From Synergistes sp. (lineage in GTDB: Bacteria > Synergistota > Synergistia > Synergistales > Synergistaceae), in NCBI GenBank assembly GCA_030531745.1, contig JAUNMU010000006.1:1-34797 (forward strand): a stretch of 34,797 nucleotides of DNA, written 5' to 3'. The position numbers and the translations under genes were made by a program. The notes below the pieces were generated by a model, which worked only from the letters and a program-made list of their open reading frames with translations, made no database searches and had not been told where the DNA came from. This document shows, piece after piece, positions 1-34,797 of the stretch. How positions within the stretch are numbered: the stretch's first letter is position 1; the number at the start of each line of letters is the position of its first letter.

Positions 1-2
1 AC

Positions 3-356
3 CAAGCACATGACGCATACACATCAATACTCAAATACAACGACGAAAACTCCCTGTCCTGCGTCATAACCATGGCATACTTCACCGCACCGCAATACTA
101 CACAGTCATCCGCGAACTTCCGACAGGCAAAGGCTTTGCCGACCTTGCATTCATCCCGCACAAAAAAAGCGGCAAACCGCCTATGATAATAGAACTGAAA
201 TGGGACAAGACGGCGGATACGGCAATCAGACAGATAAAAGAAAAACGCTACACCGGAGCGCTGAAAGACTTCGGGGATGAAATACTCCTTGTCGGAATAT
301 CGTACAATAAAGAGAGCGAAGATAAAAAACACAGCTGCGTGATAGAGAAGCACTGA
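3..356 (+). CDS. C-terminal part of AAA-ATPase / PD-(D/E)XK nuclease-like protein (DUF1703 type), 5' truncated by window edge
   Basis: The reading frame is open from base 3 with no start codon, so the gene begins before the window; TGA ends it at 356. The visible 117 residues contain Y-N-D-E-N-S-L followed by R-E-L-P-T-G-K-G-F-A-D, then I-I-E-L-K-W and Q-I-K-E-K-R-Y. This is the usual C-terminal nuclease-like module (D...ELK core) of the large bacterial family that carries an N-terminal AAA-ATPase domain and a DUF1703/PDDEXK_9 tail. The cellular role of the family is poorly defined and members are often multicopy in anaerobes. The ATPase part cannot be seen here. The internal ATG at 72 is not the start, because the conserved segment begins upstream of it. 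Confidence 0.8.
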   Translation, partial: QAHDAYTSILKYNDENSLSCVITMAYFTAPQYYTVIRELPTGKGFADLAFIPHKKSGKPPMIIELKWDKTADTAIRQIKEKRYTGALKDFGDEILLVGISYNKESEDKKHSCVIEKH

Positions 357-359
357 TTA

Positions 360-437
360 GGAAGCCAATGATTATATGCACCGTCCGGTGAGCGAAGCCG
401 GTTTGTTCATCAGATGGTATATATAATCAGCGGTTCC
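360..437. repeat. Palindromic dispersed repeat (MITE/REP-like), copy 1
   Basis: The two ends are imperfect inverted copies of one another over about 25 nt: the left end reads GGAAGCC..TGATTATAT..ACCGTC, and the reverse complement of the right end reads GGAACCGCTGATTATAT..ACCATC. The middle contains CCGGTTTGTTCATC. Reverse-complemented, the right half matches bases 22284-22323 closely and bases 18414-18440 loosely. It encodes no protein. It may be a miniature mobile element or a REP-type hairpin in the transcript of the upstream gene. Confidence 0.6.
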
Positions 438-968
438 AATGGTACCGATGTGTCTGCAATATTTACTGCAATATTTACATTTAAGCGGACGCTTGCCTTA
501 TCGGACAATGAAAAGTCAGCGTTGCGGAATGTATCACAATAGTGTAAAATATGCCCATTGATGTTAGAAAATATTAAAATATCCAATATATCAAAATAAA
601 TCATCTATTAATATATCCTAATACCTTAATATAGAATGTGAAAAAAATAATTAAGTAAATATAATTTTGTAAGCACTTTTACTTTTTGTTTTGGTACGAT
701 TAAGATATTTTTAGGGTATTTTTTCAAAACATATATTTTTAAAGCCGTATATAGTAGTCAATATAGATAGGTGGAGGGCTCCTGCGGCCTGAGAAATATG
801 GGGACATACCTGCTGTTTTTTCGTGATTTAACCGTTCGCAGCCGGACGGTGTGAAGAAGGCAGGCGGCTGTGGCATTGTGCGTACACAATGTTCTGTCTC
901 TTGTGCTCTTTTGCGGCGGGGCGTCTAAATCAAAAATAAGCTGTAATGTGTTGAACTAAGCAAGGAGA
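438..968. other. Gene-free leader region upstream of grdE
   Basis: I see no credible gene here; the only longer frame on the minus strand lies in AT-rich DNA and overlaps the repeat. Bases about 590-770 are strongly AT-rich and probably hold the promoter for the grd genes, but I could not assign a convincing -35/-10 pair. Bases 770-920 are GC-richer and fold into hairpins, listed separately. Confidence 0.5.
774..920 (+). ncRNA. Candidate structured 5' leader RNA upstream of grdE
   Basis: Several complementary segments can be read directly: CCTGC (809-813) with GCAGG (860-864), enclosing ACCGT (831-835) with ACGGT (846-850), followed by a perfect 7-bp hairpin CATTGTG-CGTA-CACAATG (874-891). 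The segment lies 50-190 nt before the grdE start and differs sharply in composition from the AT-rich DNA before it. I looked for the conserved elements of glycine, TPP, fluoride and SAM riboswitches and did not find them. It may be a regulatory leader of unknown class or chance structure. Confidence 0.3.
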
Positions 969-2297
969 GTGAAAATTTTGGGAAAGTCAAAGAAACTGAG
1001 AATCGGTAATTTTCAGGTGAAAGACATCGTCTTTGGAGAAAAGACATCGTTCAAAGACGGCGTGCTTACGGTGAATAAGGCAGAGGCTCTTACACGTCTT
1101 GACCCCAAACATGAGCTTAAGAATGTGGAGATTTACATTGTCCATCCCGGCGACAAGGTACGCATTCTTCCGTGCAAAGTCGGTCTTGAGCCGCGTTTCC
1201 GTCCTGACGGACGTGCGACATTCCCCGGTGTAACGGGTGATCTTCCGCTTGAAAGCTGCGGAGACGGCGATGTCTATGCAATGAAGGGTATAAGCGTCAT
1301 AGCCTGCGGTAAATATTCACAGGCTGCTGAGGGTATGCTTGATATGAGCGGCCCGGGTGTGAAACATTCAATGTTTGCACAGATGGTGAACCTCGTTGTG
1401 TATTCGGAAATGATCAATCCCACGAAGATAGATCAGCCGTTCAGAAACGAAGAGCCTATCAAAATGGCGGCTCACTATCTTGCCGACTATGTTGCGGAAA
1501 CACTCAAAGGCATGGAACCGGAAGAGTGGGAGACTTATGAACTTGAGCCGGGTGCCGAGGAAGCAGAGAAAAAAGGTCTGCCACGCGTTGCGCTCTATCT
1601 CCAGATCAAGGCACAGGTAGGAAAAGATAAGTTCTTCAATGAAAGAGTATTCGGTATTGACTGCGAAAATATGCTTCCCTTCCTTGTCCATCCGAACGCA
1701 ATATTTGACGGACAGATCACGAATATGGGCGGCCTCTACGGAGAAGGATACTGCACATATTCATATCAGAACCAGCCTGTCGTGAAGCGTCTCTATGCTG
1801 AACACGGCAAGACGATAAACTTCATCGGCGTGATCCCGTTTGCCGTTGACGTGCCTAACCACTTCAAGCAGGCAGTAAAGGTAACAGGCGGTGAGCTTGC
1901 CTCAATGCTTAAGCTTGACGGCGCAATCGTATCATCGGTCGCGGGCGGAAGCAACTATGACGTTGACTTCTTCTTCATGTGCTCAGAGCTTGAGAGCCGC
2001 GGAATCAAAGCTGTCGGACTTACACCGGAGCACAGCGGAAAATCAATGCTTGATCCCGTTGCCGATGCAATCGTATCAGTCGGTGACTCAGGCACGATTT
2101 TTGAATTCCCGCCGATGGAAAATATAATCGGTGACATTAAGTCGGTAACGCGCGACTTCTACCACGCGGCATGGACAGCACACGAGAAGTACGGCCCCAG
2201 CCTTCGTCCGGATGGATCGCTCATCGTCAACGGCTGCATGATCGTTGACAGCACAAACTGTGCCGGCTTCATCGGTAAGTCAGTTAAAGATTATTAA
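969..2297 (+). CDS. grdE: Glycine/sarcosine/betaine reductase protein B, proprotein subunit (GrdE/GrdG/GrdI-like)
   Basis: The product (442 residues from GTG) belongs to the GrdE family, the pyruvoyl-type proprotein of reductase component B. With GrdB it binds the amino substrate and passes a carboxymethyl group to selenoprotein A. The family is about 430 residues long. Recognisable segments include the N-terminal L-R-I-G-N-F-Q-V-K-D-I-V-F-G, the G-E-G-Y-C-T-Y-S-Y-Q-N-Q-P-V stretch with Cys262, and S-S-V-A-G-G-S-N-Y-D. Cys262 is my candidate for the self-cleavage/pyruvoyl-forming residue, by analogy with known GrdE processing; it is not proven here. Start: AGGAG at 963-967 is only 1 nt from GTG 969 but 10 nt from in-frame TTG 978, so TTG 978 is a serious alternative. 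grdB follows 24 nt after the stop. Which of GrdE, GrdG or GrdI it corresponds to cannot be decided from the sequence. Confidence 0.88.
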   Translation: MKILGKSKKLRIGNFQVKDIVFGEKTSFKDGVLTVNKAEALTRLDPKHELKNVEIYIVHPGDKVRILPCKVGLEPRFRPDGRATFPGVTGDLPLESCGDGDVYAMKGISVIACGKYSQAAEGMLDMSGPGVKHSMFAQMVNLVVYSEMINPTKIDQPFRNEEPIKMAAHYLADYVAETLKGMEPEEWETYELEPGAEEAEKKGLPRVALYLQIKAQVGKDKFFNERVFGIDCENMLPFLVHPNAIFDGQITNMGGLYGEGYCTYSYQNQPVVKRLYAEHGKTINFIGVIPFAVDVPNHFKQAVKVTGGELASMLKLDGAIVSSVAGGSNYDVDFFFMCSELESRGIKAVGLTPEHSGKSMLDPVADAIVSVGDSGTIFEFPPMENIIGDIKSVTRDFYHAAWTAHEKYGPSLRPDGSLIVNGCMIVDSTNCAGFIGKSVKDY

Positions 2298-2321
2298 TTT
2301 GTGAAAGAGGAGGATAGAAAA

Positions 2322-3620
2322 ATGAAGAAAGTTATTTACTACATCAACCAGTTCTTTGGCGGCGTAGGCGGCGAAGCAGATGCCGACTTTGAGCCTATCG
2401 TAAAGGAAGGTGCGGTGGGACCGGCAGCCGGTTTTAAGGCACTTCTTAAGGATGCCGAGATCACGCACACTGTGATCTGCGGTGACAATGCGATGGCAAG
2501 CCACAAAGATGACTCACTCAAGAAGATCAAAGAACTCCTCAAAGGCGTGGAATTTGACCTCGTTATAGCCGGCCCCGCGTTCACATCGGGACGTTACGGC
2601 GTGGCTTGCGGTGAATTCTGTAAATTTGCGCATGATACGTATGGTGTACAGGCTATCACGAGCATGAACGAAGAGAACCCGGGCGTAGCGCTTTTCCAGG
2701 AAGAGCCCATTTACATCATGAAGGGCAGCCGCAGTGCGGCAAAGATGCGTCAGGACTGCGCACCTGTGGCGGCACTTGCAAACAAGATCATCGCAGGTGA
2801 AGAAATTCTTTGGGCAGACGCCGAAGGCTATTTCTCACACGGCATCAGAAAAGAAGTATTCCTTGACAAACCGGCTGCAGACCGCGTTGTTGATATGCTC
2901 CTTGATAAACTTGCCGGCAGACCGTTTGTGACAGAACTGAAAATAGAGCCGCGCGACAACGTTATCCCGTCAAAGGCCATTGATGACCTGAGCAAAGCTA
3001 AAGTCGCGTTTATATGCACAGGCGGACTTGTACCCCTTGGCAACCCGGACAAGATTCCAGGCGGTACATGCTCAATCTGGAAAACATACGATATATCAAA
3101 CAAAGAGAAGCTTGTCAAAGGCGACTACTATAGTGTACACTGCGGTATCAACACAGACTTCGTAAACGCAAATCCCGAAGTTATGTTCCCGCTCTCTTCA
3201 TTCAGAGAATTTGAAAAGGACGGCACTCTTGGCAAACTTAGCGACTTCTTCTACTCAACGACAGGCAACCTTGCGACACTGAAAGATGCAAGGCGTATGG
3301 GCAGAGAGATAGCGGCCGACATCAAGGCACATGGAATTGATGCTGCGGTATTGGTCAGCACCTGAGGAAGCTGCACACGTTGCGGTGCAACGATGGTAAA
3401 AGAAATAGACCGTGCAGGTATTCCTATCGTCCACATCACCAACCTTACCCCTGTCGCAAAAGTAACCGGCAGTAACCGTATTATCCCCGGAATCGGGCTT
3501 GTATCTCCGTGCAGCGATCCGCTTCTTTCCGATGAAGAGCAGAAGATAATGCAGAAGAATTTCGTTGAGCGTGCGCTTAAGGCAATAACAACGGACGTTG
3601 ACGATCAGACGTTCTTCTAA
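2322..3620 (+). CDS. grdB: Selenoprotein B of glycine/sarcosine/betaine reductase (in-frame TGA = selenocysteine)
   Basis: The catalytic selenoprotein partner of GrdE, 432 residues when TGA 3363-3365 is read as selenocysteine (Sec348). Hallmarks are the N-terminal Y-I-N-Q-F-F-G-G-V-G-G-E, A-G-P-A-F-x-S-G-R-Y-G-x-A-C-G, and the core L-V-S-T-U-G-S-C-T-R-C-G-A-T-M-V-K-E-I. The frame continues uninterrupted through the TGA to TAA at 3620, and the downstream 85 residues are typical GrdB. The start ATG 2322 is set by AGGAGG at 2308-2313 (8 nt spacing); an upstream in-frame GTG at 2301 lies before this ribosome site. It needs SelA/SelB/SelC and, for the full reaction, proteins A and C, none of which are in the window. 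An automatic caller would split it into a 1,044-bp and a 228-bp gene. The paralogue identity (GrdB, GrdF or GrdH) is undecided. Confidence 0.93.
3363..3396 (+). promoter_or_regulatory. Selenocysteine UGA codon and bacterial SECIS hairpin in grdB
   Basis: The TGA at 3363-3365 sits inside the conserved V-S-T-U-G-S-C-T-R-C motif. Immediately downstream is a perfect 6-bp hairpin, CGTTGC (3378-3383), loop GGT, GCAACG (3387-3392). Its position, 12 nt after the UGA, and its short G/U-containing loop fit a bacterial SECIS element recognised by SelB. The hairpin lies in the coding sequence, as usual for bacteria. Confidence 0.85.
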
Positions 3621-3628
3621 ACTTGTGA

Positions 3629-3670
3629 AAATGGGTTTGTGCCGTAAGGCACGGCCCATTTCTTGCTTGA
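3629..3670 (+). terminator. Terminator-like hairpin after grdB
   Basis: Nested stems AAATGGG/CCCATTT (3629-3635 with 3655-3661) and GTGCC-GTAA-GGCAC (3639-3652) lie 9 nt after the grdB stop. The following tract (TTTCTTGCTT) is only moderately T-rich, so termination may be partial, lowering expression of the transport genes relative to grdEB. Confidence 0.6.
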
Positions 3671-3743
3671 AGGAAGAAGGGCCTTCAGGCGGCGCTAAAT
3701 AATCGGATACGCAATTATGATCCGGAGGTAAGCAGCATTTTGA

Positions 3744-3770
3744 CGCATCACTATGGTGCGTAGTGATGCG
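3744..3770 (+). promoter_or_regulatory. Perfect 10-bp inverted repeat upstream of TAXI binding-protein gene
   Basis: CGCATCACTA (3744-3753) and TAGTGATGCG (3761-3770) form a perfect 10-bp palindrome with a 7-nt loop, 56 nt before the next start codon. It has no T-tract, so it is not a normal terminator. It could be an operator or an mRNA-stabilising 5' hairpin for the abundant binding protein. Confidence 0.45.
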
Positions 3771-3826
3771 GTGAGATAAGCACCGGAATTAGTTGAGCGA
3801 CACAAATATTTTAAGGGGGAGTTTGT

Positions 3827-4840
3827 ATGAAAACAAGAAAGTCAATCATTGCAGCAATAGCTTGCATGGCAATGGTTATCGTGAGCTGTGCATCAGCATT
3901 CGCGGCTGAGGCACCGAAGTTTGTCAAAATAGGCACTGGTTTCCCGGGCGGCATTTGGTATCCTGCTTCGGCAGTTCTTGCATCAAAACTTGAAGCAGCC
4001 CTTAAAAAGGCCGGTATGCCGGCACAGTGCTCAGTGCAGTCAACAGGCGGCACATTCAATGTCTCCGCGGTAAACGAAGGCAAAGATATGCAGCTTTGCA
4101 TCACAACTTCACAGAACCAGTATCTCGCATATAAGGGAATGGATCCCTACAAGAAGCCCCTTACAAAGCTTCGCCTTGTAGGTACACAGGAACTTATGAT
4201 CACGCAGATAATCGTTCCGGCAAATTCCGGTATCAATGATTTCTCACAGCTGAAGAACAAGAAAGTCAACGGCGGTAAGCTTGCGGCAACAGACAGAATG
4301 ATGATGGAAGCTATCCTCGGAGGCTATGGCATCACATTTGACGGTATCAAAAAGGCCGGCGGCGAAGTCATGGCTCTCGGATGGGACGATGCTGCAACAA
4401 TGATGCAGGATGGTCACATGGACTGCATCGGTACATACGGCGGACTTATGCCGAGTATCGTAAACCTTATCGTACAGCCCGGCGTTAAATTCCTCAGCAT
4501 TGATGACGCTCACGCGAAGAAGATCCTTGCTGACCCGAGGATGGTGGGCTATGTAAGAGCTACAATGAAGCCGAACACATACGACGGACAGAACTACGAA
4601 GTCAAGACGATTGCAATCCCGACAACGATCATCTGCAATGCGGATCTCCCCGATAAGTTTGTCTACACACTGACAAAGACTATCTACGAGTCCGGCTACC
4701 ACAAAGGCCCGTTTGAAGCAACAATGGCAAAAGGTTGGCCGAAGATCTGCAATCCGCAGGATGTCCCCAGCGTTGCAAACATTCCGCTTCACCCCGGCGC
4801 AGCGAAGTATCTGAAAGAAAAAGGCGTCAAAGTTAAATAG
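3827..4840 (+). CDS. TAXI-family TRAP transporter solute-binding protein
   Basis: A 337-residue periplasmic substrate-binding protein. The N-terminus has a signal sequence (K-T-R-K, then a hydrophobic stretch ending A-S-A-F-A about residue 26). The segment I-V-S-C at residues 18-21 also resembles a lipobox, so lipid anchoring is possible. The mature part starts with K-I-G-T-G-F-P-G-G-I-W-Y-P and carries S-T-G-G-T-F-N-V, then A-T-D-R-M-M and G-W-D-D-A-A-T-M-M-Q-D-G, all typical of the TRAP-associated extracytoplasmic immunogenic (TAXI) family. A strong ribosome site, AAGGGGGAG, precedes the ATG. TAXI proteins usually deliver glutamate or other carboxylic/amino acids to a fused TRAP permease, which is the next gene. 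Its place directly after grdEB suggests it brings in the reductase substrate or a precursor; this is inference. Confidence 0.92.
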   Translation: MKTRKSIIAAIACMAMVIVSCASAFAAEAPKFVKIGTGFPGGIWYPASAVLASKLEAALKKAGMPAQCSVQSTGGTFNVSAVNEGKDMQLCITTSQNQYLAYKGMDPYKKPLTKLRLVGTQELMITQIIVPANSGINDFSQLKNKKVNGGKLAATDRMMMEAILGGYGITFDGIKKAGGEVMALGWDDAATMMQDGHMDCIGTYGGLMPSIVNLIVQPGVKFLSIDDAHAKKILADPRMVGYVRATMKPNTYDGQNYEVKTIAIPTTIICNADLPDKFVYTLTKTIYESGYHKGPFEATMAKGWPKICNPQDVPSVANIPLHPGAAKYLKEKGVKVK

Positions 4841-4873
4841 CGCAGTTTAATCCCTTCACAAAATCTCTTTTCG

Positions 4874-4910
4874 GGAAGGCAGCCTGCCCTTCGGGCTGCT
4901 TTCCTTCTCT
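4874..4910 (+). terminator. Terminator-like hairpin between binding protein and permease
   Basis: An 11-bp stem, GGAAGGCAGCC (4874-4884) with GGCTGCTTTCC (4894-4904, one G-U pair), and a loop of 9 nt, is followed by TTCTCT. It lies 34 nt after the binding-protein stop. Placed inside the transport unit, it probably lets the soluble binding protein be made in excess of the permease. Confidence 0.65.
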
Positions 4911-5027
4911 AAGGTGTATGTTTGTTTGACAACTATTTGTTAGTGCGGCTCGGACGGTCTGATGTATCGTTCATCTGTTGCCGCAATAATGAATTTACTG
5001 CGATAAAATGTAGAAAGGAGCAGTACA

Positions 5028-6986
5028 ATGGCGAATGCAGAAACATCAAAGCCAATGACTCCGCTGAAATGCCTTCTTGAAGCCGAAAAAATAGGCGCAA
5101 GAGAACTGTTGGCGTTCTTTATAGTTGGTTTGTCATTTGCTTTTATAACATTCCATCTTTATACAGGAATGTTCGGACACCCTGAAGCGCACCTTTACAG
5201 ATCGCTTCACCTTACAGGGGTTCTTGTCCTCTGTTTTATAATGTTCCCGCTCCGCAGGGAATCGTGGTCGGCAAAGCCGAATGTATGCACAGCGATTGAT
5301 ATATTGTGTGTGTTGCTAAGTATTGTGGTTGAAGTCTATTACCTTTTGGACGTTGAAGGCTTTGAATACAGACAGGTCATGGCACCGGCAGATATGGACA
5401 TATATATGGGCATAATACTTTGGTTGCTTGTCCTTGAAGGCACAAGACGTTCACTTGGATTGCCCATGGTGCTTATAGCGATATTCTTTACCTTCCAGGC
5501 TCTTTACAGCGACAAGATGTTCTGGATATTCTACGGGCCGCCGACAAGCCTTCCCTCACTTGCGCTTGATATGTTCATGCAGGAAGGCGGTTTCTTCGGT
5601 ATGCCGCTCGGAACGATCGCTTCATTTGTCGTCCTCTTCCTAATCTTCGGAGCATTCCTTGAAGAGACGGGTACGGGACGCACATTTACCGACCTTGCGC
5701 TTGGCGCATTCGGTTCAAAGATAGGTGGACCTGCAAAGGCGGCAGTCGTGGGCAGTGCGTTCTTTGGTATGCTCTCCGGAAGCTCTGTTGCAAACGTTAC
5801 AACGACAGGTACATTCACAATACCTCTTATGAAGCGTGTCGGTTATGAATCAAAGTATGCCGGAGGAGTTGAGGCATGTGCATCAACGGGCGGTATGTTC
5901 ACGCCTCCCATTATGGGTGCTACGGCATTTGTCGTTGCGGCATACCTCGGGCTGTCGTATCTGACAGTTGCACTTGCGGCCGCAATTCCGGCTCTGTGCT
6001 ACTACTGCGCACTCTTTGCCACGGTTGACTTCCATGCAAGAAAGCTTGGAATACCTCCCCTTAAGAAAGATGAAATGCCGAACGTAAAACAGGTCCTTAA
6101 GAACGGCGCACACCTTCTGCTCCCGATCGGACTTCTTGTCTACTTCCTCATCTCCGGCTACACGGCAACGACGGCGTGCTTCTGGTCAATCGTAGGACTT
6201 TTCATTGTAAGCTTCCTTAAGAAGTCAAGCCGCCCGGATGCTCTTAATATCGTCTCTGTCTGCGAAGCGGCTGCAAAGGCTACTATCGTAACGGCTATGG
6301 CATGTGCTGCTGCCGGAATTATAGTCAGTGCGTCAACGCTTTCAGGCGTAGGCCTTAAGCTCGGAACTGAGATCGTAAGTATTTCCGGCGGACATCTCTG
6401 GCTTGCTCTGATACTGGCTGCTGTCCTTGCGGTCATACTCGGTATGGGACTTACGACAACGGCAGTTTATATCATAATGGTCGTAACAGTTATTCCTCCG
6501 ATCCTCCAGATGGGTGTTCCGGCACTTGCCGCGCATATGTACGCGCTCTTCTGGGGCGTTCTTTCAAACATCATTCCGCCTGTTGCTATAGCGTCATTCG
6601 CTGCGGCAGGAATTGCGAAGGCAGGACCTATGGAGACTGCTACCACCGGATTCAGAATCGGTCTGCCGGGTCTCATGGTCTTTGCGACATTCGTCTACAA
6701 CCCTGCGCTGCTTATGTTGGGTTCCGTCTCCGACATAATTATCAACTGTGTGGGCTGCGTTGTATGTGTTGTCTGTATGGCCGGCGTTCTTGAAGGATTT
6801 GCCTTCACCAAGCTCAATATTCTCTTCCGCGCTATCCTTGCGGTATGCTCAATACTTTGCTTGAGCCCGCGTTGGGATCTCACATTTGTAGGTATGGCAG
6901 GCGGTATTGCGATAGTGGCGTTCAGCTACATCAACGCAAAGAGAAACGGCTCGTCCGGCGGAAAAATCGCAGAAGCGGGGGCGTAG
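5028..6986 (+). CDS. TRAP transporter permease, fused DctQ-DctM (4TM/12TM) type
   Basis: A 652-residue integral membrane protein with many hydrophobic segments: about four in the first 170 residues (small-subunit part) and a DctM-like large part after that. Typical DctM segments include G-A-F-L-E-E-T-G-T-G-R-T-F, the G-S-A-F-F-G-M-L-S-G-S-S-V-A-N-V region, and G-G-M-F-T-P-P-I-M-G-A-T-A-F, a highly conserved loop of TAXI-linked permeases. AAAGGAG (5013-5019) precedes ATG 5028. It uses the ion gradient to import substrate handed over by the TAXI protein encoded just upstream. The gap to the previous gene (187 nt) contains a terminator-like hairpin. Substrate specificity cannot be read from the sequence. 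Confidence 0.92.
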   Translation: MANAETSKPMTPLKCLLEAEKIGARELLAFFIVGLSFAFITFHLYTGMFGHPEAHLYRSLHLTGVLVLCFIMFPLRRESWSAKPNVCTAIDILCVLLSIVVEVYYLLDVEGFEYRQVMAPADMDIYMGIILWLLVLEGTRRSLGLPMVLIAIFFTFQALYSDKMFWIFYGPPTSLPSLALDMFMQEGGFFGMPLGTIASFVVLFLIFGAFLEETGTGRTFTDLALGAFGSKIGGPAKAAVVGSAFFGMLSGSSVANVTTTGTFTIPLMKRVGYESKYAGGVEACASTGGMFTPPIMGATAFVVAAYLGLSYLTVALAAAIPALCYYCALFATVDFHARKLGIPPLKKDEMPNVKQVLKNGAHLLLPIGLLVYFLISGYTATTACFWSIVGLFIVSFLKKSSRPDALNIVSVCEAAAKATIVTAMACAAAGIIVSASTLSGVGLKLGTEIVSISGGHLWLALILAAVLAVILGMGLTTTAVYIIMVVTVIPPILQMGVPALAAHMYALFWGVLSNIIPPVAIASFAAAGIAKAGPMETATTGFRIGLPGLMVFATFVYNPALLMLGSVSDIIINCVGCVVCVVCMAGVLEGFAFTKLNILFRAILAVCSILCLSPRWDLTFVGMAGGIAIVAFSYINAKRNGSSGGKIAEAGA

Positions 6987-6990
6987 AGAG

Positions 6991-7173
6991 ATGAACAGAA
7001 AAGCTATAAGATGGGGATTCCTCATAGCGTTCGCGGCATTCATGGGGCTGATGAAATATTCCGGACTGCTTCACTCAAACACGAATATCTTCATTGTTGT
7101 GTGGCTTGTCGCTTCCTACATCACCATTTTCGGAGTAGTTTTCTTTAAGGATAAGAAAACAGCGGAAAAATAG
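6991..7173 (+). CDS. Small membrane protein (60 aa) linked to TRAP permease
   Basis: It starts 4 nt after the permease stop, with the G-rich AGCGGGGG (6973-6981) as a possible ribosome site, so it is very probably co-translated with the permease. The product is short and basic, with two predicted membrane helices (about residues 8-24 and 33-53) and a charged tail ending K-D-K-K-T-A-E-K. I do not recognise a family. It could be an accessory subunit of the transporter, since many fused TAXI permeases have small neighbours of this type. The function is unknown. Confidence 0.7.
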   Translation: MNRKAIRWGFLIAFAAFMGLMKYSGLLHSNTNIFIVVWLVASYITIFGVVFFKDKKTAEK

Positions 7174-7252
7174 TGTTTTGCACGACGTCTCCACATACGC
7201 GCAAGCGATATGGCAGAGCGTTGTGACATACCGATACTCCTGATATATTTTT

Positions 7253-7285
7253 GTGAGAGCCGTGTCTTTGCGGCTCTCACTCCTT
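7253..7285 (+). terminator. Intrinsic terminator-like hairpin after TRAP genes
   Basis: A perfect 10-bp stem, GTGAGAGCCG (7253-7262) with CGGCTCTCAC (7271-7280) and an 8-nt loop, is followed by TCCTT. It lies 80 nt after the small membrane-protein gene and separates the transport unit from the AraC-type regulator. The T-tract is weak. Confidence 0.6.
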
Positions 7286-7495
7286 AGAAATACAAATGTT
7301 TGTGCGCCGATTTTTATATTTTTGAAAGAATTATGGAAAACATAAATTTTTCGTTTCGTTTATCATATAAGTACGATGAAATGTAATGTAAAATAGCAGC
7401 AGAAGATGTTGTTTTGTATCTTCGGAAAACAGACCTAAGGGAACACACCGGACAATGTACTCCGGCGGTTTCCCGATAACCGAAAGGTGGTTGCC
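7286..7495 (+). promoter_or_regulatory. Upstream region of AraC-type regulator gene
   Basis: About 210 nt, AT-rich between 7290 and 7400, consistent with a promoter; no clear -35/-10 pair could be assigned. CCGGA (7448-7452) and TCCGG (7461-7465) form a small inverted repeat about 30 nt before the start codon that could be an autoregulatory site. Confidence 0.35.
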
Positions 7496-8356
7496 ATGCT
7501 TGTTATTTCCCGTACTCAGAAACTTAACTCATTGAGCAAACATTTTCATAAAGGACTGGAAATTTTGCTGACGCTTTCGGACGGAGGCAAACTTTGGATA
7601 AACAACAGAGAGTACCCGATAGAATATGGTGCGCTTTTTGTGATGAACAGCACAGATTTTCACAATAATATCGGGGACTCCGAAGATGCGGAGTACAAAT
7701 TTTGCGCTGTTGACTTTGAACCCGATGAAGTCTGTTGCCTGACGTCAAAGAATTTTGACCTTCTCTCGTGTTTCCGCGACCACAGAAATTTTGTCCACAG
7801 ACGGCTTCTCGGTGAAGGACAGACCGATGAACTTCTCAAGATGATTCGTCAGCTTGATCTATATCTCAGCCCGGATTGCCGCATATACGGCAAGGAAGTC
7901 TACAGCAAGACAACACTTGCTGAGATACTTGTCTTTGTGAACGCAGTCTACGAAATGCCGGAGTGTGGAGGAAAACTTGCGGCAGCAGATGTACAGAGGG
8001 ATGAAAAGTTGGGGCCGGTGATTGAGTATATTAACGAGCATTATGCCGAAGATATGTCAATTGACGAAATCGCTGAAAAATTTTATATGAGCAGATCAAA
8101 TCTATGCCGTTTGTTCAAAAAGACGACAGGGACAACGATCAACGGCTATGTGACGAATATAAGGATCTTCAAAGCGATGGATCTTCTGAGAGCCGGATAC
8201 AACGTGAATTTTACATCAGAGCTTGTTGGATTTAAGAGCGCGAGCCACTTCATAACATTGTTTACAAAGCTTGAAGGTATCTCGCCGAAACAATACACTA
8301 AAATTTTATCTTCCGCACAAGAGTTTGACTGGATTCTTTCGTCGGAGGCAGATTAG
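7496..8356 (+). CDS. AraC-family transcriptional regulator
   Basis: A 286-residue cytoplasmic regulator. The N-terminal half (about 1-150) is a cupin-like sensing domain (H-K-G-L-E-I-L-L-T-L-S-D-G-G with Y-P-I-E-Y-G-A-L-F-V-M-N). The last 100 residues form the paired helix-turn-helix of AraC proteins: S-I-D-E-I-A-E-K-F-Y-M-S-R-S-N-L-C-R-L-F-K-K, then G-Y-N-V-N-F-T-S-E-L-V-G-F-K-S-A-S-H-F and G-I-S-P-K-Q-Y. ATG 7496 is chosen over GTG 7487 because the ribosome site AAAGGTGG (7483-7490) covers that GTG. It sits between the grd/TRAP unit and the catabolic genes, all on the same strand, so it likely controls one or both in response to the imported compound. The effector is unknown. Confidence 0.9.
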   Translation: MLVISRTQKLNSLSKHFHKGLEILLTLSDGGKLWINNREYPIEYGALFVMNSTDFHNNIGDSEDAEYKFCAVDFEPDEVCCLTSKNFDLLSCFRDHRNFVHRRLLGEGQTDELLKMIRQLDLYLSPDCRIYGKEVYSKTTLAEILVFVNAVYEMPECGGKLAAADVQRDEKLGPVIEYINEHYAEDMSIDEIAEKFYMSRSNLCRLFKKTTGTTINGYVTNIRIFKAMDLLRAGYNVNFTSELVGFKSASHFITLFTKLEGISPKQYTKILSSAQEFDWILSSEAD

Positions 8357-8416
8357 AGAAAATCCAAAGATATATTAGGTCTCATTATGTGGGATTTTTT
8401 GCAAGGAGGAATTAAA

Positions 8417-9649
8417 ATGCCTGTCATGCTTAAAGAATACTGCGATTATCCCCTGCCCGCAATGCACAGGGTAAAGCAGAGTTTCACCCGTCAGGTGTTG
8501 GATGATATTCCGGTGCGTATTGCAGAAGAATTTGCCAGAAATGAAGTCTCATCAAAGATTTTCAATGGGGCAAAGGTTGCAGTCGCGGTCGGAAGCCGCG
8601 GAATAAGGAATTTATCGCTTATCGTAAAAGAAACAATAGACCACATTAAAGCACTCGGAGGGAAGCCGTTCATCGTCTCCGCAATGGGGAGTCACGGCGG
8701 CGGCACGCCTGAGGGACAGAAAGAAGTGCTTGCCTCGTACGGAATTACGGAAGAGGCGATGGGGGTTGACGTAGTCACGTCCGTGGATTCGGAATTTATC
8801 GGTACAACATCAGGCGGTATAAAGATTTATTTTGATAAAGCCGCGCTTGCTGCGGATGTTGTTGTACCGATAAACAGAATAAAGCTGCACACTGATTTTG
8901 TCGGAGAAATTCACAGCGGTCTGTGCAAAATGCTTGTCATAGGTCTTGGCAACCAAATAGGCTGCAGCTCTGTACACGAGGCAGATTTTGACATATTTGC
9001 CGATGTCCTCATTGAGGGCGCTCAAATGATCATGAAGCGTGCCAAGATAGGATTTGGCATTGCAATTCTTGAAAACGCTTATGATGAAACTGCCATTATT
9101 GAGGCTCTTCCCGGGGAAAATTTGATCAGCCGCGAAAAAGAACTTGCAAAACTTGCGAAAGATCTTATGCCTACACTTATGATTCCGGATATTGATGTCC
9201 TTATCGTTGACGAGATAGGCAAGAATATCTCCGGATCGGGCTTTGATCCGAACATTTTGGGCAAGAGCTTCCTGCTTAAAAAATTTATCCTTCCCGTTCC
9301 TGTGATAAGACGCATGGTTCTTTATGATGTGACAGACGAATCTCATGGGAACGCTGTCGGAGTCGGTCTCTTTGATGTAATTACGCGCAAGGTGTTCAAC
9401 AAACTTGACTTGCCTTTGATGTACGCAAACGGCCTTGCCGTTAAGTCATCGGAAGGCTCGCGTATTCCGATGACCGCCGAAACAGAGGAAGAGGCTCTGC
9501 GTTTCGGTATTCAGCTTGTACGCGGTGCTGACAGAGAACATTTGAAGATCGTACGCATCAAAAATACGCTCTCACTCGGTGAGATAGAAATTTCAGATGC
9601 GCTTTTGCCGGAAGTTGCTAAGAATGAGCGTCTGACGCTTATTGATTAA
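8417..9649 (+). CDS. LarA-like (DUF2088, nickel-pincer lactate racemase superfamily) protein
   Basis: A 410-residue protein. ATG 8417 is preceded by AAGGAGG (8403-8409); an earlier in-frame ATG at 8387 lies before this ribosome site. It resembles the N-terminal catalytic domain of LarA: V-G-S-R-G-I-R-N at 58-65 in the phosphate-loop-like position, G-S-H-G-G-G at 91-96, I-K-L-H-T-D-F at 155-161, then H166 and K171, with further His at 187. In Lactobacillus LarA, histidines and one lysine bind the nickel-pincer cofactor; H158, H166 and K171 may be the counterparts, which is my alignment by eye. The superfamily racemises or epimerises 2-hydroxy acids. Together with the following D-2-hydroxyacid dehydrogenase it could convert an L-hydroxy acid to its D form. 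The cofactor genes larB/C/E are not in the window. Confidence 0.72.
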   Translation: MPVMLKEYCDYPLPAMHRVKQSFTRQVLDDIPVRIAEEFARNEVSSKIFNGAKVAVAVGSRGIRNLSLIVKETIDHIKALGGKPFIVSAMGSHGGGTPEGQKEVLASYGITEEAMGVDVVTSVDSEFIGTTSGGIKIYFDKAALAADVVVPINRIKLHTDFVGEIHSGLCKMLVIGLGNQIGCSSVHEADFDIFADVLIEGAQMIMKRAKIGFGIAILENAYDETAIIEALPGENLISREKELAKLAKDLMPTLMIPDIDVLIVDEIGKNISGSGFDPNILGKSFLLKKFILPVPVIRRMVLYDVTDESHGNAVGVGLFDVITRKVFNKLDLPLMYANGLAVKSSEGSRIPMTAETEEEALRFGIQLVRGADREHLKIVRIKNTLSLGEIEISDALLPEVAKNERLTLID

Positions 9650-9683
9650 ATGTAAATATGAAAATATTCAGGGGGTTATGAAA

Positions 9684-10652
9684 ATGAAAAAGATAGTTGT
9701 ACTTGACGGTTATACTGTAAGCCCGGGAGACCTCAGTTGGGAGCCCCTGCTCGCATTGGGTGATGTTAAAATTTACGACCGCACATCGCAGACAGATGAA
9801 ACGCAGGTCATAGAGCGCATAGGTGACGCGGAGATGGTATATACGAAGAAAGTTCCGATCACAAAAAACATTATTGATGCGTGCCCTAATATGAAATTTA
9901 TAAATATGCTTGCAACAGGCTACAACATCATTGATGCAGCGTATGCAAAGGAAAAAGGTGTCCTTGTGGCAAACATTCCGGCGTATGGTTCCGAGGCGGT
10001 AAGTCAGTATGCGATCGCACTGTTGCTTGAGGCGTGTGACCACATCGGACATCACAGCGCAACGGTTCACGAAGGTAAATGGGAGAACTGCATTGACTGG
10101 TGCTATTGGGACTATCCGCTTATTGAGCTTGCCGGAAAGACGGCGGGCGTTATCGGTTTGGGAAAAATAGGCAGACACACTGCGGCAACATTGGGTGCGC
10201 TCGGAATGAAAGTATTGGCGTACGATCCATACCCGACGGAAGAAGGACGTGCCGTTGCCGATTACGTTGAGTTTGATACGCTGCTTTCACATTCCGATGT
10301 TATCATGCTTCACACACCTCTCACACCTTTCAGCAAAGGCCTTATAAACAAAGAAAATATCGCAAAAATGAAAGACGGTGTTATTCTCATCAATAACAGC
10401 CGCGGTGCGATAGTCGTTGAGCAGGATCTTGCCGATGCGCTGAATGACGGAAAAATATCGTGTGCTGCTGTTGATGTTGTGTCGTCAGAGCCGATCATGC
10501 ACGACAATCCGCTCCTTAAGGCGAAAAATTGCATCATTACGCCGCATATTTCGTGGGCGTCATTGGAGTGCCGCGAACGTCTCATTGAGATGGCGGTTGA
10601 AAATGCAAAGGCGTATATTGAGGGCAGACACCTCAATATCGTAAATTTATAG
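9684..10652 (+). CDS. D-isomer-specific 2-hydroxyacid dehydrogenase
   Basis: A 322-residue NAD(P)-dependent oxidoreductase interconverting a D-2-hydroxy acid and a 2-oxo acid (glycerate/hydroxypyruvate reductase-like). The Rossmann motif G-L-G-K-I-G is at 158-163. The catalytic triad is visible: Arg240 in N-N-S-R-G, Glu269 in S-S-E-P, and His288 in T-P-H-I-S-W. Y-G-S-E-A-V-S-Q-Y-A at 101-110 is the usual substrate-side segment. The ribosome site GGGGG (9671-9675) is 8 nt before ATG 9684 and only 2 nt before ATG 9678, so 9684 is preferred. It starts 34 nt after the LarA-like gene and 11 nt before the aminotransferase, fitting one operon that moves material between hydroxy acid, oxo acid and amino acid. 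Confidence 0.9.
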   Translation: MKKIVVLDGYTVSPGDLSWEPLLALGDVKIYDRTSQTDETQVIERIGDAEMVYTKKVPITKNIIDACPNMKFINMLATGYNIIDAAYAKEKGVLVANIPAYGSEAVSQYAIALLLEACDHIGHHSATVHEGKWENCIDWCYWDYPLIELAGKTAGVIGLGKIGRHTAATLGALGMKVLAYDPYPTEEGRAVADYVEFDTLLSHSDVIMLHTPLTPFSKGLINKENIAKMKDGVILINNSRGAIVVEQDLADALNDGKISCAAVDVVSSEPIMHDNPLLKAKNCIITPHISWASLECRERLIEMAVENAKAYIEGRHLNIVNL

Positions 10653-10663
10653 GGTACGGAAAT

Positions 10664-11911
10664 ATGGCTGCTAAATTATCTCTTTCAGAGGTGCGCAGAG
10701 AATATGACGTTCTGAAAGAACGCGGTATGCACCTTGATATGTCACGCGGAAAACCGTCGGAAGCCCAGCTTGACCTCTCAAATCCAATGCTTCGCGTATT
10801 TGATGACGGCAACTTTGTAAGCGAGAACGGCATGGACGTCCGCAATTACGGAGAGTTCAAAGGAATCCCCGAAGCGCGCAGACTCTTTGCTGAGATATTT
10901 GACGTACCTGCGGAACAGGTTCTTGTGGGCGGCAATTCAAGCGTAAATATGATATCCGACTCAATAAAGAGATGCTTCCTCAATGGTGCGATGCCCGGCT
11001 TTGTGCCATGGACGAAATATGGCTGTGTGAAATTTATATGCCCCGTTCCGGGGTATGATTGGCATTTTCATTTCCTTGACACGATGGGGATAGAAATGCT
11101 GTCGGTGAACACTCTTGCTGACGGACCGGATATGGATGAAATTGAGAGGCTTGTCAAGGATCCGGACGTGCATGGAATGATCTGTGTGCCTATGTACTCA
11201 AACCCGACAGGCATAACATACTCCGATGAAACTGTGCGCCGCCTTGCTGCAATGGAGACCGCCGCGCCCGATTTCCGCATATTCTGGGATAACGCATACT
11301 GTATGCATCACCTTTATGATGACGACCGCGACACCCTTGCAAATGTCTACACAGAGTGTAAAAAATACGGACACGAGGACAGAGTCCTTATGTTCACGTC
11401 AACATCAAAGATGACATACGCCGGAGGCGGTATCTGCGCAATGGCGGGAAGTCTTGCGAACATTAACTTTGCGGCCGGACTTATACGCTATCAGCTTGTG
11501 ACATACGATAAAGTCAATCAGCTGCGCCATACGCGATTTTTGCCGAATAAAGGGGCGATCGCCGCGCACATGAGAAAACACGCGGATATACTTCGTCCGA
11601 AATTTGAGCTTGTCCTTGAAAGACTTGAAAAAGAACTCGGCGGCCTTGGCATAGCAAAATGGGTAACGCCAAAAGGCGGGTATTTTATATGCTTTGAGGC
11701 AATGAACGGCTGCGCGAAGAGAATCGTTGCTCTCTGCGAAGAAGCCGGAGTAAAGCTTACGCCGGCAGGGGCACCCTTCCCACATGGGATAGATCCGAAT
11801 GACAGCGTGATCAGAATAGCTCCATCCTATCCTCCGCTTGAAGAACTTGCACAGGCACTTGAAGTATTCACTGCGGCAGTGAAGGTTGCGGCTGCCGAAA
11901 AGCAGGCATAA
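10664..11911 (+). CDS. PLP-dependent aminotransferase, aspartate aminotransferase subgroup 1c-like (class I/II fold)
   Basis: A 415-residue fold-type I enzyme. The N-terminal L-D-M-S-R-G-K-P-S-E-A-Q-L-D-L-S is the signature of the PF12897-type (subgroup 1c) aspartate aminotransferases, which are longer than classical AspAT at the N-terminus. Active-site residues that can be read are the S-N-P-T-G segment at 179-183, Asp209 (W-D-N-A-Y) contacting the PLP ring nitrogen, Tyr212, and the Schiff-base Lys249 in S-T-S-K-M-T. It starts 11 nt after the dehydrogenase stop with a weak ribosome site. The enzyme would exchange an amino acid for its 2-oxo acid, linking the dehydrogenase upstream to amino-acid catabolism. 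The true substrate may differ from aspartate. Confidence 0.88.
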   Translation: MAAKLSLSEVRREYDVLKERGMHLDMSRGKPSEAQLDLSNPMLRVFDDGNFVSENGMDVRNYGEFKGIPEARRLFAEIFDVPAEQVLVGGNSSVNMISDSIKRCFLNGAMPGFVPWTKYGCVKFICPVPGYDWHFHFLDTMGIEMLSVNTLADGPDMDEIERLVKDPDVHGMICVPMYSNPTGITYSDETVRRLAAMETAAPDFRIFWDNAYCMHHLYDDDRDTLANVYTECKKYGHEDRVLMFTSTSKMTYAGGGICAMAGSLANINFAAGLIRYQLVTYDKVNQLRHTRFLPNKGAIAAHMRKHADILRPKFELVLERLEKELGGLGIAKWVTPKGGYFICFEAMNGCAKRIVALCEEAGVKLTPAGAPFPHGIDPNDSVIRIAPSYPPLEELAQALEVFTAAVKVAAAEKQA

Positions 11912-11935
11912 CTAACGGAAGCAGAGGTGGGCATA

Positions 11936-13147
11936 ATGGCGGCGGCATGCGCACAGGTATGTACACAGCCGGAAATAACGGAGAACAATTTAATAAAGGT
12001 ACGGTCTGACAAAATCGCGCGTGTACTTTTGCTCTTCAGCGACAAATTTCCGTGCTGGGACGAAGAGACATTTTCCCTTGCGGGAGTGCCGTCGTCGTAT
12101 TACACATTTTTGGAGGATAAAGGCTGCCTTGCACGAGACGGTAATGCTTTGATACTCACCGAAAAAGGTGCGGAGACCCGTCGGCAGATTGCGCTGCGCA
12201 TAGGCATACCTGCTTTTGAAATATCAAAGCGTTTTACCGTGGAAGAATCACTTTTCAGCAACATACTTTGGCATCTTGTCAGACGTTCTCTTGTGGATGG
12301 CTTCACGGAGACAGCGTCATCGCTGAATGAAAAAATTCCTGTAGTTCCGGCTTGCGACCGCAAAGATCTGTGGCGCAGATCGGCGTCCGGCAGTGCTGTG
12401 TATAAGTGGCATAAAAGCGAAACGATAAAAGCATTTCTGAATCGTTTTCCGAAACGTTCTGCTGAAACGAAAGACGATATTCGCGGAGATGCCGCAATGT
12501 GGCGTTGGGCAAATGCGTATGGTATAGAAAGAGCTATGCTTGACTTCACAATGGTGCTGAGAGATCCGTCCGTATCCTGTGAAATGCACATAAACAGCTC
12601 GGAGAGACAAGACATATTCCGAATGAAAGCCTTTGACAGATATTTCTTTAAGCACATTCCGCTCTGCGGCAGAGATGCGATATACGATACCATAGCAATG
12701 ACTCAGATCTTCCTGTTGGGACAGAATCGTGTATATCTTTCTGAATATGATGAAGAGGGCGCAGGAAAAGAAGCCAATGTGCTTGTCTTTATAACGGACA
12801 CCGAAGATAAAGTGCGCGAAATATCAAAGAAAAAAATTGAAAGTGTGAAACATCTGAACTGTGGCGGCAAGAGCGAACGAATAGAAATATGTATTGCCGC
12901 TGCGAGTGTTGAGCGTCTGCGTGCAATACGCAGAAAATCATGCACTCTGAACAGTTGGATAAGAGAAAATTGTACGGTTTTAAGCGGCGAGAGTGTACTT
13001 TCTGCAACCGCAAAGGTTGACGAACGTACAACATTCAACGCCGGAGTTGAAGAAGCGATATGTGCAGACAAACGAGAGACGGAGATCTCATCGGCTCTTT
13101 CCTATGCTGCGCACATACATCCGGGAAATGTATATGCCAATCAATAA
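11936..13147 (+). CDS. Uncharacterised 403-residue protein in the catabolic operon
   Basis: I do not recognise this protein. ATG 11936 is preceded by GAGGTGG (11924-11930); an in-frame GTG at 11927 lies inside that ribosome site. It starts 24 nt after the aminotransferase and ends 17 nt before the aconitase-X gene, so it is embedded in the operon. There is no signal peptide or membrane helix. Residues about 25-90 are helical with L-I-L-T-E-K-G-A-E-T-R-R, which resembles the wing and helix of a winged-helix domain. The rest is rich in Arg/Lys and Cys, with R-K-D-L-W-R-R-S-A-S-G and a C-terminal mixed region, but shows no catalytic motif I know. A regulator or an accessory factor are both possible. 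Confidence 0.75.
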   Translation: MAAACAQVCTQPEITENNLIKVRSDKIARVLLLFSDKFPCWDEETFSLAGVPSSYYTFLEDKGCLARDGNALILTEKGAETRRQIALRIGIPAFEISKRFTVEESLFSNILWHLVRRSLVDGFTETASSLNEKIPVVPACDRKDLWRRSASGSAVYKWHKSETIKAFLNRFPKRSAETKDDIRGDAAMWRWANAYGIERAMLDFTMVLRDPSVSCEMHINSSERQDIFRMKAFDRYFFKHIPLCGRDAIYDTIAMTQIFLLGQNRVYLSEYDEEGAGKEANVLVFITDTEDKVREISKKKIESVKHLNCGGKSERIEICIAAASVERLRAIRRKSCTLNSWIRENCTVLSGESVLSATAKVDERTTFNAGVEEAICADKRETEISSALSYAAHIHPGNVYANQ

Positions 13148-13164
13148 ACAGAAGGAGGAATTCT

Positions 13165-14382
13165 ATGTTTCTTACAGATGAAGAAAAACGCATACTCAAT
13201 GGAGAAGAAGGCGCAGGCAAGCAGAAAGCAATGGAAATGATCTATGCTTTGGGTCTCACCTTCAACGCCGAAAAGCTGCTTCCCATTAAGCGTGCCCACG
13301 TTGCATTAAGCGGACAGGAAGGGGACACATACTGGTGTGAACTCCTTGTAAAGGGCGGAGCTACATGCGCTGTACCGCCTACGACAAACCCCTATTGGGA
13401 CACGGCATACCTCACAAAATACTTTGACGTAACAAAAGAAGAAATGGAGCTTGCCGACCGTACCGGAGATGCATACCGCAAAATAGGCGCAAAACTCTCG
13501 TATCACTGCGCCCCCGGAGTTTACAGCAATGTTCCTTTCTACGGAGAACACGTTGCATTCTCGGAGTCAAGCGCGACACCTTACGTCAACGGTGCCTTGG
13601 GCGCACGCTCAAACAGAGAATCGTCAATCAGCGCACTTGCGGCTGCTGTCGTGGGCAAGACGCCGTACTACGGTTACCACATTGACGAAAACCGTTACGG
13701 AGAATTTCTCATTGAAGTAGACGCCGACCTGAAAGAATGTTACGACTGGGGAATTTTGGGACACTGTGTCGGCAAAATCGCAGGCTCACGCATCCCTGTC
13801 TTAAAATTCAAGAGTGAAGTACACCCGGGACAGGAAGATTTCCTGTACTTCGGAGCAGAGGGCGCGACATCCGGAGCGCTTGCCATGTATCATATAGTAG
13901 GCGTTACACCGGAAGCTCCGACGATAGAAAAAGCATTCGGAGGCAGAAAAGTTCCGAAAGCGGAAGCGGTCATCACAAATAAAGACCTCAAAGCAAGAGA
14001 AGATCTGCTCACTCCGTCCACCGGAGAGATCAACCTTGTAATGTTGGGTTGCCCCCACTACACATATACACAGTTGCTTGAAGTAGAGCGACTCTTTGCC
14101 GGCAGACATGTGAACAACAGCACGGCATTCTGGATACTTGCCGCAAGAGATGCGGTAAATCTTGCCGAACAGTCACATCTCCGTCAGCGTCTTGAACTTC
14201 TCGGCGTGCGCATGGTGGCGGACACATGCATAGACGAGCCGTGCTGGAAGTCATTTGAGGGACACCTCGGCGTGACAGACTCACCCAAATGTGCGTACTA
14301 CCGCGAGCGCCGCGGTCAGCCGTTTGCTATAAGAAGACTTTCCGAATGTGTGGAAGCGTCAATAAAGGGGAGGCTTGACTAA
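13165..14382 (+). CDS. Aconitase X catalytic (large) subunit, cis-3-hydroxyproline dehydratase-like
   Basis: A 405-residue protein of the AcnX/DUF521 family, iron-sulfur hydro-lyases related to aconitase. AAGGAGGA (13152-13159) is 5 nt before ATG 13165, and in-frame codons before it belong to the previous gene's region. Family marks are M-E-M-I-Y-A-L-G at 23-30, E-S-S-A-T-P-Y-V-N and G-A-R-S-N-R-E at 134-152, G-C-P-H-Y-T (Cys296), D-T-C (Cys355) and D-S-P-K-C-A-Y-Y (Cys376). These cysteines are the likely Fe-S ligands. Characterised bacterial two-subunit members dehydrate cis-3-hydroxy-L-proline to pyrroline-2-carboxylate, while archaeal ones act on mevalonate-5-phosphate. The setting beside amino-acid enzymes favours a hydroxy-amino-acid substrate. 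Its stop overlaps the small-subunit start (TAATG). Confidence 0.88.
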   Translation: MFLTDEEKRILNGEEGAGKQKAMEMIYALGLTFNAEKLLPIKRAHVALSGQEGDTYWCELLVKGGATCAVPPTTNPYWDTAYLTKYFDVTKEEMELADRTGDAYRKIGAKLSYHCAPGVYSNVPFYGEHVAFSESSATPYVNGALGARSNRESSISALAAAVVGKTPYYGYHIDENRYGEFLIEVDADLKECYDWGILGHCVGKIAGSRIPVLKFKSEVHPGQEDFLYFGAEGATSGALAMYHIVGVTPEAPTIEKAFGGRKVPKAEAVITNKDLKAREDLLTPSTGEINLVMLGCPHYTYTQLLEVERLFAGRHVNNSTAFWILAARDAVNLAEQSHLRQRLELLGVRMVADTCIDEPCWKSFEGHLGVTDSPKCAYYRERRGQPFAIRRLSECVEASIKGRLD

Positions 14383-14792
14383 TGGAGACTAAAATTTACA
14401 AATGCCGCAAGATAGTAAAAGGCTGCGGAAAGGGCGAAGCTGTTGTATCAAATGACGATATGTGCTTTTACCTCACCGATCCCAAAACAGGCACTGTAAT
14501 AGAAAGAAACCATGCGATAGAGGGCAAAAGCATAGCCGGAAAAGTCCTTGTGCTGAAATCAGGCAAAGGCAGCTCTGTCGTTCAAGTGGACGGATTCTAT
14601 CAGCTGTGGGTAAAAGGCAACCTTCCGCAGGCAATAATCATCAAAACGCCGGAGCCTGTCATAGTCTCCTCCGCAGTTATGGTTGACTGTCCGATGGTTG
14701 ACCTCATTGAGGGAGACCCCCTTGAAATATTCAAAGACGGCGACATAATAGAAGTTGACGCAGACGCAGGCATCATAAAGGTAACAAAGTAA
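14382..14792 (+). CDS. Aconitase X swivel (small) subunit, DUF126
   Basis: A 136-residue protein that shares one base with the large-subunit stop codon and has AAGGGGAGG (14364-14372) as its ribosome site, so it is translationally coupled. It is the separate swivel domain of two-subunit AcnX enzymes: G-K-G-E-A-V-V-S near the start, then I-A-G-K-V-L-V-L-K-S-G-K-G-S-S-V (glycine-rich turn that closes the active site), and N-L-P-Q-A-I-I-I. Length and order match the family. It completes the active site of the preceding protein. A strong terminator follows 48 nt downstream, so this is the last gene of the island. Confidence 0.9.
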   Translation: METKIYKCRKIVKGCGKGEAVVSNDDMCFYLTDPKTGTVIERNHAIEGKSIAGKVLVLKSGKGSSVVQVDGFYQLWVKGNLPQAIIIKTPEPVIVSSAVMVDCPMVDLIEGDPLEIFKDGDIIEVDADAGIIKVTK

Positions 14793-14840
14793 GTAGTATG
14801 AAAAGGTAAAAAGCAAGCACCCAAAATACACAATCATACC

Positions 14841-14886
14841 TCAGACTTTCGCGGAAGTTCATAACACGCGAAAGTCTGATGCTTTT
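14841..14886 (+). terminator. Strong intrinsic terminator ending the grd/catabolic island
   Basis: A perfect 13-bp stem, TCAGACTTTCGCG (14841-14853) with CGCGAAAGTCTGA (14867-14879) and a 13-nt loop, is followed by TGCTTTTT. It is 48 nt after the DUF126 stop. Confidence 0.88.
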
Positions 14887-14998
14887 TCCGGTACAGTTTG
14901 CCGGACAAATACACGCTACGATCGCAATTTATGCCCAACACGGCAATAAAAGCAATTTATACAGCTGCTATGATTTGTATATATAATATTATAGTTGA

Positions 14999-15028
14999 TT
15001 GACAGGCATTGCCAAAACATAATAGAAT
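14999..15028 (+). promoter_or_regulatory. Promoter of the type III antitoxin RNA
   Basis: TTGACA at 14999-15004 and TAGAAT at 15023-15028 are separated by 18 nt, a near-consensus housekeeping promoter. The expected transcription start, about 7 nt after the -10, falls at 15035-15036, exactly where the tandem repeats begin. Confidence 0.75.
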
Positions 15029-15035
15029 ATACACA

Positions 15036-15117
15036 AGAGGTTACGAAGCCTACCAAAATCGTTGTAATAGAGGTTACGAAGCCTACCAAAATCGTTGTAA
15101 TAGAGGCTGCGAAGCCT
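15036..15117 (+). ncRNA. toxI: ToxI-like type III RNA antitoxin: about 2.5 tandem 33-nt repeats
   Basis: Two identical 33-nt units (15036-15068 and 15069-15101), beginning AGAGGTTACGAAGCC, are followed by a partial third (15102-15117) with two changes. There are no spacers between units, so this is not a CRISPR array. Repeat length and copy number fall in the range known for antitoxins of the ToxN/AbiQ/CptN families. The order promoter, repeats, terminator, toxin is the defining layout of type III systems. Each unit should be excised by the toxin and fold into a pseudoknot that inhibits it. The third unit can also pair CTGCGAA (15107-15113) with TTCGCAG (15122-15128). Confidence 0.85.
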
Positions 15118-15127
15118 TACTTTCGCA

Positions 15128-15158
15128 GAGGGGCTGTTTATGAACAGCCCCTCGTTTT
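15128..15158 (+). terminator. Attenuating terminator between antitoxin repeats and toxin gene
   Basis: A perfect 11-bp stem, GAGGGGCTGTT (15128-15138) with AACAGCCCCTC (15143-15153) and a TATG loop, is followed by GTTTTA. It lies 20 nt before the toxin start. In type III systems this terminator lets most transcripts end after the repeats, giving antitoxin excess, while read-through makes the toxin mRNA. Confidence 0.88.
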
Positions 15159-15173
15159 ATTGGAGATATGAAA

Positions 15174-15713
15174 ATGCAGAGATGGATTATTGGCAATGAG
15201 AACTATTTGTCTTACCTTAGAAAAACCGAAGACCGGATACCGAACTCAAATTATGGAGAGAGCCATTACAAGCCTTTTTTCGGTGAGTTGTTTTCGGTTG
15301 GTGATTTAGTCTATGTTACGCAGGTATCTTCCGTTAAACCTCGGCATGAAAAATTAAAAAACAGCAAAGATTTTTTCAAACTGTATATATCGTCCGGCAA
15401 AGCAGGAAAGCCGGACGAATTGGTTGCCGTAGTTAATCTTAACTATATGTTTCCCGTTCCGTACAGATTGATAGAATATCTTGAAATGAAGAACATTGAC
15501 CAAGTAAGAGGTTTCGGCAGCGAAGAAGAAAAGACAAAATACATAAATCTGCTCAATAAGGAAATTGAAGCAATCAATGTACTTAGGATTGACACTAAAG
15601 CGCAGAATCTTTACTCGTTTGTAGAAAAATATCCTGAAGCTAAGATCTCTCAGCGTTGTTTTAACTTCAAGTTTCTTGAACAAATAGCATTAAAATATTC
15701 CGATGATCGGTAA
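15174..15713 (+). CDS. toxN: Type III toxin-antitoxin endoribonuclease, ToxN/AbiQ family
   Basis: A 179-residue cytoplasmic ribonuclease. The N-terminus Y-L-S-Y-L-R-K-T-E-D-R-I-P-N and the block K-P-F-F-G-E-L-F at 33-40 are typical of ToxN-like toxins, as are V-S-S-V-K-P-R-H at 51-58 and N-Y-M-F-P-V-P. Lys33, Ser52 and Ser53 fall at the positions of the ToxN active residues (Lys33, Thr52, Ser53, from my memory of the family). The toxin cleaves mRNA and its own antitoxin precursor, and such systems commonly act in phage abortive infection. GGAG (15162-15165) is 8 nt before ATG 15174 and 2 nt before ATG 15168, so 15174 is the better start. It is preceded by the repeat RNA and terminator. The next genes are convergent and unrelated, so the locus is a compact insertion. 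Confidence 0.88.
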   Translation: MQRWIIGNENYLSYLRKTEDRIPNSNYGESHYKPFFGELFSVGDLVYVTQVSSVKPRHEKLKNSKDFFKLYISSGKAGKPDELVAVVNLNYMFPVPYRLIEYLEMKNIDQVRGFGSEEEKTKYINLLNKEIEAINVLRIDTKAQNLYSFVEKYPEAKISQRCFNFKFLEQIALKYSDDR

Positions 15714-15782
15714 AACAAACTTAGTGTTCTGTTGCAGCACCACGCTTGATGCTTTTGTTTCACGCGCGAAACGCTGGCGAGT

Positions 15783-16955
15783 TTAGTGCGAAATCTCGGA
15801 TTGTTCTATCAAACGCAAGTAGTTTGATATTTTATTGCCCAAGCCGACGAGATCAAATTTCTCAGCACGCTCCCGTGAACGGTTTAGGTAGCGGTCAACA
15901 TTATCTGCCGTTAATAAGCGGTCACTGTCTGCCAACGATTTGGTTATCAATGTGTTTATTGATGGGTGGTAGTGGCTCGTGTCTTTGTATAGTGAAATGT
16001 CATCGGGAAATGCCAGATCCTCAAAGCCATAGACATAAAGATTGTGCAGCGTCTGCGATTTCAGCGCAAAGTAGCGAACGATTTCCCTATGTATGATTGA
16101 TGAGGGAATGTCGTATTGATACCATATCCCGTAACAGATTCTTGAATACGGCGGAAATACGGCGTAGAATTTTGTCTCAGGGTTATCTCTCACAATATTT
16201 ATAAAATAATCGTTGCAATATTTTTTTGCCGCACTTATGAGTTTTGCCATTTTTGCGGCATCATATTCTATGCGTTTATTTTCTTGTATGCTTTTCGTGG
16301 CATGTGTTATGTCACGAAAAGCCTCTATTATCTGACCATTGTTTTTTGCGTCAAACCACTTCTGCAAACCGCCGAACCGCATCATGTGGTCTTGGACATC
16401 ACTCCAGCGTGACGGACAATTATATTCATGATATGCGATGTCCTGTTTATATTCATTATGATACATCACATTCTTGATTATTGTTTTTAGTGCAGAACGG
16501 CTAAAATATATTTTGACATTGTTCGCAATATTGTCATCATACAGATATTGATAATCACTTAAATTGACACCTTTATTAACGATGTCCTGCTTTAAGTAAT
16601 GTGAATCCAATGAGTATATTATGGCTTTTACTTTTTTGTGCGCAAGCAAATACCTTAGTACAAAGCTTCGTTCAAAAATTTTGCCTCCGGATATTGATAT
16701 GTTGGCAAATTTGCAGTGTTTGAATATTTTGTTTGTTTCAATGGCAGAGCTGTTTTCCATCATACTCGTGCCTAATATGTATGAATCAAATTTTGGGTCA
16801 TTGATAGCCGCCAATGCTGAATATCTCATCTCCAATCCCTTTGTCGCCAATATCGGACTGTTGTATAGCACGTGAAATGGATCTAAGGCAATGATCGTAC
16901 CGAAAAAAATTACCGGAAACAATAATATTGTGTAAAAATATTTTTTATATTTCAT
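15783..16955 (-). CDS. SGNH-hydrolase-like membrane-anchored partner of MBOAT acyltransferase
   Basis: A 390-residue protein with one N-terminal membrane helix (about residues 6-24), the rest extracytoplasmic. S-Y-I-L-G-T-S-M-M-E-N-S at about 58-69 holds the GxS nucleophile-type motif, and D-T-S-H-Y-H-P near 325 supplies the Asp/His pair, as in SGNH/DltD/AlgJ-like proteins. It lies 14 nt downstream of the MBOAT gene on the same strand with AAGAGG as ribosome site, so the two are co-transcribed. Such partners complete transfer of acyl (often acetyl) groups to extracellular polysaccharides. The polymer modified here is unknown. Specific family membership is by eye, and sequence between the motifs is divergent. 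Confidence 0.7.
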   Translation of the reverse strand: MKYKKYFYTILLFPVIFFGTIIALDPFHVLYNSPILATKGLEMRYSALAAINDPKFDSYILGTSMMENSSAIETNKIFKHCKFANISISGGKIFERSFVLRYLLAHKKVKAIIYSLDSHYLKQDIVNKGVNLSDYQYLYDDNIANNVKIYFSRSALKTIIKNVMYHNEYKQDIAYHEYNCPSRWSDVQDHMMRFGGLQKWFDAKNNGQIIEAFRDITHATKSIQENKRIEYDAAKMAKLISAAKKYCNDYFINIVRDNPETKFYAVFPPYSRICYGIWYQYDIPSSIIHREIVRYFALKSQTLHNLYVYGFEDLAFPDDISLYKDTSHYHPSINTLITKSLADSDRLLTADNVDRYLNRSRERAEKFDLVGLGNKISNYLRLIEQSEISH

Positions 16956-16969
16956 GGGTTATGCCTCTT

Positions 16970-18390
16970 CTAAAATTGAAAATACAAAAATTCTGATATA
17001 TTGCCAAGCGACATCAACGCGACTGTAATTATAATGCCGGTGATAACAGCAGCGATATGTAAATGATCTGAGTGCAACAATCTATTAGCTATGGTGCCGG
17101 AAGTCGGGGCGTATAACATGACGGCGGCTATTATAAAGATGCCTTTTGCGTACCTTCCCGGAGTATATGCGCTTTCGGTCAATGTTTGGATATTCATTCC
17201 CGCCATGCCCTTGAGTATCTCAGTTGCCTGCGCCACATTGTCGGCTCTGAAAAACACCCATGCGATCACTATGCACACAAAGGTTATGAGATGACTTATG
17301 GGCTTTGGTATATCAAACGGTTTGTGTTCTCGCCATAGGTGGTTTATCGTAAGAAACAGTCCGTGAAGCCCTCCCCATATTACAAATGTCCAGCCTGCGC
17401 CATGCCACAGACCGCCAAGGAGCATTGTCAGCATGAGGTTTATATATCTGCGGAGTTTTCCCCTTCTGTTGCCGCCGAGGGGAATGTAAAGATATTCTTT
17501 TAAGAAGCCGGAGAGGGTGATGTGCCATCTGCGCCAGAAGTCTGTTATTGACGCGGCTTTGTACGGCGAATTGAAGTTTATCGGCAGCTCTATATTGAAA
17601 AATCTGCCAAGGCCGAGTGCCATATCCGAGTATCCCGAGAAATCAAAGTATATCTGAAATGTGTATGAAAGTGCGCCTCCCCACGCTTCTATGAATGTCA
17701 AAGCATGGTCGGCTCCAAAAGCGGCGGCGACCCACGGGGAGAATGTGTCTGCTATGACGACCTTTTTGAAGAGCCCTATGGAAAACAGAGTGATACCTAT
17801 ACAGAGATTTTTGTATGAAAGGCAAAATATACGTTTGTTGTCAAATTGAGGAATCAGCGTATCGGCGAGGACTATCGGTCCTGCTATGAGCTGCGGGAAG
17901 AATGAAACAAAGAGCGCGTAACGGTACAAAGAGAGACGCCCTATCTTACCTTTATATGTGTCAACAAGACATGCTATCTGCTGAAATGTGAAGAACGATA
18001 TACCAAGAGGCAGGAATATATTTTTTGTGTGCCATGATGCGCCGAAAATTGCGGCGATATTCTGTGCGAAGAAGTCAGCGTACTTAAAATATCCGATGAG
18101 AGCAAGGTTGAGGATCACGCCTGCAATAAGATAATATTTTGAACTATAGTCCCCCCCCCCCCGTTTTGCAACAATAGTTCAGCTAAGCGGTTTTGGATAA
18201 GGCAGTTTACCGCTATTGAGCCGAGCAGCAGCAGAAGATAAGGGGGATTCCAATAGCCGTAAAAGAAGAGCGAACAGACAAGAAGCCCCGCAAGAGCCGC
18301 CTGTGTTCTCTTATAATTGCAGAGGGTTCGCCAGATAATATATGTCACCGGCATAAAGAGAAATATAAATTCAAATGAGTTAAATAACAT
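16970..18390 (-). pseudogene. MBOAT-family O-acyltransferase (DltB/AlgI type), split by frameshift in a poly-G tract; possible phase-variable gene
   Basis: Two minus-strand frames make up one MBOAT protein. The first (ATG 18390) ends at TGA 18117-18115 and begins M-L-F-N-S-F-E-F-I-F-L-F-M-P, the usual family start. The second covers the rest to TAG at 16970 and, read upstream, continues as D-Y-S-S-K-Y-Y-L-I-A-G-V-I-L-N-L into the G run. Hallmarks in the second part are Y-F-D-F-S-G-Y-S-D-M-A, W-R-R-W-H-I-T-L-S, Y-I-P-L-G-G-N-R-R-G and G-G-L-W-H-G with the catalytic His. With 12 G the first frame reads four Gly then T-I-V and fails; 10 or 13 G would join the frames into about 473 residues, the normal length. 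It may be a genuine OFF phase, a damaged gene, or a homopolymer sequencing error. It would pass acyl groups across the membrane to the SGNH partner. Confidence 0.85.
18141..18180. repeat. 12-base poly-C/G homopolymer flanked by inverted repeat inside MBOAT gene
   Basis: The plus strand has 12 consecutive C at 18151-18162 (G on the coding strand). It is bracketed by GAACTATAGT (18141-18150) and ACAATAGTTC (18171-18180), which are complementary at 9 of 10 positions. The tract is the longest homopolymer I see in the window and sits exactly where the reading frame shifts. Such tracts are classic sites of slipped-strand mispairing; the flanking hairpin could promote it. Confidence 0.9.
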
Positions 18391-18413
18391 TTCACATCAC
18401 CATAGTTGATCTT

Positions 18414-18440
18414 AAGGAACCACTGACTATATGCACAGTA
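18414..18440. repeat. Degenerate copy of the dispersed GGAACC.CTGA.TATAT repeat
   Basis: GGAACCACTGACTATATGCA (18416-18435) resembles the reverse complement of the right end of the element at 360-437 (GGAACCGCTGATTATATATA) and its left end as well. A 6-bp hairpin ACAGGC/GCCTGT follows at 18446-18464. It lies just upstream of the MBOAT start on the opposite strand. Confidence 0.45.
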
Positions 18441-18633
18441 TGCGTACAGGCAGTCCGCGCCTGTGGCTCCTATGTCGTTTCTATCCTTTGCGAGCTTATT
18501 CTATCGTCAAATGACTTATAATGCAACGTATGGCATGAAACAAACATGAGAATCCGTGAATCAATAGTTGCCGGTGTAATATCCGTTTTGTGTTTCCTTA
18601 ATTTGCGTGAACGAAAATTTTTGTGCTGTTCTT

Positions 18634-18642
18634 TGATATAAT
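18634..18642 (+). promoter_or_regulatory. Extended -10 promoter for the LUD gene cluster
   Basis: TGATATAAT at 18634-18642 combines the TGN extension with a perfect TATAAT, 46 nt before the LUD start codon. No good -35 is visible, which is tolerated for extended -10 promoters. The intergenic stretch 18391-18687 otherwise holds only the degenerate repeat. Confidence 0.55.
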
Positions 18643-18687
18643 TTATGTAGTGATAGATGATGTATAACTATTTCGGAGGTGGAGTTT

Positions 18688-19335
18688 ATGGACTGTAATG
18701 AAGCAAAGGATATGAGTATGGCAAGCAGATGTAAATTTGTATGCAAGGCACTTGAAGCAAACGGCTTTCATGCTGTCTTTGCCGCAGATGAGGAGACGGC
18801 GTGTGCCGAGGCGATGAGGCTTATTGGCAGTGATGCGTCGGTCGGTATCCCGGGAACTGTTACGGTGAGGGAGATAGGACTCGTTGAGCGTCTCAGAAAA
18901 GATGGACATAAAATCTATGAACATTGGGATCCCAATATGAGTAATGAGGCGCGCCGTGCGGCGTTTATGGGAGAGCTGACCGCAGATTGGTTTGTCACAA
19001 GCGCAAATGCGGTGACAACAGATGGTATGATAGTGAATATAGACGGAACCGGTAACAGGGTCGGGGCTATTTCGTGGGCGCCCGGCAAGCTCCTTTTTAT
19101 AATCGGCGCAAACAAGATCACAGCGGACATTCATGCTGCGGTCGCACGCTGCCGCAATACTGCGACCCCTCCCAATGCTCTGCGTCTTTCAATGGATACA
19201 CCGTGTGCGGAGACGGGGCTGTGTTTTGACTGCCGCTCACCGCAGAGATTGTGCAATGTAATATCAATTCTTGAGCGTCCTCCGAGAGGGCGCGACTGCC
19301 ATGTTATCATGGTCGGCAGAGAACTTGGTTATTGA
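18688..19335 (+). CDS. LUD-domain protein (LutC/YkgG-like lactate utilisation family)
   Basis: A 215-residue protein. The conserved core is S-V-G-I-P-G-T-V-T-V-R-E-I-G-L near residue 55, T-S-A-N-A-V-T-T-D-G, then V-D-G-T-G-N-R-V-type glycine-rich segment (I-D-G-T-G-N-R-V-G-A), and the C-terminal S-P-Q-R-L-C-N-V-I...V-I-M-V-G-R-E-L-G-Y, all LUD signatures. Stand-alone LUD proteins are widespread in anaerobes and often lack the LutA/LutB partners, as here, so a role in L-lactate oxidation is not certain. GGAGG (18675-18679) is 8 nt before ATG 18688, which is preferred over in-frame GTG 18679. It is the first gene of a four-gene same-strand cluster; the HD-domain gene follows 13 nt after its stop. 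Confidence 0.85.
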   Translation: MDCNEAKDMSMASRCKFVCKALEANGFHAVFAADEETACAEAMRLIGSDASVGIPGTVTVREIGLVERLRKDGHKIYEHWDPNMSNEARRAAFMGELTADWFVTSANAVTTDGMIVNIDGTGNRVGAISWAPGKLLFIIGANKITADIHAAVARCRNTATPPNALRLSMDTPCAETGLCFDCRSPQRLCNVISILERPPRGRDCHVIMVGRELGY

Positions 19336-19348
19336 CGGAGGTATTTTT

Positions 19349-19936
19349 ATGGAGAAGATCATTTCACGCGATGAAGCAATAGTTTTGCTGAAGAAGTATA
19401 ACAAGGAGGAGTTTCATATCCTGCACGCACTCACGGTGGAGAGCGTGATGCGTTGGTATGCAAATGAACTTGGTTTTGCGGATGACGCGGATTATTGGGC
19501 AACGGTCGGTCTGCTGCACGATATAGACTTTGAACTTTATCCGGAGGAGCATTGCAAAAAGGCACCTGAGTTGCTTGAGGCAGGCGGTGCGGGGCCTAAG
19601 ATGATTTATTCCGTGTGCTGCCATGGCTACGGGATATGCTCCGATCTGAAGCCCGAACACGTTATGGAGAAAGTTCTTTTTGCGGCAGACGAACTTACGG
19701 GGCTTATCGGCGCGGCCGCGCTTATGCGCCCTTCAAAAAGTGTCTCCGATATGGAGCTGAAGAGCCTGAAAAAGAAGTATAAAGATAAAAAGTTCGCCGC
19801 AGGCTGCTCGCGCGATATTATAGCACGCGGCGCGGAGATGCTCGGCTGGGAGCTTGATACGCTGCTTGACAGGACTCTTTCGGCAATGCGCGACACGGAA
19901 AGTTTTGTTGCCGAAGAGCTTGCACGCATAAAGTAG
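19349..19936 (+). CDS. HD-domain metal-dependent hydrolase
   Basis: A 195-residue HD-superfamily protein. The metal-binding residues are visible in order: His26 (H-A-L-T-V-E-S-V-M), the His57-Asp58 doublet in G-L-L-H-D-I-D-F, His92 (C-C-H-G-Y-G) and Asp114 (A-A-D-E-L-T-G-L-I). The domain is typical of phosphohydrolases acting on nucleotides, but no substrate can be inferred. GGAGG (19338-19342) is 6 nt before ATG 19349; the longer frame starting at 19271 would overlap the LUD gene and has no such site. It sits between LUD and mnmA, 20 nt before the latter. Confidence 0.85.
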   Translation: MEKIISRDEAIVLLKKYNKEEFHILHALTVESVMRWYANELGFADDADYWATVGLLHDIDFELYPEEHCKKAPELLEAGGAGPKMIYSVCCHGYGICSDLKPEHVMEKVLFAADELTGLIGAAALMRPSKSVSDMELKSLKKKYKDKKFAAGCSRDIIARGAEMLGWELDTLLDRTLSAMRDTESFVAEELARIK

Positions 19937-19956
19937 GCAGCAGCAGCATTAAAAAG

Positions 19957-20997
19957 ATGGACAGAGTGCTTACCGCAATGAGCGGCGGCGTTGACAGCGC
20001 AGTTGCGGCGTTTCTTGTTGCACAGGCATATAGCGCGGACGGATGTGCGGGGGCTACCATGTATCTTGCAGGCGATAATTTGAGTGATGCTGAGGACGCA
20101 GCCGCAGCCGCTCGTGTTATCGGGATGCCTTTTTTTACGTTTGATCTTAAGGCAGCGTTCCGAGCCGATGTGATGATACCTTTCGCCGCTTCATACAGAT
20201 GCGGCGATACGCCAAATCCGTGTGTTCTGTGCAACAGATATATCAAATTCGGCAAATTTATTGAACTGGCGCGTGAACGCGGGTATAACAAAATCGCCAC
20301 GGGTCATTATGTGCGTCTGTCATATAACACGCCCTCGCGGCGTTTTCTCATTTCAAAGGGGCGCGACAGGACGAAAGATCAGAGTTATTTTCTTTATACA
20401 CTTACACAGGAGCAGATGTCGTGTGTTCTATTCCCTTTGGGGGATATGACAAAGGATGATGTGCGCCGTGTTGCTGCCGAAAATTTACTGCCATCCGCGT
20501 CAAAGGGTGAGAGTCAGGATATATGTTTTGCACCCGACGGAGATTATGCTGCGTTCATAGAAAGAATGTGCGGCATAAAATCAGAGTGCGGTGATTTCAC
20601 CGATGCAGCCGGAAATATTATAGGCCGTCACAGGGGCATTGAACACTATACGACAGGGCAGAGACGCGGACTTGGGATTTCCTCGCGTGAGCCGCTCTAT
20701 GTACTCTCAAAGGACGCGGCAACAAACAGGGTCGTTTTGGGCAGGAACGATGACTTGTTCACAAAGAGCCTCACGGCAAAGCGGATAAATATTATAGTCT
20801 GCGACAAGATAGACCGACAAATGCGCGTGACGGCAAAGATACGATCGCGCCACACAGAACAATCGGCAATCGTAGAGCAAATATCGGATGACAGGATACA
20901 CGTTGAGTTTGACGAACCGCAGCGCGCAGTGACGCGCGGTCAGTCCGTTGTGCTGTATGACGGAGATATTGTAGTAGGCGGAGGGGTGATAGAATAA
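19957..20997 (+). CDS. mnmA: tRNA-specific 2-thiouridylase MnmA
   Basis: A 346-residue enzyme that adds the 2-thio group to the wobble uridine of Lys, Glu and Gln tRNAs using ATP and sulfur relayed from IscS/Tus-type carriers. The PP-loop S-G-G-V-D-S at 9-14 binds ATP. The catalytic Cys89 lies in N-P-C-V-L-C-N, and the second Cys190 in G-E-S-Q-D-I-C-F-A forms the transient disulfide. G-H-Y-V-R, K-D-Q-S-Y-F-L-Y and H-Y-T-T-G-Q-R-R-G-L-G are further family motifs. The length is slightly under the usual 355-370, owing to short N-terminal loops. The ribosome site is weak (no clear GGAGG before ATG 19957). The downstream MFS gene begins 3 nt after its stop. Confidence 0.95.
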   Translation: MDRVLTAMSGGVDSAVAAFLVAQAYSADGCAGATMYLAGDNLSDAEDAAAAARVIGMPFFTFDLKAAFRADVMIPFAASYRCGDTPNPCVLCNRYIKFGKFIELARERGYNKIATGHYVRLSYNTPSRRFLISKGRDRTKDQSYFLYTLTQEQMSCVLFPLGDMTKDDVRRVAAENLLPSASKGESQDICFAPDGDYAAFIERMCGIKSECGDFTDAAGNIIGRHRGIEHYTTGQRRGLGISSREPLYVLSKDAATNRVVLGRNDDLFTKSLTAKRINIIVCDKIDRQMRVTAKIRSRHTEQSAIVEQISDDRIHVEFDEPQRAVTRGQSVVLYDGDIVVGGGVIE

Positions 20998-21000
20998 CCG

Positions 21001-22275
21001 ATGAAAATACAAATGAAACAGTTAAAAACAGCACATTCCGGACCTCAGGGCAAAAAGACAAGGATATTTTTGCTTGCCATGGCGTTTTTCCTTAATTTCG
21101 GCTTTGCAAATGTCTGTTTTCTTCTGCCGCTCTATTATGCGCATACGGGCTTCACTTCCTCCGAAGCAGGGATACTTCTCTCTGCGTTCTACATTGCCGC
21201 ACTCGTGTTTCGTCTCATTTTAGGCGGTCTGTTGCCGCGCTTCGGATTTGGAAAATTTCTGATGATGGGCGGCGTATTCTCGGTACTGGGGGCGGTCGGC
21301 ACTGCCGTCTCGGGCGGAAATTTTGCCGCTGCGATCGTTTCGCGCGTTATCTTCGGCATAGGCTCAACTTTCACACAAGTGGCACTCGCCACATTCCAAT
21401 CTCTTGCATTTGAAAAGAACGAACGCGGAGCCGCTTTCTCTTTCATAATGGCTGGCGGTCTTGCTACCACAATGACAGTCTTTCCCATTGCCGACTGGTG
21501 TTTGGCAAAGGGATATTTCAACGCATATATCATGATCAATGTATTTATTACGGTCGCACTGGTTTATGTAACAGTCTTTGCGCTCAAAACCGATGATGTT
21601 ACCATTCCCACACGGCAGACGAACGAAATGTATTCCGTAGACTGCGGACAGACTTCGGAAAAGGGAAATTCCATTCTGTCTGCCGTAAAGCATGGTCTTG
21701 CTCAGCCGTTTATCGGTTTGGGCGAGTGTTTCAAAAATCCAAAGATCGTCTTTGCATTCTTTATGATGTTTATGTTTTCGCTCGTTGACGCAGCATCTTG
21801 TTTTATGTCGCCGATGCTTGCTGCATTCGGTCTTATGATGTCGTTTTTCATATCAACGAATGCTGCGGTAGGTGTATTCATACGTCTTACGATGGGAAAG
21901 GCGCTTGACAAGCTGCCGCGCGAAAAACTTTCAGTTCCCGTCACGGTGACGCTGGCGCTGATTCTGCTCCTTGCCACAATACACCCGACACGCACGTCCC
22001 TTATGGCACTCGGCTTTGTGTTCGGGATACTGATGGGTTTCGGCTACCCGCTTCACCTTGCGCTTGTATCGGACAGTGCGCCGCGCACATTGCAGGCTCA
22101 GGCCGTTTCATTCGGTTGGTTTCTCTCTGCTCTTGACTTCACGATAGTGCCGCTTTTGTTCTCGTTCATAGGCGAACTGACAGACCCTGTATTTGCTTTC
22201 CGCGCAGTGACAATATCGGTACTGCTCTGCTGTGCTGCGGCACAGATCGTGCGTATCAGAGCAAGGAAAGGCTGA
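21001..22275 (+). CDS. Major facilitator superfamily transporter
   Basis: A 424-residue integral membrane protein with 12 hydrophobic helices in two halves around a cytoplasmic loop (about residues 196-230). The loop after helix 2 has the MFS A-motif-like G-G-L-L-P-R-F-G-F-G-K, and the region R-V-I-F-G-I-G-S-T-F-T-Q is helix 4. It begins 3 nt after mnmA and ends 41 nt before a strong terminator. It most resembles small-molecule drug or metabolite exporters, but nothing in the sequence indicates the substrate. No functional link to mnmA is evident. Confidence 0.85.
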   Translation: MKIQMKQLKTAHSGPQGKKTRIFLLAMAFFLNFGFANVCFLLPLYYAHTGFTSSEAGILLSAFYIAALVFRLILGGLLPRFGFGKFLMMGGVFSVLGAVGTAVSGGNFAAAIVSRVIFGIGSTFTQVALATFQSLAFEKNERGAAFSFIMAGGLATTMTVFPIADWCLAKGYFNAYIMINVFITVALVYVTVFALKTDDVTIPTRQTNEMYSVDCGQTSEKGNSILSAVKHGLAQPFIGLGECFKNPKIVFAFFMMFMFSLVDAASCFMSPMLAAFGLMMSFFISTNAAVGVFIRLTMGKALDKLPREKLSVPVTVTLALILLLATIHPTRTSLMALGFVFGILMGFGYPLHLALVSDSAPRTLQAQAVSFGWFLSALDFTIVPLLFSFIGELTDPVFAFRAVTISVLLCCAAAQIVRIRARKG

Positions 22276-22283
22276 GTCTGAAG

Positions 22284-22323
22284 AAACGCTGATTATATAC
22301 ATCGTTGGATGAACAAACCGACT
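22284..22323. repeat. Half copy of the dispersed palindromic repeat, merged with a terminator
   Basis: AAACGCTGATTATATACATC and GATGAACAAACCGACT match the reverse complement of the right half of the element at 360-437 (ACCGCTGATTATATATACCATC, GATGAACAAACCGGCT). The copy runs straight into the stem of the terminator at 22316, so the last bases are shared. Confidence 0.6.
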
Positions 22324-22366
22324 GCCGGAGAGTGTGTCTTTCTCCGGCAGTCGGTTATATTTTTTG
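22316..22366. terminator. Strong bidirectional terminator between convergent MFS and lipoprotein genes
   Basis: A 16-bp perfect stem, AACCGACTGCCGGAGA (22316-22331) with TCTCCGGCAGTCGGTT (22341-22356) and a 9-nt loop, is followed by ATATTTTTTG on the plus strand. Read from the minus strand, the tract after the stem is weaker (TGTTC). It serves both convergent genes. Confidence 0.9.
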
Positions 22367-22393
22367 TTTTCGGCGCGAGGTCAACGCCAAGGC

Positions 22394-24508
22394 TTAAAAC
22401 TTAAAGTTATGGTTAATGACCGCGTCTAACAGCAGATCGCCGTTGACATTGTATTTTTTACCGGCAGGCGCTCTTTTTGTTCGGCTGTCTCCGTTGGATA
22501 TGCCGGCAAAATCCATATAAACTATACCAGTAGGCCCGTCAAGATTTGCTATGTGGTCTATAGCGCGTCTGTTCTGATACTCTGCGTTCCATGGGTAATT
22601 TGTAGCTTTGCCGAATTCGTCTTTAATATATCCGGAGACGAAGTTAAAGCACCACAGGCTTTCATCGGGGTGGGCTATAACGTGTTGGGCAAACTTGTCA
22701 AACATTTCGTTCATCTTATTCGTCTTGTCCTGAATATCTGAGCCTGTTTTGTCAACAGACCATTTGTTCTGACTCCACGAAGTGTTTTTGCCGGATGAAT
22801 CGGGTAGCCCTACGCTTCCGTCATATTTCAGACCGAACGAGCCTGAGCCCCAACGGCAGCATATTGAGGGATCCAACACGACACCCCTTGTGTTGTTCAC
22901 ATCGCAGTTTATAAACAGGAATTTGCCCCTTACGTCTTTAAGTCTCAAATCGGGTTTGAAACGTACGGCCCTTGCATCGTTGTTCTGTCTTAAAACAGCA
23001 TCCTGCATTTCTTTGTACTTTTTCGCATTTGGCGTTCCGTCCCACGCAAATTCTATAATGGCAAAGTCTCTCGGATAGTTCGTCAATGCCTTTTTAATGG
23101 TATCCATCGCGGCCGAGAACTTAACTCCGGAGCTGAATGCGTGACCGAGGTAGAGCTCTGAATGTGTGTAATGTCCGAGTCTCAGGTCAAAACAGCGAAC
23201 CCCTCGGCTAAACTGATTGTAAAAGTCAAGCCCCTGCGTTCTTGCGTACATTTCAATTATATTGTCAAGACCGTAGGTTGCAGAATCATGAGTGCCCGGA
23301 ATGCTGAGCTGTGTGATCAGCTGATCGTCCGGAAGGTCAGCCATCCATGACTTTTTACGAACGGTAAAGAACAATCTTATAAGTCTGTTGCCGTATTGCG
23401 AAGGAATGGCATCCGCAAAATCTCCTTTTTTGCTTGGATAGGGAATGTATATCTGCGGAGCCCTGCTTTTCCCCAAAAACACATCGCTTCCGAACTTTGG
23501 CGGCGCAACAAAACCAAAATCCATAAGTTTCAGCTTCGGACAATTTGCAAATGCTTTGTCGCCTATTGTGTATTTCACATCCTTGTTCTCGCGCATAAAC
23601 TTCTGCATTGACGGGTGCGTTCCGCTGTTGTCTGTAATGTCGCGGTACATGTCCCGATAGTCTCCGCAGCCTATGTTTACAATTTCAAGCTCAGGACAGT
23701 TTGCAAACGCGCTGTCATCTATATCCGGTGTGCCAAAAATTATAACCCTTCTGAGCTTCGGCATATTGGCAAAGGCACTTGCGCCTATGTCTCTTATCTG
23801 TCCGGGAATAATCACCATTTCAACGCTGTCTCTGAGCTGCGGATTGTTTTGCATGAAATTCACCGGCACAGAGACCAACGTCCCGCTACCGCTGTTGTCC
23901 CCAAAACGCAGCACTTGCAGTTTGCGGCTGTCTGCAAAATTATTTACACGCACAACGGCATTATTGACATTCTCTTCAATTATGTTGTCAAGATCGTAGG
24001 TCGCAGAATCATGAGTGCCGGAAATGCCGAGCTGAGCATCCGCCGCAAGACTGCCTGCGGCATTGGGATCATCCTGCGGCAAAGAGGCCGCTTCAAAACC
24101 GTTTGCTGAGTTTGGATCCTCCTGCGGCAAATCTGCCGTTTCAAAGTTATTTGCAGCATCAGCTGCATCCTGTGACAAGACATCCTCTTCACACGAATCA
24201 TCAGATATTGCTATCTGAGCAATCTCTAAAAGCTCCATCCCAAACAACTTTTCAAGCTGACTTTCGTACTCACTCCAGTTAAGCGACGTCCCTTCGGTAA
24301 GCTTAAAACAGATCTCACAGTTATCCTTCCCATTGTCGCAGGGTTGGTATTTCCCGAAATATCCGGCTTCCGCAAGTAATTCGGCAGGAACCTCTTGCGC
24401 CGTATCATATGAACTGCCGCCGCAGCCGCCCGACACGATCACCGCGAGAAAGACAAACACAACGAAAATCACCGTAAGAAATTTGAATTTTGCAGGTCTG
24501 TAATACAT
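22394..24508 (-). CDS. Putative lipoprotein with BspA-like leucine-rich repeats and PI-PLC X domain
   Basis: A 704-residue exported protein. Residues 8-28 are hydrophobic and end in S-G-G-C (Cys29), an atypical lipobox. Residues 110-155 are acidic low-complexity repeats (P-Q-x-D-P-N-x-A). Residues about 190-385 contain BspA-like LRR units (D-I-G-A-S-A-F-A-N-M-P-K-L-R-R-V; D-S-A-F-A-N-C-P-E-L-E-I-V). Residues about 395-700 are a phosphatidylinositol-specific phospholipase C X-type domain: I-P-G-T-H-D-S-A-T-Y with the catalytic His, C-F-D-L-R-L-G, and Y-L-G-H-A-F with the second His. A second G-T-H-D-S-A-T-Y motif at about 163 precedes the LRRs and is a DNA-level duplicate. It is a single gene with the shared terminator downstream. 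Cell-surface interaction with host or phospholipid is plausible but inferred. Confidence 0.85.
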   Translation of the reverse strand: MYYRPAKFKFLTVIFVVFVFLAVIVSGGCGGSSYDTAQEVPAELLAEAGYFGKYQPCDNGKDNCEICFKLTEGTSLNWSEYESQLEKLFGMELLEIAQIAISDDSCEEDVLSQDAADAANNFETADLPQEDPNSANGFEAASLPQDDPNAAGSLAADAQLGISGTHDSATYDLDNIIEENVNNAVVRVNNFADSRKLQVLRFGDNSGSGTLVSVPVNFMQNNPQLRDSVEMVIIPGQIRDIGASAFANMPKLRRVIIFGTPDIDDSAFANCPELEIVNIGCGDYRDMYRDITDNSGTHPSMQKFMRENKDVKYTIGDKAFANCPKLKLMDFGFVAPPKFGSDVFLGKSRAPQIYIPYPSKKGDFADAIPSQYGNRLIRLFFTVRKKSWMADLPDDQLITQLSIPGTHDSATYGLDNIIEMYARTQGLDFYNQFSRGVRCFDLRLGHYTHSELYLGHAFSSGVKFSAAMDTIKKALTNYPRDFAIIEFAWDGTPNAKKYKEMQDAVLRQNNDARAVRFKPDLRLKDVRGKFLFINCDVNNTRGVVLDPSICCRWGSGSFGLKYDGSVGLPDSSGKNTSWSQNKWSVDKTGSDIQDKTNKMNEMFDKFAQHVIAHPDESLWCFNFVSGYIKDEFGKATNYPWNAEYQNRRAIDHIANLDGPTGIVYMDFAGISNGDSRTKRAPAGKKYNVNGDLLLDAVINHNFKF
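23252..23314. repeat. Direct repeat B within the PI-PLC gene (encodes second GTHDSATY motif)
   Basis: Bases 23252-23314 and 23975-24037 agree at about 55 of 63 positions in the same orientation. Both encode the P/S-G-T-H-D-S-A-T-Y-x-L-D-N-I-I-E segment of PI-PLC. The intervening 660 bases encode the leucine-rich-repeat region. Confidence 0.85.
23975..24037. repeat. Direct repeat A within the PI-PLC gene (encodes first GTHDSATY motif)
   Basis: Partner of the repeat at 23252-23314. Only the first catalytic-His segment is present at this place; the rest of the PI-PLC domain does not follow, so this copy should be non-catalytic by itself. Confidence 0.85.
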
Positions 24509-24858
24509 AAAACACCACGCTCTTTTGATCCTTTGAAATTATTTCGCAACATCAGTATGATGATACGAATGCGAAGTATCAATACACAGTACTATGATAA
24601 CACATGACGATCAGGTCTGTCAAAATATTCTCCGCCTGCATTTTTTATTTACATCAGCGGTGAGTGTGGAGAAAATCGGAGGCTGTCGTTAGGTGCTGTG
24701 AACGCGGTGTAGTGCGGTCACCTTTCATACGTTGCGATTTATCATTATAAAGCTATTGAACCCTGCGTACCCTTTCAGGGCATACCCCTATGGGGCACAG
24801 GCAGGCTGACGGCTTCGGCGCCCGCAGTGAGACAAATCTTCAAGTATTTATTGGATTA
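24509..24858. other. Gene-free stretch between lipoprotein and nuclease genes
   Basis: I see no coding sequence. Bases 24770-24780 (CCCT-TTC-AGGG) and 24785-24795 (CCCC-TAT-GGGG) form two small adjacent hairpins 65-90 nt after the stop of the nuclease gene, without a T-tract. Bases 24509-24610 are AT-rich and probably contain the promoter of the lipoprotein gene on the minus strand. Confidence 0.4.
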
Positions 24859-25869
24859 TCAACAGGCATTCTCACTACCTCCTGTGTTTTCTTCTATTTC
24901 CGGTAAGTTGGACAATTCCTGCAATTTCTTTCGCAGGATCTCCTTATCCGGCAGTTGTAACTGATACTGCGCTACCATCATAGGCGAGAGTGTCCGGCTC
25001 ATGGCATACTCAACTACCTCGTCATTTTTGGCTGCACAAAGCAGCAGTCCCACGCTCGGATTCTCGTCCGGCTTTTTTATCTGCCGATCCAGTCCCTCAA
25101 GATAAAAATCCATCTTGGAAACATATTCCGGCTTGAATTTTCCGACTTTCAGTTCTATCGGAACAAGACAGCGCAGACTGCGGTGGAAAAACAACAAGTC
25201 AATACGATAGTCCTCGCTGCCAACCAAAATCGGGTATTCTTCGCCGATAAAGGTAAAATCTTTGCCCAATTCAAGTATAAAGTCGCGCATTCCCTTGACA
25301 AGCGCCCTGCGGAAATCATTCTCATGGAAAGTATCAGGTAAATCAAGAAATTCTACCACATACTGATCAAGGAACGGATTCTGCTCTAAGCGCAGCGGTT
25401 CCGGCAGCAGTTTGCTTTTGGAGAGCATATACCGCTCATAATAGCCGCTGTCCATCTGCCGTTCAAGCTGACGGGAACTGTATCGCTCCTTAATGGCGAG
25501 GCGCATATAAAATTCCCGCTCTTCATCACTTTTGCTGCCGGACATAATGAGCAGATGGTTTGTCCAACTCAATTGTGTCAGCAGTGCTGACACTTTTTCG
25601 TCTTCGGCGTAAGTCTCGTAAAACTGCTTCATACGATAAAGCCCACGGCGGTTAAAACCTTTGATTCCGGGAAACTGATTTTGGATATACTCTGCAATGG
25701 AATCGATATAGCTGTCGCCGTAGTTTGCTTCTTTCAATTGTTCTGAAAGAAACTGCCCAACGCGCTGATACATCAAAATCAATTCCTCGTTCACTTTACG
25801 ATAAGCGTTGTCGCGAGCTTTTCTTATTATCTTCGCTATTTCAGCAAACGTATTATCAAGTTCGTTCAC
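24859..25869 (-). CDS. YhcG/DUF1016-family PD-(D/E)XK nuclease-like protein
   Basis: A 336-residue protein. The N-terminal helical domain (DUF1016_N; R-K-A-R-D-N-A-Y-R-K-V-N-E-E-L and Y-Q-R-V-G-Q-F-L-S-E) is followed by I-K-G-F-N-R-R-G-L-Y-R-M-K-Q-F-Y and L-S-W-T-N-H-L-L-I-M. The C-terminal nuclease fold has D-Y-R-I-D-L-L-F-F-H-R and P-I-E-L-K-V-G-K-F, the D...ExK active site. Length and order match the family. Its role is not established; members are often mobile and associated with restriction or defence regions. It stands alone between a lipoprotein gene and the pilus operon. Confidence 0.9.
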   Translation of the reverse strand: MNELDNTFAEIAKIIRKARDNAYRKVNEELILMYQRVGQFLSEQLKEANYGDSYIDSIAEYIQNQFPGIKGFNRRGLYRMKQFYETYAEDEKVSALLTQLSWTNHLLIMSGSKSDEEREFYMRLAIKERYSSRQLERQMDSGYYERYMLSKSKLLPEPLRLEQNPFLDQYVVEFLDLPDTFHENDFRRALVKGMRDFILELGKDFTFIGEEYPILVGSEDYRIDLLFFHRSLRCLVPIELKVGKFKPEYVSKMDFYLEGLDRQIKKPDENPSVGLLLCAAKNDEVVEYAMSRTLSPMMVAQYQLQLPDKEILRKKLQELSNLPEIEENTGGSENAC

Positions 25870-26197
25870 GGCTCATTTCCTTTCGGATAAGATTGTGTCA
25901 TCGGAGGTGTCACTTTTTAGTTTTCTCCGCCTACGCTTTTGTCTATGGTCTTGCGACGGCGGTAGTCTCGATGATTCTTTGCGTTACGCGCCCTTTGGCA
26001 ATCAGGGCGGGCGCAGTATTGCTGATGTTTTGCATCCTTTTTTACACTTACCATAATCATCGTGTATCGCTGTTGTTGAATTATAAACAAAGATAAAGCG
26101 ATTTTCAATAAATTTATGTAAACCCGTGCTCCGCACTTTTTGACCCGGGCTGTTTTTATCCTTATCCCCAGGGTCGCTGCATGTTTTTAAGGAACAG
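25870..26197. other. Intergenic stretch with one doubtful small ORF
   Basis: On the minus strand a frame from about 26060 (ATG) to 25917 encodes a basic peptide containing H-Q-Q-Y-C-A-R-P-D-C-Q-R-A-R-N-A-K-N-H-R. This resembles the short Cys-containing basic motif found in small mobile-element-associated proteins. It has no clear ribosome site and no full-length domain, so it is more likely a gene remnant than a working gene. No terminator with a T-tract was found for the pilus operon. Confidence 0.35.
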
Positions 26198-27085
26198 CTA
26201 CTTCGTGAGGTTTGCGGCGTGAAGGACAAATTTTTCGCAGTAAAGCACATATTGTGATTTATTCTGCCATTGCAGGAGCATATCAGGTGTGCATTTTTCC
26301 GCACCCTCTATTCTTCCTGCGGATATATTCTCATCGTCTCCGCGCGCAATGATGCGGACTGTTAAAAGGTTATGGATGTCGTCATAATCAAAGTCAATGG
26401 CACATATCCCATCTTCTCTCGGCTGTTCGCCGGACGATCTGAAATCGTTCGTGTAAAATTTATCACCGGTGCAGTAACATTCCAACGCACGAAAGAGCAT
26501 AAGGCGAGAGCCCTTAGGTATCGTAACTTCACGCGACTTTGAGCGCACAGAAATCATATCGGCGGAATGGTCTGTAACGAGCAGCGGCGTATTTGTCTGA
26601 CGCGCTCCCTCAAATATTATCCAGTTTTTTACAGATTGGGCTTTGTCATATATGTCAACCGCAAAATAGTCTTTGTTTGCTTTCTCAGTCAGAAATATAG
26701 TTTTACCGCTTAAATCTATTGTTACTTTCTCTTCGGAGAGGCACTCTGTCGGCATGGTATATGCTACGCGCAGTTTTTTGCCGACATTTGCCTGTGAGGT
26801 ATTTGTTATTGAAAGTGCGCCGTTCCAGTTAAAAGGAGCCCTGTTTTTGTTTCCGAACCCTGCTTTGTATTCCTGCGGATCCTTTGATATTCCCACGCCG
26901 CAGTTTTCAAACGCACTTTTGATGATCGTCTCAACGGTCAGTATTCTGTTTTCCGCAATTCTCCTGTCTTTGTACAGGCGCAGCATCTGCATCGTGTTTT
27001 TGAACGGGAGCATACAGAATGATATTGTAAGTACAAGTATAAATGAGGCAACGAGTGTCTCAACAAGCGTAAATGCACGTTTCAT
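26198..27085 (-). CDS. Type IV prepilin-like protein (minor pilin, PilW/GspJ-like)
   Basis: A 295-residue protein with a class III (type IV pilin) signal: M-K-R-A, then F-T-L-V-E-T-L-V-A-S with Glu at +5 and a hydrophobic helix to about residue 26. The residue at -1 is Ala, not the usual Gly. The long C-terminal part has no recognised domain but its size fits PilW/GspJ-type minor pilins. It follows the 101-residue prepilin by 1 nt (TAA-A-ATG) and ends the pilus operon. Minor pilins prime pilus assembly at the inner membrane. Confidence 0.78.
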   Translation of the reverse strand: MKRAFTLVETLVASFILVLTISFCMLPFKNTMQMLRLYKDRRIAENRILTVETIIKSAFENCGVGISKDPQEYKAGFGNKNRAPFNWNGALSITNTSQANVGKKLRVAYTMPTECLSEEKVTIDLSGKTIFLTEKANKDYFAVDIYDKAQSVKNWIIFEGARQTNTPLLVTDHSADMISVRSKSREVTIPKGSRLMLFRALECYCTGDKFYTNDFRSSGEQPREDGICAIDFDYDDIHNLLTVRIIARGDDENISAGRIEGAEKCTPDMLLQWQNKSQYVLYCEKFVLHAANLTK

Positions 27086-27086
27086 T

Positions 27087-27392
27087 TTACTCTGTCCAGA
27101 TTATCTCAATGTCTTTGTTTTTGCCGTCCGAAGACAAGTAGGATATGTAGTTCACCGCGCCGCGTGAAGCAGCAGATTTTTTTATGTATCGCGATGCGGT
27201 GTCGCTTCCGGAAGAAAGCACTGCGATCATTTCGGCTCTCTTTCTTTCCCGCGCAAGCATAGTATCCGCTTTTTCACAGAGCGCGGATGCCATACGCACG
27301 GCCGCGAGCGCCGAACCGATAAGCACAGCAGCACAGGCAGACGCAACGACACTTTCCGCAATTAGAAATCCTGTGCGTTTTTTCATTTTCAT
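27087..27392 (-). CDS. Type IV prepilin-like protein (small minor pilin)
   Basis: A 101-residue protein. The leader M-K-M-K-K-R-T-G is followed by F-L-I-A-E-S-V-V-A, with Gly at -1 and Glu at +5, and a hydrophobic helix of about 20 residues. That is the standard prepilin-peptidase site. The globular part is unusually small. It begins 15 nt after the pilT stop. ATG 27386 is an alternative start two codons in. It probably works with the following larger minor pilin in pilus priming. Confidence 0.78.
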   Translation of the reverse strand: MKMKKRTGFLIAESVVASACAAVLIGSALAAVRMASALCEKADTMLARERKRAEMIAVLSSGSDTASRYIKKSAASRGAVNYISYLSSDGKNKDIEIIWTE

Positions 27393-27407
27393 ACCGATGC
27401 CGCGCTC

Positions 27408-28454
27408 TCACTGTGCGACAGTACAAAGCATAACATCATCCCTCTTTATTTTATTTTCAGAGATAAGCCGCTCTATATTCTGTGCCATCGTGTACATTCC
27501 ATATACACCGCCGGTCGCCGCGGCGTTTGCTATCTGCTGTGTTTTCCCCTCACGGATATAGTTTTTGACTGCGGCAGTAGCGATCAGGAGTTCACTTGCC
27601 GCAATGCGTCCGTCGGCTGCTGCCGGAACAAGCTGCTGAGAGAGTACACCTATAAGCAGAGAGGCAAGCCGCGCACGCGCCTCGCCCTGCCTGTGCGGAG
27701 GATACATACCTATAATACGGTCTATGCTCTGCGCCGCGCCGCTCGTATGCAGTGTCGCAAGGACAAGATGCCCCGTCTCTGCTGCCGTGACCGCCGCTGA
27801 TACCGTATCAAGATCCCTCATTTCACCTATCATCAAAACATCGGGATCCTGACGCATTGCACTGCGCACGGCCTGCGCAAATGACGCTGCGTCACGTCCT
27901 ATCTCGCGTCTGTGTATCAGCGACAGGCGCGGTGTAAATATATATTCAACGGGGTCTTCAATCGTAACGATATGAGCCTTGCGGCTTGCGTTTATCTCTT
28001 CAATCATCGCGGCAAGCGTTGTTGACTTACCGGAACCGGCGGGGCCGGTGACGACAATGAGACCGTTTCGCATTTTTACAGCTGTCTTTAACCATTTCGG
28101 CAGCCCAAGTTCGTCAATCGTCCGTACCGTTGAATCCACGATGCGCACGGCAACGGCAAAGTTTCCGCTTTCACGATAGAGGTTTATGCGAAAACGCCGC
28201 TTTTTTCCGTTGATTTCCGTGCTGAATGCAAAATCACGGTCACGCAGATCCTTCGCATGACAAATATCGTCATAAGGCAGAAGACAAGATATTATCTCTT
28301 CCATATCCGACTGAGAAAGCACGTCAAATGAATCTGTCTGACACAGCAAGCCATTGATCCTCAGAACGGGTGCAGTTCCCACGCTCAAGTGAACGTCGCT
28401 TGCACCTCTTTCCGAAGCGCAGGTCAAAATTTGTGAAATCAACATATCAGCCAT
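27408..28454 (-). CDS. pilT: Type IV pilus retraction ATPase PilT
   Basis: A 348-residue cytoplasmic hexameric ATPase. The N-terminal A-S-D-V-H-L-S-V-G and V-L-R-I-N-G are PilT marks. Walker A is G-P-A-G-S-G-K-S-T at 137-145 (Ala instead of the common Thr). The Asp box I-E-D-P-V-E-Y-I-F, Walker B V-L-M-I-G-E-M-R-D, and His box T-L-H-T-S-G-A-A-Q-S-I-D-R-I follow. It powers pilus depolymerisation and twitching. It lies 93 nt after pilB; no promoter was seen in that gap. Some C-terminal residues are diverged, but it lacks the zinc-binding tetracysteine found in PilB, which supports PilT. Confidence 0.93.
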   Translation of the reverse strand: MADMLISQILTCASERGASDVHLSVGTAPVLRINGLLCQTDSFDVLSQSDMEEIISCLLPYDDICHAKDLRDRDFAFSTEINGKKRRFRINLYRESGNFAVAVRIVDSTVRTIDELGLPKWLKTAVKMRNGLIVVTGPAGSGKSTTLAAMIEEINASRKAHIVTIEDPVEYIFTPRLSLIHRREIGRDAASFAQAVRSAMRQDPDVLMIGEMRDLDTVSAAVTAAETGHLVLATLHTSGAAQSIDRIIGMYPPHRQGEARARLASLLIGVLSQQLVPAAADGRIAASELLIATAAVKNYIREGKTQQIANAAATGGVYGMYTMAQNIERLISENKIKRDDVMLCTVAQ

Positions 28455-28547
28455 TATACGTTACCCCCGTCCGAGCGTAAGAGAGTGGTAATACTGCCGC
28501 CTCATACGACTGCAATCTCTTTTCTTATGACACATTTCCTAATATAT

Positions 28548-30218
28548 CTACTCCGCCATTGTCGTAAAAAGCATTTCGTCTATGCCGGTGATACCTTCAC
28601 AGACCTTTATCTTTGCATCGTCATAAAGCATGGTCATTCCGCAGGCGCAGGCACATCGGCGTATTTCATCTTCTTCCGCGGCCTCGCTTATCATCGTGCG
28701 CATTTCAGAGGTCACAGGCATTATCTCCGCTATTACGGTGCGTCCCTTGTAGCCTGTGAAGCGGCATTCGGGACAGCCGACAGGCTCAAATATCGCAGAA
28801 TCTTTCGGAAATCCGCGCTCTTTGGCAAGTGACGGTGGAAGAGAAACGGGTCTTTTGCATTTTGGACACAGTGTCCTCACAAGCCGCTGTGCAACAACGG
28901 CACGCAGTGAGGATGCTATAAGAAAGCGCGGAACACCCATATCAACGAGACGGCTTACGGCGGTAGGCGCGTCGTTCGTGTGAAGTGTTGACAGCACCAA
29001 ATGCCCCGTGAGTGCGGCGCGTACAGCAAGCTGCGCTGTCTCCGCATCCCTTATCTCACCGACCATTATTATGTCGGGATCCTGGCGGAGAACGGAGCGA
29101 AGAGAGTGGCTGAATGTCAATCCGATCTTTTCATTTACCTGTACCTGTGTAAGTCCGTTTATCGTAAATTCAACAGGGTCTTCAAGTGTTATGATATTTT
29201 TTGACGGTTCATTGAGGATATTGAGCAGTGAATAAAGAGTCGTTGATTTTCCCGACCCCGTAGGGCCCGTGACCAGCACTATTCCGTTTGAAGCGTTTAT
29301 TGCGGCAAGAAGTGCCGACTGCTGTTTGTTGTTAAATCCCAGCGCGTCAATGCCGCGTGCTTCACCGCATCGGTCAAGCAGACGCAGAACGGTCTTTTCG
29401 CCGTAAACGGAGGGCATTGTTGAGACACGTATGTCAATGTGCATATTGTCTTTTTTGATGAGTATTCTTCCGTCCTGTGGTCTGCGTTTCTCCGCAATAT
29501 CCATACCGGAGAGGATTTTTATGCGTGCCGTGAGCGGCTGATGAAGTTCGCACGGAATATCGGTAACGCTCCAAAGTCGTCCGTCAACGCGGAAACGGAT
29601 GCGCGTTTTATCTTCGTCAGGCTCAATGTGTATGTCAGACGCATTCTCCCGCGCTGCCTGTTCTATGATCATATCGGCAAGCCTTGCCACAGGGGAGCCG
29701 CTGTTTTCGGTATTTTCACGCAGTGTGATTTTTGTTTTTTCCTTTTCCGTCTCTGTAAGTGCCGCAGCGACTGCGGAACTGATCGGATAATATCTGTTGA
29801 TCGCTTTTTTTATATCGGATACAAGCGCAACCTTTATTTCTGTGTCGCGCCCCGTGTGAAGCGCTATTTCGTCCGCTGCACCTTTGGCAAGCGGATCCGC
29901 CATTGCAACACACAGTTTGCCGTTTTGTGTCACTTCCAATGGGATAACACAAAAATGTCTTGCTGTGTTTTCAGGCAGAAGTTTCAAGACTTCACAGCGC
30001 GGTCTTGTCTCCACAAACGAGACAAAGGGAAATTTATACGCATCGCACAGCTCGTGCGCAACTTTATCTTCCGCTGCAAACCCATTCTCCGTAAGTATTT
30101 CAACAAAGCTTTTTTTCGTATTTTCCGCTTCACGGCACGCCCTGAGCAATTCATTCTCCGAAAGCAGATTTTTTTCTGCAAGCAGCGTACCGAGTGCGGG
30201 AATTATTATTTTATTCAT
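28548..30218 (-). CDS. pilB: Type IV pilus assembly ATPase PilB (GspE family)
   Basis: A 556-residue ATPase. Residues 1-150 form the N-terminal GspE/PilB domain. The ATPase core has G-P-T-G-S-G-K-S-T at about 318, the E-D-P-V-E box, I-M-V-G-E-I-R-D (Walker B) and T-L-H-T-N-D-A. The zinc-binding C-P-K-C ... C-P-E-C pair near 470-500 is typical of assembly ATPases. It drives pilin insertion at the inner membrane through PilC. It follows the pilP-like gene by 25 nt; GAGG is visible just before the ATG. Confidence 0.94.
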   Translation of the reverse strand: MNKIIIPALGTLLAEKNLLSENELLRACREAENTKKSFVEILTENGFAAEDKVAHELCDAYKFPFVSFVETRPRCEVLKLLPENTARHFCVIPLEVTQNGKLCVAMADPLAKGAADEIALHTGRDTEIKVALVSDIKKAINRYYPISSAVAAALTETEKEKTKITLRENTENSGSPVARLADMIIEQAARENASDIHIEPDEDKTRIRFRVDGRLWSVTDIPCELHQPLTARIKILSGMDIAEKRRPQDGRILIKKDNMHIDIRVSTMPSVYGEKTVLRLLDRCGEARGIDALGFNNKQQSALLAAINASNGIVLVTGPTGSGKSTTLYSLLNILNEPSKNIITLEDPVEFTINGLTQVQVNEKIGLTFSHSLRSVLRQDPDIIMVGEIRDAETAQLAVRAALTGHLVLSTLHTNDAPTAVSRLVDMGVPRFLIASSLRAVVAQRLVRTLCPKCKRPVSLPPSLAKERGFPKDSAIFEPVGCPECRFTGYKGRTVIAEIMPVTSEMRTMISEAAEEDEIRRCACACGMTMLYDDAKIKVCEGITGIDEMLFTTMAE

Positions 30219-30243
30219 CTCTCAAACCTCAAGAAGGTAGTTT

Positions 30244-30864
30244 TCATTGTAAATCGGAACGGTACTCCGTATCTCCCCATCTCCACACGACGCTGTCCGT
30301 CTCTACGGAAATTATTTTTCCTCGTCCTCTGCCGAAGGAGGCTCCCACCTTATATGTTCTGCCGCTCTCTTCTCCGTCAATATCAAGGATGCAGGCACTG
30401 CTGCCGCCCGATGTTATTATTCCTTTTATCGTCACGGCAGGTACAGGGACATATACGGCAGAAGAATTTTCATCATCGTATTCTTCCTCATTTTCATCAT
30501 CTGTGTGCTGCCCCTCGCCCAAGACGCCAAGCGGAGATCTGCCAACATTGTCAGCCTCGGCGGCAAGCCTTTGTGCCTCGCTTCTCATTTTATTAAACGC
30601 AGCTGCCTTTGAGCTGAGGCTCTTCGCATTTTCCTGAGCCTCTTTTCCGGACGTTCCGCTCCGATCGGGCGATACATCAAATTTATCCGCACGGTAGACG
30701 GTCACAAGTCCATTAACGGTATATAACAACGCAAATGCTAAACAGATAGCTGCTGCCACAGCAAGGAGCTTCGCCCGTTTTTTCTGCGGCGAAAGAGAGC
30801 GGAATTGTTCTTTCAGCTCCGTCATCTTTGCGATTATCTTTATTTCGTCCATTTTAACTTTCAT
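30244..30864 (-). CDS. PilP-like inner-membrane pilus assembly protein
   Basis: A 206-residue protein that overlaps pilO by 4 nt (ATGA). It has one membrane helix at about 35-53, a helical linker, an acidic stretch of D/E residues near 125-135, and a C-terminal beta-rich domain, T-I-K-G-I-I-T-S-G-G-S-S-A-C-I-L-D-I. This resembles the PilP/GspC HR domain that links the inner-membrane PilM-N-O platform to the secretin. Position after pilN and pilO is the normal place for pilP. Unlike classical PilP it has a membrane helix rather than a lipobox, making it somewhat GspC-like. Confidence 0.7.
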   Translation of the reverse strand: MKVKMDEIKIIAKMTELKEQFRSLSPQKKRAKLLAVAAAICLAFALLYTVNGLVTVYRADKFDVSPDRSGTSGKEAQENAKSLSSKAAAFNKMRSEAQRLAAEADNVGRSPLGVLGEGQHTDDENEEEYDDENSSAVYVPVPAVTIKGIITSGGSSACILDIDGEESGRTYKVGASFGRGRGKIISVETDSVVWRWGDTEYRSDLQ

Positions 30865-31391
30865 TTTGCCGCACCGCCTCCCTTATGCGCTATCCTTGCG
30901 CTGACGGTAAATGTATATCTGAGCATATTGTTGCCCATACCCTCAAGCGCAAGTTCCGAAACACGCATAAGGTACGCCCCCTGTCTAAATGATGCCATAA
31001 GGTGCATAAAGCCGCTGAATGTGGTCGTACCCTTGATCTTAAATGAGACAAGTCTGCCGTCCTCGCCGGATTTTGAGACCTCAGCGTCTTTGAACCCCTG
31101 ATTTGACAACATTGAAAGAAGCTGTGAATAGAATTTGCCGCTCGTCTCCGACTCCGACGGCATAAGTATGCTTTCTGGCAGCAAGGACGAATTATACTGC
31201 GATATTGCGTGTTTTCTGCTTGCTTCCGCAAGTTTGCTTATCATCGCTCCTTCTCTTGCCGATTGCAGATCTGCCGCGGCATTTCGGATCTCTCTTATCA
31301 TATACATCTGTGCCGCTATTACGACAAGCACGGCTGCTGCGGAAGCAAGTATTTTTTCGCGTGACATAAATTTCAGATTGGGGAATTTCAT
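30861..31391 (-). CDS. pilO: PilO-like type IV pilus alignment protein
   Basis: A 176-residue protein. An N-terminal cytoplasmic tail precedes one membrane helix (about residues 12-30). A coiled-coil-like segment follows, then a small alpha/beta domain ending in Y-T-F-T-V-S-A-R-I, as in PilO. It overlaps pilN and the pilP-like gene by 4 nt each, indicating tight translational coupling. With PilN it forms the periplasmic heterodimer of the alignment complex. Sequence identity to known PilO is low; the assignment rests on order, size and topology. Confidence 0.75.
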   Translation of the reverse strand: MKFPNLKFMSREKILASAAAVLVVIAAQMYMIREIRNAAADLQSAREGAMISKLAEASRKHAISQYNSSLLPESILMPSESETSGKFYSQLLSMLSNQGFKDAEVSKSGEDGRLVSFKIKGTTTFSGFMHLMASFRQGAYLMRVSELALEGMGNNMLRYTFTVSARIAHKGGGAAK

Positions 31392-31996
31392 TCCGTTTTT
31401 CCTTCTTCCGCATCGTCATCCGAGTTTTTTACGGGGTCGGAGAGAACTTCCGCAAGCGATTTTGTCGTAATTTCAACGGAATATCGTTTCAGAACAGCAC
31501 CGTTTATATTCTCCGTCGTTATCACAGGCAATGCTATGTGAGCAACGGCAGGTTCCGTTCCGAGTTTTTCGGTAAATTCAAGAATTTCTTCATCGTCAAA
31601 CGCTATGCCGCTCAGAGAACAACGCAGACTGTTCATTGAGACAGTCTCTATGATCACACCGTCCGGCACGGCATCAACAAGCTCGGAAAGAAATTCCATC
31701 GCCGGGATGCCCGATAGTACAAAATCATATCTTGATTCAATATCGGCATTTCTCTCTTTTATCGTTGAATATTCACGGTCAAGTGAGGCTAAGTTATCGT
31801 TTCCTCTGTTAAGCTCGGATGTTATTTCGGCACATTCAGATCTCAACAGATAAAGCTTTATGCCGCCGTATATGAAAAAAATGACGGATACAGCGGCAAA
31901 GAGCGCTCCAAGCAGACATACTGCGTGTTTTTCCGGAGAGCTGTCATTTGCCGCATTATTTTTTCTGCCGCTTCTGAGATTTAATTTTACCGTCAT
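31388..31996 (-). CDS. pilN: PilN-like type IV pilus assembly protein
   Basis: A 202-residue protein with a short cytoplasmic N-terminus beginning M-T-V-K-L-N-L-R-S, the PilN-type segment that docks on PilM (in classic PilN it is xINLLP). It has one membrane helix at about 25-48, a coiled coil, and a ferredoxin-like periplasmic domain with L-S-E-L-V-D-A-V-P-D-G-V-I-I. It starts 4 nt after pilM. A short acidic C-terminal tail (D-D-D-A-E-E-G-K-T-E) is unusual. Confidence 0.8.
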   Translation of the reverse strand: MTVKLNLRSGRKNNAANDSSPEKHAVCLLGALFAAVSVIFFIYGGIKLYLLRSECAEITSELNRGNDNLASLDREYSTIKERNADIESRYDFVLSGIPAMEFLSELVDAVPDGVIIETVSMNSLRCSLSGIAFDDEEILEFTEKLGTEPAVAHIALPVITTENINGAVLKRYSVEITTKSLAEVLSDPVKNSDDDAEEGKTE

Positions 31997-32000
31997 TAGG

Positions 32001-32933
32001 CTACCTCATCGCAAGACCGACAGCGATCTCCCAACCGCTGCCGTCTATATTTATATTGTGAACATCGGCACAGGAAGTAACTTTCACAGAGTATCCGTCT
32101 ATTGCCTCCGATACAAATTTGCACAGATGCTTTGACGCGCCTCTGCCGAAGAGATAAATATTTTCCGCATTGAAACCGGCATTCTGCGACAGACCAAACG
32201 TAAACGCCAAGCGGACTTCGTCCGCAAATCTTTCTGCCGTCTGCGTAAATATATCGCTCTCTCCATCCGAAAAAGCAAGGACATCAGCCGCGTCAGATTG
32301 GATACTCCTGTAATATATCCCGTTTTTCTTCCACGAAAATATCATAAACGACTGTTCTTCCCCGACATATATGTACACACCCCCATCGCTGCGGTCATGC
32401 TGCGTTACAGAGCGTTCAGCCGCTATCTGTGCGGGCTCAAGTGCCTTAATTCTTATTCCGCATGCTTTAGCCGCATCCTCAATGTTTTCAATGAGCTTTC
32501 TGCGTGCCGCGGCAACGACAAAGCGCCGACCGCTCTCACACGGATATTTTATTTCAGCCATGTCAAAGACACCTTCTTCTATGGGGAAGGGGAAATAATT
32601 GCCGAAATCATAGCGAAAGGCAAGAGCCGCCTCCGCGGTACTCATTTTAGGGAAATTTACGGTACGGATCATCACATCGCGAAACGGAAGCGATAAATTC
32701 ACAGAGAGATCCTTCACGGCAAGACGGGAAACCGCAAAACTGAAATAATCACCTATATCCGCGGCAAAATCTGCAAACACATCTCTGCCCTTAAGGTATT
32801 CGGGATATTCTTCGCAGACCGCATCAGTCACGTCAAACGTGCCTTTTTCATTCCGCAGAGAGAGAAAGCGAAAACTATCTCTCTCAAATACAAGACCGGA
32901 GCGGATGATGCTTTTTCTTGCAAATAAACCCAT
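32001..32933 (-). CDS. pilM: PilM-like actin-fold type IV pilus assembly ATPase-like protein
   Basis: A 310-residue cytoplasmic protein of the PilM/FtsA-like actin fold. The segment L-P-F-R-D-V-M-I-R-T-V-N-F-P-K-M-S and the region A-L-A-F-R-Y-D-F-G-N-Y-F-P-F are typical of the PilM N-terminal subdomain, and I-Y-L-F-G-R-G-A-S-K-H-L lies where the second phosphate loop occurs. It binds the N-terminal tail of PilN. It starts 6 nt after the major pilin stop. Shorter than many PilM proteins (about 350), so nucleotide binding may be weak. Confidence 0.82.
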   Translation of the reverse strand: MGLFARKSIIRSGLVFERDSFRFLSLRNEKGTFDVTDAVCEEYPEYLKGRDVFADFAADIGDYFSFAVSRLAVKDLSVNLSLPFRDVMIRTVNFPKMSTAEAALAFRYDFGNYFPFPIEEGVFDMAEIKYPCESGRRFVVAAARRKLIENIEDAAKACGIRIKALEPAQIAAERSVTQHDRSDGGVYIYVGEEQSFMIFSWKKNGIYYRSIQSDAADVLAFSDGESDIFTQTAERFADEVRLAFTFGLSQNAGFNAENIYLFGRGASKHLCKFVSEAIDGYSVKVTSCADVHNINIDGSGWEIAVGLAMR

Positions 32934-32939
32934 AAGCCG

Positions 32940-33386
32940 CTACTTTCTGATGACCATACCGACAGTATCGCCGCCGTTGTAATCTTGATCTGACGCAGTC
33001 CCCTCTTTGAGCCCCGCGTCCTTTGCCATATCTTTCAGCTTTGCTGCAACACCCTCGGTCAGCTTCGTACCGGTGTAAGTTGAAAAAATTTTTGATCCGT
33101 CTACCTTTATGCCGTATCCGTCACCGGGCGTCTGATCTATGTAATCCTTCACCACATCAATATTCACATCAGCACTCGGCCACGCGCCATTATCCGCGTA
33201 GTAGAGCAGACAGGCGGATTTGATGCTCCGCAGATCGGACACGATCTTTGTCGCCTCTGCCTTGTCCGTGGCAGAACCGGTTGAAAGCATCATCATTCCC
33301 GCAAGTACGCCGATTATGATAATTACTATGAGCAATTCAACGAGAGTAAACCCTCTGCGCACCCTTTTCTTCATTATCTTGCGCAA
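32940..33386 (-). CDS. pilA: Major type IV pilin / pseudopilin (PilA/GspG-like), TTG start
   Basis: A 148-residue prepilin. The leader ends R-R-G and is cut before F-T-L-V-E-L-L-I-V-I-I-I-I-G-V-L-A (Glu at +5), the canonical prepilin site. Start choice: AGGAGGA (33393-33399 on the plus strand) is 7 nt from TTG at 33386 but 19 nt from the first ATG (33374), so TTG is the better start and gives a 12-residue leader. The globular part has few cysteines and ends in Y-N-G-G-D-T-V-G-M-V. It has its own 110-nt upstream region, unlike its tightly packed neighbours, consistent with high separate expression. Confidence 0.85.
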   Translation of the reverse strand: MRKIMKKRVRRGFTLVELLIVIIIIGVLAGMMMLSTGSATDKAEATKIVSDLRSIKSACLLYYADNGAWPSADVNIDVVKDYIDQTPGDGYGIKVDGSKIFSTYTGTKLTEGVAAKLKDMAKDAGLKEGTASDQDYNGGDTVGMVIRK

Positions 33387-33439
33387 TTTTTATCCTCCTC
33401 ACAGATCAGCAGTCCCAACTTACACAGCTATTCCAATAT

Positions 33440-33448
33440 GTTATATCA
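33440..33448 (-). promoter_or_regulatory. Extended -10 promoter for the major pilin gene
   Basis: On the minus strand, TGATATAAC (33448-33440) lies in an AT-rich gap 54 nt before the pilin start. The TTCTTT about 17 nt upstream is a poor -35. It would give the pilin mRNA its own start separate from pilC. Confidence 0.5.
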
Positions 33449-33496
33449 CAAATTTGAATAAAAAAGAATTTTTACATAGTGAAAAGACATCAAACA

Positions 33497-34705
33497 TCAC
33501 ATAAACGCATTTATTGACGATATGATAGGCAGGAAGATCGCAAAGACCATAAACGCAACAATGAAGCCCACAAATACGACCATGACAGGCTCAAGAAGAG
33601 AGGTAAGCATCTTTATCTTTTCGGTCAGCTCTTCCTCGTACCACTCTGCCGCCTTGCCGAGCATCTTGTCAACCTTTCCCGTCTCTTCTCCCACTGCTGT
33701 CATATAGCCTATCATAGGTGTAAATAATTTTCTGTCACGCATAACGGCGCTTATCGCTCTGCCATGAGCAGCTCCATCCTTTACGATCATGAAGCTCCGT
33801 CTTATCTTTTCGTTTCCGGATACATCAGCCGACATTTCAAGCGCAGTCAAGACAGGCACTCCGGTACGCAGAAGAGAACTCAGCGTACCAAACGAACGGG
33901 CAAGCGATGCTTTCATTACTATATCGCCGAATATCGGAAGCTTAAGCACAAACGAATCTGCCGCAGTCCTGACAGAATCGTACCTCCTCAATACAGAAAG
34001 AACAAATAAGAATACTAAAAGCCCAACCGGAAAAGTCCACCAAAACTCTGCAAGCAGCCGTCCGAACGAAAAGGTCATCATAGTCAAAGTCGGCAATTCA
34101 ATATTAAGGTTTGAAAAGGCTCTCTCAAATTGCGGAATAACGACCGCGATCATCATACCAAGAACAAAAAGCGCGATCGCGATCACAAAAACAGGATATG
34201 TCACAGCGGAAATTATCTTCCGGCGCAAATGTTCTTCTTTCTCTAAAAAATCGGCAATGCCGGACAAGCTCTCGTCAAGTGTCCCCGACTCCTCACCGGC
34301 ACGCACCAACGGAATCGCAAACGCACCCAAAGAATCCCGCTCTTCATAAAAAGCATCTCCAAGCGACCTTCCGGACGTCACTTTTTCATATATGCCGCGT
34401 ATAAGCGTTTTCAGCCTTTTATTCTCAGTCTGTTCCGCGAGAGCCGATAAAGAATCCGCCACCGTAATTCCGGCAGAGACCATTGCCGCAAGCTGACGGA
34501 AGAATATAAGTCTATCGCGAAGCCCTACACGCGAAGCAAAAACAGATGAAAGCGAATGTCTGTCTTCCGCTCCGGTTGCAGTTATCATTATCGGAAAACA
34601 ACCATTTGCGCGCAGCCAGTCCACGACATCGGTTTCGCGTGCCGCCGTATAAATTCCTCTTACACTTTTGCCGGCTGCGGTCTTAGCTTTATATGAAAAT
34701 TTCAT
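33497..34705 (-). CDS. pilC: Type IV pilus inner-membrane platform protein PilC (GspF family)
   Basis: A 402-residue polytopic protein with two repeated T2SSF domains. The N-terminal F-S-Y-K-A-K-T-A-A-G-K-S and R-Q-L-A-A-M-V-S-A-G-I-T-V-A-D-S-L, then the second-half F-G-T-L-S-S-L-L-R-T-G-V-P-V-L-T-A-L, are the duplicated family motifs. Membrane helices lie near 168-190, 215-237 and 375-398. The mRNA has AAGGAG 8 nt before ATG 34705. It is the first visible gene of the operon and anchors PilB and PilT. What lies upstream is cut off by the window end. Confidence 0.93.
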   Translation of the reverse strand: MKFSYKAKTAAGKSVRGIYTAARETDVVDWLRANGCFPIMITATGAEDRHSLSSVFASRVGLRDRLIFFRQLAAMVSAGITVADSLSALAEQTENKRLKTLIRGIYEKVTSGRSLGDAFYEERDSLGAFAIPLVRAGEESGTLDESLSGIADFLEKEEHLRRKIISAVTYPVFVIAIALFVLGMMIAVVIPQFERAFSNLNIELPTLTMMTFSFGRLLAEFWWTFPVGLLVFLFVLSVLRRYDSVRTAADSFVLKLPIFGDIVMKASLARSFGTLSSLLRTGVPVLTALEMSADVSGNEKIRRSFMIVKDGAAHGRAISAVMRDRKLFTPMIGYMTAVGEETGKVDKMLGKAAEWYEEELTEKIKMLTSLLEPVMVVFVGFIVAFMVFAIFLPIISSINAFM

Positions 34706-34797
34706 CAGATCGCTCCTTAGATTTCGCGAAGCACCATCGGCCGCTATATTCCCCTTATACTCTCAATCTTACAGCGGTGTTTTTTATGCTCCTCGGG

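What the first reader, a model, noticed from the sequence alone, without database searches (positions are those of the whole stretch)
14999..15713. Compact type III (RNA) toxin-antitoxin locus of ToxIN/AbiQ type
A near-consensus promoter, two exact and one partial 33-nt tandem repeats, a perfect 11-bp terminator and a ToxN-like ORF follow each other without gaps. The predicted RNA start coincides with the first repeat. The toxin has Lys33 and Ser52-Ser53 at positions matching the ToxN active site. Gene callers would label the ORF hypothetical and ignore the RNA antitoxin. The repeat sequence is not one I can match to a known antitoxin, so it may be a new specificity group.
Basis: partly seen in the sequence, partly recalled or inferred. 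Interest (0 to 1): 0.85.

Follow-up and report, generated by a model that had tools for sequence, protein, structure and literature searches.

The report
ToxIN RNA-antitoxin toxin locus
This is a complete type III toxin-antitoxin locus, an RNA-cutting toxin held in check by a small knotted RNA; it is a known kind of element whose RNA design is shared with gut Bacillota, and several phages carry loose copies of that RNA without the toxin.

Summary
The ORF at 15168/15174-15713 is a ToxN endoribonuclease (Pfam ToxN_toxin E=1.2e-40); its confident AlphaFold model matches all four solved ToxN/AbiQ toxins. Upstream lie a promoter, three antitoxin units and a terminator.

The repeat is not unique. 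Nearly identical arrays, almost always of three units, precede the closest toxins (41-53% identity) in gut and rumen Bacillota and three phage contigs. Across 47 distinct units the H-type pseudoknot is strongly supported: 96% of cells paired, 49 double-sided changes, no slid register comparable. The toxin lies in that Bacillota clade (100/100), away from the other ToxN toxins of its own phylum, so it was probably acquired horizontally.

It is a new member of a known kind: the ToxIN family, with an antitoxin group I found in no Rfam model or searchable paper text.

The unexpected by-product: six phage lineages carry one or two intact units of this antitoxin with no ToxN on the contig, like natural versions of the pseudo-ToxI by which phage PhiTE escapes ToxIN. 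RNA processing, inhibition and phage defence are inferred, not shown.

The parts
14999..15028 (+). Sigma-70-type promoter, TTGACA-18-TAGAAT
   Evidence: consensus match only, but a promoter stands at this place in relatives too
15036..15068 (+). ToxI antitoxin unit 1; stem 1 15038-15041/15048-15051, stem 2 15043-15046/15059-15062 (pseudoknot)
15069..15101 (+). ToxI antitoxin unit 2, exact copy of unit 1; stem 1 15071-15074/15081-15084, stem 2 15076-15079/15092-15095
15102..15126 (+). ToxI antitoxin unit 3, degenerate 3' part but same pseudoknot with compensatory change (stem 1 AGGC/GCCU 15104-15107/15114-15117, stem 2 GCGA/UCGC 15109-15112/15123-15126)
   Evidence: third-unit position matches the three-unit arrays of relatives
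15128..15153 (+). Intrinsic terminator between antitoxin and toxin, 11 pairs, followed by T-rich stretch
15162..15165 (+). Shine-Dalgarno GGAG, 8 nt before ATG-15174
   Evidence: read from the sequence
15174..15713 (+). toxN gene, 179-residue endoribonuclease toxin (alternative start 15168, 181 residues)

Best explanation
A complete type III toxin-antitoxin locus of the ToxIN family. One promoter makes an RNA of three antitoxin units that mostly ends at the terminator, with read-through giving the toxin mRNA, so antitoxin is in excess. ToxN cuts the precursor in the A-rich tail of each unit (probably within UAAUAG) into pseudoknots of about 33 nt, which bind ToxN and block its active site, most likely as a 3:3 ring. 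When transcription stops, for example in phage infection, the antitoxin decays, free ToxN cleaves mRNA and growth or phage production halts. Shown here: toxin family, fold and active-site residues; gene order; the pseudoknot by covariation; membership of a Bacillota-centred clade. Inferred from characterised relatives: processing, inhibition, ring assembly, activation, anti-phage role.
For: Pfam ToxN_toxin 1.2e-40; PADLOC AbiQ; fold match to four ToxN/AbiQ structures from a model with pLDDT 95.8; catalytic Lys33, Ser52, Ser53, Lys55 aligned with ToxN, residues shown to matter in E. coli ToxN (PMC8860590). Gene order as defined in PMC5086642. Pseudoknot: 7 pairs, 96% of cells paired, 6 pairs with double-sided changes, 49 such cells, 0 of 500 shuffles as high, slid registers at most 54% paired and 0.175 in covariation score against 0.439. 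All but one of the close relatives have three units, which fits a trimeric ring.
Against: No expression, processing or toxicity data. Unit 3 has lost the conserved UAAUAG tail and the units have UUGUAAUAG rather than the group's UAUUAAUAG, so processing may differ. Tyr29 of the ToxN active site aligns with Glu31 in the pairwise alignment, though Tyr29 (181-residue numbering) is close by in a gapped region.
Confidence: 0.94

Rival explanations
1. Same biochemistry, but the locus serves mainly as a selfish or stabilising module (addiction) after horizontal acquisition, not as phage defence.
For: Some ToxIN systems (ToxINBt) show no anti-phage effect, and type III loci stabilise plasmids (PMC5086642). 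The locus looks recently acquired: Bacillota clade, gene GC 36% against 47% for the window. No other defence genes were noticed next to it.
Against: Phages carry loose copies of exactly this antitoxin, which suggests that ToxN of this group is met by phages as a threat; no plasmid or integrase genes were seen around it.
Confidence: 0.3
2. A decayed remnant: unit 3 is degenerate and the locus is no longer active.
For: Unit 3 lacks the tail.
Against: Intact ORF with all catalytic residues, two perfect units, compensatory rather than random change in unit 3, intact promoter and terminator. Type III antitoxins commonly end in a partial repeat (2.8, 2.9 and 5.5 copies, PMC5086642).
Confidence: 0.04
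3. A CptIN- or TenpIN-type system rather than ToxIN.
For: CptN is the next structural match (4rmo, E=0.02).
Against: ToxN/AbiQ structures match at 3e-8 to 1e-6 and the sequence profile is ToxN_toxin; units are 33 nt, as in ToxI and shorter than CptI.
Confidence: 0.02

Closest known systems
ToxIN-like loci of gut and rumen Bacillota (L030 Oscillospiraceae MAG, L041 Lachnospiraceae MAG, L038 Ruminococcus bicirculans)
   Same: Same gene order; toxin 44-53% identical; antitoxin unit nearly identical (L041 differs from the window unit only in the 3' tail)
   Different: Window unit 3 is degenerate; many Lachnospiraceae loci have a hairpin leader before unit 1, which the window lacks
ToxIN of Pectobacterium atrosepticum and of E. 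coli (2xd0, 7d8o)
   Same: Toxin profile, fold and catalytic residues; tandem H-type pseudoknot units; terminator between RNA and toxin
   Different: About 32% identity over the toxin; different unit sequence, 33 against 36 nt and 3 against 5.5 units in Pectobacterium; different probable cleavage site
AbiQ of Lactococcus (4glk)
   Same: Fold; serine at the ToxN Thr52 position, as with the catalytic Ser51 of AbiQ (PMC5086642); about three units
   Different: About 27% identity for a clade member; different antitoxin sequence
pseudo-ToxI of phage PhiTE (PMC3475682)
   Same: Phage-borne antitoxin-like repeats without a toxin gene, like the orphan units in L061, L064, L067, L076, L186 and L200
   Different: PhiTE wild type has 1.5 repeats that do not encode a full pseudoknot; here complete units are present, of another specificity group

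Membership tests
Type III toxin-antitoxin, ToxIN family | Toxin homologous to ToxN (profile) | tested here: met
   PF13958 139.7 bits, cut-off 25; AbiQ 1.3e-19
Type III toxin-antitoxin, ToxIN family | ToxN/Kid-like fold | tested here: met
   Model pLDDT 95.8; top four PDB matches are ToxN/AbiQ
Type III toxin-antitoxin, ToxIN family | Active site Lys33, Thr/Ser52, Ser53, Lys55 (ToxN numbering) | tested here: met
   Aligned residues K33, S52, S53, K55
Type III toxin-antitoxin, ToxIN family | Active-site Tyr29 | tested here: inconclusive
   Glu in the pairwise alignment next to a gap; a Tyr lies two residues away and is invariant in close relatives
Type III toxin-antitoxin, ToxIN family | Tandem antitoxin repeats upstream of toxin, separated by a Rho-independent terminator, one promoter | tested here: met
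Type III toxin-antitoxin, ToxIN family | Antitoxin unit folds as H-type pseudoknot | tested here: met
   Covariation in both stems over 47 distinct units; in-array compensatory change in unit 3
Type III toxin-antitoxin, ToxIN family | Toxin is an RNase that processes the antitoxin RNA and is inhibited by it | not testable with these tools
   needs expression and RNA assays
Rfam antitoxin families | Covariance-model match | tested here: not met
   No antitoxin family at any E-value up to 10; only the RNA model is missed, not the system
CptIN | CptN-like toxin and longer repeats | tested here: not met
   4rmo only fifth, E=0.02; 33-nt units
PhiTE-type pseudo-ToxI (orphan phage units) | Antitoxin-like unit on a phage genome without a toxin | tested here: met
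   contigs are fragments, so absence of the toxin is for the contig only
PhiTE-type pseudo-ToxI (orphan phage units) | Neutralises ToxN in infection | not testable with these tools
   needs plaque and co-expression assays

The most novel reading that the evidence does not exclude
Phages of gut and rumen bacteria standardly carry free-standing one- or two-unit RNA decoys matching this antitoxin group. They would soak up ToxN during infection; at least six phage lineages would have acquired or evolved one, making RNA antitoxin mimicry a common natural counter-defence and not only a laboratory escape of PhiTE.
Probability: 0.5. Interest if true: 0.7.

Novelty: new member of a known kind. Interest (0 to 1): 0.42.

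Why it matters
The locus itself adds a ToxIN member, with a well-defined antitoxin group, in a phylum where I found no published type III system (the phylum is probably Synergistota; inferred). The group gives 47 distinct natural units with strong stem covariation, a good data set for ToxI-ToxN specificity. The loose phage units, if they act as decoys, would show that RNA mimicry of a type III antitoxin is a natural and repeated phage strategy, and the sequences to test are now named.

Tried and rejected
Rfam search of 14900-15300 at E up to 10 gave only chance snoRNA matches. A first stem 1 of GGU/ACC, by analogy with Pectobacterium ToxI, was dropped because unit 3 and the relatives support AGG(U/C)/(G)CCU instead. 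MAFFT misaligned window unit 3 in A3 and A4; it was counted as it stood (conservative) and checked by hand. In one search the stem-2 register for units 1 and 2 was off by one; one search corrects it, and the shuffle figure is not used. The loose pattern returned mostly chance hits: 2 of 112 had stem 2 paired in register. Synteny downstream of the AcnX operon could not be compared: no similarity in the short flanks. Blower et al. 2012, the classification paper, is not held. L060/L062/L063 (19.8 bits) match only the 5' part, lack the tail and lie beside a tRNA; they are not counted as orphan units. L197 (10.6 bits) was rejected.

Full report
Observation. Because related loci repeat the same order of elements, the arrangement is not chance.

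The toxin. Pfam ToxN_toxin matches at 1.2e-40, well over its cut-off; PADLOC calls it AbiQ. Lys33, Ser52, Ser53 and Lys55 (179-residue numbering) align with ToxN Lys33, Thr52, Ser53 and Lys55; these line the active site of E. coli ToxN, and Lys33, Thr52 and Lys55 were shown there to be needed for toxicity (PMC8860590). Serine at position 52 recalls the catalytic Ser51 of AbiQ (PMC5086642). The AlphaFold model (pLDDT 95.8) matches 4ato, 7d8o, 2xd0 and 4glk, the solved ToxN/AbiQ toxins, then CptN at 0.02.

The antitoxin. The closest relatives were found in named Bacillota genomes (L030-L046, 44-53% identity), in phage contigs L019 and L020 (43%) and in L069 (41%). Their leaders carry units nearly identical to the window's: in L041 the unit is the window unit with AUUAAUAG for UGUAAUAG at the tail. 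All have three units except L020, which has two. I aligned 48 units (A3) and tested an H-type pseudoknot: stem 1 AGG/CCU, stem 2 ACGA/UCGU. Ninety-six per cent of cells pair; six of seven pairs have double-sided changes, 49 cells in all; no shuffle of 500 reaches this, and slid registers pair at most 54% with covariation scores up to 0.175 against 0.439. Stem 2 occurs as ACGA/UCGU, ACAG/CUGU, ACGG/CCGU, AUAG/CUAU, AGGG/CCCU and GCGA/UCGC. The last type includes the window's own third unit, in which both stems are kept (AGGC/GCCU and GCGA/UCGC) although its tail is lost. So the array holds three pseudoknots, not two and a half. No Rfam antitoxin model matches.

Origin. In a tree of 35 toxins the window falls with the Bacillota and phage loci (100/100), apart from all ten sampled ToxN toxins of its own phylum, which carry other antitoxins. 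Only 12 of 188 genomes of the phylum have ToxN at all. The gene is 36% GC in a 47% window. Horizontal acquisition from Bacillota is the best reading. The relatives were gathered with the window protein as query, so other donors may be unsampled.

Mechanism. From the anatomy and the characterised family (PMC5086642; PMC8860590) the locus should work as given in the best explanation. Processing, inhibition, ring assembly and phage defence are inferred. The cut is probably in UAAUAG, the conserved A-rich stretch between units.

Loose phage units. DNA patterns of the unit, scanned over viral contigs, found complete units with no ToxN on the contig in six phage lineages: L064 (two tandem units), L061=L065=L066, L067=L068 (one and a half, behind a perfect TTGACA-17-TATAAT), L076, L186, and L200 (one unit with UAAUAG on both sides and a terminator after it). 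A sequence-only model of the group (R1) scores L061, L064, L076, L186 and L200 at 27-36 bits, as high as or close to the window's own units (32.5), while the chance hits of the loose pattern score at most 13; L067 scores 22. All seven units keep every pair of the pseudoknot, with double-sided changes among them. Terminase, portal or ribonucleotide reductase genes mark the contigs of L061, L067 and L076 as phage; terminase-like ORFs were read by eye in L186. In L061, L067, L076 and L186 the unit lies upstream of the terminase genes. These are either natural decoys, as evolved by PhiTE in the laboratory (PMC3475682), or relics of lost toxIN loci. Retained pairing, retained cleavage sites and the lack of toxin remnants favour decoys. 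The contigs are fragments, R1 E-values take no account of preselection by pattern, and no activity is shown.

Verdict. A well-supported new member of the ToxIN family; ordinary in kind, with a useful antitoxin group and an unexpected lead in phages.

Noticed in passing
L064:423-487, L061:2660-2690, L065, L066, L067:7809-7840, L068, L076:4047-4078, L186:9583-9614, L200:4830-4862: Complete antitoxin units of the window's ToxI group on phage contigs without ToxN: candidate natural RNA decoys against ToxIN; often upstream of terminase genes.
   Followed up: partly
window 2301-3700: GrdB glycine/betaine reductase selenoprotein: in-frame TGA (Sec355) at 3363-3365 directly followed by a SECIS_4 element at 3366-3403; plain ORF callers cut the gene at 3365.
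   Followed up: partly
L019/L059 (contig IMGVR_UViG_3300027374_000478): A complete toxIN of this group sits on a 159-kb phage contig beside a tape-measure gene and may split it.
   Followed up: no
L031, L033, L034, L035, L037, L039 just before the first unit: Many Bacillota loci have a short hairpin leader between the -10 box and unit 1; window, L030 and L042 lack it.
   Followed up: no
L031, L033, L034, L035, L045 arrays: Within one array units 1 and 3 use stem 2 ACGA/UCGU while unit 2 uses ACAG/CUGU; a regular alternation of unit types of unknown meaning.
   Followed up: no
L060:4525-4547, L062, L063: A CCGGUUACGAAGCCGG motif near a tRNA-Thr-like gene in three related phage contigs matches the 5' half of the antitoxin unit but lacks its tail; possibly another structured RNA.
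   Followed up: partly
L067:10804-10885: Rfam skipping-rope RNA on the same phage contig as an orphan antitoxin unit.
   Followed up: no
L013, L015, L016 (genome G033) and L014 (G034): One related genome holds several ToxN copies, some broken, with intact arrays before broken toxins (L015).
   Followed up: no
L044: Toxin of a near-copy of L035 appears frameshifted (142 aa, altered C-terminus) behind an intact array.
   Followed up: no
window 15783-16955 (-) and 16970-18390 (-): Convergent MBOAT acyltransferase gene with a partner ORF of no Pfam match downstream of the toxin.
   Followed up: no

Follow-up and report, generated by a model that had tools for sequence, protein, structure and literature searches.

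A 12-G tract in an MBOAT acyltransferase gene of Synergistes sp. as a candidate phase-variation switch, and long G/C tracts in the Synergistaceae

Described systems and the Synergistes locus

Homopolymer phase variation has been studied mainly in host-adapted pathogens, among them Neisseria, Haemophilus and Campylobacter, and the repeat of the adhesin NadA is a tetranucleotide. For Campylobacter, the sections of the source available to us describe poly-G/C tracts in reading frames, with lengths of 9–12 being common and variation measured, and give a mutability threshold of about 8 G for C. jejuni (PMC6321876). The locus reported here, from a genome of Synergistes sp., is like these genes, as far as those sections describe them, in that a G tract lies in a reading frame and its length sets the frame. 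It differs from them in that Campylobacter has many tracts, whereas two runs of at least 9 are present here, in that the phylum is another one, and in that variation was measured there, whereas the present case is one of anatomy. In Neisseria meningitidis, the NadA repeat tract is found at the adhesin promoter, and regulation involves a repressor (PMC2791445, consulted sections). Similar placements in our data are tracts upstream of YadA-head proteins in another member of the family (G012) and a 16-G run that lies between consensus-like -35 and -10 elements.

OatC, OatWY and Lot3 are phase-variable O-acetyltransferases, DltB and DltD form a pair, and we know of no phase-variable O-acetyltransferase that is an MBOAT protein. 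NeuO is a further phase-variable O-acetyltransferase (PMC3046976, accessible part). The random switching of surface-polysaccharide acylation that we propose would be like that of NeuO, OatC, OatWY and Lot3, but the switched enzyme would in this case be an MBOAT whose SGNH-like partner is a separate protein. AlgI-AlgX and PatA-PatB are pairs of an MBOAT and an SGNH protein (PMC9558356, accessible part), and the genes described below resemble these pairs and DltB-DltD in that they would form a two-gene membrane acyl-transfer module. Neither the accessible part of PMC9558356 nor the open-access literature yielded a description of phase variation in MBOAT-SGNH pairs. A preliminary description of the locus knew of no description of the trait in this group, and no report of poly-G switching in the Synergistaceae or their phylum was found in the open-access literature, subscription papers being outside the scope of the search. 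Two surveys touch on the phylum: in the portions available, one included 2 Synergistetes genomes in a count of frame transitions (PMC3711429) and the other lists putative DNA inversions in one of two Synergistetes species (PMC5903667). The mechanism is of a known kind; what we had not met before is its occurrence in this phylum, an MBOAT as its target and its apparent breadth in the family.

The 12-G tract and its gene pair

The window, by which we mean the whole 34,797-nt stretch of DNA that was analysed, contains an MBOAT gene of about 473 codons whose sole break is a run of 12 G (Table 1). The resident upstream frame (18390 to 18115) comprises 91 codons up to its stop, 76 of them ahead of the tract, and the same protein is carried on past the tract in a different frame (16970-18118, 382 codons). 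The two frames are joined in one of the three tract phases only, and the remaining phases lead to a stop no more than about 15 codons past the tract start. The count and the frame analysis thus bear out what had been noted before, namely that 12 G sit at the frame break and that 10 or 13 G, but not 12, join the frames. The tract is so placed that a change by single units would alter the frame of one gene, as is required of a slipped-strand contingency locus. The inverted repeat that had been said to bracket the tract was recovered with 11-nt arms and one mismatch (91% complementary). As single-stranded DNA this region folds with -5.2 kcal/mol (z -3.2), and 1 of 200 shuffled sequences folds as well.

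Table 1. Coordinates of the features discussed; positions refer to the window unless another record is named.
Feature	Position	Strand	Remark
12-G homopolymer, proposed slippage tract	18151..18162	-	read as 12 C on the + strand
MBOAT gene, 5' part, 76 codons, ATG 18390	18163..18390	-	64% amino acid identity with L014 N-terminus
MBOAT gene, 3' part, other frame	16970..18150 (listed ORF 16970-18118)	-	PF03062 E 2.3e-34
OFF-frame stop TGA overlapping in-frame GTG of the downstream part; candidate re-initiation site	18115..18118	-	
Inverted-repeat arm 5' of tract	18171..18181	-	repeat search and fold
Inverted-repeat arm 3' of tract	18140..18150	-	repeat search and fold
Membrane-anchored DltD/SGNH-like partner, 390 aa, intact	15783..16955	-	starts 14 nt after MBOAT stop
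33-nt repeats, 2.5 copies	15036-15117	+	just 5' of ToxN/AbiQ-family gene
ToxN/AbiQ-family gene	15168-15713	+	PF13958 E 1.2e-40; PADLOC AbiQ E 1.3e-19
704-aa protein with BspA-type leucine-rich repeats	22394-24508	-	weak PI-PLC-X match
YhcG/DUF1016 PD-(D/E)XK nuclease-like protein	24859-25869	-	PADLOC candidate defence family PDC-S02, E 1.6e-122
16-G tract	G000:C37:17174-17189 = L001 1501-1516		between TTGACA and TATTAT, spacer 20
G019 secreted-protein loci	L139, L145, L153, L158, L159, L190, L191, L192		
G028 prophage tail-fibre modules (PHROG 2712)	L226 8200-9780; L227 8698-9677		

The downstream part of the gene matches the MBOAT family with 119.6 bits (E 2.3e-34), compared to a curated cut-off of 27, and its closest solved relative is DltB (E 3.6e-26). 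The histidine of the MBOAT motif, which has a catalytic role, is invariant as part of GLWHG in the four aligned MBOAT proteins. Compared to the intact relative L014, the 76 upstream codons show 64% and the downstream part 67% identity. The two halves are similarly constrained (pN/pS 0.244/0.821 and 0.232/0.785), although, dS being saturated, this equality mostly mirrors older selection. The MBOAT gene is intact in its three closest relatives (L014, L015, L016), and a G tract is absent from the corresponding place, where these relatives have, between hydrophobic segments, a loop that varies in length. A G/C run of at least 9 is likewise missing from all of 80 MBOAT loci of other bacteria, and the tract is therefore a recent and lineage-specific feature. 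One of the MBOAT matches is a Synergistales record (L076). A scan of viral contigs for a second copy of the tract locus found none.

The neighbouring gene was claimed to encode an SGNH partner, and its conserved residues agree with this. In an alignment of 14 sequences, the other 13 of which were taken from MBOAT-flanking loci, G62, S64 and H328 are invariant and G90 and D325 nearly so; we take these serine, glycine, histidine and aspartate residues to be those of the SGNH blocks. DltD is the best Foldseek match of the AlphaFold model (pLDDT 77.8; E 1.6e-4, probability 1.0, TM only 0.41), followed by SGNH esterases, and Pfam and PDB sequence searches gave the protein no name. Its homologues adjoin MBOATs in distant bacteria, and next in line to the MBOATs of L014, L015 and L016 is a protein of 362–377 aa with an N-terminal hydrophobic segment. 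The MBOAT and the 390-aa protein thus fit an MBOAT plus a separate SGNH module.

The tract, its frame logic and the integrity of the rest of both genes are direct observations. With a probability of roughly 0.68, in our estimate, the tract is a slipped-strand contingency locus that switches a surface-polymer MBOAT acyltransferase and was assembled in the OFF state. Replication slippage at the 12-G run would add or remove single G, and the G count would flip the MBOAT between ON, with the frame open over its full length, and OFF, with a premature stop. In the ON state, the enzyme would move an acyl group through the inner membrane and hand it to the adjoining DltD/SGNH-like partner, which would put it on an extracytoplasmic polymer, and the population would be a mixture of acylated and unacylated cells. 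What we infer is that the tract mutates at a high rate, that acyl groups are transferred and that the target lies on the surface. Phase-variable acylation of a surface polymer had already been predicted for this locus. The prediction is partly supported, by the sequence logic, by the second tract, which occupies a promoter spacer, and by the tracts that other members of the family have in frames or promoters of surface-related genes.

The window also holds genes that may concern phages. A ToxN/AbiQ-family gene is convergent with the SGNH-like gene and, with the repeats ahead of it, reads as a type III toxin-antitoxin system that may have an anti-phage role. Further away are the YhcG-like and BspA-type proteins of Table 1.

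Long G/C runs in the genome and in the family

We counted G-runs on both strands of the genome (1.61 Mb, 146 contigs) and found 71 of at least 6, 8 of at least 7 and 3 of at least 8; two are at least 9 long, and the same two account for all runs of at least 10 and of at least 12. Extrapolating the decay of these counts predicts about 0.01 runs of at least 10 in the genome, compared to the two present, of 12 and 16 G. Within the window, no other G or C run is longer than 5. At 12 G, the MBOAT tract is therefore beyond chance and above the C. jejuni threshold of about 8 G. The 16-G tract lies about 50 bases ahead of the ATG of a gene for a lipoprotein with a signal peptide. From its leader and cysteine, we read the product as a lipoprotein with DxDxDG-type repeats, a Pfam match being absent. 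Transcription is known to become phase-variable where a mutable run sets the length of a promoter spacer, and the position of the 16-G tract makes it a candidate phase-variable promoter. Thus, with one tract in a frame and the other in a promoter spacer, the only two long G-runs of the genome are both placed so that slippage would switch a gene. Lost mismatch repair as the source of long tracts was rejected for MutS: MutS1 is intact in this genome and scores above the cut-off in 50 of 52 genomes of the family. Long tracts thus persist here although mismatch repair is intact at least as far as MutS1 is concerned.

In the Synergistaceae set, in which the genus of the window is represented by one genome, runs of at least 10 occur in 32 of 52 genomes and runs of at least 12 in 18. 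Such raw counts are not evidence by themselves, since they are ordinary in high-GC genomes. We computed a composition-based expectation for 25 of the 52 genomes, selected by us. Runs of at least 10 exceed it in several genomes of low and medium GC content: G028 (7 vs 0.08), G012 (8 vs 0.5), G019 (12 vs 0.7), G001 (5 vs 0.35) and G020 (6 vs 0.02, one of the six, a 36-G tract next to runs of N, being dropped as an artefact). They are hardly in excess in G031 (3 vs 1.6) and show no excess in the high-GC genomes G002 (5 vs 6.4), G004 (10 vs 25) and, likewise, G021. One such run of G004 lies in an ORF that, to our eye, reads like FtsZ. In genus g7, none of the 8 genomes has a run of at least 10. 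Together with the high-GC genomes at expectation, this indicates that the tract trait is not universal in the family. Tracts of G065, G071 and G075 were excluded from the argument, since many of them have the appearance of assembly artefacts, being located at the ends of contigs or forming close pairs of opposed orientation.

Several of the observed family tracts interrupt or lie within coding frames. In G025, 12 G break an acyltransferase-3 gene (PF01757, Acyl_transf_3 on the first half), and intact paralogues of 365-399 aa in the same genome match both halves in a single frame. Runs of 15 G break a CysNC gene in G072 (GTP_EFTU / GTP-eEF1A_C and APS_kinase) and a PAS/GGDEF gene in G020. Others are in frame: 19 G within a glycosyltransferase-2 ORF of G015, and a tract in a restriction-modification-like ORF of G012 (L175), which at its present length causes no break. 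Promoter spacers are occupied by G10 in G005 (TTGACA-G10-GATAAT, twice) and in G014 (TTGACT-G10-TAAAAT). Among 55 tracts fetched from 14 genomes, a subset of the tracts of the family, 5 have a promoter match of at least 10/12, compared to 0.86 expected.

Tracts are also found ahead of genes for exported proteins. In G012, 10-G tracts lie 360-380 nt upstream of YadA-head adhesins. At L174 and L177 (G012), L028 (G001) and L183 (G028), G/C tracts of 10-12 nt are situated 160-380 nt upstream, and what follows are YadA-head or other signal-peptide-bearing proteins. G019 has eight paralogous secreted-protein loci with 10 or 12 C immediately ahead of the signal peptide, the tract being in frame with an upstream ATG in 2 of the 8; the one of these proteins that was run against Pfam has GLUG repeats. 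In the same genome, a 15-C tract (L160) is found immediately 5' of a prepilin-like N-methylation motif (PF07963), and its product is a possible switchable pilin. A 16-nt tract of G002 (L056/L206), a genome finished as a single contig whose loci have 64% G+C, lies just 5' of an ORF whose start, we presume, resembles that of an amino-acid:cation symporter.

G028, a single contig as well, has two prophage tail-fibre loci with 10 and 11 G, respectively, whose flanks show no difference over 514 nt ahead of the tract and 644 nt behind it. This is the nearest that we come to observed slippage, although it is indirect and a base-calling error in one copy is possible. Each module is preceded by a short SD-ATG leader with the 10-11 G, and where checked, the leader is open to its overlap with the fibre start in one tract phase only. 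The arrangement suggests that the phage tail fibres vary in phase through coupling to the leader.

Taken as a whole, poly-G/C tracts may serve the Synergistaceae as a general toolkit for phase variation, by which cell surface and phage receptor-binding proteins would switch by slippage; we lean slightly towards this reading. It would operate on four levels, namely coding frames (MBOAT, acyltransferase-3, CysNC, PAS-GGDEF and glycosyltransferase), promoter spacers, starts of secreted-protein genes and leader frames of tail fibres.

Other explanations and biological meaning

Homopolymers are often miscounted in sequencing, and the assembly is in 146 contigs, so the true tract might have a fixed in-frame length with the gene always ON and no switching. 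We regard this as unlikely. Even at a fixed length, so long a G run would greatly exceed chance in this genome and be unusually mutable, and the second run, in a promoter spacer, as well as the tracts that break frames in three other genera would have to be explained away in the same manner. The assembled frame being OFF, slippage might instead have fixed that length in an MBOAT pseudogene that is now decaying. Neither the MBOAT nor its partner gene carries a second lesion, however, and both MBOAT halves are equally constrained, although with dS saturated this mostly reflects older selection. Decay is thus quite improbable in our view.

It is more doubtful still that the tract tunes the level of the enzyme rather than acting as a strict switch, the 12-G state yielding some full-length or N-terminally truncated product. 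The routes to it would be slippage during transcription of the G run, re-initiation where a stop and a start overlap at 18115-18118, or an internal promoter, TTGCAA-17-TATAGT, that spans the tract with a 9/12 match. Promoter matches in the region are at chance level (12, compared to 9.1 +/- 3.3 in shuffles), for which reason the internal promoter was dropped as a reading of its own, and a re-initiated protein would be devoid of the first three hydrophobic segments.

Should the tracts switch, the Synergistaceae, too, would diversify their surface clonally, which would matter for their resistance to phages, for their interaction with hosts and for how strains differ within metagenomes. A switchable MBOAT-SGNH pair would add a phase-variable case to a family of modules in which we found none described.
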